Assembly (NCBI GenBank): GCA_030684395.1
Contig: JAUXTT010000019.1
Coordinates: 62,001-126,000 of the forward strand
Direction: 5' to 3'
Length of the DNA stretch: 64,000 nucleotides
Origin: Bacteroidota bacterium
GTDB taxonomy: Bacteria; Bacteroidota; Bacteroidia; B-17B0; Aurantibacillaceae
Part shown: positions 1-64,000 of the stretch, piece after piece
Position numbering within the stretch: position 1 is the first letter of the stretch
Layout of the letters: the number at the start of each line of letters is the position of its first letter
Made by a program: the position numbers and the translations under genes
The notes under the pieces: model-generated
The model's input: only the letters and a program-made list of their open reading frames with translations
Databases searched by the model: none
What the model was told of the DNA's origin: nothing

Positions 1-1182
1 AAAGAGCTTTCTCAGTTTGCAGCGCGTGAACCTTCGTTAGGTTACTTTTATCAAATTAGATACGCACTATATTTATTGCTTTCAAATAGGGGGGGTAATA
101 AGCCGGTTTTAAAAATTGAAAACCTTGATGATATAGAAATTCAGGAGATAGATAAAACCTTGATTTTTCAAACTAAACTTAAGCTTAAATCGAAGGCAAA
201 TTTAACCGATTCAAGCATAGATTTTTGGAAAACGATAAGAGTATGGGCCGACAATATTAGAAAAAAAAGAGTTGATCCGGATAATACCATTTTTACATTA
301 ATTTCCACGGAAAAGACATCCGAATCCAGTTTTATTTTCAAATTGAAAGATAAAGTAAAGTCAGATACTACAATTGCTAGTGTTATAACCTCAATGGATT
401 CTGTGTCTACAACTTCTTTAAATGAGACAAATCAAAAGGCATACGCTGAGTATTTAAAATTAAGTGTGAAACAGAAAGAAAGTTTGATACGAAATATACA
501 AGTCATTGACTCGGAATGCGATATTGAAACAATCACTGGAAAATTAAAGGGAGAATTGGCTTTTTCTTCGCCGCCAAATCAAGTCGAAAATTTTCTTGAA
601 ATTCTCGAGGGCTGGTGGTTTCAAACTGCAATTGATCATTTGTATGGAGGTAAAGATTTCATTTTGTTTGAGGAATTGCAATACAAGGTTTCTGATATTA
701 GGGACTCCTTTAGTCTTGATAATTTGCCTAATCATTTTGGAGAACAATTAGAAATAACAGATATTGAGGCCACAGCATTAGTGGATAAAAATTTTTTAAA
801 GCAGTTGGAAATCATTTCAATTAAACTTTCAAGTAACACCGCAAAAAGAGCAATAAGTGATTTCAGAAGAGCTTTTGATCAAAGATCAAAATGGTTGAGA
901 TTGGAGTTATCAAGCCCAGACGAACAAACAAAATACGATGAAAGGCTTTTTGATCATTGGAAAAATTTATTCTCTATTTTACAAGATGAATGCGAGGATA
1001 AAGAAATTGAAAAAATTGCTGATATTGGAAAAAATTTCTATTTAAATCAATTTGTGAAAAGCTGCCCTCAAATACGAATCAGAGAAAAATTTAACGAGGA
1101 TTATTTGATCCGAGGTAGTTTCCAGATATTATCAGATAACAAAAGAATTGGGTGGCATCCCAGTTATAAAGACCTATTATAA
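1..1182 (+). CDS. ABC-3C system effector-type protein, C-terminal part (5' end outside window)
   Basis: The frame is open from base 1, so the gene begins upstream of the window; 393 residues are visible. The first visible part reads LGYFYQIRYALYLLL, the start of the C-terminal domain typical of ABC-three-component (ABC-3C) proteins, in which a variable N-terminal effector domain (often a nuclease or peptidase) is fused to this shared domain. The first start codon inside the window is a TTG at 76, but it falls inside the conserved domain and is not the true start. It is followed after 1 base by the middle component and then by the SMC-like ATPase, the usual three-gene order. The family role, defence against invading DNA or another conflict function, is a published prediction and not something the sequence proves. 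The effector type cannot be judged here because that domain is missing. Confidence 0.8.
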   Translation, partial: KELSQFAAREPSLGYFYQIRYALYLLLSNRGGNKPVLKIENLDDIEIQEIDKTLIFQTKLKLKSKANLTDSSIDFWKTIRVWADNIRKKRVDPDNTIFTLISTEKTSESSFIFKLKDKVKSDTTIASVITSMDSVSTTSLNETNQKAYAEYLKLSVKQKESLIRNIQVIDSECDIETITGKLKGELAFSSPPNQVENFLEILEGWWFQTAIDHLYGGKDFILFEELQYKVSDIRDSFSLDNLPNHFGEQLEITDIEATALVDKNFLKQLEIISIKLSSNTAKRAISDFRRAFDQRSKWLRLELSSPDEQTKYDERLFDHWKNLFSILQDECEDKEIEKIADIGKNFYLNQFVKSCPQIRIREKFNEDYLIRGSFQILSDNKRIGWHPSYKDLL

Positions 1183-1183
1183 T

Positions 1184-1678
1184 ATGTTAAGAGAATGGAC
1201 AGAAAGAAATCCAATTGTTGCGAACTTATTGAATCCCGCTTTTTGCGGTGAAATAATAAGAAGATCAGCAGCTTCTTACAATGCGAATAATGGCGCTAAA
1301 TTTCCGTTCGCATTTTCATTTCTAGTTCTTCCAATATTACTTCATAAAGACACGAGAGAAAGGATGCCTAGATCTACAAATTCATACTTGTTTGTGTGGG
1401 TTGAGGAGAATGAAGATCTTTTCTATAATTTCTCAAAAAGAGCAAAGGAAATGGTTCCGTTTGCAAAAGAATCAATGATGTTTTTGCTACAAAATAAACT
1501 AATTGAAATCAATGATAAGGGTCAAATTGAAGTTCCGGTTAAAAGAATGAGAAAGTTTCAGGGAGAGGATTTAGAAGAATGTGAAATGATCTTAAGAAAG
1601 TCTGAAATGCTTGGAAAATGGCTTTCGCAAAGTAGTAATGTAAATTCAGTTTATTCATTTTTTAGAATAATACCATAA
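1184..1678 (+). CDS. ABC-3C system middle component
   Basis: This 164-residue protein carries the hallmark of ABC-3C middle components near its N-terminus: a Trp/Arg-rich start, then VANLLNPAFCGEIIRR and FAFSFLVLPILLHKDTRE. Family members link the effector protein to the ABC ATPase; no enzyme function is known. I chose the ATG at 1184, 1 base after the upstream stop. A longer frame from a TTG at 1148 would overlap the previous gene and adds residues not expected in the family. All 12 arginine codons are AGA or AGG, whereas rpoZ in this window uses only CGN (5 of 5), which fits foreign origin but is a small sample. Its stop is 1 base before the ATPase start, so the three genes are almost certainly one operon. 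Confidence 0.85.
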   Translation: MLREWTERNPIVANLLNPAFCGEIIRRSAASYNANNGAKFPFAFSFLVLPILLHKDTRERMPRSTNSYLFVWVEENEDLFYNFSKRAKEMVPFAKESMMFLLQNKLIEINDKGQIEVPVKRMRKFQGEDLEECEMILRKSEMLGKWLSQSSNVNSVYSFFRIIP

Positions 1679-1679
1679 T

Positions 1680-3605
1680 ATGCAAATAGAAAAAATCATT
1701 CTGTATAGTAAAATTGGGCAGAAGAGAATAGTTGACTTTAAATTGGGGAAAGTCAATATTATTTCTGGAGAATCGAAATCGGGCAAGACAGCATTAATTG
1801 GAATTATAGATTATTGTCTTGCTAGTAACAGTTGCGATATATCTGAAGGTAAAATAAAGGATACAGTGTTTTTTTTCGCAATTGTTTTGAAATTTAATGA
1901 TGGAGAAAGGGTTTTTATTGCTAGGCAAAATCCGAATGTCAAGCAGGTTGCTTCAATTTCAACGGTTTGTTTAATTCGTAATATTGGAGTTGATACCCCA
2001 GAATTTGAGGATATTGAATCGAATTTTAATATTGAAAGCTTAAAAGATTTTCTGTCAAGCAAACTAGGCATTAATGAAAACATGCATGTCCCTGATAGTC
2101 TTACACGTGAACCTTTAAAGGCTAATTTTAAACATTCTAGATTTTATTGTTATCAACCGCAATACCTTATTGCTGATCCAAATCAATTGTTTTATAATCA
2201 AAATAAAGAATTTGTTCCCCAGTCAATAAAAGACACGCTTCCATATTTCCTGGGGGCAATTAATGAAGAAAGTTTAAGTATTGAATCCGAAATAGCTTAT
2301 TTGAAGAAAGAACTAAATAAGTTACAGCGGGAAAAGAGAGAATCTGAGAAAATCAAATCAGAAGGGAGTAGTCAGGCATTCTCTCTAATAGAAGAAGCTA
2401 AAGAAATCGGCTTAATAAATAGCGAGGCTCAAGTGAATACTGAAGTTTTGGCTTATGAACTTTTAGTGGAGATTTCAAATTGGGAATATAAGCCTCTTGC
2501 AATAAAATCGGAGAATAGAATTTCAAAGCAGCTTATCGAGTCCAGAAATGATCTAAGATTGGAATTGAATAAAATTGAAGATAATTTAAAGGCAGTTAAA
2601 GATTTTGCTAAAACTACTCTTGGTTATAACAACGAAGTTAGACAACAGGAAATCAGATTGTCAAGTATAAATATTTTGAATATCCCAGAAAATTCAAATA
2701 ACAACATCTGTCCGCTATGTGATAGTAAGTTAAAAACACCAATTCCATCAATCAAACAAATTAATAATTCTTTAACTCAAATTAGAGAGGATTTAAAAAG
2801 TACCAAAGTAGAAAGCCCAAGAATTCAGTCTTATATTGCTACGTTGAAAGAGCAGGAAGAAAAAATTCAAACGGATTTGAAAAGGGTGGAGAAGAGTATT
2901 AGTTCTATATATGAAGAAAATGAAAAGGCAAGAACATTAAGGGATTTAAATATACGAAGAGGGAAAATTTTAGGGCGAATTAGTTTGTTTCTAGAAAGTA
3001 TAAAAATGGAAAAGGAATCAAATGAATCAGAGGTGAGAATGACAAATTTGAAGAAAATTATTTCAACTCTTGAATCTCAAATTGACACCGAAAGTGAAAA
3101 GGAAAGGCTGTTGTCCATAATTAATAAAATTAATTTGCAAATGAGTAAATGGGTAGCAAAGCTAGATGTCGAGTATGATGATTCTCCAATTAGATTTGAC
3201 TTAAATAAATTAACCATTTATGTTGACACAGATACTAAACCAATAGCCTTACCGCAAATAGGAAGTGGAGCAAACTGGGTAGCTTACCATTTGTTGATTT
3301 TATTTGCATTACAAAAGCACTTTATTCAAAACCAAAGACCTGTTCCGAGCTTTTTAATTTTAGATCAACCGACTCAAGTTTATTATCCACCAGAAAAAAG
3401 TGATGAAATAATCAGTTCTGATGATATAGCGGTTGATAAGATGTTTAATTTCATGTTTGATGTAGTAGAGACTTTAAGTCCTTCTATGCAAGTAATAGTT
3501 ATGGATCACGCATATTTGAAAAACCAGAGGTTTGAAGACTCTGTTATTCAGGAATGGAGAAAAGGAAATAAATTGGTGCCGGAAGAATGGGAGTCTATAC
3601 ATTAA
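1680..3605 (+). CDS. ABC-3C system SMC-like ATPase (DUF3732 type)
   Basis: This is a 641-residue SMC/Rad50-like ABC ATPase. Walker A is GESKSGKT at about residues 30-37. A long coiled coil is split by a CPLC zinc-hook-like motif at about 344-347. The signature-like segment GSGANWVAYHL precedes Walker B, which reads LILDQP (about 557-563) and has Gln where classical ABC proteins have the catalytic Glu; this DQP form is what I recall for DUF3732. The H-loop is VMDHAYL (about 607-613). The hydrolysis cycle may therefore differ from standard ABC proteins. It is the last gene of the ABC-3C operon, 1 base after the middle component, and is followed by a strong terminator. It is expected to act with the two upstream proteins, probably on nucleic acid, by analogy with Rad50 and SMC proteins. 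Confidence 0.88.
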   Translation: MQIEKIILYSKIGQKRIVDFKLGKVNIISGESKSGKTALIGIIDYCLASNSCDISEGKIKDTVFFFAIVLKFNDGERVFIARQNPNVKQVASISTVCLIRNIGVDTPEFEDIESNFNIESLKDFLSSKLGINENMHVPDSLTREPLKANFKHSRFYCYQPQYLIADPNQLFYNQNKEFVPQSIKDTLPYFLGAINEESLSIESEIAYLKKELNKLQREKRESEKIKSEGSSQAFSLIEEAKEIGLINSEAQVNTEVLAYELLVEISNWEYKPLAIKSENRISKQLIESRNDLRLELNKIEDNLKAVKDFAKTTLGYNNEVRQQEIRLSSINILNIPENSNNNICPLCDSKLKTPIPSIKQINNSLTQIREDLKSTKVESPRIQSYIATLKEQEEKIQTDLKRVEKSISSIYEENEKARTLRDLNIRRGKILGRISLFLESIKMEKESNESEVRMTNLKKIISTLESQIDTESEKERLLSIINKINLQMSKWVAKLDVEYDDSPIRFDLNKLTIYVDTDTKPIALPQIGSGANWVAYHLLILFALQKHFIQNQRPVPSFLILDQPTQVYYPPEKSDEIISSDDIAVDKMFNFMFDVVETLSPSMQVIVMDHAYLKNQRFEDSVIQEWRKGNKLVPEEWESIH

Positions 3606-3660
3606 AAATAAGAATTTAACCCGTTCACACGGATTTCCAATCGGTACTCCTCACAAAAAA

Positions 3661-3688
3661 AAACGCCCACATCACTGCGGGCGTTTTT
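3661..3688. terminator. Bidirectional rho-independent terminator
   Basis: AAACGCCC (3661-3668) pairs with GGGCGTTT (3679-3686), flanked by an A-run and a T-run. It separates the ABC-3C operon (+) from the convergent serine palmitoyltransferase-like gene (-) and probably serves both. Confidence 0.85.
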
Positions 3689-3712
3689 CATTTGAACGAT
3701 TTCAAACAGTAT

Positions 3713-4960
3713 TTAATCAAAAGCAGCAATTTTTTCTGCCATGTATTTTCCTGTTTTTAATTTATCTACAATTTTCGAGAAACATTCGATTGTATAGTTT
3801 ACATCTTCTAAAGTGTGAACCGCAGTAGGGATCAAACGTAAGATGATCATTCCTTTTGGTACAACAGGGTAAACTACCATTGAACAGAAAATATTGAAGT
3901 TCTCTCTTAAATCTAAAATTAAGTTAGTAGCCTCAGGAATAGAACCATTCATATAAACCGGAGTAACCATTGTATTGGTATCTCCGATGTTAAATCCTGC
4001 TTTTATCAATCCGCTTTGTAACGCACGGGTTATTTCCCAGCACTTCTCACGCAATTCAGGATGAGTATTCATTAACTCTAAACGCTTTTGTGCACCAACA
4101 ACTAAAGGCATTGGTAATGCTTTCGCAAATATTTGAGAACGCATATTGTAACGTAAAAACTCAACAACGTTTTCAGTAGATGCGATAAAACCTCCGATCA
4201 ATGCAAACGATTTTGCAAATGTTCCAAAGTAAATATCAATACCATCCTGACATCCTTGTGCCTGCCCCGTTCCACCACCTTTTGGCCCCATGATACCAAT
4301 ACCATGAGCATCATCTACTAATAATCTGAAATTATATTTTTTCTTTAATGCAACTATTTCTTTTAATTTGCCCTGATCACCACGCATTCCAAATACACCT
4401 TCGGTTATAACTAAAATAGCTCCACCTGTTGTTTCTGCTAATTTGGTAGCGCGCTCCATTTGTTTCTCAAAATCAACCATGTCGTTGTGCTTGTATACAT
4501 AACGCTTACCCATGTGCAAACGAACACCATCTAAAATACAAGCATGACTTTCTGCATCATAAACAATCACATCATGTCTGTCAACCAAACAATCGATACA
4601 AGAAACCATTGCCTGATAACCGAAGTTGCAAAGGATAGCATCTTCTTTCTCAACTAATTTTGCTAAACCAGCTTCTAACGCTTCGTGGTTGTTTGAGTTT
4701 CCACTCATCATACGAGCCCCCATTGGCAATGCTAAACCATATTGTGCAGCCCCATCAGCATCTGCTTTTCTAACTTCCGGGTGATTTGCCAAACCTAAAT
4801 AATTGTTCAAACTCCAGTTAAGGCGCTTTCTTCCTCTGAACACCATATGCGGGCTTACTTCACCTTCCAGCTTAGGGAAAGTAAAATATCCGTGTGATTC
4901 TTTAGAATGTTCTCCAATTGGTCCTCTGTTGTTTTTGATCTTTTCGAAAATATCTTTCAT
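3713..4960 (-). CDS. spt: PLP-dependent alpha-oxoamine synthase, probably serine palmitoyltransferase
   Basis: This 415-residue enzyme belongs to the alpha-oxoamine synthase family (serine palmitoyltransferase, KBL, BioF, HemA), which condenses an amino acid with an acyl-CoA on pyridoxal phosphate. Visible motifs are NNYLGL near the N-terminus, VDDAHGIGIMGP (PLP-ring Asp and His), and GTFAKSFALIGG with the PLP-binding Lys. The GTFAKS lysine loop and the lack of biotin genes nearby favour serine palmitoyltransferase, the first step of sphingolipid synthesis in Bacteroidota, over glycine C-acetyltransferase. I chose the ATG at 4960; an in-frame TTG 12 codons upstream would add residues of poor character. 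It stands alone, convergent with the ABC-3C operon and divergent from bamD. Substrate choice cannot be proven from sequence. Confidence 0.75.
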   Translation of the reverse strand: MKDIFEKIKNNRGPIGEHSKESHGYFTFPKLEGEVSPHMVFRGRKRLNWSLNNYLGLANHPEVRKADADGAAQYGLALPMGARMMSGNSNNHEALEAGLAKLVEKEDAILCNFGYQAMVSCIDCLVDRHDVIVYDAESHACILDGVRLHMGKRYVYKHNDMVDFEKQMERATKLAETTGGAILVITEGVFGMRGDQGKLKEIVALKKKYNFRLLVDDAHGIGIMGPKGGGTGQAQGCQDGIDIYFGTFAKSFALIGGFIASTENVVEFLRYNMRSQIFAKALPMPLVVGAQKRLELMNTHPELREKCWEITRALQSGLIKAGFNIGDTNTMVTPVYMNGSIPEATNLILDLRENFNIFCSMVVYPVVPKGMIILRLIPTAVHTLEDVNYTIECFSKIVDKLKTGKYMAEKIAAFD

Positions 4961-5058
4961 TCGTTCAGGTATAAATTTATAAAAAACGTCTTGCAAAAGT
5001 AATATAATCAGAGAAACAATACAAACCCTAAATCATCGTTTATTAACAGGATTTTGAG

Positions 5059-5138
5059 CATTTCTGATTTTTGATGTATGATTTCTGATTTTTTTTACCG
5101 CTCTTATATCAAATATTAGAAATCAAAAATCAGAAATG
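5059..5138. repeat. Perfect 17-bp inverted repeat upstream of bamD
   Basis: CATTTCTGATTTTTGAT (5059-5075) is exactly complementary to 5122-5138, with a partial direct copy of the left arm (ATTTCTGATTTTT) between them. It lies in the divergent intergenic region between the spt-like gene and bamD, upstream of the putative bamD promoter. It may be a hairpin, an operator or a dispersed repeat; no single role is shown. Confidence 0.7.
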
Positions 5139-5184
5139 GAATTCCTAAACTTTCCTAATATTCTACAAATTCACCCTAAAAGTG

Positions 5185-5192
5185 TATCTTTG
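5185..5192 (+). promoter_or_regulatory. Putative -7 promoter element of bamD
   Basis: TATCTTTG matches the Bacteroidota -7 consensus TAnnTTTG exactly and ends 12 bases before the bamD ATG, so the leader would be only about 5-7 bases. No clear -33 TTG was found. Confidence 0.5.
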
Positions 5193-5204
5193 ACGCTGCA
5201 AAAA

Positions 5205-6029
5205 ATGAGAAACATCCGTTTATATTCAATTTTATTTGTATTGATAGCTGTTATAAGTTTTTCGGCTTGTAGTAAATTCGACAAAATCGTTAAGAGTTCT
5301 GACTACGAACTGAAGTATACCAAAGCAAAGTATTACTACGAGAAAGAGAATTACATGAATGCTCTTACCTTGTTTGAAGAATTGATTCCTGTTTTTAAAG
5401 GAACCGAAAGAGCTGAAGAGATTTATTACTACTACGCATATTGCAATTACCACATGGGTGATTATGGTTTGGCAGCTTATCATTTCAAAATGTATGTGCG
5501 TAACTTTCCAAAAAGTAAACATGCGGAAGAATGTGCTTTTTTGAATGCTTATTGTTATTATTTGAACTCACCAAAGTACAGCCTTGATCAGGAAGATACC
5601 AAAACGGCAATTTTTGAATTGCAGGACTTTGTAAACACCTTTCCCGAAAGTAGCCGTTTGGATAGCTGTAATCATATTATGGACGAATTGCGTGGAAAAC
5701 TGGAGCGTAAGGCATACGAGATAACTAAACAATATTACTTCATTGAAGACTGGAAAGCAGCTATTGCAGAGAGCGGAAACTTCATAAAAGACTTTCAAAC
5801 TTCGGTGAAATGCGAGGAAATTCATGTTATTAACCTGAAATCCAATTACTTCCTTGCCAAAAACAGCGTCGATAAGAAAAAGGGAGAAAGATTAGATAAT
5901 ACTATAGAATCTTATTTAAAATTCTTAGATTTGTACCCTCAAAGTAACTCCCTTAAAGAGGCTGATGAGATTTACGGTAATTGTAAAAAATTAAAAGACG
6001 AATTAAACTTACAGAAAAATGGACTTTAA
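5205..6029 (+). CDS. bamD: Outer membrane assembly lipoprotein BamD
   Basis: This 274-residue lipoprotein of the BAM complex helps insert beta-barrel proteins into the outer membrane. The signal peptide ends in the lipobox FSAC (Cys about residue 22 from the chosen start), followed by TPR-like helical repeats such as YYYEKENYMNALTLFEELI, YYYYAYCNYHMGDYGLAAYHFKMYV and FPESSRLDSC. I chose the ATG at 5205 because it gives a clean lipoprotein signal; a start at 5136 would put 23 extra residues in front of it. It overlaps rpoZ by 11 bases. The bamD-rpoZ-coaBC-DUF4835 order is common in Bacteroidota and supports the call. Short lipoproteins with TPRs can be hard to tell apart, but the context makes BamD very likely. 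Confidence 0.9.
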   Translation: MRNIRLYSILFVLIAVISFSACSKFDKIVKSSDYELKYTKAKYYYEKENYMNALTLFEELIPVFKGTERAEEIYYYYAYCNYHMGDYGLAAYHFKMYVRNFPKSKHAEECAFLNAYCYYLNSPKYSLDQEDTKTAIFELQDFVNTFPESSRLDSCNHIMDELRGKLERKAYEITKQYYFIEDWKAAIAESGNFIKDFQTSVKCEEIHVINLKSNYFLAKNSVDKKKGERLDNTIESYLKFLDLYPQSNSLKEADEIYGNCKKLKDELNLQKNGL

Positions 6030-6357
6030 AAAAACAAACGCAGAACCTACAACTGTTACACGTGATATCCGTATGTTCGATGAGCCAACAGGCAATTTGT
6101 ATGAGGCGGTTGCTATTATAGCAAAACGCGCTAACCAAATTTCTATCGAAATGAAAGAAGAGTTGCAAGGTAAACTGGCAGAGTTTTCTTCACATAACGA
6201 TAATTTAGAAGAGATTTTTGAGAACCGTGAGCAAATCGAAATTTCTAAGCATTACGAAAAACTTCCTAAACCAACATTAATTGCTGTTCAGGAGTTTATT
6301 GAAAACAAAACTTACTACCGTAACCCTGCAAAAGAAGGTGTGAAAGAAGCATTCTAA
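6019..6357 (+). CDS. rpoZ: DNA-directed RNA polymerase omega subunit (Bacteroidota type)
   Basis: This 112-residue protein matches the Bacteroidota form of omega, with a TRDIRMFDEPTGNLYEAV start and the core segment AIIAKRANQIS, which docks on the beta-prime C-terminus. The remaining 50 or so residues are acidic and Lys-rich, as in this group. It begins 11 bases inside the end of bamD, which implies translational coupling, and is followed by a strong terminator. All five arginine codons are CGT or CGC, typical of a well-expressed gene here. Confidence 0.9.
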   Translation: MDFKKTNAEPTTVTRDIRMFDEPTGNLYEAVAIIAKRANQISIEMKEELQGKLAEFSSHNDNLEEIFENREQIEISKHYEKLPKPTLIAVQEFIENKTYYRNPAKEGVKEAF

Positions 6358-6377
6358 ATTTTAGAATTAATTATTAG

Positions 6378-6413
6378 CAAAAGGCAGTTAGGTTTCTAGC
6401 TGCCTTTTTTTAT
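6378..6413 (+). terminator. Rho-independent terminator after rpoZ
   Basis: AAAGGCAG (6380-6387) pairs with CTGCCTTT (6400-6407), extended by three further pairs around a six-base loop, and is followed by a T-run. It ends the bamD-rpoZ transcript before the coaC region. Confidence 0.85.
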
Positions 6414-6503
6414 TTTCCTATCACTGACTGTAAGAATATCCCTCTTCCATTCTCAAATGCCGTTATCACTTTTTTGAAGGCAAAAAAGTAATCAAAAAAC
6501 CTT

Positions 6504-6638
6504 GCGGCTGCATTATTGAAGCGTTCCACTTTTTATTCGATTTCGGATTTTTGGTCGGTGCGCGGGGTACCGGCGCCACGCCAAAAATCTTTCGAAATGC
6601 GAATAAAGTGGAACCTCGCTTCAACAACGCTAGGCCGC
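6504..6638. repeat. Long imperfect palindrome (MITE-like or REP-like hairpin)
   Basis: The arms run from GCGGC (6504-6508) and TTGAAGCG (6516-6523) to CGCTTCAA (6617-6624) and GCCGC (6634-6638), with most bases between also complementary (for example TTCCACTTT with AAAGTGGAA) and GGTACC near the centre. The GC content is well above the surrounding DNA. It lies in the 378-base gap between rpoZ and coaC. A 76-codon frame on the reverse strand across it (6466-6696) is a by-product of the repeat, not a gene. The left flank, rich in A-runs, may belong to the same dispersed element. Confidence 0.75.
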
Positions 6639-6716
6639 ACCTCGAAAATAATGGATTGTATTCAATATCGATTTTACCGCTAGAAGGAAGTATCAATCAG
6701 AACAATAAATAATCCT

Positions 6717-6724
6717 TATCTTCG
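6717..6724 (+). promoter_or_regulatory. Putative -7 promoter element of coaC
   Basis: TATCTTCG differs from TAnnTTTG by one base and ends 11 bases before the coaC ATG, the same arrangement as at bamD. Confidence 0.35.
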
Positions 6725-6735
6725 CTAAACGAATT

Positions 6736-7281
6736 ATGTCATTACAAAACAAAAAAATACTTTTAGGTGTTACCGGAAGCATTGCTGCTTACAAAAGTGC
6801 AGTATTGGTTCGTTTGCTGGTGAAAGCAGGAGCAGAGGTAAAAGTAATAATGACAAAAGATGCCGAACAGTTCATCACATCTAAAACACTTTCTGTTCTT
6901 TCCAAAAATGTGGTGGAAAAAGATTTTTTTGATTCATCTGATAATTGGAACAGCCATGTAAAATTGGGATTATGGGCTGATGTTTTTGTAATTGCTCCGG
7001 CAACTGCTAATACCATCGCTAAAATGGCAAATGGTTTGTGTGATAATATTTTGCTGGCAACATACCTTTCAGCCAAATGCAGAACAATGGTAGCTCCGGC
7101 AATGGATCTGGATATGTATCAACATGCAAGTACCCTTCGAAATATTGAACAAATAAAAAAAGATACCGTTTTGGTGATCCCCGCAGAAAATGGTGAACTG
7201 GCAAGTGGTTTAGTGGGCGATGGAAGAATGGCAGAGCCTGAACACATTATTGAATTCGTTGAGAATTTTTTTAACGACTAA
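6736..7281 (+). CDS. coaC: Phosphopantothenoylcysteine decarboxylase (CoaC domain as a separate protein)
   Basis: This 181-residue FMN-dependent enzyme removes the carboxyl group from phosphopantothenoylcysteine in coenzyme A synthesis. Visible motifs are GVTGSIAAYK (FMN phosphate), the active-site His at about residue 74 in NSHVKLG, APATANTIAKMANGL, and PAMDLDMY at about 121-128. The last corresponds to the PxMNxxMW motif with Asp in place of the usual Asn, and GLVGDGRMAEP is the substrate clamp without the usual Cys. I recall Bacteroidota CoaBC proteins with the same changes. In most bacteria this domain is fused to CoaB; here the fusion is broken, and the CoaB gene starts at 7810 after an inserted lipoprotein gene. 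The stop overlaps the next start by 1 base, so co-translation is likely. Confidence 0.88.
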   Translation: MSLQNKKILLGVTGSIAAYKSAVLVRLLVKAGAEVKVIMTKDAEQFITSKTLSVLSKNVVEKDFFDSSDNWNSHVKLGLWADVFVIAPATANTIAKMANGLCDNILLATYLSAKCRTMVAPAMDLDMYQHASTLRNIEQIKKDTVLVIPAENGELASGLVGDGRMAEPEHIIEFVENFFND

Positions 7282-7808
7282 TGCGTAGTTTTCTTTACTG
7301 CATAATTATTATTGCTTTATTCAGCTCCTGTGCAGGAAAAAGTTTTTTGAGTCAAAAATACACACATCTTCACTTAAATTCTAAAAAGGAAAAAAAACAT
7401 GGCTTATCCTCTGAAGATAAAAGTGAGAAGGAAAAGATTACTATAACTGCGCTTTCAAAAATTAATATAAGTTCATTTAGAGAAAACCAGATTGAAAAAG
7501 AAGAAAGTTTTATAAAAAAGCAGCCGGTTAAACTTACTAAATCAAAGGATTTAGCCGCCTCAACAGTTTTATTTTCCGACAGACAATTAATATCAAAGAA
7601 AAATGATAAGAAAACAATAGCTTCAAAAAATGGAAAAAAGGAATTGAGGAAAATACTTTTTGTTTTCATTGGTTTATTAGTTCTCATATCCATTATTCTA
7701 TTGATTGGAATTATTTTTCTTTTTGCGAATCCTTTAGTCGGAATAATTATTTTAGCAACTTTGCTTTTAGCAGCTTTGGGAATTTGGTTATATAGTGTAT
7801 ATGGTTAA
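7281..7808 (+). CDS. Small lipoprotein with two C-terminal membrane helices, between coaC and coaB
   Basis: This 175-residue protein has a signal peptide ending in the lipobox FSSC (Cys about residue 17), then a Lys-rich, poorly ordered middle, and two hydrophobic segments at about residues 124-149 and 152-171. The segment after the lipobox, FLSQKYTHLHL, resembles the K-R-Y-x-K-G-H type start of small Bacteroidota lipoproteins with C-terminal membrane helices. Function is unknown. Its position is odd: it starts 1 base inside the coaC stop and ends 1 base before the ATG chosen for coaB, so it sits translationally coupled inside the usual coaBC unit. No link to coenzyme A is visible in the sequence. 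Confidence 0.7.
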   Translation: MRSFLYCIIIIALFSSCAGKSFLSQKYTHLHLNSKKEKKHGLSSEDKSEKEKITITALSKINISSFRENQIEKEESFIKKQPVKLTKSKDLAASTVLFSDRQLISKKNDKKTIASKNGKKELRKILFVFIGLLVLISIILLIGIIFLFANPLVGIIILATLLLAALGIWLYSVYG

Positions 7809-7809
7809 A

Positions 7810-8466
7810 ATGTCGTTTAAAGAAAAAAAAATACTCATAACTGCGGGTCCAACCTATGAAGCAATAGATCCTGTTCGTTTTATTGGGAACCGTTCTACAG
7901 GTAAAATGGGAATTGCCATTGCCGAACGTTTTGCAGAAGCAGGAGCAGAGGTAATATTGGTTTTAGGCCCAACTCATTTGAGACCAAAAAACCCGGCTAT
8001 AAAATTAGTTTCTGTTGAAACGGGAGCAGAAATGTACGATGCCTGTTTGAAAAATTATGAAGATTCCGACATTGTGATAATGTCGGCAGCTGTTGCAGAT
8101 TACAAACCCCTGGAAGTTGCTGAGCAAAAAATTAAGAAATCGGATACTACATTAACCCTTCAATTAGTAAAAACAACGGATATTCTGTTTGAACTCGGAA
8201 AGCTTAAAAATAATCAGTTTTTGGTGGGTTTTGCCCTGGAAACAGAGAATTTGATTGAAAATGCAACCAAAAAGCTTCAAAAGAAGAATCTGGATTTGAT
8301 TGTAGCCAATAATACCAACAGCTCCGGAGAAGGTTTTGGCTTCGATACAAATAAGGTTATTATGATAGATAGAAACAATAATTTGTATAATTTTGAGTTG
8401 AAACAAAAGGAAGAAGTGGCGAGTGATATTTTGAGTGTAATTGAAAAATGTTTAGAGAAAAAATGA
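7810..8466 (+). CDS. coaB: Phosphopantothenate-cysteine ligase (CoaB domain as a separate protein)
   Basis: This 218-residue enzyme joins cysteine to phosphopantothenate, the step before CoaC in coenzyme A synthesis. It shows ITAGPTYEAIDPVRFIGN, STGKMGIAIAE, MSAAVADYKP, KTTDIL, LVGFALETE and DLIVANN, all expected of the CoaB domain of CoaBC. I chose the ATG at 7810, 1 base after the previous stop; an ATG at 7801 and a GTG at 7795 are also in frame and would overlap the lipoprotein gene. Its stop overlaps the porD ATG in an ATGA arrangement. Together with coaC it replaces the common bifunctional CoaBC protein. Confidence 0.88.
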   Translation: MSFKEKKILITAGPTYEAIDPVRFIGNRSTGKMGIAIAERFAEAGAEVILVLGPTHLRPKNPAIKLVSVETGAEMYDACLKNYEDSDIVIMSAAVADYKPLEVAEQKIKKSDTTLTLQLVKTTDILFELGKLKNNQFLVGFALETENLIENATKKLQKKNLDLIVANNTNSSGEGFGFDTNKVIMIDRNNNLYNFELKQKEEVASDILSVIEKCLEKK

Positions 8467-9371
8467 AGAAGATAATTGCAGGTTTATTTTTATTGGTTTG
8501 TACAGTTCAATCAAATGCTCAGGAATTAAACTGTCAGGTTACCGTGTCTTCTCAGCAGGTTCAGGGAACCGATAATAAAAGAATCTTTGATAATCTTCAA
8601 AAACAAGCCTTCGAATTTGTAAACAACACTAAATGGACAAAAGAGGTTTTTGCAACCAATGAACGTATTGAGTGCACTATGTTCATTAACGTTACTGAAA
8701 AAGTTTCAACTTCCCAATATAAAGCTACCATTCAGGTTCAGAGCCGTCGCCCTGTTTTTAAAACATCTTACAATTCACCACTTTTTAATTACAACGATCA
8801 AAGTTTTGAGTTTACTTATCAGGAAAATCAACCTTTCGATTTTAACGTAAACACCTACACAACTAATCTTACCTCTATTTTCGCATATTATTCTTATGTA
8901 ATTCTTGCTTTGGATTACGATTCGTATGCACCAATGGGCGGGACAGAGTGTTGGCAAAAGGCTCAACAAATTGTAAGTAATGCAGCAGCAGGAAGCGATT
9001 CAGGTCCGGGTTGGAAATCATTTGACGGGAATAAAAATCGTTTTTGGTTTGTAGATAATATTCTTAACCCAATGTATAATCCGATCAGAAACTGTTATTA
9101 TAACTATCACCGCAAAGGATTGGATGTGATGTACGAAAAAACGGATGCCGGTAGAGCAGAAATATTAAAGTCTTTAGAATCTTTAAAGGAATTGCACAAG
9201 CTTCGCCCGGCTTCTTACAACATGCAATTGTTGTTTAACGCAAAAGCAGATGAAGTGATCAATATTTTTAAAGAAGCAAATTCAAATGAAAAAGGAGCGG
9301 TAATTGAAACCCTCAACCTCATCGATCCTTCTAACTCGAATAAGTACGCTAAGATCACCGAAACTAAGTAA
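8463..9371 (+). CDS. porD: Type IX secretion system protein PorD (DUF4835)
   Basis: This 302-residue secreted protein has a signal peptide ending SNAQ and the DUF4835 pattern: ELNCQVTV just after cleavage, KWTKEVFATNERIECTMFI, then VQSRRPVFKTSYNSPLFNYND, YYSYVILALDYDSYAPMGG and the C-terminal RPASYNMQLLFNAKADEVI. DUF4835 proteins are annotated as PorD, an accessory protein of type IX secretion and gliding in Bacteroidota; its exact role is unclear. I chose the ATG at 8463, which overlaps the coaB stop by 4 bases, over 8448, which would place five residues before the signal peptide. It follows coaBC in many Bacteroidota, as here. Confidence 0.85.
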   Translation: MKKIIAGLFLLVCTVQSNAQELNCQVTVSSQQVQGTDNKRIFDNLQKQAFEFVNNTKWTKEVFATNERIECTMFINVTEKVSTSQYKATIQVQSRRPVFKTSYNSPLFNYNDQSFEFTYQENQPFDFNVNTYTTNLTSIFAYYSYVILALDYDSYAPMGGTECWQKAQQIVSNAAAGSDSGPGWKSFDGNKNRFWFVDNILNPMYNPIRNCYYNYHRKGLDVMYEKTDAGRAEILKSLESLKELHKLRPASYNMQLLFNAKADEVINIFKEANSNEKGAVIETLNLIDPSNSNKYAKITETK

Positions 9372-9607
9372 TGCAATCTGCCGCGGATTTTCGCGGATGT
9401 CGGTTTTGATTAATTTTTAATTTCGAAAAAAACCTGCGGCAAAAACAGCCGAAGATGATCTACTAAAAGCTGAATTTGAAATCCTTTTAATAATTCCATG
9501 TCTCTTTTTTCAATTCAGGTATTATATTTGTTAGTTTTGAGACTTGAGTATAGAGTTTTAAGTGCAATGACTCAAAACTCAAGACTAATAAACTCAAAAC
9601 TAATTAG
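9372..9607. repeat. Intergenic region with promoter element and 11-bp inverted repeat
   Basis: The first part (9376-9405) reads like the dispersed CCGCGGAT...CGCGGAT element seen again near 61087. A perfect -7 match TATATTTG lies at 9523-9530. Just after it, TTAGTTTTGAG (9531-9541) is complementary to CTCAAAACTAA (9593-9603), so the predicted leader of the PorE-like gene begins with a long hairpin that ends 4 bases before the ATG at 9608. Confidence 0.6.
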
Positions 9608-11578
9608 ATGAAACTATTTATAAACTCACTTTTCATTATTTCTCTTTTTCTATTCGGAAATTGTAAAGCTCAAAGCAATCTTGCTCCCGGAACATATACT
9701 TCTACCAACAAAAAAGCCATAAAGGAATTTGAAAAGGGGAAAAAAGCATTTGAGCTTAAACAGGATAAAGATGCTGAAAAGTATTTACTAAAAGCAATTG
9801 ACTTGGATCCCAATTTTATAGAACCTCGTATGGCATTGGGTTATTTGTATGCTGATCATAAAGAAATAGAAAAAGCAATAGAGCAATTTAAGAAATCAAC
9901 AGAGTTAAACCCGAAATTTTTTCCGAATAATTTTTATGATCTTGGTGGATTATGCCTTACCATTGGCAAATATGCTGAAGGCAGAAAAGCCTACGAAGAT
10001 TTTTTGGCTTACCCACGTATCAATCCAAATTTGAAAGAGAAAGCAGAGAAGTTTTTACTGAATGCAAAATTTGGGGAAGAAGCCTTGAAAAATCCACAAC
10101 CATTTAAACCCGTAAATGCAGGCGAATCAATTAACTCAATGTTTTATGAGTATTTTCCAAGCATTACCGCCGATGGAAAAACATTTATGTTTACCCGTAA
10201 CATGCGACTTGAAAACGAAGCGGGTGGTCAGGAAGATTTTTATATTACCCAAAACAATAACGGAAACTGGATTCCTTCAACACCTATTACAAGTATTAAC
10301 TCTCCCGGAAATGAAGGAGCACCAAGCCTTTCGGCAGATGGTCAATTTATGTTTTTTGTAGAATGTGAAGATCAGTTCGGGAATTATGGAGCTGAAGGTC
10401 GTAAAGGTTTGGGAAGCTGTGATATTTTCTTTAGCCAAAAGATAAACGGAAAATGGAGCGAACCTAAGAATGTGGGTGAACCAATAAATTCATCCAATTG
10501 GGAAACACAACCTTCTTTTTCTTCGGATGGTAGAACACTGTATTTTATCAGAGGTTATAGAACGAGGGAAGGAATTAAAAATCAGGATATCTATATGTCG
10601 CAAATTGGTTTTGATGGTAAATTCTCTATACCTGTTAAACTAGGACCAAATGTGAATACGGAAGATAAGGAAGAATCTGTTTTTATTCACCCCGACAATC
10701 AAACACTTTATTTTTCATCGGATGGATTTCCCGGAATGGGAGCATTGGATATTTTTATGAGTAAAAGAGAAGCAAACGGAGAGTGGGGAAAAGCAATCAA
10801 TCTGGGTTATCCAATAAACACTTTTGCTGATGAGAATAGTTTATTGGTTGGACCTACTGGAACCATTGCCTACTTTGCAAGCGAGCGACAAGGCGGTTTT
10901 GGCGGTTTAGATATTTATCAATTTGAGTTGCCAAAAGATTTCCGTCCGGAAGTTATTACCTACGCTAAAGGAATTGTTTACGATTCAATCACAAGAAAAG
11001 GATTAGATGCAGAGTTTGAATTGATAGACCTGGAAACACAAAAACAGGTTTTAAAATCTTATGCAGCTAAAGACGGGAACTTCCTTATAACGCTAACAGC
11101 CAATCATAATTATTTACTAAATGTTTCTAAAAATGGGTATTTATTTTATTCAGATAATTTTAGTTTGAAAGATGTAACAGCTGATTACAAAAATCCTTAT
11201 GTATTAAAAGTTCCAATGCAGCCAATTGGTTTTGGTGATATTGTATTAAAGAACGTTTTCTTTGATATTGATAAATATGATCTCAAGCCCGAATCAAAAG
11301 CAGAGTTGAATAAACTGGCTGATTTCCTGAAAAAGAACCCGACATTACAAGGAGAATTAGGCGGGCATACCGATAACACAGGTGATAAAAAGAAAAACCA
11401 GGTACTTTCCGAAAATCGTGCAAAAGCTGTTTATACCTATATGACAACCGAAGGCGGTATAGATAAAACCCGACTTACTTTTAAAGGTTATGGAGATACA
11501 CAGCCAATGTATCCAAACGATAACCCTGAACACAAAGCAGCAAATCGTAGAACAGTATTTAAGATCCAGAAGAAGTAA
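9608..11578 (+). CDS. porE: PorE-like TPR-PD40-CRD-OmpA protein
   Basis: This 656-residue envelope protein has, in order, a signal peptide with Cys near residue 20 (FGNCKAQS), TPR repeats (9700-10080), PD40 beta-propeller repeats such as FPSITADGKTFMFTR and PSFSSDGRTLYFIRG (10120-10950), a carboxypeptidase-regulatory-like domain (10955-11210) and an OmpA peptidoglycan-binding domain (NVFFDIDKYDLKPES to RRTVFKIQKK). That is the domain order of PorE of Porphyromonas gingivalis, which binds peptidoglycan and anchors the type IX machinery. The lipobox is weak because Asn precedes the Cys, so lipidation is unsure. The gene directly follows porD, which supports a type IX role, but Bacteroidota genomes carry several such proteins, so true PorE identity is an inference. 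Confidence 0.72.
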   Translation: MKLFINSLFIISLFLFGNCKAQSNLAPGTYTSTNKKAIKEFEKGKKAFELKQDKDAEKYLLKAIDLDPNFIEPRMALGYLYADHKEIEKAIEQFKKSTELNPKFFPNNFYDLGGLCLTIGKYAEGRKAYEDFLAYPRINPNLKEKAEKFLLNAKFGEEALKNPQPFKPVNAGESINSMFYEYFPSITADGKTFMFTRNMRLENEAGGQEDFYITQNNNGNWIPSTPITSINSPGNEGAPSLSADGQFMFFVECEDQFGNYGAEGRKGLGSCDIFFSQKINGKWSEPKNVGEPINSSNWETQPSFSSDGRTLYFIRGYRTREGIKNQDIYMSQIGFDGKFSIPVKLGPNVNTEDKEESVFIHPDNQTLYFSSDGFPGMGALDIFMSKREANGEWGKAINLGYPINTFADENSLLVGPTGTIAYFASERQGGFGGLDIYQFELPKDFRPEVITYAKGIVYDSITRKGLDAEFELIDLETQKQVLKSYAAKDGNFLITLTANHNYLLNVSKNGYLFYSDNFSLKDVTADYKNPYVLKVPMQPIGFGDIVLKNVFFDIDKYDLKPESKAELNKLADFLKKNPTLQGELGGHTDNTGDKKKNQVLSENRAKAVYTYMTTEGGIDKTRLTFKGYGDTQPMYPNDNPEHKAANRRTVFKIQKK

Positions 11579-11659
11579 ATCTCGAATTGAACAATAATTG
11601 GCTGTTTTTCAGTGTTTTATCTATTTAATTTAAGTCTTTAGCTTTCGTTAAACTTTTCA

Positions 11660-11667
11660 TACTTTTG
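11660..11667 (+). promoter_or_regulatory. Putative -7 promoter element of the LolA-like gene
   Basis: TACTTTTG matches TAnnTTTG exactly and lies 54 bases before the ATG at 11722, giving a leader of about 45 bases. Confidence 0.5.
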
Positions 11668-11721
11668 CACTCTTGTAAAGTGGCATGCATATTGCCTTTT
11701 ATATTAAAAATTACTTATAAA

Positions 11722-12369
11722 ATGAACAGATCAGTTAAAGCTATAGTATTATTCTTAGCTACCAGTTTTTCAGTTTTCGCACAAGATCAGGATCCAAAGG
11801 CAAAGGCTATTTTAGATGATGTTTCTAAAACAACCAAAGCATATAAAACCATAACAACCGAATATACTTTATCCGTAAAGAATAAGGAAAATAAAGAAAC
11901 CGATAAACAATCAGGTAAAATACAGGTAAAAGGAAGCAAGTTTCGTTTAGAGATAAAAGGTAATACAATTGTTTGCGATGGAAAAACCGTTTGGACAGTT
12001 AATCATGAAGTAAAAGAGGTTTCTATTAAGAATTACGAACCTGCAGGTGATGATGGTTTGGATCCTACCAAGATTTTTACCTTATATGAAAAGGGCTATA
12101 AATATAAGTATGAAAAAGATGAAAAAATTGGCGGGGCATCGCTTTCAGTAATTAATCTGTACCCTTCAGTAAAGCCTGAAAAGAAAAAATACCATACTGT
12201 AAAATTGTATGTGGATAAATCAAAAAAACAGGTTAAACAGCTTAAGATGTTAATGAAAGACGGAGGAAGTCAGACTTACATGGTAAATAAAATGTCACCT
12301 AATTTGGAATTGGCAGATAACCTTTTCGTTTTCGATACAAAAGGGTTTGAAGTAATTGATGAGAGATAA
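11722..12369 (+). CDS. lolA: LolA-like outer membrane lipoprotein carrier
   Basis: This 215-residue periplasmic protein has a signal peptide ending VFAQ and the LolA-type fold, with KAKAILDDVSKTTKAYKTITTEY, GKIQVKGSKFRLEIKGNTIVCDGKTVWT and YMVNKMSPNLELADNLFVFD. LolA family proteins carry lipoproteins from the inner to the outer membrane. I chose the ATG at 11722; the TTG at 11665 would put 19 residues before the signal peptide and lies inside the promoter element. A strong terminator follows. Divergent LolA-like proteins may have other cargo, so the precise role is family inference. Confidence 0.82.
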   Translation: MNRSVKAIVLFLATSFSVFAQDQDPKAKAILDDVSKTTKAYKTITTEYTLSVKNKENKETDKQSGKIQVKGSKFRLEIKGNTIVCDGKTVWTVNHEVKEVSIKNYEPAGDDGLDPTKIFTLYEKGYKYKYEKDEKIGGASLSVINLYPSVKPEKKKYHTVKLYVDKSKKQVKQLKMLMKDGGSQTYMVNKMSPNLELADNLFVFDTKGFEVIDER

Positions 12370-12391
12370 AGAATAAAAATGTATGAAATCT

Positions 12392-12426
12392 AAAAGTCCT
12401 GCTACTCTTATATGGCAGGACTTTTT
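12392..12426. terminator. Bidirectional rho-independent terminator
   Basis: AAAAGTCCTGC (12392-12402) pairs with GCAGGACTTTT (12415-12425) and is followed by further T's. It ends the LolA-like transcript and, on the other strand, the run of genes ending at 12432. Confidence 0.88.
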
Positions 12427-12431
12427 TGTTT

Positions 12432-12794
12432 CTAATAAGTGCCAACTGAAAGCATTACCAAGGTACACGCCTCAATAGTTTCAATTCCCTGTTTTTGCGC
12501 TAAAGATTCAAATTCACTATTCTCAGTGCCCGGATTAAATATGATACGTTTTGGTTTTAATGATAAGACGTAGTCATACCAGAAAGATTGATTTGCCGGG
12601 CCTACATACAAAGTAACAGTATCAATATTTTCAAACGTCGGCCTGTCGGAGTGAATCTCAATTCCATTGATTGTTCCTTTTTTGAGACCAACAGCATGTA
12701 CAACATATCCATGTTTTTGTAATGACAATACTGCCTTGTGAGCATAACGCTCGGGATTATCAGAAGCTCCTATTACTACAGTAGGCTTATTCAT
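12432..12794 (-). CDS. CoA-binding domain protein (YccU-like)
   Basis: This 120-residue Rossmann-fold protein has VVIGASDNPERYAHKAV near the N-terminus, the nucleotide-binding segment of CoA_binding proteins, then DTVTLYVGPANQ, IIFNPGTENSEF and IEACTLVMLSVG. Proteins of this type bind CoA; cellular role is not established. I chose the ATG at 12794, which overlaps the end of the upstream MFS gene by 8 bases; a TTG 2 codons further upstream is less likely. It is the last gene of the reverse-strand run beginning at 17037. Confidence 0.82.
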   Translation of the reverse strand: MNKPTVVIGASDNPERYAHKAVLSLQKHGYVVHAVGLKKGTINGIEIHSDRPTFENIDTVTLYVGPANQSFWYDYVLSLKPKRIIFNPGTENSEFESLAQKQGIETIEACTLVMLSVGTY

Positions 12795-14055
12795 TTTCAA
12801 CGTAGTTTAGATCCTTATGAAAGGTTTCTTCGAGAAAATACAAAGCAATAAAACCAATTGCTAATAAAATTGCCCCGGTTATTTCCGTTGCAAGGATTTT
12901 ATTGTTAGAACAAAGGTAGATCAAAAGATTTAATAAAAGAGAAATTAGAATAGTTGATCCTCTCACAAAATTAGGTGCCGTTGTAGTGGCTGTTGCGCGA
13001 ATATTTGTTCCAAATAACTCCGATGCAGTACTAATGAAAACAGCCCAATATCCTGTTGCAAACCCTATAAAGGCAACTATTGAATAGAATGTTACAATAG
13101 ATCTACCGCCAAAAGTAAAGTACAACATAATACCTATTGCCGTTAGACTAAGGAAAAAACCTAATGCTTTTTTTCTGGATTTTAACCACTGACTGAGTAA
13201 TCCGGAAACAACATCTCCAATAGTGATTCCTGCATAAGCAAACATAATTGATTTTCCCGCTGAAATCGATTTTTCGGGTAAGCCCAAAAGTGTAGCATAT
13301 TCGGGTGAGAACAAAACGAGAGTTCCCATTACATACCAAACCGGAACAGTAACGAAAATAATGCAGAGGTATTTTTTTAAATTCTTTTTAGAGGAAAATA
13401 AAGAAAGAAGATCGCCACGTTTAACATTCTTTTCTTTTTTTAAATTATCAAACATTCCTGATTCAAAAACTCCGATTCGAAGCACAAGCAAGGCAAGTCC
13501 CATAGCACCACCTAAGTAAAAAGAATGCCTCCAGTTTTCAATCACATCGCCCATAAAACCGGCAACCACTGCACCAAATACACCAATTGTTGCAACAATG
13601 GTAGCACCATAACCACGTTTTTCTTTCGACATACTTTCACTTACGAGCGTAATTCCCGCTCCTAATTCACCTGCTAATCCAAATCCGGATACAAAACGTA
13701 ATACCGTATACCAATCGGTAGAGTTTATCATTCCATTTAGAATGTTGGCAATGGAATATACAAGTATAGAGCCGAATAAAACGGACAACCTCCCTTTTTT
13801 GTCTCCTAGAATTCCCCAAAATAATCCTCCAACTAACATCCCGGCCATTTGCCAGTTAAGTAGTTGTTTGCCATAAATTGGATTTAAAAGATCTCTTCCG
13901 GCTTCCACCAAATGCGGGTATTGAATCCGCAGTATTTCCCGAAGGCTTTCTGTTCTTTCTACACCAAAAAGAAGTAGATCATAAATATCAACGAAATAAC
14001 CTAAGGCAGCAACGATGATTAATTTGTTAAGAGCACCTGATTTTCTTATCGTCAT
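12787..14055 (-). CDS. MFS transporter
   Basis: This 422-residue inner membrane protein has about 12 hydrophobic segments and the MFS motif A region GILGDKKGRLSVLFG between helices 2 and 3, plus RFVSGFGLAGELGAGITLVSE, similar to metabolite:H+ symporters of the sugar/MHS branch. The substrate cannot be inferred. It starts 3 bases after the peptidase gene on the same strand and overlaps the CoA-binding gene, so the three are probably co-transcribed. The pairing with a CoA-binding protein might hint at an acid or acyl substrate, but that is speculation. Confidence 0.85.
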   Translation of the reverse strand: MTIRKSGALNKLIIVAALGYFVDIYDLLLFGVERTESLREILRIQYPHLVEAGRDLLNPIYGKQLLNWQMAGMLVGGLFWGILGDKKGRLSVLFGSILVYSIANILNGMINSTDWYTVLRFVSGFGLAGELGAGITLVSESMSKEKRGYGATIVATIGVFGAVVAGFMGDVIENWRHSFYLGGAMGLALLVLRIGVFESGMFDNLKKEKNVKRGDLLSLFSSKKNLKKYLCIIFVTVPVWYVMGTLVLFSPEYATLLGLPEKSISAGKSIMFAYAGITIGDVVSGLLSQWLKSRKKALGFFLSLTAIGIMLYFTFGGRSIVTFYSIVAFIGFATGYWAVFISTASELFGTNIRATATTTAPNFVRGSTILISLLLNLLIYLCSNNKILATEITGAILLAIGFIALYFLEETFHKDLNYVENE

Positions 14056-14058
14056 ACT

Positions 14059-15726
14059 TTAGTTTCTGTCAGCCTTAATAAGTTTGTAAGAAACCGTACC
14101 TGTCTCAGAACGTGCAACCAGTGTATAAAATCCGGCTGCTATTGATTCGGTTGAAATACTGTAAATTTGTTTGCCATTACTTGATGAAGCTGTTAATTCA
14201 TCGTAGAACACCAAAGCCCCCAGCGAATTGTATAAATAAATTTTTACCGGGCTAGCCTTTGTTGAGTTTACCGAAAATTTTATTTCATCCGAAAATGGAT
14301 TAGAAGAGTTTAAAGATAATAGAGACGATGAGTTAGCCGTAATTTCATTAATGCCAACCAAAATACTTCTCGCTGCACAATAATCTGGTATACCATAACC
14401 GAATTGGTTATTAGGCGTTGTATATAACGAAGAACTTTGTTTAATGGCCTCTATAATTTCCATGTTTTTTTTGTTTGAAACTGATTGCCATAAACAAGCT
14501 ACCATTCCTGCTGTTATAGGGCTTGAAAAAGAGGTTCCATTGCCTGTAATAATGTTATTTGTTCCTGATGCCAAAACACTTCCAACTGCTTGTGCAACCA
14601 CTTCGGGCTTAACTCTTCCATCCGCACTGGGCCCCATAGAACTAAAACTGGCTATGTTTTCATTTGGGTCAACACCACCAACAGTCAAAATACTATCAGC
14701 ATCTGCCGGAAAAGTTATTTTTGGCCACGATGTAGTTCCGCTGTTTCCTGCGCTGTTACATACTACAATTCCTTTTCTTGCGCACATGTTTGCTGCCAGG
14801 CTTGCGTAGGAAGTACGGCCATCCAGTTGCGACATAGTATGATCCTGCGAGGCATTGTCAAATGTATTATAACCTAATGAAGAGTTAATTATATCTGCAC
14901 CAACACTGTCAGCAAATTCGGCGGCAGCAACCCAATTGTACTCTTCAACAATGTATTCGGTATTTGCAAATTCACTTCTTATCAGCCAGAAATTTGCTTT
15001 TGGGGCCGTTCCAACCAATTGCCCCGGAATGTTTCCGCCTATGCAGGATAGCACAGAGGTTCCGTGTCCTGATGTTGAAGAAGAATAGAGGTCTAAAGGT
15101 GTGGTAAAAGTAAAATCTTTCGTTCCTAAAATCTGATTGTTAGCCCACAAACTGTCGAAAGCAGAGTGAGTGTCGGCATTTGCAAATCCGGCATCTAATA
15201 CAGCTATTAACATCCCTGCGCCATTAAATCCCTGATCGTGCATGCAGACACCATTAAGCATTTCAATTTGATTGAGCGACCCGCCATAATCATACATAGA
15301 ATTAACAGAACTTAATTTTGAACCGGAGCTTACAATTTCAATCTCCTGTTTAGGAATCGTTCCATGCAAACGATTTACTGTTGCGGATGAGCTAACAAAA
15401 GGTAACGCATTTACCGATGCCAATACAGTTGGATTAGGGATTACAGCTACAACAGCATTAAACCATTTTGATGTGTAAAGAACAGTTGCTCCCGCTGAAC
15501 TTATTTGAGAAACATAAGAAGGATTAACAGGAAGGTCGGTTTCATTTATTGCAATCCCTTGATTTGTTCTCCTGTCAATAGCCCTCTGACTAAGAAATTG
15601 TTGAGGGTTAGCTGTAGTGAAAGGGGTTCCGGTTTTGTCAGATAAAAGAATAAAATACTTATCACCGGTTTGCGAGAAAACTGAAAGTGTGCAGATAAAA
15701 AAACTGATACTTAGGAAATAGTTCAT
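14059..15726 (-). CDS. Subtilisin-like (S8) serine peptidase with type A sorting domain
   Basis: This 555-residue secreted peptidase has a signal peptide ending VFSQ, a propeptide-like region (to about residue 160), and the S8 catalytic triad: Asp at about 178 in VLDAGF, His at about 221 in GHGTSV, and Ser at about 399 in GTSFSSP, with NSAGN for the oxyanion Asn. The last 80 residues (NPFSDEIKF, KIYLYNSLGALVF, IAAGFYTLVARS) form a type A C-terminal sorting domain for type IX secretion, so the enzyme is expected outside the cell or on its surface. It lies 12 bases after the lipoprotein gene and 3 bases before the MFS gene. Substrate unknown. Confidence 0.9.
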   Translation of the reverse strand: MNYFLSISFFICTLSVFSQTGDKYFILLSDKTGTPFTTANPQQFLSQRAIDRRTNQGIAINETDLPVNPSYVSQISSAGATVLYTSKWFNAVVAVIPNPTVLASVNALPFVSSSATVNRLHGTIPKQEIEIVSSGSKLSSVNSMYDYGGSLNQIEMLNGVCMHDQGFNGAGMLIAVLDAGFANADTHSAFDSLWANNQILGTKDFTFTTPLDLYSSSTSGHGTSVLSCIGGNIPGQLVGTAPKANFWLIRSEFANTEYIVEEYNWVAAAEFADSVGADIINSSLGYNTFDNASQDHTMSQLDGRTSYASLAANMCARKGIVVCNSAGNSGTTSWPKITFPADADSILTVGGVDPNENIASFSSMGPSADGRVKPEVVAQAVGSVLASGTNNIITGNGTSFSSPITAGMVACLWQSVSNKKNMEIIEAIKQSSSLYTTPNNQFGYGIPDYCAARSILVGINEITANSSSLLSLNSSNPFSDEIKFSVNSTKASPVKIYLYNSLGALVFYDELTASSSNGKQIYSISTESIAAGFYTLVARSETGTVSYKLIKADRN

Positions 15727-15738
15727 TTTAAATAAGAT

Positions 15739-16446
15739 TTATAGATGGTAGTTTACGATTGTCATTTTATAAATAATTCCCTGTTCAATTTTCCCGGGCT
15801 GAAGAACCCCATTGATAACCTTAAAAGAGTAGTCGGAAATTTCTTTATAAATCATACCAACGTTCTTTGCGTATTTTTCTTGATAAAATTGCCGGCCTAA
15901 AGCCGTAGAATAGTTTTTTTGAGTAACGGTTAATGCTTCCGCATAATTCACTGCATTAAGAGTTTCCACCTCATCTACATTTGCATATTTATAATCCCAG
16001 GGTTCAATAGTGTTTTGGGCATTGCCATTCCAGGTGTTATTTAAAACAACCGGAAAAGTTAGTTTTATGAACCTTACATTCTCTTCCACCACCTCCGCAG
16101 TTGTGTTGGTAATATTGATTGCCCATACATCTTGCAGCGACCAATCTATAGAATCATATGGGGTAGTGGGGCTGTAATTTTTTTTGTAACGAACCAGTTT
16201 ATAAGTTGTTCTGCCTTGATTATCAGTAAAGACTGAATCAATTTGTTCTTTAATTCTAAAAACAGCACGAACGGTATCTGCTTCCAAAGCTCTGTAGGCA
16301 GTAGAATCAACATCATAAACAATATATTTGCCAACTGCAACAGGAAAGTAAGCATACCCCAAGTCAGGATCCTCTTCTAAAACAGGATCTTTTTTGCATG
16401 AAACAAATGCAAACAGAACAAATGTAAAAAGTAGTACTGACCTCAT
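15739..16446 (-). CDS. Hypothetical lipoprotein
   Basis: This 235-residue protein has a short signal peptide and the lipobox FVSC followed by KKDP, typical of Bacteroidota surface or periplasmic lipoproteins. The rest is rich in beta-strand-like segments (AYFPVAVGKYIVYDVDS, TYKLVRYKKNY, FIKLTFPVVLNNTWNGN, VGMIYKEISDYSFK), a pattern common in secreted small beta-barrel or lipocalin-like lipoproteins, but I recognise no named family. It lies 39 bases after the glutathione peroxidase gene and 12 bases before the subtilase, in the same reverse-strand run. Confidence 0.75.
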   Translation of the reverse strand: MRSVLLFTFVLFAFVSCKKDPVLEEDPDLGYAYFPVAVGKYIVYDVDSTAYRALEADTVRAVFRIKEQIDSVFTDNQGRTTYKLVRYKKNYSPTTPYDSIDWSLQDVWAINITNTTAEVVEENVRFIKLTFPVVLNNTWNGNAQNTIEPWDYKYANVDEVETLNAVNYAEALTVTQKNYSTALGRQFYQEKYAKNVGMIYKEISDYSFKVINGVLQPGKIEQGIIYKMTIVNYHL

Positions 16447-16485
16447 TTATAGCGTATAAAGATACGAAATTTCTCCGAGGGTTTA

Positions 16486-17037
16486 TCAGCGCTCAACTAA
16501 GGAAATTAATTCTTTATGGGTTGGTAAAATGGCAGAGGTCGCAAACAGAAGTAATTCACCTTTTTCATCTACCAGGTATTTGCAAAAATTCCACCTTGGA
16601 GAGCGGTCGTTCCATCCATTATGCATTTTAGAACTTAACCAGTTAAATACGGATGATCGATGCTCGCCAACAATTGTGATTTTTTCAAAAAGAGGAAAGC
16701 TAATATCGTAGTGTAATGCACAAAACTCTTGTATTTTTGACCCACTTTCGGGCTCCTGGCGAAAAAAATCGTTACATGGAAAACCCAAAACAACCAATGA
16801 ATTTGAATATATACGTTGAAAATTTTCCAGAAGAGAATACTGGTCAGTGTAAGCGCAATTTGAGGCCGTATTCACAATTAGCACCTTTTTCCCCTTTAGC
16901 CTCAAAAAATCAAAACTTTCCCCCGTAATTAATTTAGCATTAAGTTCGTGAAAGGAGTGTGGAGGTTTAGATGCATCAGGCGGCCTGACCATACATCTTT
17001 GACTTCCGAATATATGTTTTAAGTAGGTTACAAGCAT
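16486..17037 (-). CDS. Glutathione/thioredoxin peroxidase family protein
   Basis: This 183-residue enzyme belongs to the glutathione peroxidase family, which reduces hydrogen and lipid peroxides, usually with thioredoxin in bacteria. The peroxidatic Cys is at about residue 61 in NTASNCAYTDQY, and WNF at about 149-151 gives the conserved Trp and Asn. The tetrad Gln of FPCNQF is Asp here (GFPCNDF, about residue 90); I recall the same change in other Bacteroidota members. The first 16 residues may be a membrane-proximal extension; the ATG at 16992 (MVRPP) is an alternative start. It is the first gene of the reverse-strand run down to 12432. Confidence 0.85.
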   Translation of the reverse strand: MLVTYLKHIFGSQRCMVRPPDASKPPHSFHELNAKLITGESFDFLRLKGKKVLIVNTASNCAYTDQYSLLENFQRIYSNSLVVLGFPCNDFFRQEPESGSKIQEFCALHYDISFPLFEKITIVGEHRSSVFNWLSSKMHNGWNDRSPRWNFCKYLVDEKGELLLFATSAILPTHKELISLVER

Positions 17038-17129
17038 AGGTTTTGTTAGGTTTGTATTCTTTAACGATTTAGTTTCAAAAAAGTTCCCCTTTTATCAAAA
17101 AAATTTAACTTTACAGAAAATATAACTTA

Positions 17130-18470
17130 ATGTCGAGACTTTTCGCAATAATAAGGAACTCATCCCATTTCATAAACCACAAATTGTGGAGGTTTAGGAT
17201 AGAGAAACTCGACAAAAGGCAAGGTTTTTTTATTAAGCAATTAAGAATTTTTACACTTGCAATTAAGGGATTTAATGAAGATAAATGTTTGTTAAAGGCC
17301 TCAGCATTAACTTATTATCTACTTTTCTCCATAGTGCCTGTTATAGCACTGGCATTTGCCATTGCCAAAGGATTTGGTTTTGAAAAGAAACTGGAAGAAA
17401 ATTTAATGCAAGACCTGAGCGAGCAAAAGGAGATACTTACACAAGTATTCACTTATGCGAACGAAATGCTTTCCAATGCCAAAGGTGGGATAATTGCGGG
17501 AATTGGAGTAGTATTGTTGCTGTGGTCAGTAATGAAGTTGCTGGGGAATATTGAAGATTCATTTAACGAGATCTGGGAAATAAAAAAGCCAAGAACATTT
17601 GTAAGAAAATTCACAGATTATCTTTCTATCATTTTAATTGCACCAATATTTATTATTGTTTCCGGTAGCATAACTGTAATCATAAAATCGCAGGTAGACA
17701 CAGCTATGCACAGTTATAATTGGCTTCAGCATATCGGGCCTGCATTTACTGTGCTTCTGAAAACCATTTCTTTTTTATTAATTACATTCTTATTTACCTT
17801 TATATACATGGTGCTTCCAAACACTAAAGTTAAGTTTGGATCGGCATTTAAAGCAGGCTTGGTTGCAGCCGTTTTATTTGAATTATTAGAATGGGGATAT
17901 ATTAATTTTCAGATAGGAGTGGCTCAGTATAATGCTATTTACGGAAGTTTTGCAGCACTGCCTTTATTTTTGATATGGGTACAATACAGTTGGTTCATTG
18001 TTCTTTTTGGAGCAGAGTTGGCCTTTGCCAATCAACACGTAGATCATTATGAATTGGAAAACGAAATACAGGGAATAAGTGTAAGGTATAAAAGGGTTTT
18101 AGCTTTATTGATAGCTAATAAAGTTGTCAAAAATTTTATTGAAGGTAAACAACCGATGACGGCTGAAGAACTTGCCAAGCAGTTGGATCTTCCGGTTCGT
18201 TTAGTGAGGAGCATTATTTTTGAATTTACTGAATCAGGTATTTTTTGTGGGGTCGCTACTCAAAATGAAAAAGATTTAGCTTACCAGCCAGGTATGAGTG
18301 AGAGTAAATTATCGGTGCGTTATATCCTGAATACTATGGATAAAAAGGGAGTGAACGAAATGCCTATTCAGCAAACACACGAGCTCGATAGTATTAATCG
18401 TATGATGGACGAATTTGATAAAGTGCTGGATGATAACAAAGGGAATGTTTTGGTAAAAGATATTTTGTAG
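17130..18470 (+). CDS. YihY/BrkB-family membrane protein with C-terminal winged-helix-like domain
   Basis: This 446-residue protein has the YihY/virulence-factor BrkB core of six membrane helices, with KASALTYYLLFSIVPVIALAFA at the first helix and FGAELAFANQHV at the last. After about residue 310 a cytoplasmic extension contains a winged-helix-like segment (MTAEELAKQLDLPVRLVRSII). The function of the family is unknown; early claims of RNase activity were for a misannotated homologue. The following porin gene is 34 bases downstream on the same strand and probably shares its transcript. The cytoplasmic extension is seen in other Bacteroidota members, as far as I recall. Confidence 0.82.
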   Translation: MSRLFAIIRNSSHFINHKLWRFRIEKLDKRQGFFIKQLRIFTLAIKGFNEDKCLLKASALTYYLLFSIVPVIALAFAIAKGFGFEKKLEENLMQDLSEQKEILTQVFTYANEMLSNAKGGIIAGIGVVLLLWSVMKLLGNIEDSFNEIWEIKKPRTFVRKFTDYLSIILIAPIFIIVSGSITVIIKSQVDTAMHSYNWLQHIGPAFTVLLKTISFLLITFLFTFIYMVLPNTKVKFGSAFKAGLVAAVLFELLEWGYINFQIGVAQYNAIYGSFAALPLFLIWVQYSWFIVLFGAELAFANQHVDHYELENEIQGISVRYKRVLALLIANKVVKNFIEGKQPMTAEELAKQLDLPVRLVRSIIFEFTESGIFCGVATQNEKDLAYQPGMSESKLSVRYILNTMDKKGVNEMPIQQTHELDSINRMMDEFDKVLDDNKGNVLVKDIL

Positions 18471-18504
18471 GAAATTGAATAGTTTAAAAGTACACAAACA
18501 ACGT

Positions 18505-20304
18505 ATGCACCGTCTTTTACTGGTCTCACTTATTTTTACTTCGTTATTCGCTAAAAGAAACTTTGCGCAGGACTCAACAATCACGAATGTTTTTGATAAG
18601 GATTTTTTTCTTTTTGAAAAAGCGTCAAAAAAAACAAATTTCTCAAACGACTCTGTTTTTAATCAAATCCAAAATTATTTTTCCAGAAACCTGATGGGTA
18701 ATATTGGTTTGCCCAACTACGAATATTTACTGTCTTATAAAGAAGATCCAATAGGAGTGAGGTGGTTTAACTCACCATACGATGAGAAGCTATTTGGTTT
18801 AACAGAAAAAAATCAATATGGGGGAAAAGGAATTAAGACAAATGTTTTTGGAGCTGCTGGTACCAAGAAAGAACAGGTATTAAAACTGGAGCATATTCAA
18901 AATTTTAGTGATAATTTTAATGTTTCAGTAAAACTTAATAGATATGGAGCTCTTGGATTTTACCAGTTCCAGCAGAGTTTTGTAAACAATGTGTATGTTG
19001 CTTCAAACTATTTTACTAAGAAAAAACGTTTTGGTATTTTGTTTTCGTATGGTTTCGACAGGTTTAAACATCAGGAGAACGGCGGCATAACAAGTGATAC
19101 TTCTATTGTAAAAGATAATTTGGTCGACAAAATCTTAGTGCCTGTTAACCTCAAATCTGCTAAAAGAAATTATTCTTTAATGACCGGCTCCCTGCATTTT
19201 TTCTTTAAACTGAATAAGGATTCTTTGGACAAATTAAATCACCATGTTTTGTTTGGTGGAAATGGTTTCATTAATAAATCACATTACACTGATGTTCCTT
19301 CCGTTTTTTACGATACCGCATTTTTTAATCAGCTTAATACTAACGATACTACAAAATATTCGAAAGTAAGCCCCGACTTTAGTTATAACCTCACATCAAA
19401 AAATATAAATTTTGAAATTGGATCGCGGTATGAGTTTAGTGAATGGTACACACCTGATAGTTTGCAAAGATATACTTCTGTCATTGGTTTCCAGCGTTTC
19501 GGATGGCAATCAAATTCGGGTTCATTTAAAATAAAACAAAAAGCAAATTATATTGCATCAGGGAGCAACATAGGAGATTACAGTGCCTCGGTTAACGCGC
19601 TTTTTTATACTCCGGTTTTAAAAACAACCTTCTCTTTAATGGTAAATACTGAACTGCGTAGCCCTGATTTATTTTTTAACTACAATAGTGTAAATAATTT
19701 TTTCTGGAAGAATACTTTTGAAAAGTCCAATACTAATGCAGGATATTTTTATGCTGATTCAAAAAAACTTCAATTAACATTTGGTGCGGTTTATAGAAAC
19801 ACAGATAAGCTGATTGTACTTGATTCGATGGCGTTGCCTAAACAATTAAAAAAGAATGCGGTAACAGCACGGATCTTCCTGAAGCACCACCTGAAGGTAT
19901 ATAAATTTCATTTGGAGAACCAAGTGAATTATCAAAGCACAAATGCTTACTCTTTGCCTGTTCCATATATATACACGCAACACCAGTTATATTTTGAGCA
20001 CCGTGTAAAAAAGAATGGACTAAAAATGCAAATTGGAGTTCAGGCAAACTACATTGGTAAAATGGACTTGATATCGTATAATCCTGCGCTTAATAGTTAT
20101 TACCTTAAAAAATCAAAAGAGCAGGGTGGAAATTACGTGTTTGCCGATTTCTTTTTTAATATTTCGTTTAAACCTGTTACGTTGTTCTTCAAAGCAGAGC
20201 ATTTAAACCAGGGTTTTACAGGGATGAATTACACCTTACTTAATGGCTATTTTCAACCCGATAGAGCTTTTCGTTTTGGTTTGAATTGGGAGTTTTGGGA
20301 TTGA
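18505..20304 (+). CDS. Putative porin (Porin_10-like outer membrane barrel)
   Basis: This 599-residue outer membrane protein has a signal peptide (MHRLLLVSLIFTSLFAKRNFAQ), then LPNYEYLLSYKEDPIGVRWFNSPYDEKLFGLT-like front features of Bacteroidota putative porins, and alternating amphipathic beta-strands throughout. The C-terminus ends in FRFGLNWEFWD, an aromatic-rich barrel closing strand. I chose the ATG at 18505; the TTG at 18475 would add ten residues before the signal peptide. It is likely co-transcribed with the YihY gene. Solute specificity cannot be inferred. Confidence 0.78.
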   Translation: MHRLLLVSLIFTSLFAKRNFAQDSTITNVFDKDFFLFEKASKKTNFSNDSVFNQIQNYFSRNLMGNIGLPNYEYLLSYKEDPIGVRWFNSPYDEKLFGLTEKNQYGGKGIKTNVFGAAGTKKEQVLKLEHIQNFSDNFNVSVKLNRYGALGFYQFQQSFVNNVYVASNYFTKKKRFGILFSYGFDRFKHQENGGITSDTSIVKDNLVDKILVPVNLKSAKRNYSLMTGSLHFFFKLNKDSLDKLNHHVLFGGNGFINKSHYTDVPSVFYDTAFFNQLNTNDTTKYSKVSPDFSYNLTSKNINFEIGSRYEFSEWYTPDSLQRYTSVIGFQRFGWQSNSGSFKIKQKANYIASGSNIGDYSASVNALFYTPVLKTTFSLMVNTELRSPDLFFNYNSVNNFFWKNTFEKSNTNAGYFYADSKKLQLTFGAVYRNTDKLIVLDSMALPKQLKKNAVTARIFLKHHLKVYKFHLENQVNYQSTNAYSLPVPYIYTQHQLYFEHRVKKNGLKMQIGVQANYIGKMDLISYNPALNSYYLKKSKEQGGNYVFADFFFNISFKPVTLFFKAEHLNQGFTGMNYTLLNGYFQPDRAFRFGLNWEFWD

Positions 20305-20312
20305 TGCTTTTT

Positions 20313-20413
20313 AACACAGAGCCCACAGAGTAAAAAGAGTTTCGCAGAGAAAATATTATTGCTTTTTGAATTAGAAACTCTGTGTGACTCAGGAAACTCA
20401 GTGCCCCTGTGTT
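20313..20413. repeat. CACAGAG-type dispersed inverted repeat
   Basis: AACACAG (20313-20319) pairs with CTGTGTT (20407-20413), and AACACAGAG plus CACAGAG on the left are loosely complementary to ACTCTGTGTG and the end on the right. The same word family recurs at 57990-58022 and 62520-62581. It lies between the porin and the convergent dehydrogenase gene and may act as a terminator hairpin. Confidence 0.6.
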
Positions 20414-20418
20414 GAAAA

Positions 20419-21102
20419 TCAAGGTGTACTCAATGAAACCGGAATTATTTTTCCATTAATATAATTATGACTGTGCAGAGAAAAGTCCATAATAAACTCC
20501 GCCATTTGCGTTGCACTCACAGGTGCTTTGTATCCCGGAAATGCTTTTGCCAACATTTTTGTTTGTGCTGCTCCAATAGCAAGGCAGTTAAATGCAATAT
20601 TTTTGTCTTTAAATTCTTCCGCTAAAATCTCAGTTAAACCTGCAATGGCAAATTTAGAAGAGCTGTAGGCTGTAAGCCCGGAAAATTTTGCACTTCCCTG
20701 ATAACCGCCCATGCTGCCAATATTTACAACATGAGCTCTTTGTGTTTTTCCCATTAAAGGAATTAATTGTTGCAATAATTGAAAAGGAGCAAAAACATTT
20801 GCTTCGTAAACATCTCTTAATTCTTTATCAGTGATTTTTGCAAAAGGTTTGTTTACCAAAGCCCCGGCATTGTTTATTAGTATACAAAGTTCTCCGCCTT
20901 TTTTTACCTGTTCCTTAATTTGTTTACGGCCTTTATCTGTAGTAATATCGGCTTCAACTATCCACAGTTTCTCATTTTTAATTTTAGCCAGCTCTTTGGT
21001 GTTTCTGGAAACAGCCATTACATTATGATTTGCTTCCAAAAATAACTGCACCAGTTCATAACCTATTCCGCCCGAAGCGCCTGTTATCAAAACATTTTTC
21101 AT
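20419..21102 (-). CDS. Short-chain dehydrogenase/reductase
   Basis: This 227-residue classical SDR has the NAD(P)-binding motif TGASGGIG at residues 7-14, NNAGA at about 81, the catalytic Ser in NIGSMGG and the Tyr-Lys pair in AYSSSKFA. It probably reduces or oxidises a carbonyl or hydroxyl on an unknown substrate. I chose the ATG at 21102 because AAAGGAAAA lies directly before it and the TTG at 21126 adds eight residues before the Rossmann strand. It is divergent from the small barrel gene. Confidence 0.85.
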   Translation of the reverse strand: MKNVLITGASGGIGYELVQLFLEANHNVMAVSRNTKELAKIKNEKLWIVEADITTDKGRKQIKEQVKKGGELCILINNAGALVNKPFAKITDKELRDVYEANVFAPFQLLQQLIPLMGKTQRAHVVNIGSMGGYQGSAKFSGLTAYSSSKFAIAGLTEILAEEFKDKNIAFNCLAIGAAQTKMLAKAFPGYKAPVSATQMAEFIMDFSLHSHNYINGKIIPVSLSTP

Positions 21103-21126
21103 TTTTCCTTTATTTGCATTTAACAA

Positions 21127-21155
21127 TTTGTGTGTAAGGATTTTCTTTATCTTTA
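21127..21155 (+). promoter_or_regulatory. Putative promoter of the small barrel gene, near-leaderless
   Basis: TTTG at 21127-21130 and TATCTTTA at 21148-21155 are separated by 17 bases, matching a -33/-7 pair with one mismatch at the last base. The ATG at 21163 starts 8 bases after it, so the transcript may be leaderless. TACGTTTG at 21154-21161 is a second, closer match. Confidence 0.45.
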
Positions 21156-21162
21156 CGTTTGC

Positions 21163-21747
21163 ATGAAAAAAATTAACGCTTACACCTTTGCGATTATTTT
21201 GTCAACTTTGATTCAAATCAATGGTGTTGCCCAGGATAATCGTCCAGCCAAAGTTAATCAGAAAAGTCCAAAAAAGAATTTTGCAGACAGTTTATATTAT
21301 GGAGGAAATTTAGGACTTCAGTTTTTTGGGAATAGCGGGAGCTTGGTAGATCTTTCACCAAATATTGGGTATAAATTTAATAAATTCTTATCTGTTGGAG
21401 TGCAAGGGATATTTACAAATATAACTCAAAGGTATTCAGGGTTTACTTACCGTTACATGTTTTATGGTGCAGGTACATTTGTGCGGGTAAAACCTTTACC
21501 TTATCTTTTTCTTCAGGCAGAATATGATGTTTTAAGCGTTCCCGACGCATTTTCTGCTGTAGCTTCCAAACGCACCATTGCAGATATAAATTTGGCAGGG
21601 CTTGGTTTACGTAACCAAATGGGAGAAAACTCTTGTTATTATTTTCTTGTTATGTATGAATTTGTGCCTACCCCTAATTCGCCATATACCTACGGACCTT
21701 TTGGCTCGCCGCTGGTTTACAGAGCAGGTTTTAATATAAATTTTTAA
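21163..21747 (+). CDS. Outer membrane beta-barrel protein
   Basis: This 194-residue protein has a signal peptide ending GVAQ and an eight-strand barrel-like pattern: LYYGGNLGLQFF, LVDLSPNIGYKF, LSVGVQGIF, FYGAGTFVRV, LFLQAEYDVLS, INLAGLGLRNQM, CYYFLVMYEF and a final VYRAGFNINF. This resembles small outer membrane beta-barrel (OmpW/OmpX-like) proteins of Bacteroidota. I chose the ATG at 21163; the TTG/other start at 21130 places 11 residues before the signal peptide. Specific role unknown. Confidence 0.78.
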   Translation: MKKINAYTFAIILSTLIQINGVAQDNRPAKVNQKSPKKNFADSLYYGGNLGLQFFGNSGSLVDLSPNIGYKFNKFLSVGVQGIFTNITQRYSGFTYRYMFYGAGTFVRVKPLPYLFLQAEYDVLSVPDAFSAVASKRTIADINLAGLGLRNQMGENSCYYFLVMYEFVPTPNSPYTYGPFGSPLVYRAGFNINF

Positions 21748-21760
21748 GAAAATTTTCCGA

Positions 21761-23791
21761 CTATTTTATCATCATTACCGTTCCGGTAATGTGTTTGTAT
21801 TCACCAAAAGCATTTTTATATTCTACCACATAAGCATAAAGCCCTGCTTCAAAACTACCGCCATCCCAACCTTCGGTATCCAATTCTGTTTGCCAAATCT
21901 TTTGACCCCATCTGTCGAATATAGAAACTTTGTATTCAGTCTTCTCAACATATTGTGTAACCGGCAGCCAAATCCTGTTTATACCCTTTGGAGAAAAAGC
22001 ATTTGGAATAAATACACTGTCGGTATGATAGGTTTTTACGATATTGGAATTACTTAGTTCCTGAAGCAAGTATGGATTTCCGGGGCCTTCTACAGCCTGA
22101 ACATAATAATCAAAACGTCCGGAGTTAGGAACAAATTCTTCAATGTTATCAATAAATGAATGTACTCCTGAAGAAACAGTTACTATAGGATTCGGTTCAA
22201 ACACATCATCTATAGAACGAAATATTTTGTAAGAGGAAACATTTCCCAAATAACTTTGATAGTCGGTCCAGGTGAGGGTATTGGTTCTGTTGGTGTTTGA
22301 ACTTATCGTTAAAACAATTGATTTACTTACATTGGAAGTAATGGAAGCTAAATTGCAACTGTCGATTACCGTAGCTTTGTAATAATAAACTGTGCTTGCG
22401 GTTTCAGCGTTCGCATCAGTAATACTGTAGCTTGGTCCCCCATTGTATCCAAGGTAGCCTAAAAGTGAATAAGGACCTCCGGATGCAAGAGCACGGTATA
22501 CTTCCACTCCTCTGAAAAATTCGGAAGTATCTACCTGCACACTTATCACAATATTCTGTTCTTCATTCACACTCACACTTTTTACATAAACATAAGTAGG
22601 TTGCGGTTGCGTTTTAGTGAAGAATGTAATGATGTTAGAAGTAGAGGTAACCGTACCTGTACTGTCAAAAGCCCGAATAAAAAAGCGATATGTTTTATTT
22701 TGTGTAAGTCCTGTTTGCAAAAAAGCCAAACCGGTTGTATCGCCTACTATAGAATAGGCAGAACCATTAACCGACATGTATACCTTGTATTCCTTCAGCC
22801 CGTTTTGCATATGCAGATAAGGGTTCCAGCCCAGTAAAACTTCTTTTTCGCATAAATGATAATCATAGATCAAAAACATGGTGTTTTGATTTACACTTAT
22901 CGGACTGATATTACCACAACTGTCTACAGATGCAATCCCATATGATTCTGTACCTGTATCGGGTGAAGAAGAAGCTATTGGATAAACTGTAGGAGTATTA
23001 CCACAAACTGTGTCAATAGCTATGTAGGAGAAGCCATTTTTTTTGTAAACAACATAACAAGTTGCATCAGAAGAGGTTGATGGGGTTAAACCAATAACCG
23101 TTTGCCCGCTTGTATTATTAACGCTTACCGAATCAATTGTTGGTGTATTTGGAAATGTTTGATCGCTTAAAGTTCCTCCTGCAACATTAGAAACAGAGGT
23201 ACAAAAGTTAGCATCTAAAATTTCTACCCGGTAGTTAAAAAAGTAACTACAGATATTGATTGTGTCTCTCCATTTGTTATCGGTTGTTGTTCCTAAAGGA
23301 GTAAAGGTACCTGTTGGATATTCTCTGTAAACGGAATAAGACACAGAAGAGCTTGGGTGTAAAGGATCGGCAATTGGATTCCATTGAAGATAAGCAACAC
23401 CATTACCCGGATTAGTTAAAACTAAAAAGATGGTACGCACTGTATCAGTTGCAGGCTCTGTGGTTCCACCACTTGAAGTAGTAGTGATATAATAAAATTT
23501 GGGTACTGTATTAGCTCCGGCTCCGCTCACAGTAAAAGAAGTGGTAGCGTAAGTATTGATAGTACCGATTGATGAATAAGGACCGGCAATATTAGTTGTA
23601 GTGGAACTGAATATGTTATAACTCGCAAATTCAGATAACGGATCAGCAGGTTGAGACCAGTTGATAGTAACATCTCCATTAGGTAAAACACTTACACAAT
23701 TAACCACAGGAGAAGTAATCACTGCTTTGGAACACAGAGGAAACAACAGAAGTATGAAACACAGAAATCTCAGAATAAGTGTTTTATGCAA
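21761..23791 (-). CDS. Secreted fibronectin-like protein with type B sorting domain
   Basis: This 676-residue protein has a signal peptide and several fibronectin type III-like modules (for example VTINWSQPADPLSEFASYNIF, LQWNPIADPLHPSSSVSYSVY, LLGWNPYLHMQNGLKEYKVY, LTWTDYQSYLGNVSSYKIF). The last 85 residues hold the type B (gliding motility-associated) C-terminal sorting domain, with FIPNAFSP, YKVSIFDRWGQKIWQT, WDGGSFEAGLYAYVVEY and GTVMMIK. The usual FTPNGDGVNDVF run is shortened here. It is predicted to be secreted by type IX and bound to the surface. There is no ATG near the signal peptide; a TTG at 23791, two codons after an in-frame TAA, is the only start that keeps the whole signal. Confidence 0.82.
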   Translation of the reverse strand: MHKTLILRFLCFILLLFPLCSKAVITSPVVNCVSVLPNGDVTINWSQPADPLSEFASYNIFSSTTTNIAGPYSSIGTINTYATTSFTVSGAGANTVPKFYYITTTSSGGTTEPATDTVRTIFLVLTNPGNGVAYLQWNPIADPLHPSSSVSYSVYREYPTGTFTPLGTTTDNKWRDTINICSYFFNYRVEILDANFCTSVSNVAGGTLSDQTFPNTPTIDSVSVNNTSGQTVIGLTPSTSSDATCYVVYKKNGFSYIAIDTVCGNTPTVYPIASSSPDTGTESYGIASVDSCGNISPISVNQNTMFLIYDYHLCEKEVLLGWNPYLHMQNGLKEYKVYMSVNGSAYSIVGDTTGLAFLQTGLTQNKTYRFFIRAFDSTGTVTSTSNIITFFTKTQPQPTYVYVKSVSVNEEQNIVISVQVDTSEFFRGVEVYRALASGGPYSLLGYLGYNGGPSYSITDANAETASTVYYYKATVIDSCNLASITSNVSKSIVLTISSNTNRTNTLTWTDYQSYLGNVSSYKIFRSIDDVFEPNPIVTVSSGVHSFIDNIEEFVPNSGRFDYYVQAVEGPGNPYLLQELSNSNIVKTYHTDSVFIPNAFSPKGINRIWLPVTQYVEKTEYKVSIFDRWGQKIWQTELDTEGWDGGSFEAGLYAYVVEYKNAFGEYKHITGTVMMIK

Positions 23792-23929
23792 ATTTACTTA
23801 AAAATAACGTTCTTTTTTTTCGTATATTGTATTATAGATAATTAACAGTTGATGGCTTATAAAATAAAGCTAGTAATGGATTATGGTGTGTAATTTGTGC
23901 TTATTTCGCATCTTAAGGACTAAATTAGT

Positions 23930-23937
23930 TATTTTTG
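23930..23937 (+). promoter_or_regulatory. Putative -7 promoter element of the giant SPOR protein
   Basis: TATTTTTG matches TAnnTTTG exactly. It overlaps a TTG at 23935 that would otherwise be a possible start, which argues for initiation at the ATG at 23983 or 24004. Confidence 0.5.
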
Positions 23938-23982
23938 TTAAAATATTCGGAACATATCAGTACTAAAGACCGTTTAAAACCT

Positions 23983-26900
23983 ATGTTTTCATGTGCAAAT
24001 CTTATGATTAAGTGTAAAGCACATGCTAAAAGGCTGTTGAATACTGAATTTTATACAAAAAGGCTGAATTTTATCTCAAAAGGGTATTTCCTGACCGCTT
24101 TATTCCTGATTTTCTTTTCTATTTTCAATCCTCAGGAGGGATATTCTCAATATGCTAACGAAGAAGAACTAAAAAAGCAAGCTGCTCAGTACTTTGAGGA
24201 CGAAGATTATGGGAATGGTTACAAAGCATATTCTCAATTGGTATCCAATTATCCAAAAGATGCAAATTATAATTACCGATTGGGAGTTTGTATGCTTTTT
24301 ACTGAACCCGACAAGAAAAAATGTTACACCTATCTCGAGTTTGCAAATAAAAATATTAAAGACTCGGAAAAGGAAGCCAAATTTTATTTAGCAAAAGCTT
24401 ACCATACCAATTTTAGGTTTGATGAAGCAATAAAATTGTATACCCAATACAAAGAGATAGCATCTTCTTCCATGGTTAAAAAATTATTGGTAGATAGAGA
24501 AATTGATGCGTGTAAAAATGGTAAGCGTCTACTAAGTAATTTGAATGAGCTGGTTGTTTTAGAAAAAAAGCAATTAGTTGAAAGCGATTATTTCAGAAGT
24601 TATAACCTTAAGGATATTGGGGGAAAATTGTTGGTGAAGCCGAATGATTTTTTTACGGCTGCGGATAAAAAGAAAAAAAACAAATCGATCGTTTATCTTC
24701 CAAAGTCGGGTGACCAGTTGTATTATGCGAGTTACGGATCAGGAGATAACAAAGATATTTACATTGTAAGAAAGCTGCCTAACGGACAATGGAGTAAAGC
24801 AGAGAATATTGGAAATGCAATCAATACTCCATTTGATGAGGATTTTCCTTTTCTTCATCCAAACGGAAGAGTGCTGTACTTTGCTTCCAAAGGGCATAAC
24901 AGTATGGGAGGTTATGATATTTTTAAATCAGAGTTTAATGAATCTGCAGGCGTTTGGGGTAAACCTGTTAATATGGACTTCCCAATTAACTCGCCCAATG
25001 ATGATATTTTGTTTGTGACCGATTCTTTGGAGAAAACAGCTTATTTTTCTTCCTCAAGACAAAGTCCTTCCGGTAAGATAGATGTTTTTAAAATTAACAC
25101 AGAAAGAAGACCGCCTGAATTTATATTTATAAAAGGAAGTGTTTTGAAGAAAGTAGAAGGTCAGAGTTTGGCCTCGAAAATTTCAGTTAAAGACATAGGT
25201 GTTGGAGAAAATGTGGGAAGTTTTCAGGCTTCGGAAACAGGCGGCTATCTCGCTAAAATTCCAAATGGCGGTAAATTTATTTTTACCGTAGAAACACCGG
25301 GATTCCCTACACAATCTGAAGGCATTGATATTCCAGTTAACAATTCTTTACTTCCCTATAAGCAATACATAAGTTACGATGGGCAAAAACTGGTGATTCA
25401 AAATACATTTGAAACCAACAAAGAAGATGAAAATGGTTATTTAGATTATCTGGAAGTAATTGAAGAAAAGGCTAAGTTGGATGTCAATGCATCTGATTTT
25501 TCCTCTCAACCAATTACGAATAATGGTACAAATAATACCGGTTCAAATAATGGAACAAACACAACCAATACTAATTCTGGAAATGATAATTCAACCGGCA
25601 ATAATGCTAACAACGGAAATCAAAACACCAATGCTAATACAAATTTAAACAATCAGCAGTTAGAGCAAATGGCATTTACGGATGCTAAAGAGTTGAAAGA
25701 TGAGGCGGATAAACTTAAGGCGGATGCAAATGATGCGTTTGCATTTGTCAATAACCAAAAAGTAGAAGCAGATCAGAAAGAAAAAGAAGCTAATGTTGTT
25801 ATTGAACAAGCCAATTCCGAACAAGATTTGAGTAAAAAGGAATTGTTGCTCACAAAAGCAAATGAACTGAAAGAAGAAGCAAAAAAATTAAAAGATCAGG
25901 CTACTCTTGCAGAGAACATTGCCAAACAGTTAGATATTGATGCAAGTAATAAACAAAAAGAAGCAGAACTTCAACAGAAATACGCCGAGCAGTTAAAAGA
26001 AGTAAATAAGTCTAAAAACAACAAAGAGGCTTTAGCGAAACTGGAGGCTATTCAGAAGGAGCAAACCTTATTGGGCGAGCAAAAAAGTACAACCAATGAA
26101 CTGGCCAATTCTATTAAGCTGGAATCGGGAAGAAAAGATGAAGAAATAGCTAAACTGCAACCTCTTATAGTTAAACAAAAGAACGAGGTAAAAGATATTC
26201 AAACTGAAATAAGCGGAATCGATTCTGAAATAAGTGGAACAAAAGATAAAGTATTACTGGAGAACTTAAAGGCTCAAAAAGAAGAATTGAATAATGAAAT
26301 AACTCTTAAAAATAATGAACTAAAAAGAAATGAAGATAAATTGATGTTGCTACAAAAAGAAAGTGATGCACTTAAAAGCCAGGCAGATTTTGCAAGTAAT
26401 ATGTTGACCCAGGTTAAGGAGCAGGATAATATTACATCTGTTGCTAACAATACAGGGAATAACGACGTTAATACTAATAACGGAACAAATAACGCAGGCA
26501 ACAATGCTTCCAATAATAATTCTACAGCAGCAAATAATAACACCAATTCAAATACAGGCAATAACAACACAAACACCACGACTAACAATGAAACCGCTTT
26601 AACAGGAATCCAAAAAGATCAAAAGGTATTTGAGAATGAAATGGTGAAGTTAAATTCGCAGCCGGAGTCATCTAACCGTTACGAAGAGCAAAATAAATTG
26701 GTGGCAAATTATATTGCAGCTGTAGATAAGGAGATTATAAACCAGAAGGCAGATTTAAAAAAGGCGAAAACTGCTGCTGAAAAAACAGCAATCAATAATA
26801 AAATTAAAGAGCTTGAACAGGATAAGCTGGATAAGGAAGATGATAAGCGGATTAACGATTCAAAGATTGCTTACTTTAAGAATATTGAAAATAATTCTGT

Positions 26901-29900
26901 TGCCAACAACGGAAACAATAATACGAGCACAAACAGCAATACTACTAACAATGGAAATGTAACAAATACTACAAATACCGGTAATGATAATTCCGCAAAC
27001 AATAATTCTACAAATGTTAATAATGGAGTAACTAATAATAATTCATCCAATACAGGAACCAGTACCGCAAATAATGCGGCTAATACAAATAGTACCAATA
27101 ATGCCTCAGGTACTGCTTTAGGGGAGAACAAGGAAAAGATTGATCAATTAAATACGGAAGCTGATAAATTAACAGAAGAGGCAGTTAAGCTTCGAAAGGA
27201 AACTGCTGCTCTTACAGGTACGAAGAAACAAGAAAATATTAAAAAAATCCAGGATCTGGAGAATCAAGCATCAGCAAAACGCTTTGACGCGGTAGTGTTG
27301 GTTTCAAAAGGTAATGAGGATGTGTATGTAAATAATCAAAAAACGATTGATGAATATATTCAGGCGAACGGGGATAAAAGTAACCCTGAAATTGCAAAAG
27401 CAAACACATTGTTGGCAGAAGCCCAAAACTTGTTTAATCAGGCGGTAAAAATTGAGCAGGAAGCTAATTCTGAACCCGATATTAATGCAAAAACAGCCTC
27501 GTACAGTAACGTGGAGGAAAAGGAAATACTTGCCCTGAAAAAACAAGAAGAGGCCGTGGCATTATATAAAAAGAATAACCCTGATTTTGTTCCAAGTTCA
27601 CAGAACAATACAGTTTCTACAAATAATAATAACACTAATAACGGAGCGGTAACAACTAATAATGGCACAAACGAAAACAACGGTGCGGTTACAAATAACA
27701 ATGCAACTAATAATGGAGCAGCAACTAATAATAATGGCACAAATGAAAATAATGGTGCGGTTACAAACAACAATGCTGCTAATAATGGAGTAGTAACTAA
27801 TAATACTGGTACAAATGAAAACAACGGTGCTGTTACAAATAACAATGCAACTAATAATGGAGCAGTAACTAATAATAATGGCACAAATGAAAATAATGGT
27901 ACTGCTACAAACAATACTTCAAATAATACCAATGCAACAAATCCGGAAGTTCAAAACAAAACAGTGGAATTGCAAAATGCAGCAGTAACTAAAAAACAAG
28001 GCTATACGAATGTATTGGAGCAATTAAAAACGAATGAAAATCAGGCAAACGGAACAAGCCCCGAAATACAGCAAAAAAAGAAAGAAGCGGAGCAGTTATT
28101 GAGTGCTGCTGATGAACTAATAAATGCAGCTAATTTAACCACTAATCCTAATGAGAAAAACCTGATGCTGGATGAAGCCAATCAAAAAATTGTATTGGCA
28201 ACAACCCAACTTAATGAGGCAAACGATTTAAGTAAACAATTACAAAGTCAAGCTGCAAACAATACAAATAATAATGTTGTAAGCAATAATTCGAATGCAA
28301 ATAACAATGCCGCGAATTCTAATTCAAATAACAATGTTGCAAATAATAACGCCACTAACACTAATACAGGAAATGATAACGCCACTAATAACAATAATAC
28401 AACAGCAACAACCAATACAGTAGTTCCTGTTGCCAATGGAAAGTTATCGGAAGCGCAAATAAAAGCTATTCAGGAATCACCTGATTATAAGAGTTTCACT
28501 ACACTTAATAATGAAGCTGTTAAATACACTGACATAGCAGATAAAGAAAGTTCCAAAGCAAAGAGTTTTTATGAGCAGGCTACAAATTATTTAAAAGAAT
28601 CAAATGATCTTCGTATTCAGTTGGATCAATTACCTGAGGGAGAGGAAAAGAAATTAAAACAGGAAGAAGCAATTAAACTTGATCACCTGGCAAATCAGTT
28701 TAAAGCAAAAGGAGATTCTGTAAATGAATTAGCATCTAATACCCGTGCGTTTGCGGAAAGTAAAAAAATGGAAGCAGATGCTTTTGCCCAATCCCTTGAC
28801 AAAAAAGTGTATGAAGATATTTTAATTGCCTCGGGAAATCAAGCAAATGGTGTTGCTACAAACAATGGTAACAATACTGCGAATAATAATTCAGGAAATG
28901 TAAATACATCAAATCCAAAATATGAGGGATATTCCCCAACTTATGCAGACAACGCAGGGAAGTATGAATCGGATCTGAACACTTTCAGCAATTCAGCCGA
29001 GAACGAAGGAAACCTGAAAGGAAAGAACATTATTTTAGCTAATTATAACAAAGCAATTGATACGGAGATTGCTGCGCAAAAAAAGAAGTTGACCACGGCA
29101 AACGCTGCGGATAAAACAAAGATCAATCAACGTATTAAAGATTTAGGAACGCAAAAAACAAACAATAATTCTACTATTGCAACTAACAATGCAAAAATAA
29201 AAGATCTTAATCAAGCAACCGCGACAAACAATAGTGGCAATACAAATAATACAAATAATTCGGGAAATACAAATAGTACAGCTAATAATACAAACACTAA
29301 CAATTCAGGTAACAACAACACAAATGCTAATAATTCCGGAAATAATACTGCCTCAAACAACACCACAAACACGACTGGAAATAATAACGAAACTAATAAC
29401 AACTCAACTGCGGCAATTACCACTAATGGAATAGAAATAAAAAACGGGAATGCTTATTCTGCGGCACGCCCAATTCCTATAGATGAAAAATTGCCTAACG
29501 GAATTATTTTTGCAGTACAAATCGGAGCATTTAAAAACCAAATCCCTAATGATTTGTTTAAAGGCTTGTCACCTCTTAGAGGAGAAACTACTGCTCAGGG
29601 ATTAATACGTTATCAGGCCGGTAGATTTATCAAATTTGAAGAAGCAAACGGTGTAAAGAATGATATAAAGAAGTTAGGATACAGGGATGCCTTTGTTGTG
29701 GTTTATAAAGATGGCCAACGCATCTCTTTAGGCGAAGCAATGAATGAGTTAAAAAGCCAGGGAGTTACGATAAATGTTAATCCAAACGAAACAGCTGGAA
29801 TTACTTCTAATACAAATATCCCAACTGCTAATACCGTTGCAAGTACAGTGGGTAATAATAATCCGGCAAATAATACATCAACCAATACAAATACTTCCTT

Positions 29901-30690
29901 TCCGGCAGCCAATGTAAATGCTACTGAACTGAGTAATGTGCAGGGAATGTTATTTACCGTGCAAATTGGTGTTTACTCAAATGAAGCCTCTTCAACTCAA
30001 CTTTACAATCTTAAACCTATTTATCGCGAGCGTCTACCAAACGGATATTATCGCTATACGGCCGGTGTTTATAATAATATAGATAAAGTTAAGGCAGACA
30101 GAGCTAAGGTTAATGGATTAGGTATTTCAGACGCTTTTGTGTCGGCATATTTGAATGGAGAAAGAATAAAAATTGCAGACGCATTAGCGAAAATGGGCTC
30201 CGGAGATAATTTACAATTCCCGCCTGAAAACCCTATTCAGTTTGGTGGGGGCACTTCAACCAATGAAACACTTCCTGCTACTAATAATGCTACAACCTCT
30301 AATACACCTGCTGTAAATACAAATACTGTCACTACAACAGGTACACAACCTTTTAATAATGGTGTTACTCAAGGACCGCAACCAACTGCCGAAAATGGTG
30401 TGAAGTTAAATGAAGAAGGTATTACATTTAAGGTACAGATTGGTGCATATAAAAATCAGGTTCCGCAAAATGTAGCTAATAACTTCATGAAAATTAAAAC
30501 ATGGCCGATAGGAGCTAATCAGGTTAACGGTTTATATATTTATACTGTTGGTTCTTTTGTAGATAATAAGTCAGCACGACCATTATTGGAAGAGGCAAAA
30601 GCAAACGGTATTGCGGATGCCTTTATTACTGTTTACAAGGATGGAAAAAAACTTTATGGTGCGGAAGCAAGTTCTTATTTGAACAGATAA
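23983..30690 (+). CDS. Giant TPR-PD40 envelope protein with Asn-rich linkers and three SPOR-like domains
   Basis: This 2235-residue protein is by far the largest in the window. It has a signal peptide (FLTALFLIFFSIFNPQEGYSQ), TPR-like repeats (24160-24560), PD40 propeller strands such as DQLYYASYGSGDNKDIYIV and GRVLYFASKG (24700-25110) and a carboxypeptidase-regulatory-like domain (25125-25420). Then six charged helical segments alternate with Asn/Thr-rich linkers (first at 25505, last ending about 29430). Three SPOR-like domains follow (29455-29760, 29940-30200, 30415-30690), each with VQIGAY or VQIGVY, a second strand near AGRF or TVGSF, and DAFV. SPOR domains bind glycan strands stripped of peptides. 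The front half matches the PorE-like protein at 9608. The start at 23983 is uncertain; 24004 is an alternative. A smaller relative lies at 43527. Function unknown; a cell-wall-linked envelope role is inferred. Confidence 0.8.
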   Translation: MFSCANLMIKCKAHAKRLLNTEFYTKRLNFISKGYFLTALFLIFFSIFNPQEGYSQYANEEELKKQAAQYFEDEDYGNGYKAYSQLVSNYPKDANYNYRLGVCMLFTEPDKKKCYTYLEFANKNIKDSEKEAKFYLAKAYHTNFRFDEAIKLYTQYKEIASSSMVKKLLVDREIDACKNGKRLLSNLNELVVLEKKQLVESDYFRSYNLKDIGGKLLVKPNDFFTAADKKKKNKSIVYLPKSGDQLYYASYGSGDNKDIYIVRKLPNGQWSKAENIGNAINTPFDEDFPFLHPNGRVLYFASKGHNSMGGYDIFKSEFNESAGVWGKPVNMDFPINSPNDDILFVTDSLEKTAYFSSSRQSPSGKIDVFKINTERRPPEFIFIKGSVLKKVEGQSLASKISVKDIGVGENVGSFQASETGGYLAKIPNGGKFIFTVETPGFPTQSEGIDIPVNNSLLPYKQYISYDGQKLVIQNTFETNKEDENGYLDYLEVIEEKAKLDVNASDFSSQPITNNGTNNTGSNNGTNTTNTNSGNDNSTGNNANNGNQNTNANTNLNNQQLEQMAFTDAKELKDEADKLKADANDAFAFVNNQKVEADQKEKEANVVIEQANSEQDLSKKELLLTKANELKEEAKKLKDQATLAENIAKQLDIDASNKQKEAELQQKYAEQLKEVNKSKNNKEALAKLEAIQKEQTLLGEQKSTTNELANSIKLESGRKDEEIAKLQPLIVKQKNEVKDIQTEISGIDSEISGTKDKVLLENLKAQKEELNNEITLKNNELKRNEDKLMLLQKESDALKSQADFASNMLTQVKEQDNITSVANNTGNNDVNTNNGTNNAGNNASNNNSTAANNNTNSNTGNNNTNTTTNNETALTGIQKDQKVFENEMVKLNSQPESSNRYEEQNKLVANYIAAVDKEIINQKADLKKAKTAAEKTAINNKIKELEQDKLDKEDDKRINDSKIAYFKNIENNSVANNGNNNTSTNSNTTNNGNVTNTTNTGNDNSANNNSTNVNNGVTNNNSSNTGTSTANNAANTNSTNNASGTALGENKEKIDQLNTEADKLTEEAVKLRKETAALTGTKKQENIKKIQDLENQASAKRFDAVVLVSKGNEDVYVNNQKTIDEYIQANGDKSNPEIAKANTLLAEAQNLFNQAVKIEQEANSEPDINAKTASYSNVEEKEILALKKQEEAVALYKKNNPDFVPSSQNNTVSTNNNNTNNGAVTTNNGTNENNGAVTNNNATNNGAATNNNGTNENNGAVTNNNAANNGVVTNNTGTNENNGAVTNNNATNNGAVTNNNGTNENNGTATNNTSNNTNATNPEVQNKTVELQNAAVTKKQGYTNVLEQLKTNENQANGTSPEIQQKKKEAEQLLSAADELINAANLTTNPNEKNLMLDEANQKIVLATTQLNEANDLSKQLQSQAANNTNNNVVSNNSNANNNAANSNSNNNVANNNATNTNTGNDNATNNNNTTATTNTVVPVANGKLSEAQIKAIQESPDYKSFTTLNNEAVKYTDIADKESSKAKSFYEQATNYLKESNDLRIQLDQLPEGEEKKLKQEEAIKLDHLANQFKAKGDSVNELASNTRAFAESKKMEADAFAQSLDKKVYEDILIASGNQANGVATNNGNNTANNNSGNVNTSNPKYEGYSPTYADNAGKYESDLNTFSNSAENEGNLKGKNIILANYNKAIDTEIAAQKKKLTTANAADKTKINQRIKDLGTQKTNNNSTIATNNAKIKDLNQATATNNSGNTNNTNNSGNTNSTANNTNTNNSGNNNTNANNSGNNTASNNTTNTTGNNNETNNNSTAAITTNGIEIKNGNAYSAARPIPIDEKLPNGIIFAVQIGAFKNQIPNDLFKGLSPLRGETTAQGLIRYQAGRFIKFEEANGVKNDIKKLGYRDAFVVVYKDGQRISLGEAMNELKSQGVTINVNPNETAGITSNTNIPTANTVASTVGNNNPANNTSTNTNTSFPAANVNATELSNVQGMLFTVQIGVYSNEASSTQLYNLKPIYRERLPNGYYRYTAGVYNNIDKVKADRAKVNGLGISDAFVSAYLNGERIKIADALAKMGSGDNLQFPPENPIQFGGGTSTNETLPATNNATTSNTPAVNTNTVTTTGTQPFNNGVTQGPQPTAENGVKLNEEGITFKVQIGAYKNQVPQNVANNFMKIKTWPIGANQVNGLYIYTVGSFVDNKSARPLLEEAKANGIADAFITVYKDGKKLYGAEASSYLNR
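27661..27948 (+). repeat. Four 72-bp tandem repeats inside the giant gene
   Basis: Repeat starts are 27661, 27733, 27805 and 27877, exactly 72 bases apart, coding for a 24-residue unit containing GTNENNGAVTNNNATNNGA. Copies 1-3 are nearly identical and copy 4 is degraded at its end. The length is a multiple of three, so copy number can change without frameshift. Confidence 0.92.
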
Positions 30691-30737
30691 TAGGATAATG
30701 AAATTGTAATAGTAGTTCTGTGTTCTCTGAATCTTAA

Positions 30738-33700
30738 TTAGAACTTAAACCCGATTACTAAAATATCATCTACCTGTTCCTGTTCACCTTTCCATGCAAG
30801 GTGAACATCGTGCAGGATTTCTTTTTGCACCTCCATGTTTTCATCCTTAATTGAAACAAACAGTTGCTTTAATTTTCCTGTAGTAAATTTTTTTGATTTT
30901 TCACCGCCAAATTGATCTGCATAACCATCTGTAAAAATGTACAGGGTATCACCTTCTTTGCAATCAATGCTGTTATTTACATATTCTGTTTCAATATATC
31001 CGGCAGAAGGTAATGAACCTATTGGCATTTTTGTAGGCCGTACTTCGTTTAACTCTCCATCTTTACTTACAATCCAAAGAGGACGCATAGCGCCGGCATA
31101 TTCAACAGTTTTTTTGTTTTTGTAAATCTTGCAAAGAGCAAGGTCCATCCCATCCTTATTTTGGTTACCCGGATTGTTTTTATACAAGGCTTGAATAACT
31201 CCTTCGTTTAGTTCCTGTAAAATTTTTGCCGGTTCATGAATGCATTTTTCATTAACAATCTGGTTCAAAAGATTGTATCCTATTAAGCTCATAAATGCTC
31301 CCGGAACGCCATGCCCTGTACAATCGATGGCTGCAATAATAGAAAAATCATCTTTCTCAGTAAACCAATAAAAGTCACCGCTCACAATGTCTTTCATTAG
31401 GTAAAAAATAAAAGAATGCGGTATGCTTTTCTTTATCTCAGCTTCGTTTGGTAAAATAGCCCTTTGTATTTTTTGAGCATATTCTATACTATCTGTAATA
31501 TCCTTATTTTTCTGAAGAATGATACGCTCCTGTTTTTTCCTTTCGGTTATATCTGTATCAATAATGATAAGTTTCTTTAACACGCCTTGTTCATCATAAA
31601 TTGGGGTTAGGGTGGAGGACTCCCAAATCTCTTCACCCGCTACTTTGGTGTTTACAGATTCATAAACCACTGATTGTTTTTTATTAATGCAATCCTGAAC
31701 GATTTCTTTTATCCTGGGGTTGTTACTGATCTCAAATATTGTTTCACCATGCTTTTCTATTAGCTCATTAAATGTCATTCTGTTTACCTTGGTGAAACTC
31801 TCATTAACGAATTCAAGTTTACCCGCTGGGTCCAGAATCAATACAATATTGTCGGTTTTGCTTGCTACCAATGACAATTGTTCCAATTCTACATTTTTTT
31901 CTTCTATTATCTTGGTTTGTTCTTTTATCTCAGCGGTTCGTTCCTCAACTTTTTGTTCCAGTATCATTTTTTCTTTTTGTAAAGCCCGTAATCGATATTG
32001 CAGGAATAAATATACTGTAGCAACCAAAGCTCCTATGATGATTAACCAAAACCACCATTTAAGCCAGATAGGACTCGCAATAGTAAATTTATAAGAAGTA
32101 GGTGGCCCCCAAAGTCCCTCTTCATTACTGGCTTCCACTAAAAATTCATATGTACCGGGATCCAAACTATTGTATGCTGCCATATTACTTCCCATAGCAT
32201 ACATCCAGTTTTTGTCGCTTCCTTTTAGCATGTAACGAAAGTGAATTTTGTCAGGAGACTTTAAAAGGATTGCCGAAAACTCAAAGATCATACTGTTTTG
32301 ATTGTGATCAAAATTTGAAACAGAATCAACTGAATGATCCAGGTACTGAACTTTAAAACCGGTTATGAAAGCTTTTGGTGTAATGGTGTCATAAAAATTA
32401 TCTTCCGCCCTGTATCTTAATAAACCATTATTGGTAGCTATCCATAGCTGGCCGTTTCTATCTTTAAAAAATGCATTTAAATTAGGATCAATATCATTTT
32501 CGCTCACATCAAACAGGCGAATGTCTTTTGGATCATTTGAGTTAATAACATCGATTCCTTTTGAATGTATTAGCAGAATTTTTTCTTTTACCACTGCAAG
32601 CACCGGTGGTTGAGGGTCTCTTAACCCGTTTTTTGTGGTGTAGGAAGTGAAATTTTTCCTGTCATAGCATATTATTCCATCATCGCTGGTGGTAAACCAT
32701 ATTTTTCCTTTTTCATCTTCAACTATTGAATAAACAGTTTTGCTTTTAAGATTTTCACTAAGTGTAATTACTTTATCGTTTTCAATTTTTTGTAAGCCTG
32801 CTCCATCAACAGCAAGGAGTATTTCATTTTTTTTTGTAAAAAAACATTGGTACACATAACTGCTTCCCAATCCGTTTTCTTCATTATAGGTTTTAATAAT
32901 GAATTTGGAATCAGCCTCTTCCGTGAGTTTGCAAACACCTCCGCCAAGTGTTGATACCCAAATGTTACCATTTTTTTCCTGTATAATGTTAGAGATATTG
33001 TCGTTGCATAATCCTGATTTTGAATTAACCGAAAAGGATTTTTTGGTTTCTTTATTATAAACCACAATTCCAGCTCCGTAGGTTCCCAACCATATTCTTT
33101 TTTTGTTGTCATACATTATACATACTACCTGATTTCCCTTTAATTCTTTTATTTCAGCGCTTTTTACTTCAAACCCACCTGTTTCATTTTGCATGATCTG
33201 CGACAAGCCCTTGTCGGATGCCAGCCAAACAGTATTATCCGATTCTGCAACAACTGCCGAAATACTGTTAGAAGGTAAATTGTTTTGGGTAGTAAAAAAG
33301 CTGTGACGTTGCTCAAAAATTTGTGTGACGCCTTTTGTGGAAGCAAGCCAAATATTATATTCTCTGTCTATAAATAATCCGTTTAACTCATTGGTAAGCA
33401 CTCCATTTGATTGATCGTAAACAGTGATTCTGCCTTCTTTAATTGAAAATAGTCCCTTCTTTTCGGTTACAAAAACAATTTCATTACGCTGTTTTATATA
33501 CTCAACACCATCAATGGCGCCATAATTCCATTCTTTAAAAAAGTGTTTTCTCTGTATCTCTCTTTTTTTGAGGTTGTAAAAACAAATTCCTGAATCCTGC
33601 ATAGCAATGATCATCTGGTCAGATCCATTGTAACATATACTGCGAACAATATTATCCGGTAAGCCATTTTTGGAAGTGAGTGTTGAAAATGATTTTTGGT

Positions 33701-34295
33701 TTATGCTTCCTTCAGGATCAAACATAGTAATTCCTGCATCGGTTCCCAGCCATAGCTTATTTTTGTCATCAGCACACATGTTGTAAATCAAATCATCACC
33801 TAACCCTTCTTTAGTTGTGTAATGAGCCAGCAGATTGTTTTTGTATGAATAAAGCCCATTTCCGTATGTAGAGATCCATAAGGTTCCGTTATTACTTTGA
33901 TAAAAGCCGGTTATTTTCTCTTCGGTTAAATTTGGGTTGAGTTTAAAAGTATCGACATCTTTTCCTGCTTTTCCGGTAGACAGGTTTTTAATAAAGCTGA
34001 TCTTTCCGTTTTTATGACCTATCCATAATGTTTTATCAGTGCTTTGATAAAGTGCGCTTATTTCGGAGGAATTAAGTCCGTCTTCTTTGGTATAAACTTT
34101 TGTTTTTTTTCCATCAAACCTTACCAAACCTTCATTGGTTCCGAACCAGATATAGCCTTCTTCGGTTTGGGTGATACAGTTTGCAGGAACATCTTTTTTT
34201 CCGGTAAGGGAAGGGAAATTTTTAACCTGTTGCGAAATCAGATCCACATGGAAAAAAAACAACAATGCCAATATGCCAAGCAACGTTTTTTTCAT
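30738..34295 (-). CDS. Propeller-sensor PAS-SpoIIE phosphatase
   Basis: This 1185-residue membrane protein has a signal peptide, about 14 two-component-regulator-type propeller repeats (ITQTEEGYIWFGTNEGLVRFDG, LWLGTDAGITMFD, NIWVSTLGGGVCKL), a Y_Y_Y-like domain ending near residue 735, a membrane helix (about 742-764), a coiled coil, a PAS domain (about 800-920) and a SpoIIE/PPM phosphatase domain (about 945-1185). The phosphatase keeps the metal-binding residues: SGDFYW, IDCTGHGVPGAFM, FTDGYADQFGG and QVDDILVIG. Such proteins usually end in a histidine kinase; here the output is a phosphatase that probably acts on an anti-sigma antagonist or another phosphoprotein in the cytoplasm. No partner gene is adjacent. 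The signal sensed by the periplasmic propeller is unknown. Confidence 0.87.
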   Translation of the reverse strand: MKKTLLGILALLFFFHVDLISQQVKNFPSLTGKKDVPANCITQTEEGYIWFGTNEGLVRFDGKKTKVYTKEDGLNSSEISALYQSTDKTLWIGHKNGKISFIKNLSTGKAGKDVDTFKLNPNLTEEKITGFYQSNNGTLWISTYGNGLYSYKNNLLAHYTTKEGLGDDLIYNMCADDKNKLWLGTDAGITMFDPEGSINQKSFSTLTSKNGLPDNIVRSICYNGSDQMIIAMQDSGICFYNLKKREIQRKHFFKEWNYGAIDGVEYIKQRNEIVFVTEKKGLFSIKEGRITVYDQSNGVLTNELNGLFIDREYNIWLASTKGVTQIFEQRHSFFTTQNNLPSNSISAVVAESDNTVWLASDKGLSQIMQNETGGFEVKSAEIKELKGNQVVCIMYDNKKRIWLGTYGAGIVVYNKETKKSFSVNSKSGLCNDNISNIIQEKNGNIWVSTLGGGVCKLTEEADSKFIIKTYNEENGLGSSYVYQCFFTKKNEILLAVDGAGLQKIENDKVITLSENLKSKTVYSIVEDEKGKIWFTTSDDGIICYDRKNFTSYTTKNGLRDPQPPVLAVVKEKILLIHSKGIDVINSNDPKDIRLFDVSENDIDPNLNAFFKDRNGQLWIATNNGLLRYRAEDNFYDTITPKAFITGFKVQYLDHSVDSVSNFDHNQNSMIFEFSAILLKSPDKIHFRYMLKGSDKNWMYAMGSNMAAYNSLDPGTYEFLVEASNEEGLWGPPTSYKFTIASPIWLKWWFWLIIIGALVATVYLFLQYRLRALQKEKMILEQKVEERTAEIKEQTKIIEEKNVELEQLSLVASKTDNIVLILDPAGKLEFVNESFTKVNRMTFNELIEKHGETIFEISNNPRIKEIVQDCINKKQSVVYESVNTKVAGEEIWESSTLTPIYDEQGVLKKLIIIDTDITERKKQERIILQKNKDITDSIEYAQKIQRAILPNEAEIKKSIPHSFIFYLMKDIVSGDFYWFTEKDDFSIIAAIDCTGHGVPGAFMSLIGYNLLNQIVNEKCIHEPAKILQELNEGVIQALYKNNPGNQNKDGMDLALCKIYKNKKTVEYAGAMRPLWIVSKDGELNEVRPTKMPIGSLPSAGYIETEYVNNSIDCKEGDTLYIFTDGYADQFGGEKSKKFTTGKLKQLFVSIKDENMEVQKEILHDVHLAWKGEQEQVDDILVIGFKF

Positions 34296-34304
34296 ACCGG
34301 AAAA

Positions 34305-34853
34305 TTATTTTTTTACAATAAGGTTAGCTTTGAAATCAACGGAAATAACCGAAGCAATTTTTTGATTTACTACTTTTGGAATCTTAATATTGTGATCAGC
34401 CAGTGGAACATCAAAGGAACTATCTACTTCACAATTTCCCTCTTTAACTATCATTTTTGCTTTAATTATCTTTTCTTTTTCAACTCCGTGAATAATCATG
34501 TTTCCTTTGGCTCTTACATTATAAGTTCCGGGTTTAGTGAGGTCAATATCTTCAATTATCTTTCCGGTGAAAGTAGCGTATTTGAATTTTTCTGACTCCA
34601 TGTAGTTTTCACGAAAATGCTCTTTTTGCAATGGGCTGTTAAATCCTTCGAAGGAATTGATTTCTACTTTAAAGGCAAATTTTTTATCGGTCGCGGAAAT
34701 AACACATACAGTTTTACCCGATTCAGCTTTAATAAGTTCTAATGGCGCTTCAGAAGTGAATTTTATCTTTCCGGAATTAGAAATAAAGTTTTGCGCTCTC
34801 GATAAAAAATTCGATAGAACAATAAATAGTATAGATAAAAGCTTAAATTTCAT
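34305..34853 (-). CDS. YceI-family periplasmic protein
   Basis: This 182-residue secreted protein has a signal peptide ending SRAQ and the YceI pattern: GKIKFTSEAPLELIKAESG, FAFKVEINSFEGFNSPLQKEHF, then YMESEKFKYATFTGKI. YceI proteins form a lipocalin-like barrel that binds polyisoprenoid-type lipids. It ends 10 bases before the sensor gene start (34295) on the same strand and probably shares its transcript, with YceI first. Confidence 0.85.
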   Translation of the reverse strand: MKFKLLSILFIVLSNFLSRAQNFISNSGKIKFTSEAPLELIKAESGKTVCVISATDKKFAFKVEINSFEGFNSPLQKEHFRENYMESEKFKYATFTGKIIEDIDLTKPGTYNVRAKGNMIIHGVEKEKIIKAKMIVKEGNCEVDSSFDVPLADHNIKIPKVVNQKIASVISVDFKANLIVKK

Positions 34854-34954
34854 AAATATAACTTATTACTAATGTATGTAATTAATTTGAAATAAAGAAA
34901 TACATATATTCGCAAAAGGAATGATTTAGTTAAAATAAACTCAAATAAACCGTT

Positions 34955-35473
34955 ATGAACAAACCGCACTCGTCCGAGCATAAACCCTATTTCGATCGCT
35001 ATATCCAATTAGTACCCAATGGAGATTTTATGCAGGTATACAGGCAAAACTCATTGGAAGTAGCTGCTTTTTTTGAGGGTGTTGAAACTTCAAAACATAA
35101 TTACAGATACGCGGAAGGTAAATGGACGGTGAAGGATGTATTGATGCACATTATTGACACAGAACGTGTGATGTCTTTTAGAGTATTGGTTGCCGCAAGA
35201 GGCGATAATGAAACGCCCCTGAAAAGTGTGGATGAGGATTTATACGCCAGAAATGTAGATGTAAGTAACCGAAGCATGAGTAGTTTGGTTGATGAATTTT
35301 TATTGGTACGCAGATCAACTGAATTGCTTTTTGAAAATATTACCGAAGAACAAAGTAAGTTTTTAGCTAACGGGGTTGATCATCCTATTTCTGCCCGTGC
35401 TATTGGTTATTTGCTGATCGGGCATACTATTCATCATTTAAATGTAGTGAAGGAAAGGTATCTAAATAGTTGA
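34955..35473 (+). CDS. DinB-family protein
   Basis: This 172-residue protein has the DinB/DUF664 four-helix bundle pattern, with three His that can bind a metal: HIIDTERVMSFRVL (first helix) and IGHTIHHLNVVKERYL (last helix). Such proteins are often metal-dependent thiol transferases, but activity is rarely known. It stands alone between the YceI gene and the repeat-flanked ATPase, transcribed in the + direction. Between its end and the left repeat at 35581 the reverse strand holds 27 codons ending in TAA that may be a gene remnant. Confidence 0.8.
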   Translation: MNKPHSSEHKPYFDRYIQLVPNGDFMQVYRQNSLEVAAFFEGVETSKHNYRYAEGKWTVKDVLMHIIDTERVMSFRVLVAARGDNETPLKSVDEDLYARNVDVSNRSMSSLVDEFLLVRRSTELLFENITEEQSKFLANGVDHPISARAIGYLLIGHTIHHLNVVKERYLNS

Positions 35474-35580
35474 TAATTTTGAATTGTTAACTTGTGTTTT
35501 TTACCACCTTAATATTATCTCTTTTGAGGTACTCCACTTCCGGTTTTTTAATAGGTTCGGCTGATGATATTCAGAAAAAA

Positions 35581-35630
35581 TTATAAGTAGCCAAATGTAT
35601 CAAAAAAAGTATAGTTTTGGCTGCTTATAA
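35581..35630. repeat. Left 50-bp palindromic repeat at the ATPase gene end
   Basis: TTATAAGTAGCCAAA (35581-35595) is complementary to TTTGGCTGCTTATAA (35616-35630) with one mismatch. It is nearly identical to the copy at 37056-37105. Each arm contains a TAnnTTTG match (TAGTTTTG 35612-35619 on +; TACATTTG on -, 35592-35599). The ATPase stop codon lies inside the right arm. Confidence 0.92.
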
Positions 35631-37046
35631 TTCGAGAAATAAATGCTCCATAGTGAGTTCGTTTTGCACATATTGCCTTTTGTATTGGTTAGGACTTAAG
35701 CCGTAAGTAGTGATGAAAGTGGTAAATATGCTTTTTTTTGTTTTAGTGCCGCTAATAAAACTATTGATCTTGTTTGTGATTTCATTGCAGTACTTTTTAT
35801 CCAATACGTACTCCGCATTATAAAATTTCATTTCACACAAATTGATCACATTATCATCTCTGTCAATAAGTAAGTCAATTTGCGCGCCGTTTCGGGTACT
35901 TTTACTGGTCCAGCTCCCGTGTGTTGAATGTATTCCGCTAATTTTAAGACCTTCTTTAATTTGTTCAATGTGCTTTAGGCAAGTGGTTTCAAAACTAAAT
36001 CCTGACCAGATTTTATAAGATTGTTGACCCTGCATTTTCATCCAAATGCTTTTATTGGAAGGTTTTGTGTTTTCAATAAATTTAATGTAGAACATCGAGT
36101 ATTCATCTGCGAGTCGGTAAACGGCATCTTTAGATCCTTTATAAGGAGTGTATTTTTCTATGAAGCCGGACTCCTCCAGGTCTTCTAAAGTTTTTGTTAA
36201 TGTACCTCCCGAATTTATTTTACTTTTCAGAAGTATATTATTTCTTGTGAGTCCTTTTCGAACAGTGGCTAAGGTTCTTATAATTGTTTCATGATTATCG
36301 TATTGGTCAAATAAAGATGCAAATACATTATTAAATTCGGTTCTAAGGAATCCGTTTTTAGAAAAACATAATCTATCAAGTAGTTGTGCAACACTTTCTC
36401 CCGGAATTATTTTTTCTAAATAATGTGGCACTCCTCCCATGGCCATGTGAACCTGTAAAATTTCGTAACGGGAAAGTTTGACCTTGTTGTGTTTTAATAA
36501 TTGCTCTGTTTCGTTAAGATTAAAAGGATTTAATTGTATTTGTTGTGTTAATCTGTTGTGCAAGCCTCCTTTATTTTTTATAATATTTTTTATCATGTAG
36601 GATGCCGCAGAGCCACAAATTACAACAACAAGGTCTTTTCTTTTTGATGCATAGCTATTCCAAAAGTTATCGAAGGCTCCGAGAAAATTTGATTTTCGGG
36701 TATCCAGCCATGGGAATTCATCAATGAAGATTACTTTTTTCTGTTTTGATTTTAGTTTGTTAAGGAATTTACTTAGCTGATAAAACGCTTCGATCCAATC
36801 AGATGAATGTTTACTTTTTGAGCTTTTAGCAGATAACGTTAAATTAAAATTTTTGAGTTGATCTCTAAACGACGCTTTATGTATTCCCGAAAATTCAAAC
36901 TGAATATGATTTTTATAGACTTCACGAATAAGATATGTTTTTCCTATTCTCCGTCTTCCATACACTACAATAAGCTCGGATCTATTGCTTTTTAAAGCAC
37001 CTGTTAAAAGAGTGATTTCTTGTTTTCGCCCAACCAATGATTTCAT
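35625..37046 (-). CDS. AAA ATPase with C-terminal PD-(D/E)xK nuclease-like domain (DUF234 type)
   Basis: This 473-residue protein has Walker A GRRRIGKT at residues 30-37, Walker B VIFIDE at 105-110, a winged-helix-like middle (about 255-310) and a C-terminal DUF234 region with a nuclease-like core: Glu at 353 (SFETTCL), Asp at 391 (AQIDLLID) and E405-x-K407 (LCEMKFYN). This is the archaeal-type ATPase-DUF234 architecture, spread patchily in bacteria and archaea and of unknown function. It starts 10 bases from the right 50-bp repeat and its stop lies in the left repeat. The TACATTTG element in the right repeat (37067-37074) is its likely promoter. It may be a mobile unit or a self-regulated conflict gene; neither is shown. 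Confidence 0.85.
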   Translation of the reverse strand: MKSLVGRKQEITLLTGALKSNRSELIVVYGRRRIGKTYLIREVYKNHIQFEFSGIHKASFRDQLKNFNLTLSAKSSKSKHSSDWIEAFYQLSKFLNKLKSKQKKVIFIDEFPWLDTRKSNFLGAFDNFWNSYASKRKDLVVVICGSAASYMIKNIIKNKGGLHNRLTQQIQLNPFNLNETEQLLKHNKVKLSRYEILQVHMAMGGVPHYLEKIIPGESVAQLLDRLCFSKNGFLRTEFNNVFASLFDQYDNHETIIRTLATVRKGLTRNNILLKSKINSGGTLTKTLEDLEESGFIEKYTPYKGSKDAVYRLADEYSMFYIKFIENTKPSNKSIWMKMQGQQSYKIWSGFSFETTCLKHIEQIKEGLKISGIHSTHGSWTSKSTRNGAQIDLLIDRDDNVINLCEMKFYNAEYVLDKKYCNEITNKINSFISGTKTKKSIFTTFITTYGLSPNQYKRQYVQNELTMEHLFLEL

Positions 37047-37055
37047 GGTATATAA

Positions 37056-37105
37056 TTATAAGTAGCCAAATGTAACAAAAAAATAGTAGTTTTGGCTACT
37101 TATAA
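37056..37105. repeat. Right 50-bp palindromic repeat with outward and inward promoter elements
   Basis: TTATAAGTAGCCAAA (37056-37070) is a perfect inverted match to TTTGGCTACTTATAA (37091-37105). It is nearly identical to the left copy. TAnnTTTG matches lie on both strands: TACATTTG on - (37067-37074), serving the ATPase, and TAGTTTTG on + (37087-37094), pointing towards the cupin-GNAT gene end. Confidence 0.92.
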
Positions 37106-37110
37106 AATAG

Positions 37111-37890
37111 CTATAATTTCTTTTTCATCTTAATATTTGCTCTTTCGTAATGTCCTGATTCCATTTTTACTTCAGTAAATCCAAACTTTTCATATAGATG
37201 GATGGCAGGTTTTAATGAACGATTAGAGTATAAGATCAGGTTTTTAAGGTTCATTTGTTTTGCAATATTAATACAATGATGCATTAACACATTCCCAATT
37301 CCGTGTCCCTGAGCGTTATCGGTTACCGCCATTTTACCCAGTTCATACGACGCTTCATTTATTTTTAGTAGAGATGCTGTTCCAACTATAGAGCCATTTA
37401 ACCTTACATAAAATATCAAACCTCCTTTATCTATTATTTCTTTTTTAGGGTTGGAGAGTTGAACAACATCATTGGGTTCTACTTTAAAATATTTTTCAAG
37501 CCACTCTATATTCAGAGTTTTTACAGGTTCTTTTAATTCTTCCGTATAATCAACAATTTCAATTCTATCACCATGTGCTTTTGGTTGTGACACTACTATA
37601 AAAGAAAGGTACTCATTGTGTTTATTACTTATTTTATGTAATGTTCGTGCAGGTATGTGTATACTCTCTTTTGCTGTAATAATTTCGAGGTGTCCATTTA
37701 TTTCAAATGTAGCTGTTCCCGAAAGTATATAAAATAGCTGCTGGCTTTTCTCATGGCAATGTAATTGTTCTTCAGTATCGGGAGGCATCACTTCTTCAAT
37801 CACACTCAGGTTATCACTTTTCAGTAAATGCCACCCATCACATTCTTTTCCCCAGATATAATGTTCTGCATTTTTAGCCGATCGTTTCAT
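37111..37890 (-). CDS. Cupin-GNAT fusion protein
   Basis: This 259-residue protein joins two domains. Residues 1-110 are a cupin, with LHCHEKSQQLFYILSG and IPARTLHKISN providing His ligands for a metal. Residues from about 115 are a GNAT acetyltransferase with the acetyl-CoA loop VTDNAQGHGIGNVLM and the helix ALHLYEKFGFTEV-like end. I chose the ATG at 37890, 2 bases after the methyltransferase stop; an ATG at 37911 is also in frame and would overlap it by 19 bases. The pair is probably co-transcribed. Substrate unknown. Its stop at 37111 is 6 bases from the right 50-bp repeat. Confidence 0.82.
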   Translation of the reverse strand: MKRSAKNAEHYIWGKECDGWHLLKSDNLSVIEEVMPPDTEEQLHCHEKSQQLFYILSGTATFEINGHLEIITAKESIHIPARTLHKISNKHNEYLSFIVVSQPKAHGDRIEIVDYTEELKEPVKTLNIEWLEKYFKVEPNDVVQLSNPKKEIIDKGGLIFYVRLNGSIVGTASLLKINEASYELGKMAVTDNAQGHGIGNVLMHHCINIAKQMNLKNLILYSNRSLKPAIHLYEKFGFTEVKMESGHYERANIKMKKKL

Positions 37891-37892
37891 AT

Positions 37893-38531
37893 TTATACTT
37901 TTTTGATCCATACGTAAGCTCGTGTGCTTGGATGTTCTGCATCCTTATAGGGTTGTCGCTCCAATATATCTATAATTTCGAATTTGTTTTCCAGAACCAT
38001 CTCCAACACTTTCTTTGTTTCAAAAAAGTGGAAATCAATATTTACTGACTTATTCAAAAATTCATCTAAATGAATAATGTCAGCACCTACATGAAATGAA
38101 AATAAAAATTCCCCTCCATTCTTCAAAACTCTTTTTACCTCTTTTAACGCAGTTTGTAATTGCGATAAATCAAAGTGAACAATTGAATAAAAGGCAATGG
38201 CAGAACCAAAATAACCATCAGGATAATTCAACTCCAGCATGTTTGCTGTTTCAAAATTCAGGTGTGGATTAATCTCTTTGGCAATCCTCATCATTTCGGG
38301 AGAAATATCTGTACCGATCAGATCTTCAATTCCTTGATCGGATAAATATTTTGTTGTTTGCCCCGGTCCACAACCCAGATCAATGAATTTACCTTTGGTT
38401 TTATTTTCTTTTGCAAAAGCGCTAAGTAGTAGTTTATCCAGGTGTTTCTGCTCAAGTTCGTTTATGAACTTATCTGCATATGCTTTGGCGGTTGTATCAT
38501 AACAATCAATAATATTAATTTGTTCCTGCAT
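37893..38531 (-). CDS. Class I SAM-dependent methyltransferase
   Basis: This 212-residue enzyme has the SAM-binding motif IDLGCGPGQTTKYL at about residues 50-63, the acidic loop TDISPEMM and the motif IV-like region YSIVHFDLSQLQTALKEVKRVLKNGGEF. It belongs to the small-molecule methyltransferase type (methyltransferase-11/25). It precedes the cupin-GNAT gene by 2 bases. Possibly the three activities modify one small molecule, but nothing shows the substrate. Confidence 0.88.
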   Translation of the reverse strand: MQEQINIIDCYDTTAKAYADKFINELEQKHLDKLLLSAFAKENKTKGKFIDLGCGPGQTTKYLSDQGIEDLIGTDISPEMMRIAKEINPHLNFETANMLELNYPDGYFGSAIAFYSIVHFDLSQLQTALKEVKRVLKNGGEFLFSFHVGADIIHLDEFLNKSVNIDFHFFETKKVLEMVLENKFEIIDILERQPYKDAEHPSTRAYVWIKKV

Positions 38532-38580
38532 TTTGTTTACATTAATTGTGTACTAATTTAAGGGTTTTAGTTTTTATAAG

Positions 38581-38603
38581 TATATTTGTTTTCAATATAT
38601 TTG
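38581..38603 (+). promoter_or_regulatory. Two putative -7 promoter elements upstream of an acetyltransferase
   Basis: TATATTTG occurs at 38581-38588 and 38596-38603, both exact TAnnTTTG matches, in the 200-base divergent gap between the methyltransferase (-) and the acetyltransferase at 38732 (+). The leader would be about 120-140 bases. Confidence 0.45.
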
Positions 38604-38731
38604 TGTAATAAAATACAAGCCTCTGTTAATTAAAACTCTTTCCCTGTCAGCCGATATTATTTAATTGTATGTAGTATGATCTTTTCAAAAGATCAGTGGT
38701 TATTTTTTACTAATTAAATAAAATCATTAAC

Positions 38732-39289
38732 ATGTTTCAATTATATACAAATCGTTTGAGGGTTGTACCTCTTACGTTAGAGCAATTGCAGTTGCTCTCA
38801 ACAAGCCGCGAACATCTGGAATCAGCAATGGGATTAATTTTATCTAATTTCGCATTGAGTGCGGACGATAGTTTTATGGAAGAGTTTCAGATTGCTATTG
38901 ATACTCATTGTATACCAAAGGTACAGGAAAATTATAAGGATTATTTATGGTATACGCATTGGCTTATTGTTCATCGTTCATTAAATATTACCATAGGAGG
39001 AATTGGTGTAAATGGTACTCCTAATGAAATTGGAGAAGTGATGATAGGTTACTACGTAGACGAAAAATTTGAGCGGCAAGGTGTTGCCGCTGAAGCTTTA
39101 GAGTGTATGGTAAAATGGTTGTTCGAAAATGATTCGGTAAGATCAATTATTGGTGATACACATGAAAATAATATTGCTTCTCAACGGGTACTACAAAAAA
39201 ATGGCTTCCGGCTGGAGGGTAAAGTGGAAGAAGGATTGCGTTGGAGATTAAAAAGCGATATGGAAGAACAAGTTTCATATGGCGTATAA
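38732..39289 (+). CDS. RimJ/RimL-type GNAT acetyltransferase
   Basis: This 185-residue GNAT enzyme starts FQLYTNRLRVVPLTLEQLQLL, like RimJ/RimL acetyltransferases, and has the acetyl-CoA loop VDEKFERQGVAAEAL and the C-terminal ENNIASQRVLQKNGFRLEG. It may acetylate a protein N-terminus or a small amine. It is monocistronic, with a strong terminator after it. Confidence 0.85.
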   Translation: MFQLYTNRLRVVPLTLEQLQLLSTSREHLESAMGLILSNFALSADDSFMEEFQIAIDTHCIPKVQENYKDYLWYTHWLIVHRSLNITIGGIGVNGTPNEIGEVMIGYYVDEKFERQGVAAEALECMVKWLFENDSVRSIIGDTHENNIASQRVLQKNGFRLEGKVEEGLRWRLKSDMEEQVSYGV

Positions 39290-39295
39290 AATAAA

Positions 39296-39330
39296 AAAAA
39301 ATCCCGCTATTGTCTTTAGCGGGATTTTTA
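39296..39330. terminator. Bidirectional rho-independent terminator
   Basis: AAATCCCGCT (39299-39308) pairs with AGCGGGATTT (39318-39327), flanked by A- and T-runs. It separates the acetyltransferase (+) from the convergent sorting-domain gene ending at 39347 (-). Confidence 0.88.
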
Positions 39331-39346
39331 ATGTTCAGTTACAATC

Positions 39347-40777
39347 TTATTCAATAATAATCTTTCCTGTAGAGACTATTTGAGATTCACTAACAAGTTT
39401 ATAAGTGTATATTCCTGCTGGGAGCGATTCTTTTTCAAACGTAATTTTGTGAGAAGTTACATCTGAATTTTTTACTTCATTTCCAAGTACATCGTAAATA
39501 ATTAAAACAGTGTTATCGATGTTTATGTTTTTACTGATTAGAATAGAAGCAGAGTTTTTCATTGGGTTAGGAAAAAAACTGATAGTGTTATCCAATAGGA
39601 TATTCTTTTTCAAACCTATCGCCTGAGACTTGAAATGAATTTCATCTATCAATAGAGTTGCACCCACATGATTCATACTCGAATCCTGCCACTGATTGGA
39701 TTGTATTTGTATAAAAACAGAATCAGGTTGAGAGGATAGATTAATAGGCACTTCAACAGTTAAGTATATTGGTGAAGCAATAAAGTAGTGTCCAACAAAA
39801 CTAAATGGGGTACCATTATTTTTAAATCCTAAGGATATAAATGCGCTGTCTGTTGCAATGGTAGGAGCGTATTTATAAGAAAGCACCAAGGTATCAATTT
39901 GGTTGGAGAAAGGGTTTCCGCCAATATAACAGTTACAATTATTATCATAGTAGCCATTTTCAACATAGCCTGCAGAAGCTCTGGGTACACCATTGTTATC
40001 GCCTGCATATGTAGTCAATTCAATCGCGTAAGTTCCTCCGGCGGCATCGTTACTTCTTGCAAACCCTCTGCCATCTGAGCCACCTGCCTCCCAATTCAAA
40101 GGACTATTAAGCGAATTACTCGACCAGATTTCAAAATCGCCATTCATTTGTGTTGGCTGACTTGCAACACCTGTAAACGAAATGCTATCTAATAATAAAA
40201 TACTTCCCGGAATTCCTTCTCCTGCAATCAGATTACTGGATGCTGCTGCAAAAATTACACTATCAGGAGCCATTGGCAAAGCAGGCACTAAAGGGAAACT
40301 GAAAGTTTGATACGTTGTGTAATTACCACCTATCAAAAAGAAATAAGTCCCTATGGTAGTTCCGGCATTTTTGAAAACCACAATGATAAGACCGGAGTCG
40401 CCTGATGCCTGATTATATTTGTAATGTCCGCTTATTCCCGTAGCTTGTTCCGTGTATGGAATTCCACCTTGCCATGAAGAAGGATTTCCATTAGCATCTG
40501 TAGCATTAAGAAGGTATGCCCCGCATGTGTCATTTACCGACGCGTTTGTTGTTAACTGCAAGGCAAAGGCCCCTTGAAATGCGTCGGTGCTTTTAGTTAA
40601 ATTAAATGGTGTTTGGCACCTGAAGAAAGTTTCCGCGTTTGAATTTTGCGGATAACCTTGCGGAAAATCATAAGTTGCTGAATTCCAGTTTTCGAAATTC
40701 CCGTTTGGTATTGAGTTTTGAGAAACAGCGATTAAGGACGCCACCATCGCAAAGGCAATAAGTAATTGTTTTTTCAT
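39347..40777 (-). CDS. Secreted protein with two PCMD-like modules and type A sorting domain
   Basis: This 476-residue protein has a signal peptide ending AVSQ, two similar modules starting IPNGNFENWNS and MNGDFEIWSS (putative carbohydrate-metabolism domain, PCMD-like), and a type A sorting domain at the end (ISFFPNPMKNSASILIS, VLIIYDVLGNEV, LPAGIYTYKL, GKIIIE). It is predicted to leave the cell by type IX secretion. The first two modules may bind a carbohydrate, by family name only. Cysteines (CNCYIGG) in the middle may form a disulphide or bind metal. Confidence 0.82.
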   Translation of the reverse strand: MKKQLLIAFAMVASLIAVSQNSIPNGNFENWNSATYDFPQGYPQNSNAETFFRCQTPFNLTKSTDAFQGAFALQLTTNASVNDTCGAYLLNATDANGNPSSWQGGIPYTEQATGISGHYKYNQASGDSGLIIVVFKNAGTTIGTYFFLIGGNYTTYQTFSFPLVPALPMAPDSVIFAAASSNLIAGEGIPGSILLLDSISFTGVASQPTQMNGDFEIWSSNSLNSPLNWEAGGSDGRGFARSNDAAGGTYAIELTTYAGDNNGVPRASAGYVENGYYDNNCNCYIGGNPFSNQIDTLVLSYKYAPTIATDSAFISLGFKNNGTPFSFVGHYFIASPIYLTVEVPINLSSQPDSVFIQIQSNQWQDSSMNHVGATLLIDEIHFKSQAIGLKKNILLDNTISFFPNPMKNSASILISKNINIDNTVLIIYDVLGNEVKNSDVTSHKITFEKESLPAGIYTYKLVSESQIVSTGKIIIE

Positions 40778-40890
40778 ATGAAATTAGATTTGGTTATAAC
40801 TAACTTAAATTTATTAAAAAAAAACTGTTACAACTGTATTTATTTAGTTAACGTATTTGGCTTTTGATTTAAACTATAGATTGTAGTTTA

Positions 40891-40898
40891 TATATTTG
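40891..40898 (+). promoter_or_regulatory. Putative -7 promoter element of the TPM gene, near-leaderless
   Basis: TATATTTG matches TAnnTTTG exactly and ends 4 bases before the ATG at 40903. The transcript start would fall at or near the start codon. Confidence 0.45.
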
Positions 40899-40902
40899 TC
40901 CT

Positions 40903-42030
40903 ATGAGAAATATTCTTTTTGCGTTTTTACTTGTTTGCTGCCATTGGTTTTCAGCTTATTCCCAAAGTATTTTTCCTGAGAAACCGGATAATTATATAAC
41001 GGATGATGCCGGGATTTTATCTTATTCTCAAAGTGAAGCCCTAAATAGTAAATTAAAAAATCTGGAAGATTCAAGTTCCAATCAGGTGTTTGTTTACATC
41101 ACCAATTCGTTGCAAGGGAATGATTTGTTCAGCATCTCTCAAAATATATTTAATACTTGGAAAATTGGTCAGGAAGGAAAGGATAATGGTGTACTTATAA
41201 CAGTGTTTATTAGCGATAAGCAATTCAGGATACATACCGGTTATGGTTTGGAAAGCGTTTTACCCGATCTAACTACAAAATCCATACAAGATGAGTACAT
41301 GGGACCACAGTTTAAAGAGGGAAAATACTATGAAGGGATTGATGTGGGGATAGATAAAATAATTGAAGCAACTAAAGGAGCTTATGTTTCAGGGGGAAGT
41401 CATAAGATTAAAGCCTATACCGATGGCGAACTGATTACTTCACATATTTTTATGGTGATTTTTATGCTAGGGTGTGTTTTGGAAATTATTTTAATGAATA
41501 AAAAATATCCTAAATTCCGTAAAAAATTATTTGTTCTTTATGGAACAACCTACATAATTTACGTTTTTTCCATGCAGTTGCTTTGCCCTAATTTGTATTA
41601 TCCCATTTTGTTTACAGGCTTTATATTTATTGCAGCGGCCTTTTTACTTTATTTGCCCATGTTGTCTTTTATACAATCTAACGATGATAATCCAAGGGCA
41701 CAAAAAGTCTATTACTGGGTTGTATCCATTTTTTCAGGAGCTGGTATTGCCGGAGTGTTTTTATACGTATACGGCGATCATTTAGAAAGCGATTATGGGT
41801 TCATGGAAATTCAATTTGCAGGAATGCTATTTACAATGATCTCATTTATAACATCCATTTTTTGCTTTTTTATAGTTGGTAGTTGGAGTGGAAGAATTTC
41901 GATGAGTGGAGGTTCCTCTTCTTATAGTTCATCCGGATCTTCCTATAGTTCATCATCATCATCTTCTTCTGGTTTTAGTGGTGGTGGAGGAGGAAGGTCG
42001 GGTGGAGGAGGAAGTAGCAGTAGTTGGTAA
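40903..42030 (+). CDS. TPM-domain membrane protein with Ser/Gly-rich tail
   Basis: This 375-residue protein has a signal peptide, a TPM domain (about 27-170) starting FPEKPDNYITDDAGILSYSQ, with TVFISDKQFRIHTGYGLESVLPD, then about four to five membrane helices (residues 175-335) and a tail of Ser and Gly (SGFSGGGGGRSGGGG, ending SSSSW). TPM_phosphatase-domain proteins have reported phosphatase activity in plants and unknown roles in bacteria. The Ser/Gly tail is common in bacterial TPM proteins. The gene stands alone; a low-complexity gap of 90 bases separates it from the convergent beta-lactamase gene. Confidence 0.82.
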   Translation: MRNILFAFLLVCCHWFSAYSQSIFPEKPDNYITDDAGILSYSQSEALNSKLKNLEDSSSNQVFVYITNSLQGNDLFSISQNIFNTWKIGQEGKDNGVLITVFISDKQFRIHTGYGLESVLPDLTTKSIQDEYMGPQFKEGKYYEGIDVGIDKIIEATKGAYVSGGSHKIKAYTDGELITSHIFMVIFMLGCVLEIILMNKKYPKFRKKLFVLYGTTYIIYVFSMQLLCPNLYYPILFTGFIFIAAAFLLYLPMLSFIQSNDDNPRAQKVYYWVVSIFSGAGIAGVFLYVYGDHLESDYGFMEIQFAGMLFTMISFITSIFCFFIVGSWSGRISMSGGSSSYSSSGSSYSSSSSSSSGFSGGGGGRSGGGGSSSSW

Positions 42031-42120
42031 AAAGGGTGAAATTCGCGCTTAGTTGAATATCATATCAACCAAATTTTGTTTTACTAAATTAAATATAAAT
42101 AAAAAACAGATATGATGGAT

Positions 42121-42855
42121 TTACTTTTGTTTTTCTAAATGCTTTTCCACCAGTTTAAGCGTATGTTTTAATGAGTTTTTATTTTTCCAGTCAAAGTGCC
42201 CGGGAATTACATAATTGGCTTTTGGAAATTGTTTCATTACTTTTTTAATGCTATGTTTCCATTCGCCTGGATTTGCATCGTTTAAATTTCCAAGATCTTT
42301 GGATTCTGTACTTTTTACAAAACATCCGCCATATATTATTTTTTCTTTTTCAAGCCAGATTACAATATTGTCTTTAGTATGACCTTCTCCAGGGTAAAAG
42401 GTTTGGAAGGTTTTATCTCCAACAGTGAAGAGTGTATCTTTTGTAAAATAAAATTCTGCTTGTTTTTCATTTTTCTCTTTACATAAGTCATAGGTTTGTT
42501 TACTCGTGTATGTTTTCGCCCCCTTCATTCTATAATATTCCAGTCCGGCAGTCCTGTCATCATGAAAATGTGTAGCTATACACAACACCACTTTTTGATT
42601 GTGGCGCTTTTCTATACTATCCAATAAAGGCTGAAATTGTAATGTATCCCAGGGTGAATCCAACATTACCACTCCAGTGTTTGTTACAATATACATCCCA
42701 TTGGCAGGAACCATATTTCCTTTATATTCATTGTAGGTGATGAACACAAAAGCATCTTTGCACAAGGGCGTTATTTTTAAGGTCGTATTATTTTTTTGAG
42801 CAGTTAAATTTAAATAAATAAGTAAACTGAAAATGAAGCTGAATGTGGTACGCAT
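42121..42855 (-). CDS. bla: Subclass B1 metallo-beta-lactamase
   Basis: This 244-residue secreted enzyme has a signal peptide ending LTAQ and the complete B1 zinc set. His96, His98 and Asp100 are in THFHDDRTAG and His159 is in PGEGHTKDN (Zn1 and Zn2 ligands). Cys178 in GGCFVKS and His220 in IPGH complete Zn2. Lys181 and Asn190 fit the BBL Lys224 and Asn233 positions that bind substrate carboxylate. The length and motif spacing match BlaB, IND and related Bacteroidota enzymes, which hydrolyse penicillins, cephalosporins and often carbapenems. The preceding GNAT gene is 25 bases upstream and likely co-transcribed. No mobile element is adjacent, so a native chromosomal gene is likely. Confidence 0.9.
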   Translation of the reverse strand: MRTTFSFIFSLLIYLNLTAQKNNTTLKITPLCKDAFVFITYNEYKGNMVPANGMYIVTNTGVVMLDSPWDTLQFQPLLDSIEKRHNQKVVLCIATHFHDDRTAGLEYYRMKGAKTYTSKQTYDLCKEKNEKQAEFYFTKDTLFTVGDKTFQTFYPGEGHTKDNIVIWLEKEKIIYGGCFVKSTESKDLGNLNDANPGEWKHSIKKVMKQFPKANYVIPGHFDWKNKNSLKHTLKLVEKHLEKQK

Positions 42856-42880
42856 GTATGTTAAAAATATTTTTTAATTT

Positions 42881-43318
42881 TTATATTAATTTCCGGTCCG
42901 ATGAAGTTAATTCAAATCTTAGGTCTCCATTTTTTTCAACACCAATTTCCTTCCAACCTTTTTTCCTATAAAGTTTTTCGGCTTTTGAATTGGGGGTGGT
43001 ACCTAGCCATAGTCTCTCAGAATATTGTGCAAAATACCAATCAAGCATCATATTATGCAGTTTTGTGCCAATTCCTTTTCTTTCATGTTCAGGATCCACA
43101 AACAAGGCCCAAATGTTGTTTGATTCAGTGTCGATAATTGCAAAACCAAGTATCTTATTATTAAATTCACAAACCCATCCTTTACCTTTTGTTGTAATAA
43201 AATTGATGTAATCCGACTCAGTCACAGCTAAAGGATTGCCTAACACATTTTCTTTAACCGCCAAACGAATTACGTGCATTGCTTCTATATCTAAAGTATT
43301 GGCTTCTCTATATATCAT
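42881..43318 (-). CDS. GNAT acetyltransferase upstream of the beta-lactamase
   Basis: This 145-residue GNAT protein has the acetyl-CoA loop VDPEHERKGIGTKLHNMML and the C-terminal WLGTTPNSKAEKLYRKKGW. It is of the small PhnO/aminoglycoside-type size, but the substrate is unknown. I chose the ATG at 43318; an upstream start at 43369 adds 17 residues not typical of GNATs. It is the first gene of a pair with the metallo-beta-lactamase. Confidence 0.82.
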   Translation of the reverse strand: MIYREANTLDIEAMHVIRLAVKENVLGNPLAVTESDYINFITTKGKGWVCEFNNKILGFAIIDTESNNIWALFVDPEHERKGIGTKLHNMMLDWYFAQYSERLWLGTTPNSKAEKLYRKKGWKEIGVEKNGDLRFELTSSDRKLI

Positions 43319-43526
43319 ATTGTTAACACAGATTTTGAAACATGACCAGCCATTCTTCGTATGAACCAAGAGATGCTAAAATGTATTGGTAAACTGATTT
43401 AGGCCCAAATTTCCGAAAAATAATCCTTAGTTAACATACAATTGTAGATAATTAATATGTTTACCTGTAAAATTTACTTGTATTTACACTAATATTAGTG
43501 TGTATTAGCATTACATATATATTATT

Positions 43527-45752
43527 ATGACGAAAATAACCTTTACTATCTGCCTTATTTTTTATGTATTCACTTTGGGCGCTCAGGGAAAGAAACAAAA
43601 CGTGGATAAGCTAAAAGAAGATGCTGAGTTTTTTACTCTGGAAGGCGAACACGAAAAAGCTTATCAGGCTTATAAGGAACTCATAGCAATTGAACCAAAT
43701 AACTACCTGCATAAATTTCAGTGTGGTTTATCAGCATTGAACCTGCCATTCAGAAAAGCTGAAACAATTGATATTTTTGAGGATATTCTTAATAAGCCCA
43801 GTCAGAATAAATTGGAATTGAATTCCTATTTGGGAAAAAAATACGAGAGTATACCCGTATATTATTTAGGTAGAGCTTATCATAGCAACTATAAATTTGA
43901 TGAGGCTATAAAATATTTCAACGACTTTCTAGCTACAAAGCCAACTGACCTCAAGATTAAAGAAGAAGTTCAGCATTTTCTGCATTTTTCAGAATCAGCT
44001 CATGATATTGTTATCAAACCCACAAAAGTAGACATTAGAAACATTGGGATGCCTGTTAACACAAGCGCACACGAATATGTTCCTTTAATTACGGCCGACG
44101 AATCGATGATGATATTCACTTATCGCGGACCTAAATGTATTGGCGGACTAATGAATTTAGAGGGAAAACCTAATAAGAATGGGATTTATTTTGAAGACAT
44201 TTATTTTTCGAAAAGACTCAATGATACTTTGTGGGATGCCCCACAAAGTATGGGGGAAGAGATCAATTCAAAACAACACGATGCCTGTATAGCAATTTCT
44301 TCAGACGGGCAAGATTTATATACATACCGCAGCGATGAAAAGGATGGCGGAGATATTTTTGTATGCCATTTAAAAGGCGAAAAATGGAGTAAGCCGGAAA
44401 GATTGAATTCCAATATTAATACTACTTTTTGGGAAGGCAGTTGTTCAGTTACATCAGATGGTAAATATTTTTATTTTGCCAGCGAACGTCCGGGTGGAAT
44501 AGGTGGCAGAGATATTTATGTTTCCGAAAAAATGAAAAGCGGGATGTGGGGGCAGGCAAAAAATTTAAGAGCCATTAATACTAAATATGATGATGATGCG
44601 CCTTTTATTCATGTTGACGGAACAACTTTATTCTTTAGCTCCGAAGGTCATAATAGCATCGGTGGGTATGATATTTTTTATTCTACCCTTGATAGTGGAG
44701 AATGGAAAAGCCCTGTAAATATGGGATACCCCTTAAACACCACTGATGACGATAGGTATTATGTTGTGTCTGCAAAAGGAGACAAGGGATATTTTTCTTC
44801 TAATAGAAATAATAAAGGTGCTGATGGTAGTCAGGATATTTATAGTGTGAAGCCGGGTTGGTATTCGGGAAAACAAAATGCAACAGTTATGGTAGTTGGT
44901 TCAATATTTGGAAACGACACTTTAATTGGAGCAACTATTGAGGTATTCAAAAAAAGTACGAATGAAGTACTTGGGCCATTCTATTCTAATTCAACTACAG
45001 GTAAATACCTTGTAGCTTTACCGGGGCACGACTCTTATACATTTAAGCTCGATGCTCCCGGGTATCCGCAATATTCTGAAAACTTGGATGTAAACGAACT
45101 CAATTCATACCTGGAAGTAAATAAGGATTTTCACCTGGCTAAAACTACTTTTGTAGATGTACACCTGGATACATTAAAAAAATTGAATGATTTTGTTCCG
45201 AAAAATACCGGCGGGGATACCGCAGTAAAAGTAGTAACTAATAATAGTAATAATAACACAAATGTAACCACAACTAATAATGACAGTGTTGCTAATACAA
45301 AAGTTAACCCTTGCGATGAATTTAAAACACTGGATTTCTCTTCTTTAAAAGGAAAGAGCCTCAATGATCCAAAAGTTTACGCAACACTTTTAGAAATTGG
45401 AAATAAAATTTGCGCTGGTTCTATGGAATTTAAAGTTCAGGTAGGGGCATATAGAAAACCGAAAAATTTTAAATCTAACCACTTGAGTAAATTTGGTGCA
45501 ACTGAATCAAGTATAGGAGCTGATGGTATTACCCGCTTTACACAAGGTAAGTTCGGTAATGTAAATGAAGCTGAACAGTTACGTAAACAAATAATTGCGA
45601 CCGGACAAAAAGATGCATGGATAGTTGGTTTTATTGATGGCAAACGATATACATTGGAAGAGTTGATTATGGTTGATTTTTACAACAAAAATGTAGCTCA
45701 GTACAATGAAAATGTTGGATTACTGAATGTGTTATTGGCTTCTAATCCTTAA
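43527..45752 (+). CDS. TPR-PD40-CRD protein with one SPOR-like domain
   Basis: This 741-residue protein has a signal peptide (FTICLIFYVFTLGAQ), TPR-like repeats (43600-43990), PD40 strands such as ISSDGQDLYTYRSDEKDGGDIFV and VTSDGKYFYFASERPGGIGGRDIYV (44030-44870), a carboxypeptidase-regulatory-like domain (44880-45150), an Asn/Thr-rich linker (45215-45310) and one SPOR-like domain (45420-45690, starting FKVQVGAY). It is a compact version of the giant protein at 23983, without the helical repeats. It is divergent from the beta-lactamase pair. A peptidoglycan-linked envelope role is inferred from the SPOR-like domain. Confidence 0.8.
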   Translation: MTKITFTICLIFYVFTLGAQGKKQNVDKLKEDAEFFTLEGEHEKAYQAYKELIAIEPNNYLHKFQCGLSALNLPFRKAETIDIFEDILNKPSQNKLELNSYLGKKYESIPVYYLGRAYHSNYKFDEAIKYFNDFLATKPTDLKIKEEVQHFLHFSESAHDIVIKPTKVDIRNIGMPVNTSAHEYVPLITADESMMIFTYRGPKCIGGLMNLEGKPNKNGIYFEDIYFSKRLNDTLWDAPQSMGEEINSKQHDACIAISSDGQDLYTYRSDEKDGGDIFVCHLKGEKWSKPERLNSNINTTFWEGSCSVTSDGKYFYFASERPGGIGGRDIYVSEKMKSGMWGQAKNLRAINTKYDDDAPFIHVDGTTLFFSSEGHNSIGGYDIFYSTLDSGEWKSPVNMGYPLNTTDDDRYYVVSAKGDKGYFSSNRNNKGADGSQDIYSVKPGWYSGKQNATVMVVGSIFGNDTLIGATIEVFKKSTNEVLGPFYSNSTTGKYLVALPGHDSYTFKLDAPGYPQYSENLDVNELNSYLEVNKDFHLAKTTFVDVHLDTLKKLNDFVPKNTGGDTAVKVVTNNSNNNTNVTTTNNDSVANTKVNPCDEFKTLDFSSLKGKSLNDPKVYATLLEIGNKICAGSMEFKVQVGAYRKPKNFKSNHLSKFGATESSIGADGITRFTQGKFGNVNEAEQLRKQIIATGQKDAWIVGFIDGKRYTLEELIMVDFYNKNVAQYNENVGLLNVLLASNP

Positions 45753-45766
45753 TTTCAAAAAAAAAT

Positions 45767-47125
45767 CTACCCGGCTAAAAAATCTTTATACCAATATCCC
45801 GATTTTTTTATTGTACGTTGTTGTGTGTTAAAATCAATATGAATCAAACCAAATCGTTGATGATAACCTTCTGCCCACTCGAAATTATCCGTCAAGGACC
45901 AAACAAAATAACCCTTTATTTTTAATTCTTCTTGTTTAGCTTTTAATACCTGCTCTAAGTAGGATTTTAAAAAGTTCTCTCTGGCGGTGTCGGTAATTAT
46001 TCCATCAATTATTTCATCGGGAAAAGAAGCTCCATTTTCAGTAATAAATATTTTTTTTACGCCTTTGTATTTGCTGAATTTTTTTACCATTTGATAAATC
46101 GCCTCGGGATATACTTCCCAATCCATTTGTGTATGAAAAACCTTTCTTTTGTCTGCCGGAATAAGTTTTGCTTTTAGGAAAGGAATAAAAAAATTGTATG
46201 CCACTACTTCGCGTGTATAATTTTGTATCCCAATAAAATCAAATTCTGCACGCATCAATTCTTCATCTCCGGGTTTTATATACTTCTCAACTTTTTTAAG
46301 GAAGGGAAGAGTTTCCATAGGGTATCCCAAACCTAAAGAGGGTTCTATAAAAGATCTGTTCAATAAGGCATCTATTCGTTTAGCAGCCTGTTTATCTCTT
46401 TCAGAATCTGATTGTGGTGTAATAAAGGAGCAGGAGTAGGTGGTTCCAACAATTGCATCCGGTTGCATTTTTTTGATAGTTCTTAAGCCTATTGCCTGAC
46501 AAAGCACTGCATGATGCATGGCCGAGAGAAAACTTCCTATTCCCTTTTTTCCGGGTGCGTGTACGCCTAAAAAATATCCGGCTCCGGTAAATACCATTGG
46601 TTCGTTTAATACCATCCAGTTCTTCACTTTACTCTTAAACTCCTTGATACAAACCTCTACATAGTGTTCGAACCAATTTATAATTTCCCGGTTGGTCCAA
46701 CCTCCTTTTTGTTGCAATGTTTCCGGAAGATCCCAATGATATAAAGTAATCCAGGGTTCTATTCCCGACTCTATGCAGGTATCAATAACTTTATGGTAAA
46801 ACTCAATTCCTTTTTTATTTATTGTTCCAATTCCATCAGGTAAAATTCTTGACCAGGAAAGGGAGAATCGGAAATTTGGGATACCGAGCATCTTTACAAG
46901 TGCAATATCTTCCTTGTATTTAGTATAAAAGTCACATGCAATTTCCGGAGAATCATTATTCAGGATATTCTTTTTTCCTTTCGCAAACTCATCCCAAATC
47001 GAAGGGCCTTTTCCATCTGCATGAGAAGCTCCCTCGGTTTGTAAAGCAGATGTGGAAACACCCCAAACAAATTCATCTCCAAACCCGCTCCTTTTTATTG
47101 CGGCACTTTTACTTTTTTTATTCAT
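45767..47125 (-). CDS. Family 1 glycoside hydrolase (beta-glucosidase-like)
   Basis: This 452-residue enzyme has the GH1 pattern: FVWGVSTSALQTEGA, the acid/base Glu175 in LNEPM and the nucleophile Glu363 in ITENGA, with WSLTDNFEWAEGY near the end. It hydrolyses beta-linked glucosides or related sugars. No signal peptide is seen, so it acts in the cytoplasm. It is the last gene of a three-gene operon with a glycosyltransferase and an LpxH-like phosphoesterase (gaps of 3 and 2 bases), which suggests turnover of a glycosylated lipid or nucleotide-linked sugar rather than diet-derived glucosides. Confidence 0.88.
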   Translation of the reverse strand: MNKKSKSAAIKRSGFGDEFVWGVSTSALQTEGASHADGKGPSIWDEFAKGKKNILNNDSPEIACDFYTKYKEDIALVKMLGIPNFRFSLSWSRILPDGIGTINKKGIEFYHKVIDTCIESGIEPWITLYHWDLPETLQQKGGWTNREIINWFEHYVEVCIKEFKSKVKNWMVLNEPMVFTGAGYFLGVHAPGKKGIGSFLSAMHHAVLCQAIGLRTIKKMQPDAIVGTTYSCSFITPQSDSERDKQAAKRIDALLNRSFIEPSLGLGYPMETLPFLKKVEKYIKPGDEELMRAEFDFIGIQNYTREVVAYNFFIPFLKAKLIPADKRKVFHTQMDWEVYPEAIYQMVKKFSKYKGVKKIFITENGASFPDEIIDGIITDTARENFLKSYLEQVLKAKQEELKIKGYFVWSLTDNFEWAEGYHQRFGLIHIDFNTQQRTIKKSGYWYKDFLAG

Positions 47126-47128
47126 ACA

Positions 47129-48169
47129 CTATTGAAACATATTATAATGAGAAGACTCATGGTGAGTATCAATAATTTCTGTACCACCGTGGTTTGCAAC
47201 AATACGATCGATTATTTCCTTTGTTTGATCAGGATAATTTACGTGTACTATCTTTTTACTTTTTAACCAGTCTGTGATTTTATCCAAATGTTCACTGTTT
47301 AGTCTTTTCATAACAGGCACCCCCATAGTTTTTAACATGGCTACGTTGCAGTGTTGTTCATATTGTTTTTTCATAGGAATAACAAGTAGTTTTTTCTTTA
47401 AAAATAGTGCTTCACTGGTAGTTCCAAAGCCAGCATTACATAAAATTCCTTCAGCAGATGCCATACTCTTTAAAAAGAGATCTTTATTAATTGGAAGGAT
47501 TGTTATGTTTTTTTGTTTAATTTTCTTTTTATTATGCTTGGAAAATACTTCCCATTTTACATCTTTAAATTTTGAAAGGTGTTTCAGGATTCTGTCATCA
47601 TCATAAGAAGGAAGGTAGACTGTGTAATGGCCATCGTTTGTTGGTTTTATATTCCTAACTTCTTTTCGTATAATTGGAGTATAGATATTTTTATCCAGAC
47701 TCTTAAAATGATATCCGTAATTATAAGTAGTGGGGGCATATTTTTCCAAAACAAGTTTTCCTATCAAATCTGATTTTTTTGGTTTGGGTGCAAGCGGGTG
47801 CAGAGTGGCTGCCTGATTGCTTAAACCAATACACGGTTTTTTTGCTTTTAATGCTGCCCAACACGATACAGGCTCAAAATCGCTGATAATAAGATCATAT
47901 TTTTTTATGGGTAACGATTTTATCTCTTTCAATAAACGCATGGAATTCATTTTCCAATAGGTTTTCCAAATATCCACTCCGCCTTGTTTCCCGAAAATGA
48001 AGGACAAACCGTTGAATTTATATTTTACTTTAAAGGGTAATTCAATATCCGATTGGATGCCACTTACCAAAATGTCAACTTCACCTTTCTTTTGTAAGTA
48101 TGGAATAATCTCAATAGCTCTTGTTATATGACCATTTCCGGTTCCTTGCACTGCGTAAAGTATCTTCAT
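47129..48169 (-). CDS. Glycosyltransferase (GT28/MurG-like)
   Basis: This 346-residue enzyme starts KILYAVQGTGNGHITRAIE, the N-terminal GT-B motif of the MurG/UDP-glycosyltransferase superfamily, and has CNAGFGTTSEALFLKKKLLVIPMKKQYEQHCN near the C-terminus for nucleotide-sugar binding. It is similar to PF13528-type glycosyltransferases. The acceptor is unknown; a lipid is plausible from the adjacent lpxH-like gene. It is 2 bases downstream of that gene. Confidence 0.85.
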   Translation of the reverse strand: MKILYAVQGTGNGHITRAIEIIPYLQKKGEVDILVSGIQSDIELPFKVKYKFNGLSFIFGKQGGVDIWKTYWKMNSMRLLKEIKSLPIKKYDLIISDFEPVSCWAALKAKKPCIGLSNQAATLHPLAPKPKKSDLIGKLVLEKYAPTTYNYGYHFKSLDKNIYTPIIRKEVRNIKPTNDGHYTVYLPSYDDDRILKHLSKFKDVKWEVFSKHNKKKIKQKNITILPINKDLFLKSMASAEGILCNAGFGTTSEALFLKKKLLVIPMKKQYEQHCNVAMLKTMGVPVMKRLNSEHLDKITDWLKSKKIVHVNYPDQTKEIIDRIVANHGGTEIIDTHHESSHYNMFQ

Positions 48170-48171
48170 GT

Positions 48172-49074
48172 TTATTTATTAAATATAATACCTGTATTTG
48201 TCATAAAATCTCCTAACATCTGATTAAAGATCTCATTATCGCTCATCATCACAATATCATCATCCTGATTGTCGTGATCATCTTTTTCGAAATCTTCATC
48301 TTTATACTGAAAAAGCGTCCATTCGCCTTTGTTATACTCCAATGCCGTAAGGTTTTCTACCCAGTCACCTGAGTTTAAATATTCTACCGAGCCTTTTTCC
48401 GTACAAATAGTTTTCATTTCCGGTTGATGTATATGTCCGCATAAAACGTAGTCGTATCCATTTGCTATGGCAATTTCTGCAGTGGTCTTTTCAAAGTTGT
48501 TGATAAACTTTACCGCTTGCTTTACACTGTTCTTAATGTTTTTTGACAGGGATATTTTTCCTTTGCCCATCTTTTCAGAAACCCAGTTGCAAAATGCGTT
48601 AATAAGAATTAAAAGATCGTACCCATGTGAGCCAAGTTTGGTAAGCCATTTAGAGTGTTTCATTGTAACATCAAACACATCTCCGTGGAAGATCCAGGTC
48701 TTTTTACCATTCAGTTCCAAAAGCAATTTGTTGTCAATAACCAAAGAACCCATTTTAAATCCGGCAAATTTGCGAAGTAGTTCATCATGGTTGCCTGTGA
48801 TGTAATATACTTTAACACCTTTACTTACCCATTTAATGAGCTTATGTATAATTCGCATGTGCGATTTCGGCCAATAGCGTTTTTTGAATTGCCACATGTC
48901 AATAATGTCACCATTTAATACTACCATTTTTGGTTTTACACTTCTCAGGTATTTCAGAAGTTCTTTACTATGGCAACCGTATGTTCCCAAATGCACATCG
49001 GAAATAACCAGCAGGTCAACCTTTCTTTTTTTTCTTGCCTTATCGGAAGACTGTTTTTTAATTTTTTCTTGCAT
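48172..49074 (-). CDS. LpxH-like UDP-2,3-diacylglucosamine diphosphatase family phosphoesterase
   Basis: This 300-residue calcineurin-like phosphoesterase has the five metal motifs in order: DVHLG (residue about 26), NGDIIDMW, GNHDELL, HGDVFD and GHIHQPEM. Such motifs fit LpxH, which cleaves UDP-2,3-diacylglucosamine in lipid A synthesis, but Bacteroidota have several LpxH-like proteins and the real enzyme may be LpxH, LpxI or a paralogue. A long acidic tail follows the core. It is the first gene of the operon with the glycosyltransferase and GH1 enzyme. Confidence 0.8.
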   Translation of the reverse strand: MQEKIKKQSSDKARKKRKVDLLVISDVHLGTYGCHSKELLKYLRSVKPKMVVLNGDIIDMWQFKKRYWPKSHMRIIHKLIKWVSKGVKVYYITGNHDELLRKFAGFKMGSLVIDNKLLLELNGKKTWIFHGDVFDVTMKHSKWLTKLGSHGYDLLILINAFCNWVSEKMGKGKISLSKNIKNSVKQAVKFINNFEKTTAEIAIANGYDYVLCGHIHQPEMKTICTEKGSVEYLNSGDWVENLTALEYNKGEWTLFQYKDEDFEKDDHDNQDDDIVMMSDNEIFNQMLGDFMTNTGIIFNK

Positions 49075-49450
49075 CGTGTTTTGTTTTTCTGGATTTAAAG
49101 GCCGAATAAAGACTGGATTCGTATATAAAAATAGATTCCTGAACGGAAAAAATAAAATAACGGAATAGTGATGAAATGCCTGCCCTGTGAAAAATGAGTA
49201 AGGAAACTATTAGAGTTAGTGAGGCCTTGATGAATTGTTTACGAGTAATCGTATTTTGAATAACATTCAATTGATCAAGTTTAATACAAAGTTAGTTGCC
49301 TTATATTTCCATTGTATTAACTCAGGATCAAGATTTTGTTATGAAATGCTTTTTTAGTAACTTATGTCTCGGATAGTGAGTAACAAATTATTGAATATTA
49401 TTGAAAAGGTAGCCGGTGATTTTTTTTGCACTGTATTTTGTTTGAGCTGC

Positions 49451-49458
49451 TATCTTTG
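49451..49458 (+). promoter_or_regulatory. Putative -7 promoter element of the CHAD gene
   Basis: TATCTTTG matches TAnnTTTG exactly and lies 34 bases before the ATG at 49493. TTTG occurs 22 bases and 10 bases upstream. Confidence 0.5.
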
Positions 49459-49492
49459 AATTGAGTAAAAGCAATATTGAATCTATAAAAAA

Positions 49493-50320
49493 ATGACCGT
49501 TTTGAAAGCATCAACTAGTATAAAAGAGTATTGCAGAAAACGAAACAAGTCAGTGCTTAGGATTTTTACTAAGCCGGGGAAAACTATTTCTATTGAAGAT
49601 TATCATTCACTTCGTGTTGAAATAAAAAAGTTGCGTGCAGTTTTTGCCCTGGTTAACTTTAGTGTGAAGCAATTTAAACATTCAAAAACACTGAAGCCCT
49701 ATTTAAGTATTTTTGAGCAAGCAGGGAAAGTAAGGGATATTCAATTGGAGGAGCTTACATTAAAAAAACTTAACCTGTCTAAGCCACTCAAAAATTACCT
49801 CATCGAATTGATAGGGCAGAGAAAGCTGGAGACGGAAACTTTTTTAAAATTGGCGAATAATAAACATGTAAAAAAAATTAAAGAGGCACACGAAAAAATT
49901 TCTGAAGCTGCCGCACAGGTTAAATATAAGGATATTGAAAGCTTTCTGAAAAAGAAAAGGAGGAAAATAGACATGTACCTGATGTTAAATAAACTTGAGG
50001 AAGTGAGTGTGCATGATTTGCGTAAGCGATTAAAAGAATATTATTATGTCCTCAAAATGTTTTATCCGGAAAACAAATCAATTTCAGAGCTGAGATCTTT
50101 TATGGAGTTATTAGGTAAATGGAATGATCTTTTTATGATGCACAAAGATTTGAAGAAGTCTCTTGATTTAGGTAATTTACCTCCTATTGAAAAGAAACTG
50201 TTGGAAAAGTTATCGGAAAATATTTTGTTGGAAATTGAAAAAGTTTTGAAAACGATAAATACCGATAAAAAAAGGTTGGATCCTGAAACCCCGACTGAAT
50301 GGAACGTGCAGGTGCGTTAA
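49493..50320 (+). CDS. CHAD-domain protein
   Basis: This 275-residue protein is a CHAD domain, a bundle of helices with conserved His, Arg and Lys residues that bind polyphosphate. It shows YHSLRVEIKKLRAVF near the N-terminus, GKVRDIQLEEL, and VHDLRKRLKEYYYVL in the second half. Such proteins bind to polyphosphate or polyhydroxyalkanoate granules in other bacteria. No ppk or ppx gene is nearby. It is monocistronic, with a terminator. Confidence 0.85.
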   Translation: MTVLKASTSIKEYCRKRNKSVLRIFTKPGKTISIEDYHSLRVEIKKLRAVFALVNFSVKQFKHSKTLKPYLSIFEQAGKVRDIQLEELTLKKLNLSKPLKNYLIELIGQRKLETETFLKLANNKHVKKIKEAHEKISEAAAQVKYKDIESFLKKKRRKIDMYLMLNKLEEVSVHDLRKRLKEYYYVLKMFYPENKSISELRSFMELLGKWNDLFMMHKDLKKSLDLGNLPPIEKKLLEKLSENILLEIEKVLKTINTDKKRLDPETPTEWNVQVR

Positions 50321-50322
50321 AC

Positions 50323-50353
50323 AAAGAACCCCGACTTTTAGTCGGGGTTTTTG
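50323..50353 (+). terminator. Rho-independent terminator after the CHAD gene
   Basis: AACCCCGAC (50327-50335) pairs with GTCGGGGTT (50341-50349) around a TTTTA loop, followed by T's. Confidence 0.9.
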
Positions 50354-50403
50354 CGTTCAAAGTAACCTATGTTTAATTCAAAAAACAAAATGGCTACATT
50401 ATC

Positions 50404-50832
50404 TTAATTCAATTTAAATTGAGGAATTTTACCCTCTTGCATCAATTGAATACATTTCTTTTTATGCTCTTCGAAGTTACCGAAAGCCAAAGCATCCAGC
50501 ATATCTTCTCTCGACATTTCAGGGTTATTGAATTTCTTACGAATTTCAACTGAGCATCTGTCAACAAATTTTTCAAAATGTTGCGGAGCCCATACATAAC
50601 CTTTGCCGGTTTCAACCTTGAATTCCTCAGGCAAAATACCCTCAATTTTCGACTTCACCTCTATACCTTGGTATATCTTAGGTAATGTTCTGTTATCGAA
50701 CACAAACGGCTTAGAAATAACAATTACATGCTTCTTCCGTTTAGGGTCAATCATGTTCAAGCCCTCTACACGCAAGCCTTTTTTCTTAAGCTGCGAGAAT
50801 TTTGATTCAAAATCTTTTAGTATCTCAAACAT
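50404..50832 (-). CDS. Conserved hypothetical protein
   Basis: This 142-residue protein has no signal peptide, membrane segment or motif I can name. It has a front part with FEILKDFESKFSQLKKKGLRVEGLNMIDPKRKKHVIVISK, that reads as a helix followed by beta-strands, and a helical end (EKFVDRCSVEIRKKFNNP, MSREDMLDALAFGNFEEHKKKCIQ). Codon use is ordinary for this window and the reading frame has a normal start, so it is probably a real cytoplasmic protein. It is transcribed alone. No function can be given. Confidence 0.6.
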   Translation of the reverse strand: MFEILKDFESKFSQLKKKGLRVEGLNMIDPKRKKHVIVISKPFVFDNRTLPKIYQGIEVKSKIEGILPEEFKVETGKGYVWAPQHFEKFVDRCSVEIRKKFNNPEMSREDMLDALAFGNFEEHKKKCIQLMQEGKIPQFKLN

Positions 50833-51043
50833 TGTTCAAAGTTTTCAACAAAGGTAGGAGGTTTTCTGTTAAAAAGTATATCTTTTAGCTATTGTTTTTC
50901 TGCCTTCGTCTAATTATCTTATTTACAGTTTAATTCATTTTTTTGTTAACACCGTGTGAACTAAATTTTCTTAAAAATTATAATTTATTAATTAGCAATA
51001 GATTAACCTGTTAATTGTTTTTTCAATTCTAAAAGGTAATTAA

Positions 51044-51082
51044 CAAAAAAAACCACCCTTCCATATGTGAAAGGGTGGTTCT
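51044..51082 (-). terminator. Rho-independent terminator after the DUF4468 gene
   Basis: AACCACCCTT (51051-51060) pairs with AAGGGTGGTT (51071-51080). On the reverse strand it is followed by a T-run (51044-51050). It ends the E1-DUF4468 transcript. The rest of the 50833-51106 gap is AT-rich with no visible feature. Confidence 0.88.
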
Positions 51083-51106
51083 CAGGCATATAAGCTCTTT
51101 AAAGTA

Positions 51107-51787
51107 CTACCATTCGCTTTTACTCTCGGTACTTACAGGGTTTTTCATCTTTGCTTTAAGATCTTCTGCAACAGTACCGGCATGCATTTTTGCTGCTCCT
51201 CTTATTTGGTTCCACATTACATGATTAAGACTTAAAGATCCGCACGCAGGAGTTTCATTAAATATATCTCCCCCAGAGGCAACACCTCTTGTTGCTTTAT
51301 GTTCAATGTTATCAATAGTGTAACGGTATTTTCCTTCTTTAAAATCAATAGTAATCTTCATAGTTATTTCGCCTTCCACGTCAGCAGTGGGGTTTAACAC
51401 TTTTGGTTTATAGGGGAATTTAACCTTACAGCCCACCTTTCCACCCGAAGTATAGGCTTCTTCTTTCTTAAACTTTTTGCTTTTGCCATTTAACCATGCT
51501 GTAGCGCGATTTGTCATTTCAGTAACACTCGCAGGAACGGTAGGACTTAAAGTATCAAAAACTTCCTCCGGAGGAGGTAGTTCTTCAACCGGTTTCTTTT
51601 TTTTCTTTTTGCCTTTTGTATGTTCTTCAACAGCAGCAACAGGAGGTGGCGTTACAACTTTTGGCCTGTCCATTTCCAAAGAAACAACTTCCCTGATCAT
51701 TTTTGTAAGGTCTTCTTCTTCCTCTTGAGCCTTGGATACAAAAGGGGCAACTGTAAGTAGAATTGCAAGTAAAAATAGTTTTTTCAT
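51107..51787 (-). CDS. DUF4468 (TBP-like fold) secreted protein
   Basis: This 226-residue protein has a signal peptide ending SKAQ, a Pro/Lys/Glu-rich segment (about residues 40-75) and a DUF4468-type domain with ATAWLNGKSKKFKKEEAY and MKITIDFKEGKYRYTIDNIEH. DUF4468 is a TBP-like domain of unknown role, common in Bacteroidota envelopes. I chose the ATG at 51787; the TTG upstream adds four residues. It starts 14 bases after the E1 gene on the same strand. Confidence 0.78.
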   Translation of the reverse strand: MKKLFLLAILLTVAPFVSKAQEEEEDLTKMIREVVSLEMDRPKVVTPPPVAAVEEHTKGKKKKKKPVEELPPPEEVFDTLSPTVPASVTEMTNRATAWLNGKSKKFKKEEAYTSGGKVGCKVKFPYKPKVLNPTADVEGEITMKITIDFKEGKYRYTIDNIEHKATRGVASGGDIFNETPACGSLSLNHVMWNQIRGAAKMHAGTVAEDLKAKMKNPVSTESKSEW

Positions 51788-51801
51788 AATTATTAGCAAA
51801 G

Positions 51802-54225
51802 TTAATAAATCTTTGGATACTTTGTTGGTTCTGCCTCACTAATCAAATTATATACCAAATCAAATACATCATCAGGATTTGGTTTACTGAAATAATCCCC
51901 GTCGCTGCCATAAGCAGGTCGGTGCTCTCGCGCAGAAAGAGTTAAGGGAGCAGAATCTAAATACTTATAAGCTCCTTGTTCTTCAACAATTTTTTGCATC
52001 ATATAAGCACTGGCACCACCGGGTACATCTTCATCCAAAAATAGGACGCGATTGGTTTTCTTTATCGATTCAACGATGGAGTGGTTAATATCAAAAGGTA
52101 ACAAAGTTTGTACATCAATCAATTCAACACTAATGCCTGTTTCATTCAGCATTTTAATTGCGTCCTGAGCTATGCGCACACATGAGCCATAGGTAACTAT
52201 AGTAATATCGTTTCCTTCGCTCAATATTTCGGGTATACCTAGTGGGGTAGAGAATTCACCAAAGTTAGCGGGTATCTGTTCTTTTAAACGATAAGCATTT
52301 AGTGGTTCAATTATCAGAGCTGGTTCATCAGCTTTTAATAAGGTATTATAAAAACCTGCAGCCTGTGTCATATTACGTGGCACACAAACGTGAATTCCCC
52401 TGCAGGCGTGAACTATCATTCCCATAGGAGAGCCGCTATGCCAGATGCCTTCTAAGCGATGTCCGCGTGTACGAATAATTACCGGGGCTTTTTGAAATCC
52501 TTTGGTACGGTACTGAACGGTTGCTAAATCATCACTCATTATTTGGAGTGCGTACAACAAATAATCCAGGTACTGAATCTCAGCTATCGGGCGCAAACCA
52601 CGCATGGATAAACCAATAGCTTGCCCCATAATGGTAGCCTCACGAATACCTGTATCAAATACTCGGTGTTCTCCATACTTAGTTTGTAATCCTTCTAATC
52701 CCTGGTTTACTCCACCAATTTTTCCTGAGTCTTCTCCGAAAATCAACGTTTCCGGATATTTGGCCAATATTTTATCAAAGTTGTCGCGTAATATTTCCCT
52801 TCCATCACAGTGTTTCACTTCTGAATCATAAGTAACAGGAACAGCCGGAATGTTAAATACGGTTTGAGAAGACTGAGAATGCAGATATGAGCTGTAACGA
52901 TCAAAGTTGGCCTCACGTGAAGCACTTAACCAGTTTGTTAATTTTGTTCTTGCCGGGCTATTTTCATTTCTTACTAAACGTAAGGCTTTTTTAACAGCTA
53001 TATGAAGGTCTTTTCTGATAGGTTCAATAGCTGAAGTAAGATCGTTTCTTGTTTTTTGAATGAATGCCTGTGCATCACTTGAAGCTGCTAACTCATCCAA
53101 TAATCCTACTACTTCATTCAATTCATTTTTAATGGGAGTGCTTACGGCAGTCCATGCAGCATTTTTTGCATCACGTACTGCTTTTTTTGCATCTTCCTCC
53201 ATTTTATCCAACTCTTCTACAGTAGCTATAGTGTTTTCTATAATGAACTCGCGCATTTTTTTTACGCAGTCAAAATCCAATTCCCACTGCAAACGTTCTT
53301 TTGATTTATAACGCTCATGTGAACCTGATGTACTGTGACCTTGAGGCTGAGTAACTTCTTCTACGTGAACTAAAACAGGAACGTGTTCTTCTCGGCAAAC
53401 CTTTGCTGCTTTCTCATATGTTTCACACAAATGTGCGTAATCCCAACCTTTTGTTTTAAAAATTTCAAAACCTTTACCACTTTCGTCCCTCTGAAAACCT
53501 TTTAAAATTTCAGAAATACTTTCTTTAGTAGTTTGGATTTTTTTTGGAACAGAAATTCCGTGTCCGTCATCCCAAACACTCATCAACATAGGAACCTGCA
53601 ATACGCCGGCAGCATTAATGGTTTCCCAGAACAAACCTTCGGAAGTGCTAGCGTCACCAATAGTACCAAAAGCAATTTCATTCCCTTTGTTAGAGAACCT
53701 GGCAAAAGCATCGTTGTGCAGATCTTTATTTATTTTATAAAAATGGGAAGCATAAGCTAAACCTAACAGTCGGGGCATTTGACCTGCTGTGGGTGAAATA
53801 TCAGGAGAGGAATTTTTTTGTTTAGTTAAATCTCTCCAGCTTCCATCAGGATTTAAGCTGCGTGTTCCAAAATGCCCGCCCATTTGACGACCGGCACTCA
53901 TTGGTTCTTCTTCCTGATTAGTATTTGCATATAATCCTGAAAACCATTGTTGAATAGTAAGCGCGCCGATAGCAAACATAAAGGTTTGGTCGCGGTAATA
54001 TCCACTTCTGAAATCACCTTCTTTAAAAACCTTTGACATTGCTACCTGGGCCAATTCTTTTCCGTCTCCGAAAATTCCGAATTTAGCTTTACCGGTTAGT
54101 ACTTCTTTTCTTCCTAATAAACTAGTTTGACGGCTTTCGTTGATTAATCTGAAATCGTTTAGCACAATTTTTTTAAATTCATCAAAACTCAATCCGCTCT
54201 TTGTTTTTTGCGCCTCGTTGCTCAT
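51802..54225 (-). CDS. Fused 2-oxo acid (2-oxoisovalerate-type) dehydrogenase E1 alpha-beta
   Basis: This 807-residue protein joins both E1 subunits of a branched-chain 2-oxo acid dehydrogenase-type complex, which decarboxylates a 2-oxo acid on thiamine diphosphate. The alpha part (about 1-340) has RQMGGHFG and GDASTSEGLFWETINAAG, the TPP-binding motif with Ala in place of the second Gly. A helical linker (about 340-450) follows. The beta part (about 450-807) has GEDSGKIGGVNQGLEGL, HSGSPMGMIVHACRGI and LFLDEDVPGGASAYM. Fused E1 proteins are usual in Bacteroidota. No E2 or E3 gene is in the window. The DUF4468 gene follows by 14 bases. Confidence 0.9.
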   Translation of the reverse strand: MSNEAQKTKSGLSFDEFKKIVLNDFRLINESRQTSLLGRKEVLTGKAKFGIFGDGKELAQVAMSKVFKEGDFRSGYYRDQTFMFAIGALTIQQWFSGLYANTNQEEEPMSAGRQMGGHFGTRSLNPDGSWRDLTKQKNSSPDISPTAGQMPRLLGLAYASHFYKINKDLHNDAFARFSNKGNEIAFGTIGDASTSEGLFWETINAAGVLQVPMLMSVWDDGHGISVPKKIQTTKESISEILKGFQRDESGKGFEIFKTKGWDYAHLCETYEKAAKVCREEHVPVLVHVEEVTQPQGHSTSGSHERYKSKERLQWELDFDCVKKMREFIIENTIATVEELDKMEEDAKKAVRDAKNAAWTAVSTPIKNELNEVVGLLDELAASSDAQAFIQKTRNDLTSAIEPIRKDLHIAVKKALRLVRNENSPARTKLTNWLSASREANFDRYSSYLHSQSSQTVFNIPAVPVTYDSEVKHCDGREILRDNFDKILAKYPETLIFGEDSGKIGGVNQGLEGLQTKYGEHRVFDTGIREATIMGQAIGLSMRGLRPIAEIQYLDYLLYALQIMSDDLATVQYRTKGFQKAPVIIRTRGHRLEGIWHSGSPMGMIVHACRGIHVCVPRNMTQAAGFYNTLLKADEPALIIEPLNAYRLKEQIPANFGEFSTPLGIPEILSEGNDITIVTYGSCVRIAQDAIKMLNETGISVELIDVQTLLPFDINHSIVESIKKTNRVLFLDEDVPGGASAYMMQKIVEEQGAYKYLDSAPLTLSAREHRPAYGSDGDYFSKPNPDDVFDLVYNLISEAEPTKYPKIY

Positions 54226-54419
54226 TTCCTTCTATAAAAAATTACAAATTACCTTATCCCACAAATATAATCGATATTTTGATTTGGAGAAACAGAAAAA
54301 GCAGCCTTTTTGGTTTTTATTTAGAACTCCTCTTTAGTAGATAAAATGGCATCGAATTGGCTTTGGGAAATAGTTCCGAACTAAAAATGTTAACTTTACT
54401 CTTCCTTATCCATCTATAA

Positions 54420-57400
54420 ATGAAAAAGAATTCTTTTTATAAATTATACCTGAGTCTTTTGATGTTATTCGTATTTGTAAAAGCTCAGTCCCAATTATCG
54501 GATATTAAGATTATTGTGCCAAAAGACATTGGTTATTCTTATAATGATTTTCTGCAGTATTTCCCGGACGAAAAACATTTTGTAACCAGCGGAAATGGAA
54601 TATCTGTTTTTAATACTGAAACATTTGAATTGATTGATGAATATGACCTTCAGTTTGGATCGAAAAATTTATCCATTAGCCCGGATGGAAAATATATTTT
54701 GGTTTCCGCTAACACAAATCTGATGCTGTTTACTTTTGAGAACCAGAAATTAAATTTGATTTCCACCATAACTACGGGAGAATTGTTGAAAGGGATAGAG
54801 GGAGCAGAATATTACTCATCCATGCCTTTAAGTGGAGCATTTTTTATTAATAAGGGTTATGAGATCTATGCTTGCGTAGGGCGTTTTTCTTTGGTTTATG
54901 ATATTGAAAAGAAGACTCTGGTTCGTTCGTATAATTTGCCTATTGCCGCGAGCATAATGTCAGCAGCGTTTTTGCCAAAGAATAATGAAGTTATTTATAG
55001 TTCAACGGAAGGTGAAATATCGAGTGTATCTAAACAATCGGTTAACGATCTTTCTCAGATTAAAGTTATTGTTAAGGAAAAGGCAATGGTTTATAAAATG
55101 AAAATGTGCGATTCTTTAGCTATGTGTTTTGCGACAGATAAATATTTTGTTTTAAATAGTGAAACAGGAAAAATACTTCATGAAGTTACTTTACCGATAG
55201 TTCAAACTCCGGGTTTAGACAAGAAATCTCAGGAAATTGCGAATAAAAGATCACCTATTACGAATCCGGATGGGGCAAATTTTAAGTCGGATGAATACAT
55301 AATGGATATTGACTATTTAAGGACTGAGAATGCCTTGGTTTATGCCACTTCCAAAGAAGTAAAGTTTTATGATCTTAATACCAAAAAGGTCACAAAACGT
55401 CTCAAAGGAATTTTTATGAATATGAAAATTTCTCCTAAAGGAACCAGGATGGTTACAAATGGTTACTTGTTTTATAAAGCTATGAGAATTTATAATCCCA
55501 AGGATATGAGTTTGATTGCAGAAAGAACGACTATGGGAAATCCTGTTTATTCGGCCAATATAAGCCCAAACAAAAAATGGCTTTACACTAACGGAAGTAA
55601 TGCGGGTTATATCTGGAACCTTAGCAATTTTACAAAGCATACGGAAATAAAGGACCTTTCAGGCAAGGACTCGTCATTTATTATGAGCGTTTATTTTTTG
55701 AATGATTCTGAAGTAGTAGTTAATTCTGGTTTAAGTTTCTCCCACCTGAATTTGTTCATTTATAATTTCCTCAAAAAGGAAGTGGTTACAGTGATAAAAA
55801 AGGATGTTTACGCTATCGGTTCCGGATTTATGAATGGTGAGTTTTATTATGCGGATTACGGTCACTTATACATCGTGAACCTGAAAACCAAAAAGGAAGA
55901 GAAATACGATGGTTTGTTTTCGTTGGCAGCAGTACCTTCTTACCAAATAATCAACTTTACCGACAATTTAGTATTTGTTCCGGGAACCGGGAAGTTTAGT
56001 GTAATCAATAGAAAAACGAAAGCATTGATTTATGAAAGTACTACCTGGAGTGTAAATTCAAAGGTTCTTTTCAGTAATGATGGGAGGTTTTTGTTTACCC
56101 CTGCTCAGATTACCAAGAAACAGGTAATGAATGGTTATGAGTATGATGCACCCGTAAACGCTATTGTAAAAGTAGATCTGGAAAGTAAGAAGGTTGTGAA
56201 TGATTACGCCAATACTTTTTTTCCCTATGATTTTAAATTAAAAGATAATGGTAGCACTATTGGTATTTGGTATGTGAAATACGATATGGCAAATTATAAG
56301 CCCAATGAAAATGAGAATATGTACACCGAGTACGATGTAAACAGTGCTGCTGTTAAATACAATAAAGTTATGGATGTTACGGCGAGTATGATGCCTTTCC
56401 ATTTCACCAGCGATTCAGGCAAATACTTTTGTTTGTCGGCAGTGTATGATGATTATATAAAAATATTTGATGCGAAAGGTGAATTGGTTATTGATTTGAA
56501 AGGGAGCGGGCTTTCTAATCCACGTTGTTTTTTTATAGAAGAAAAAGATCTGCTAATAGTTACTTCTACTTTCAACTCAATGGCAACTTTTGTTGACCTG
56601 AAGAAGAAAAAAATAATGGGGCAACTGGCAAATGCGGAGAAAGATCAGTTCTTTTTGATCAGTTCCGATCTACATTATTTAGGATCAAAAGAATTCGTTA
56701 AAAACATTCGTTTCAAATACAAAAATGAAATGTATGGTTTTGAACAGTTCGATGCGTATTTGAACCAACCGCATCAGGTATTACGTGCATTTAACTGCAG
56801 CGACAGTGCATTGATAAAAGCCTATGAAAAGGCATACAATAAACGTTTGAAGGTTCTTGGCATTAAACCGGGAACAAAAGTAAATTTTGCTTCTCTTCCT
56901 AATTTCCATCAGGTAAAAATGCTGGAAGAAAAAGCAGGTGTAGTTGGTTTTGCGATCAGTGCAAACAAAGGGGCTAATAAATTAAAAACACTAAAGGTTA
57001 TTAATAATGGTAGTTTGATTTTAACAGAAGCCATTCCTGCCGATAAAGCAGATCATTTAGAAAAATCATACAGTTTTGAAACTTCTTCGGGTATCAATCG
57101 ATTTGAATTTGTGGTAGTAGATGAATTGGGATTAGAGAGTCCACATATAACACGCTTTTATAATAACACCAATATTGTAAAACCTAATTTGTTTATAGCC
57201 GTTATTGCAAGTGAGAAGTTCAAGAATACGGATTTTGATCTTACCTATGCCGTGAAAGATGCAACAGATATGGCGAATACTATGGCCAATTCAAAATCGT
57301 TCAATAAGGTCAATGTAAAAAAAATCTTCAATAAATCCTTTGCTACTGACTCAATTACTGATTTGAAAAAATTCTTTGAGCCGGCAGGGGTGAATGATGT

Positions 57401-57983
57401 AGTAATGATCTTCTTTGCCGGACATGGTTTCCTTGATGGAGATTTTAGTTATTACTTCCCGACATATTATACCGATTTTGATCATCCGAATGTTAATTCA
57501 GTTTCGTATAATACTTTCGAAAAACTGTTGAAAGAAGTAAAACCATTACGTAAGTTGATGTTTATTGATGCCTGTTTCAGCGGTGAAGTAGATAAGGATG
57601 ATCTATATTTTAAAGAAGAAACAAAAGATAAAGATACTACACGCTCCATTCGATCATCATCCGCCGTATTTGCTCAAAGTACTGCATTGGAAATGTCGAA
57701 GACGGTTTTCTCTGATCTTCGCCAATCATCGGGAGCAACAATTATTTCTTCTGCCGGAGGAACAGAAGCCGCGCTGGAAGGAGCAAAATGGAACAACGGA
57801 TTATTCACTCATTGTTTGTTAGACGGAATGGCAAATATGAAAGCGGATTACAATCAGGATGGGACAATCTCTTTATCTGAACTACAGAAATTTGTAGCGG
57901 AGGAGGTGCATAAACTTTCAGGAGGGAAGCAGATGCCTACGTACAGGTTGGAGAATACGGTGTTGGATTATGAGTTGTGGTAA
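54420..57983 (+). CDS. WD40-like propeller protein with C-terminal caspase-like peptidase
   Basis: This 1187-residue secreted protein has a signal peptide (residues 1-25), two or more beta-propeller regions with WD-type strands such as NLSISPDGKYILVSANTNL, MKISPKGTRMVTNG and ANISPNKKWLYTNG (about 30-720), and a C14 caspase-like domain (about 920-1187). The catalytic pair is His1002 in FFAGHGF and Cys1052 in IDACFSG. An EF-hand-like loop DYNQDGTISLSE (1143-1154) lies near the end and could bind calcium. Caspase-type proteins with propellers are known in Bacteroidota and cyanobacteria, but here the signal peptide puts the caspase outside the cytoplasm. Substrate unknown. Confidence 0.85.
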   Translation: MKKNSFYKLYLSLLMLFVFVKAQSQLSDIKIIVPKDIGYSYNDFLQYFPDEKHFVTSGNGISVFNTETFELIDEYDLQFGSKNLSISPDGKYILVSANTNLMLFTFENQKLNLISTITTGELLKGIEGAEYYSSMPLSGAFFINKGYEIYACVGRFSLVYDIEKKTLVRSYNLPIAASIMSAAFLPKNNEVIYSSTEGEISSVSKQSVNDLSQIKVIVKEKAMVYKMKMCDSLAMCFATDKYFVLNSETGKILHEVTLPIVQTPGLDKKSQEIANKRSPITNPDGANFKSDEYIMDIDYLRTENALVYATSKEVKFYDLNTKKVTKRLKGIFMNMKISPKGTRMVTNGYLFYKAMRIYNPKDMSLIAERTTMGNPVYSANISPNKKWLYTNGSNAGYIWNLSNFTKHTEIKDLSGKDSSFIMSVYFLNDSEVVVNSGLSFSHLNLFIYNFLKKEVVTVIKKDVYAIGSGFMNGEFYYADYGHLYIVNLKTKKEEKYDGLFSLAAVPSYQIINFTDNLVFVPGTGKFSVINRKTKALIYESTTWSVNSKVLFSNDGRFLFTPAQITKKQVMNGYEYDAPVNAIVKVDLESKKVVNDYANTFFPYDFKLKDNGSTIGIWYVKYDMANYKPNENENMYTEYDVNSAAVKYNKVMDVTASMMPFHFTSDSGKYFCLSAVYDDYIKIFDAKGELVIDLKGSGLSNPRCFFIEEKDLLIVTSTFNSMATFVDLKKKKIMGQLANAEKDQFFLISSDLHYLGSKEFVKNIRFKYKNEMYGFEQFDAYLNQPHQVLRAFNCSDSALIKAYEKAYNKRLKVLGIKPGTKVNFASLPNFHQVKMLEEKAGVVGFAISANKGANKLKTLKVINNGSLILTEAIPADKADHLEKSYSFETSSGINRFEFVVVDELGLESPHITRFYNNTNIVKPNLFIAVIASEKFKNTDFDLTYAVKDATDMANTMANSKSFNKVNVKKIFNKSFATDSITDLKKFFEPAGVNDVVMIFFAGHGFLDGDFSYYFPTYYTDFDHPNVNSVSYNTFEKLLKEVKPLRKLMFIDACFSGEVDKDDLYFKEETKDKDTTRSIRSSSAVFAQSTALEMSKTVFSDLRQSSGATIISSAGGTEAALEGAKWNNGLFTHCLLDGMANMKADYNQDGTISLSELQKFVAEEVHKLSGGKQMPTYRLENTVLDYELW

Positions 57984-57989
57984 GCTTTT

Positions 57990-58022
57990 ACCACAGAGGC
58001 ACGGAGAACATAGAGTAGCACT
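57990..58022. repeat. CACAGAG-type dispersed repeat, half copy
   Basis: ACCACAGAGGCACGGAGAAC and the next bases match the left arm of the repeat at 62520-62581. No matching right arm follows. It lies between the caspase gene and the frameshifted TonB-like gene. Confidence 0.6.
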
Positions 58023-58045
58023 GAGTTTATTTGAGTGTGGATTTC

Positions 58046-58458
58046 CTAATTCATGTGAATAGAAATGGGAAGATTAAACCTAACCTTTACTTTTTTTCCT
58101 TCTAATGATCCTGGCTTCCATTTTGGCATTTGTATGAACAGCTCTTCTATTGACTTTGTAAATTCCTGAGTTTTAACGCAAGAACCAGTTTCGGTAAATC
58201 TGGCGGTAGGATTAATAACATTCCCATTTTCGTCCACAATAAAGCCGACCCAGATCTTGTGATAATAGCATGCAGAATCACCTTTTGGATAGATCAAATT
58301 ATTGCTCAGGTATTTCATGAGTTTTGCAGTTCCTCCAGGATATTCGGGCATCTGGTCTACAACTATATAAACTGTGGTATCTTGCTGAGCTTCTTTATAT
58401 TTTGGGTTGATAACATAAGAGAGAAGAAAGTCAGGAGTATGAAGAATGTAGATTTCAT
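58046..58458 (-). pseudogene. TonB C-terminal-like gene with a frameshift
   Basis: The part from 58351 down to 58046 reads MPEYPGGTAKLMKYL, GFIVDENGNVINP and KWKPGSLEGKKVKVRFNLPI, a TonB C-terminal domain. In the same frame the open reading runs back to about 58462, but with no ATG. In the frame one base apart, an ATG at 58458 starts a signal peptide-like segment, MKSTFFILLTFFSLMLSTQN, that ends in a stop (TAG) near the TonB part. A one-base change in the A-rich stretch at about 58391-58406 would join the two, giving a secreted TonB-like protein of about 137 residues. It may be a pseudogene, a sequencing or assembly error, or, less likely, a programmed frameshift. It follows the small OmpA gene by 25 bases. 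Confidence 0.75.
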
Positions 58459-58483
58459 ATTATTAAACGAGAAAAAGCAAGAA

Positions 58484-58960
58484 TTATTTTATCTCCAAAA
58501 TCTTCATTTCACATCTTCTATTGATTGCATGAAGCTCTTCTTTTCTTTCTTTACTTTTTTCTTTTGCAATCTTTGCTTCAGAAATGATTGGTTTGGTTTC
58601 CCCATATCCTTTATTAGCAACTCTTGCGGAGTCTATCCCAAAATCCCTAATTAATGCATGCTTTAGTTCTTCCGATCGTTCATTACTTATAAGTAAATTC
58701 ATTTTTTCAGTTCCTCTGTTATCGGTATGGTTTGAAATTTCAACCACATAGTTTTTATGTGTTTTCAGAAAGTCAGCAATTAGTTTAATAGAATCTTTCT
58801 GCGTTTCAGTAAAAAAATAAGGACCGCAAGTATAAAAAAGAATATTTGGAAGTTTTACTACATCTCCTTTCTGAAATATACTATCCTGAAGCGTTTTGTT
58901 AGCTTGCCCAACACACACAACAGATACAAACAAAAGCATATATAGTATAATTCTCCTCAT
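58484..58960 (-). CDS. Small OmpA-domain protein
   Basis: This 158-residue protein has a signal peptide ending VGQ and an OmpA C-terminal domain with IADFLKTHKNYVVEISNHTDNRGTEKMN, NERSEELKHALI, and RVANKGYGETKPI, but Asn-Arg-Arg-Cys (INRRCEMKI) at the end. It can bind peptidoglycan through the Asp and Arg of HTDNRG and the NRR region. There is no barrel part, so it is probably periplasmic. It is the first gene of a pair with the frameshifted TonB-like gene, 25 bases apart. Confidence 0.85.
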   Translation of the reverse strand: MRRIILYMLLFVSVVCVGQANKTLQDSIFQKGDVVKLPNILFYTCGPYFFTETQKDSIKLIADFLKTHKNYVVEISNHTDNRGTEKMNLLISNERSEELKHALIRDFGIDSARVANKGYGETKPIISEAKIAKEKSKERKEELHAINRRCEMKILEIK

Positions 58961-59007
58961 TATCTTGAGCTATTCAGTCTTACATCTTGCGCCTAACTGT
59001 CTCACGT

Positions 59008-61029
59008 CTATTTCCCTTCAATCATCTTTTCCAACAAAAACATCTCATCTCTTAACCTTGCAGCTTCATTAAAGTCGAGTTCTTTAGCAGATCTCAACAT
59101 AGCTGATTTAATTTGAGTCAATTGTTTTTTGAGTTCGTCTTTGTTCATGTACTGAGTTACAGGGTCGGCTGCAATACTTGTAATGTCTCCATCTACATAT
59201 GCTTTTACTAACTTACCGTTGTATGACACTTCCATGTTCGACATTGGTTTGTCGAGTGCTTTTTTACCAGCCTGAGTTGGTGTTATATTGTGTTTAAAAT
59301 TGTATTCGATCTGTTTTTTTCTTCTGCGTTCGGTTTCTTCTATTGTATACTCCATACTTTTCGTAATCCTGTCAGCATACATAATCACGCGACCATTCAC
59401 ATTACGTGCTGCACGCCCAACAGTTTGTACTAAACTTCTTTCATTACGTAAGAAACCTTCTTTGTCTGCATCAAGGATCGCTACTAAGGAAACCTCAGGT
59501 AAGTCCAATCCTTCACGTAATAAGTTAATTCCTATCAATACATCAAACATTCCTATTCTCAGCTGACGAAGAATTTCAATCCTATCCAAAGTATCTACAT
59601 CCGAGTGAATGTAACGGCAACGCACATTTAATTTTGTTAAGTACTTGGTCAACTCCTCAGCCATACGTTTGGTAAGGGTTGTAACCAATACACGTTCATC
59701 TTTCTCAACCACTTTATGAATTTCATCTAACAGATCATCTACTTGATTGGTGCAAGGTCTAACTTCTATCAATGGATCCAATACTCCTGTAGGACGGATC
59801 AATTGCTCAATGATTACACCTTCACTTTTTTGTAATTCATAATCGGCAGGTGTTGCACTTATGTATACTATTTGGTTAATCAATGTTTCAAATTCTTCAA
59901 ACTTAAGCGGACGGTTATCCAAAGCAGATGGCAAGCGGAAACCATATCCAACAAGGTTTTGTTTTCGGGCTAAGTCACCACCGTACATGGCGCGGATCTG
60001 AGGCATAGTAACATGACTCTCATCCACCAGCATTAAAAAATCTTTAGGAAAATAATCTATTAAACAAAAAGGACGAGATCCTTCAGTCCTTCCGTCAAAA
60101 TAACGGGAGTAATTTTCGATACCGCTGCAATAGCCCAATTCACGCATCATCTCCAGATCGTAATTCACACGCTCTTCTAAACGTTTTGCTTCTAATGGTT
60201 TTCCTGTTTGTTTAAAATATTCAACTTGCTTCACCGTATCCTCCTGTATCATTACCATGGCATTTTGCATGGCATCAGGTCCGGTAACAAAAATGGTTGC
60301 AGGATAAATATTGAAGGAGTTGAATTTCTCCATCATCATTCCCGAAGCCTGATCAAAGGTTTCAATACTTTCGATCTCATCACCAAAAAAACAAACACGA
60401 ACAGAATAATCGGTATAGGCTAAATTGATATCAACAGTGTCGCCTTTCACACGGAAACTGCCTCTACTAAATTCTTCCGTAGTTCTTGAATAAAGTGCCT
60501 GAACGAGTTTATGAAGAAATTTATTGCGGCTGATCAACTGACCAACATCTATGGAAATAATATTTTCTCTGAAAGCAGTTGGATTACCAATACCATAAAT
60601 ACAGGAAACAGAACAAACAACGATCACATCCCGCCTGCCGGATAGGAGGGAAGAGGTCGCGCTCAAACGTAACTTTTCAATTTCGTCATTAATGGCAAGA
60701 TCTTTTTCAATGTATGTATCCGTTGTAGGCAAATATGCTTCAGGTTGGTAATAATCATAATAAGAAACGAAATACTCCACTGCATTGTTCGGGAAGAATT
60801 GCTTTAATTCATTATACAACTGTGCTGCCAATGTCTTATTATGGCTCAATAACAAAGTTGGCTTGTTAACCTGTGCTATCAGGTTGGCGGCGGTAAATGT
60901 TTTCCCCGAGCCGGTAACTCCTAATAAGGTTTGGTGTTTTACTTCGTTGTTAATTCCTTCAACGAGTTGACGAATAGCCTCGGGCTGATCACCGGTAGGC
61001 ACAAATTCTGATATAAGTTCAAATTGCAC
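59008..61029 (-). CDS. uvrB: Excinuclease ABC subunit B
   Basis: This 673-residue UvrB has the Walker A LGVTGSGKTFTAANLI (about 36-51), the beta-hairpin YYDYYQPEAYLP, the VDESHVTMPQIRAMY helicase motif, the HNITPTQAGKKALDK region and a C-terminal UVR motif (LRSAKELDFNEAARLRDEM) that contacts UvrC. It verifies DNA damage in nucleotide excision repair. Length is as expected (about 660-690). The start is a GTG at 61029; it gives the usual front QFELISEFVPTGDQPEAI. It is monocistronic. Confidence 0.97.
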   Translation of the reverse strand: MQFELISEFVPTGDQPEAIRQLVEGINNEVKHQTLLGVTGSGKTFTAANLIAQVNKPTLLLSHNKTLAAQLYNELKQFFPNNAVEYFVSYYDYYQPEAYLPTTDTYIEKDLAINDEIEKLRLSATSSLLSGRRDVIVVCSVSCIYGIGNPTAFRENIISIDVGQLISRNKFLHKLVQALYSRTTEEFSRGSFRVKGDTVDINLAYTDYSVRVCFFGDEIESIETFDQASGMMMEKFNSFNIYPATIFVTGPDAMQNAMVMIQEDTVKQVEYFKQTGKPLEAKRLEERVNYDLEMMRELGYCSGIENYSRYFDGRTEGSRPFCLIDYFPKDFLMLVDESHVTMPQIRAMYGGDLARKQNLVGYGFRLPSALDNRPLKFEEFETLINQIVYISATPADYELQKSEGVIIEQLIRPTGVLDPLIEVRPCTNQVDDLLDEIHKVVEKDERVLVTTLTKRMAEELTKYLTKLNVRCRYIHSDVDTLDRIEILRQLRIGMFDVLIGINLLREGLDLPEVSLVAILDADKEGFLRNERSLVQTVGRAARNVNGRVIMYADRITKSMEYTIEETERRRKKQIEYNFKHNITPTQAGKKALDKPMSNMEVSYNGKLVKAYVDGDITSIAADPVTQYMNKDELKKQLTQIKSAMLRSAKELDFNEAARLRDEMFLLEKMIEGK

Positions 61030-61086
61030 AGGGTAAAGTTAGCTTAGATTTATTGAATAACAAAGTCGATTTGCGCGAAAACTTAA

Positions 61087-61168
61087 CCGCAGATTTATGC
61101 AGATGGCGCGGATAATTTGATTAAAAGGGTAAAAAAATAAAATCTGGGCAATCTTTGAGAATCTGCGG
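61087..61168. repeat. CGCAGAT-type inverted repeat upstream of the fumarylacetoacetase gene
   Basis: CCGCAGATT (61087-61095) is complementary to AATCTGCGG (61160-61168), with GGCGCGGAT between. Similar words occur at 9376-9405. The 222-base gap between uvrB and the fumarylacetoacetase gene holds this element and a weak TAnnTTTG-like TCATTTTG (about 61189) and nothing else seen. Confidence 0.6.
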
Positions 61169-61251
61169 CTGTATTTAAATGCCGCAAAGTCATTTTGCAC
61201 TTGCCATTCTTATCAGCAATGACTAATTTTGAAGTCATCAACAATATAATT

Positions 61252-62508
61252 ATGGCAAATAAAACTTCCTGGATCAAAGTCAATACTGACAGTGATTTTA
61301 GTATATACAATATTCCTTTTGGCATTTACACAGATGCGAACGTAAAACATCATGCATGTAGTGCAATTGGAGATCAGATCATTGATCTTTATGAATTATG
61401 TCACCACGGTTATTTAGGTAATTTCAGTTTCGATAACCTTGTTTTTAAAGAATCAACACTGAATGATTTTATTGCTTTAGGAAAAGAGATTACTAACGCC
61501 GTAAGAAACAGAATTATTGAATTATTTACAGAAGGAAATACTGAATTACAATCGAATGAAGCACATCGCAAAGACATTCTGAAAGCTCAGACCTCGGTTA
61601 AAATGTTGATGCCTATTCGTGTTGGGGATTATACCGATTTTTATTCGAGTATTGATCACGCAACTAATATTGGTAAAATGATCAGAGACCCGGAAAATGC
61701 TTTGATGCCAAACTGGAAACATATTCCGGTTGGTTACCATGGAAGAGCTTCTTCTGTTTGTGTTTCAGGGCATTCTTTCCACCGACCGAAAGGGCAACAG
61801 AAACCTGCTGATGCACCCATTCCTGTATTTGGACCATGTAAATTACTGGACTTTGAATTGGAAACTGCCTTTGTAATTGGAAGAAGAACCGAAATGGGAG
61901 AAAGCGTTTCAACTGCAAAAGCGGATGAGTATATTTTTGGGATGTTGTTATTCAACGATTGGAGTGCTCGCGATATTCAGACCTGGGAATATGTTCCATT
62001 AGGGCCATTTTTATCAAAGAATTTCGCATCAACCGTTTCTCCCTGGATAGTTACTTTGGAAGCCTTAGAACCATTCCGCACCAAAGGATACATACAAGAA
62101 CCTAAAGTATTGCCGTATCTTGAATATTCCGGTGATAAGAACTTGGATATTAAATTAGAGATGTACATTCAGCCTGAAAATTCAGAGGCAACAAGAGTTT
62201 GTACTTCCAATTACAAATACATGTACTGGACCATGGAGCAACAGTTAGCTCATCACACAGTAAATGGTTGTAACATTAATGTTGGAGATCTTATGGGAAG
62301 CGGAACTATCAGCGGGCCTGATCCAAGTGAATTCGGGTCGATGATGGAACTTAGCTGGAAAGGTACCAAACCAATTAAACTGAACGACGGTAGTGAACGT
62401 AAATTCATTAACGATAATGATACTGTAACTATTAAAGGTTGGTGTGAAAAGGATGGCATCCGTGTAGGTTTTGGGGAGTGTAAAGCCACTGTGTTACCTT
62501 CAAACTAG
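61252..62508 (+). CDS. fahA: Fumarylacetoacetase
   Basis: This 418-residue enzyme hydrolyses fumarylacetoacetate to fumarate and acetoacetate, the last step of tyrosine and phenylalanine breakdown. It shows IRVGDYTDFYSSIDHATNIG (catalytic His and metal Asp), LLDFELETAFVIG (metal-binding Glu), LFNDWSARDIQTWEYVPLGP and GTISGPDPSEFGSMMELSW. Length fits the family (about 415-430). I chose the ATG at 61252, which gives the usual MANKTSWI-type start; ATGs at 61195 and 61219 would add 11-19 residues of low quality. The other tyrosine pathway genes are not next to it. Confidence 0.93.
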   Translation: MANKTSWIKVNTDSDFSIYNIPFGIYTDANVKHHACSAIGDQIIDLYELCHHGYLGNFSFDNLVFKESTLNDFIALGKEITNAVRNRIIELFTEGNTELQSNEAHRKDILKAQTSVKMLMPIRVGDYTDFYSSIDHATNIGKMIRDPENALMPNWKHIPVGYHGRASSVCVSGHSFHRPKGQQKPADAPIPVFGPCKLLDFELETAFVIGRRTEMGESVSTAKADEYIFGMLLFNDWSARDIQTWEYVPLGPFLSKNFASTVSPWIVTLEALEPFRTKGYIQEPKVLPYLEYSGDKNLDIKLEMYIQPENSEATRVCTSNYKYMYWTMEQQLAHHTVNGCNINVGDLMGSGTISGPDPSEFGSMMELSWKGTKPIKLNDGSERKFINDNDTVTIKGWCEKDGIRVGFGECKATVLPSN

Positions 62509-62519
62509 CTGAATTTTCA

Positions 62520-62581
62520 CCACAGAGACACGGAGAACACAGAGGTTTTTTATTCTTCTCTGCGCCTCTGTTTCTCTGTGG
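62520..62581. repeat. CACAGAG-type dispersed inverted repeat, full copy
   Basis: CCACAGAG (62520-62527) pairs with CTCTGTGG (62574-62581), and ACACGGAGAACACAGAGG is loosely complementary to CTCTGCGCCTCTGTTT, giving an imperfect hairpin. Related copies lie at 20313-20413 and 57990-58022. It may end the fumarylacetoacetase transcript. Confidence 0.75.
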
Positions 62582-62612
62582 AGAGTCTTTCGGGTTAAAA
62601 AATTAAGCGATA

Positions 62613-63518
62613 ATGACTTTTACAGAAGAAATATTTGCTCCACTTTTTTCTAAGAAGGAAGTAAAAGTTTTTGTTTTGCGTTTAGATAAGTTTCATCCTG
62701 AAATTGGAGGCAACAAATACTTCAAACTCAACTACAATCTTCAAAAAGCGAAAGAGCAAAACCATCATACTTTATTAAGTTTTGGCGGTGCTTTTTCTAA
62801 TCACATTGCTGCCTTGGCTGCTGCCGGGAAGAAGTATGGTTTTAAAACCATTGGTGTAATACGCGGAGAAGAATTAAATCCCGATAGTAATCCAACCTTA
62901 AAGCTTGCTTCTGAAAACGGAATGCATTTATATTTTGTTAGCCGCGATCAATACGCATTAAAAGAAAATGAAACATTTATAGGGAAATTAAAAGCGGAAC
63001 TGGGAGATTTTTTTCTGATTCCTGAGGGTGGCTCCAATGCTCACGCACTTAAAGGTTGTATGGAGATCAAAGATCTTATTCCCTTTGATTTCAATTACAT
63101 GCTTACGGCTTGTGGAACAGGCGGAACCATTGCAGGTATTTCTTTATCTTTAAAGAGGGATCAAAAAGTAATTGGCATTCCTGTTTTAAAAGGAGCTGAA
63201 TTTTTAAAAAACAATGTTGTTAAATTAAAACAACTCTATTTTGAAGAGTATGGCTTGAGAGAGGAAAAGAATAACATTGAATTTGAATTCGATTATCATT
63301 TTGGAGGTTACGCTAAAACAACAACCGAGCTTTTAAATTTTAAAACCACTTTTGAAAAGGAAACGGGGGTTCCAACCGATAGAATTTACACAGCAAAAAT
63401 GTTTTATGCATTATATGATCTTGTAAAAAAGGATCGTTTCCAAAAAGGGAGCACTATTGTTGCCATTCACACCGGTGGTTTGCAAGGAGAGGCCTCGACT
63501 GCGCTCGACCTGACATAG
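62613..63518 (+). CDS. ACC deaminase/D-cysteine desulfhydrase family enzyme
   Basis: This 301-residue PLP enzyme has EIGGNKYFKLNY with the PLP-binding Lys at about residue 35, SFGGAFSNHIAALAAAGKK and a PLP phosphate loop TACGTGGTIAGI (about 167-178). It belongs to the ACC deaminase/D-cysteine desulfhydrase family; in bacteria most members without a plant niche act on D-cysteine or similar amino acids. The specificity cannot be told from the sequence. It lies after the repeat and is not obviously coupled to the fumarylacetoacetase. Confidence 0.85.
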   Translation: MTFTEEIFAPLFSKKEVKVFVLRLDKFHPEIGGNKYFKLNYNLQKAKEQNHHTLLSFGGAFSNHIAALAAAGKKYGFKTIGVIRGEELNPDSNPTLKLASENGMHLYFVSRDQYALKENETFIGKLKAELGDFFLIPEGGSNAHALKGCMEIKDLIPFDFNYMLTACGTGGTIAGISLSLKRDQKVIGIPVLKGAEFLKNNVVKLKQLYFEEYGLREEKNNIEFEFDYHFGGYAKTTTELLNFKTTFEKETGVPTDRIYTAKMFYALYDLVKKDRFQKGSTIVAIHTGGLQGEASTALDLT

Positions 63519-63612
63519 TAAAAATTTAATTACTATCCTTATAAGTTTCTAATAGGTAGGCTGGTTGAAATTTAAGAACTAAAGGTTGAATTAATTCCTA
63601 AATTTGTTTCTA

Positions 63613-64000
63613 TGTCAAAAGTTTATAGAATAAAATACGAGCAAAAAATCCCGGTATCTCTTGATACCATTTGGGAATTTATGTCAACTCCCAGGAGCCT
63701 TGCAAAAATTACTCCTCCCGATGTTCGTATGGAAATGACTGGCGAACTGGATTCTGAAAAAATGTACGCGGGGCAAATTATCCAATACAAACTATATCCA
63801 TTATTAGGCATAAAAATGACATGGGTAACCGAGATCACGCAAGTAAAAGAGAAAGAATATTTTGTAGATACTCAGCCTTTCGGACCTTATTCTTTCTGGC
63901 ATCACAAACATTTCTTTAAAGAAATTGCAGGTGGAGTTTTAATGACAGACATTATTGATTACAAACTTCCGATGGGATTTATTGGTAGAATAATAAATGC
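63613..64000 (+). CDS. SRPBCC-family protein, 3' end outside window
   Basis: From the ATG at 63613 the frame is open to the window end (129 residues visible). It has LDTIWEFMSTPRSLAKITP at the start, PLLGIKMTWVTEI and GPYSFWHHKHFFKEIAGG, which match SRPBCC (START-like) proteins of the YfjX-like kind annotated in Bacteroidota as cell division inhibitor or hydrophobic-ligand-binding proteins. The ligand is unknown. The missing C-terminus is probably short, since such proteins are about 150-170 residues. Confidence 0.8.

Follow-up and report, generated by a model that had tools for sequence, protein, structure and literature searches.

A 473-aa ATPase-nuclease gene bracketed by two 50-bp palindromes

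The window, a 64,000-nt stretch of a Bacteroidota contig, encodes on its reverse strand an ATPase-nuclease whose gene is bracketed by two palindromes (Table 1). Both were present as described in the initial annotation, each an inverted repeat with arms of approximately 15 bp, the left copy lying over the stop codon and the right copy just 5' of the ATG. The two copies are direct repeats of each other over 52 nt. TAnnTTTG is the promoter word at position -7 in Bacteroidota. Such words had been reported on both strands of each copy; the coding-strand word in the right copy was recovered, and the claim for both strands is weaker family-wide according to the strand counts given below. Exact matches to the arms occur in the whole 4.87-Mb genome at this unit only. 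The canonical pattern TATAN4GCCAAAN14-22TTTGGCN4TATA has two sites in the source genome, both at the window unit, and its reversed control had no match there. Elsewhere in the window, positions 23935-30690 (+) encode a protein of 2251 aa in which long low-complexity runs are rich in Asn and Thr and the region near the C-terminus has apparent SPOR-like repeats.

Table 1. Features of the ATPase-nuclease unit, in positions of the window
Feature	Position	Strand	Evidence or remark
ATPase-nuclease ORF, 473 aa, PDC-S27 family	35625..37046	-	PF01637, E 5.6e-22; PDLC04984, E 4.7e-195
Upstream 50-bp palindrome, 9 bases 5' of the ATG, over the probable promoter	37056..37105	-	
TACATTTG, match to TAnnTTTG	37067..37074	-	Inner right arm of the upstream palindrome; coding strand
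Downstream 50-bp palindrome, overlapping the stop codon	35581..35630	-	90% identical to the upstream copy, direct orientation
Walker A GRRRIGKT, residues 30-37	36936..36959	-	Kept in homologs
Walker B FIDE, residues 107-110	36717..36728	-	Kept in homologs
Predicted winged-helix domain, candidate palindrome-binding part	36111..36302	-	Structure model and fold matches
PD-(D/E)XK nuclease core with D391, E405 and K407	35709..35927	-	Conservation, model and superfamily assignment of PDC-S27 in PMC12988326

Family assignment and predicted architecture of the protein

The PADLOC profile PDLC04984 (PDC-S27) spans residues 1-470 of the 473-aa protein, and the Pfam match is ATPase_2. The earlier label 'DUF234-like' is imprecise, given PF01637 as the Pfam match and PDC-S27 as the family match. 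Walker A (G30-T37), Walker B (D109, E110) and the residues D391, E405 and K407 are intact in the window protein, as had been noted. Among 50 homologs, D109-E110, Q389, D391, E405 and K407 are invariant and Walker A is conserved at nearly all positions. A sequence-only search for a relative of solved structure gave none, but a fold search matched structures of PaBY2304 (2QEN), a STAND protein, Orc1/Cdc6, maltose-system (MalT-type) proteins and NLRs. In the AlphaFold2 model (pLDDT 92, pTM 0.90), helices 249-259, 268-275 and 281-293 and strands 296-299 and 309-312 make up a winged helix. The modelled architecture is an AAA+/STAND ATPase followed by the winged helix, with the nuclease residues in the C-terminal part; it is this order of ATPase and winged helix that resembles Orc1/Cdc6, STAND regulators (MalT-like) and PaBY2304. 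To our knowledge, Orc1/Cdc6 and MalT have no C-terminal PD-(D/E)XK nuclease.

The protein combines an ATPase domain with a PD-(D/E)XK-type nuclease domain that retains its catalytic residues; it matches PDC-S27 of PADLOC-DB over its full length and shares the domain architecture of that family. PDC-S27 is a single-gene phage-defence candidate in PADLOC-DB, predicted through guilt-by-embedding. PMC12988326 describes it as an ATPase with a fused PD-(D/E)XK domain and places it among the commonest candidate defence genes in archaea and bacteria; according to the same paper, anti-phage activity is pending for most PDC families. The putative defence role of the window protein derives only from this PADLOC guilt-by-embedding assignment.

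Palindromes accompany the gene family

The source genome contains two more family members with 47-48% identity. The member on contig C29 lies between two 50-bp palindromes that differ from those of the window unit, and the one on contig C20 is preceded by three palindromes in tandem. Homologs were sampled from a public-genome scan (n = 80) and from 87 related genomes, 18 of which contained 29 copies. Palindromes were located upstream of 88 and downstream of 28 of the 109 scored homologs. After clustering at 80% protein identity, 67 of 84 non-redundant homologs had an upstream and 24 a downstream palindrome, compared with 2.6% and 3.9%, respectively, of 389 neighbouring genes of the same loci (Fisher p of 6e-54 upstream and 1e-10 downstream). 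At the threshold used, an upstream palindrome was not seen in approximately 20% of homologs; the downstream copy was not found in approximately 70% of units. Palindromes were also present upstream of the Butyrivibrio, Emticicia and Segatella plasmid homologs and of the homolog in Wolbachia phage WO, and a scan of viral contigs yielded two homologs, both with an upstream palindrome and one (L199) a two-ended unit. The upstream palindrome is therefore found in other phyla and on mobile elements as well. Homologous genes elsewhere do have such ends, and the palindromes are a trait of the gene family. More distant relatives vary: several have shorter inverted repeats near the start, and two haloarchaeal relatives had no inverted repeat at the threshold. 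Haloarchaeal loci L280, L281 and L284 share a short near-palindrome, about TCATTATCGCGATAATCATTA, just 5' of the start codon in promoter position.

Palindromes within one unit are 76% alike, versus 53% between units, so that one factor probably reads both copies of a unit. Between the nearest upstream palindrome and the ATG there are typically 1-10 bp. Of 88 such nearest copies, 46 have TAnnTTTG on the coding strand and 14 have it on the opposite one (36 and 9 of 67 in the non-redundant set). An inverted repeat overlapping the gene's own promoter recurs across homologs in this way. In downstream copies the word has no strand bias (5 versus 6 of 28). Arms thus persist where a promoter would serve no purpose, as would be expected if recognition maintains them and the upstream copy has a promoter in addition. 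Distances between the centres of tandem upstream sites concentrate at 51-56 bp; spacings of 54, 65, 76, 87 and 97 bp are suggestive of helical phasing, in too few independent cases.

The canonical palindrome is nearly exclusive to the gene. Across the 87 genomes of the taxonomic family it has 10 sites, all adjoining a PDC-S27 gene, and its reversed control has none. When 395 Bacteroidia genomes were scanned, 21 matched the pattern, and the examined site was beside the gene in 17, a chance coding match in one and solitary in three. The search of other Bacteroidota genomes proposed in the initial annotation thus found the repeats almost exclusively beside the ATPase gene and not at many unrelated places. 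The solitary palindromes (L219:1501-1547, L224:1501-1547 and L230:1501-1548) have no PDC-S27 gene within 1.5 kb and are possible scars; the one in L224 is located ~420 bp upstream of an apparent DUF4143-type ATPase (of the PDC-S01 kind, as judged by eye).

The PDC-S27 family is already known. No description of the palindromes was found in the open-access literature, a scope outside which most subscription journals lie, and the PDC-S27 passages of two papers do not mention palindromes, promoter overlap or unit boundaries.

Gain, loss and movement of the unit

The window unit is flanked by a cupin-acetyltransferase gene on one side and a DinB-family gene on the other, and its counterpart in two other genomes (G025 and G043, 70% nucleotide identity) lies between dapD and cmk. 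In several relatives dapD and cmk nearly abut, with neither unit nor palindrome between them. This comparison of orthologous loci, which had been suggested at the outset, found gene and palindromes present at some sites and absent in relatives; occupied and empty dapD-cmk sites indicate that they were gained or lost together, the unoccupied sites being too diverged for exact junctions. The absence of a target-site duplication at the window unit was confirmed, and none of at least 7 bp was found in 25 two-ended units; some true transposons make no target duplication.

Five relocated units that are 87-95% identical (L041, L043, L045, L046 and L049) share a segment from about ATG-213 to stop+110, with the palindromes inside. 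These near-identical units, which occupy different sites in freshwater Bacteroidota MAGs, have degenerate tRNA-like 3' pieces at their borders (GCTCCCC...CTCGAACC), a pattern suggestive of movement in tRNA-flanked cassettes. At L045:7969-8429 and L219:650-955 there are small GIY-YIG-type ORFs, the 3' end of which (LxQLVRVPHVRD) is apparently encoded by the 3' end of a tRNA-Asn; in L045, a 42-nt tRNA end is duplicated. We dropped palindrome-exact boundaries as proof of transposition, the flanks of G025 and G043 being unalignable and the relocated set sharing DNA beyond the palindromes. At ~70% identity only functional sequence still aligns, and a boundary at the palindromes is weak evidence at this distance because neutral flanks cannot be aligned even between G025 and G043, which share the same site.

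In Wolbachia phage WO (L170:2700-4600; L201, L202 and L203) the gene is located between capsid genes, with two palindromes upstream; where phages lack the gene, the corresponding spot holds a single palindrome of 33 bp, which may be a scar or an older element. Gene and palindromes were probably gained as a compact unit, and the gain is patchy. The description of the unit as self-contained is supported, its palindromes being near-exclusive, unit-specific, matching within the unit and gained with the gene. Other repeats occur near some copies: at L237:1832-1888, and also in L251, L253 and L255, a repeat of 40-55 nt, CATCCTGCATAATAAAGTTCGATATTTGTCGGGTTCCTTGTACA, precedes a terminator-like hairpin and adjoins three PDC-S27 copies in one genome (G192). 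The right flank of L241 (about 3600-4800), compared with G329 and G352, contains dispersed short repeats with ~50-86 matches per genome in the genus.

Alternative explanations

That the repeats are the ends of a mobile unit, as the initial annotation had proposed, is not established. A self-mobilising element, whose ATPase-nuclease would recognise the palindromes as ends and cut and move the unit like the RAYT/REP or IS200/IS605 transposases, is unlikely. It would account for a two-palindrome unit lying between unrelated genes here and in G025/G043, for the empty dapD-cmk sites, for two 85% identical units (L082 and L083) whose homology ends at the outer edge of the upstream palindrome, and for the two-ended unit in a viral contig, and the unit does encode a predicted nuclease. 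In common with RAYT/REP and IS200/IS605, palindromes flank a single gene and appear to vary along with its protein. However, the enzyme in those systems is a Y1 HUH transposase and here an ATPase with PD-(D/E)XK domain; target duplications are absent; the low identity of the three paralogs and their different palindromes argue against a burst of copies; the downstream copy accompanies a minority of homologs; and the five relocated units share a segment that reaches beyond the palindromes as far as tRNA-like remnants. In REP systems the palindromes proliferate throughout the genome, whereas here every canonical site in the 87 genomes adjoins the gene and the palindromes are not multiplied in the genomes examined. 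REP-like dispersal was rejected, given the restriction of exact arms to the window unit and of the canonical form almost exclusively to the gene. Terminal repeats at both ends and near-identical copies within a genome, as expected of a transposon, do not characterise these units, and autonomous transposition is not supported. Distinctly improbable is a further reading, in which the units are minimal mobile elements of a new class: an ATPase-nuclease resembling Orc/Cdc6 would recognise unit-specific terminal palindromes, or extruded cruciforms, and relocate its own gene with no target duplication, and defence or exclusion would be a by-product.

The palindromes might instead act as a DNA antidote or decoy, where binding of the palindrome or recognition of an extruded cruciform would hold the nuclease inactive, and palindrome loss or phage DNA would free it to cut; promoter overlap would then be secondary. 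Consistent with such a role, the arms stay long and well matched although their sequence turns over, extra copies at the stop codon have no promoter words, and the catalytic residues are invariant. Yet the site is strongly biased to the promoter, as TAnnTTTG is to the coding strand, which argues for regulation, and we regard the antidote as unlikely. It is very unlikely that the palindromes function as RNA hairpins, a leader attenuator and a terminator. At the 3' end of the transcript the downstream copy would fold into a hairpin, and in the window unit TTTTTT comes after it, but other downstream copies are without a T run, and no credible Rfam match was found (best hit 20.2 bits, gathering score 45). 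Moreover, the promoter word sits within the upstream palindrome, so that transcripts would start in or after its right arm and the upstream hairpin could not form. Host or phage regulatory elements that predate the arrival of the gene would explain why phages WO without the gene keep one palindrome and the gene-bearing phage has two. This origin is extremely unlikely overall, and for Bacteroidota already disfavoured, as the canonical palindrome there is almost never found away from the gene and the empty dapD-cmk sites are without it.

A putative autoregulated single-gene module

Of the two readings in the initial annotation, a promoter bound by the gene's own protein fits the sequence data better than a mobile unit. 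We consider it probable that the PDC-S27 protein binds its own palindrome via the winged helix and thereby represses its gene or is held inactive. The locus would then be a compact single-gene candidate-defence module with a private DNA recognition site, at which the AAA+/STAND-type ATPase with its winged helix would bind the ~50-bp palindrome as a symmetric multimer. As the upstream site lies over the promoter, binding there would repress the gene, so that a nuclease that could be harmful stays scarce or inactive. In units with two or three tandem upstream sites, or with a further site at the stop codon, binding might be cooperative or might close a loop across the gene. On a trigger, for example infection, the protein would come off its site, expression would rise and the PD-(D/E)XK nuclease would be freed. 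Gene and palindromes would spread together by horizontal transfer, with the palindrome co-diversifying with the protein. Counting against autoregulation, simple autorepression leaves the downstream copy without an evident function, and approximately 20% of homologs fell short of the threshold for an upstream palindrome; in addition, the winged helix did not stand out when protein regions were compared for co-variation with palindrome sequence.

Inverted repeats are the binding sites of Orc1/Cdc6 proteins, and in several archaea such repeats lie next to the gene for the protein. The sites of the window type differ in being located at promoter and stop codon and not at an origin. Autorepression through inverted repeats is known for the defence module AbiE, as described in PMC7319586, where a defence gene is controlled by a protein on inverted repeats in its own promoter; binding in the PDC-S27 unit is putative. 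In AbiE a separate antitoxin represses, whereas here one protein would be both regulator and effector, and the palindrome varies from unit to unit.

The family's own palindromes point to a candidate self-recognition or self-control switch. The palindrome on most Bacteroidota copies is a concrete candidate DNA ligand for the PDC-S27 ATPase-nucleases, the private palindromes predict cognate specificity unit by unit, and the palindrome serves as a sequence mark by which PDC-S27 units can be found and delimited. If the protein binds the palindrome, one protein would combine sensor-regulator and effector, as in STAND immune receptors.
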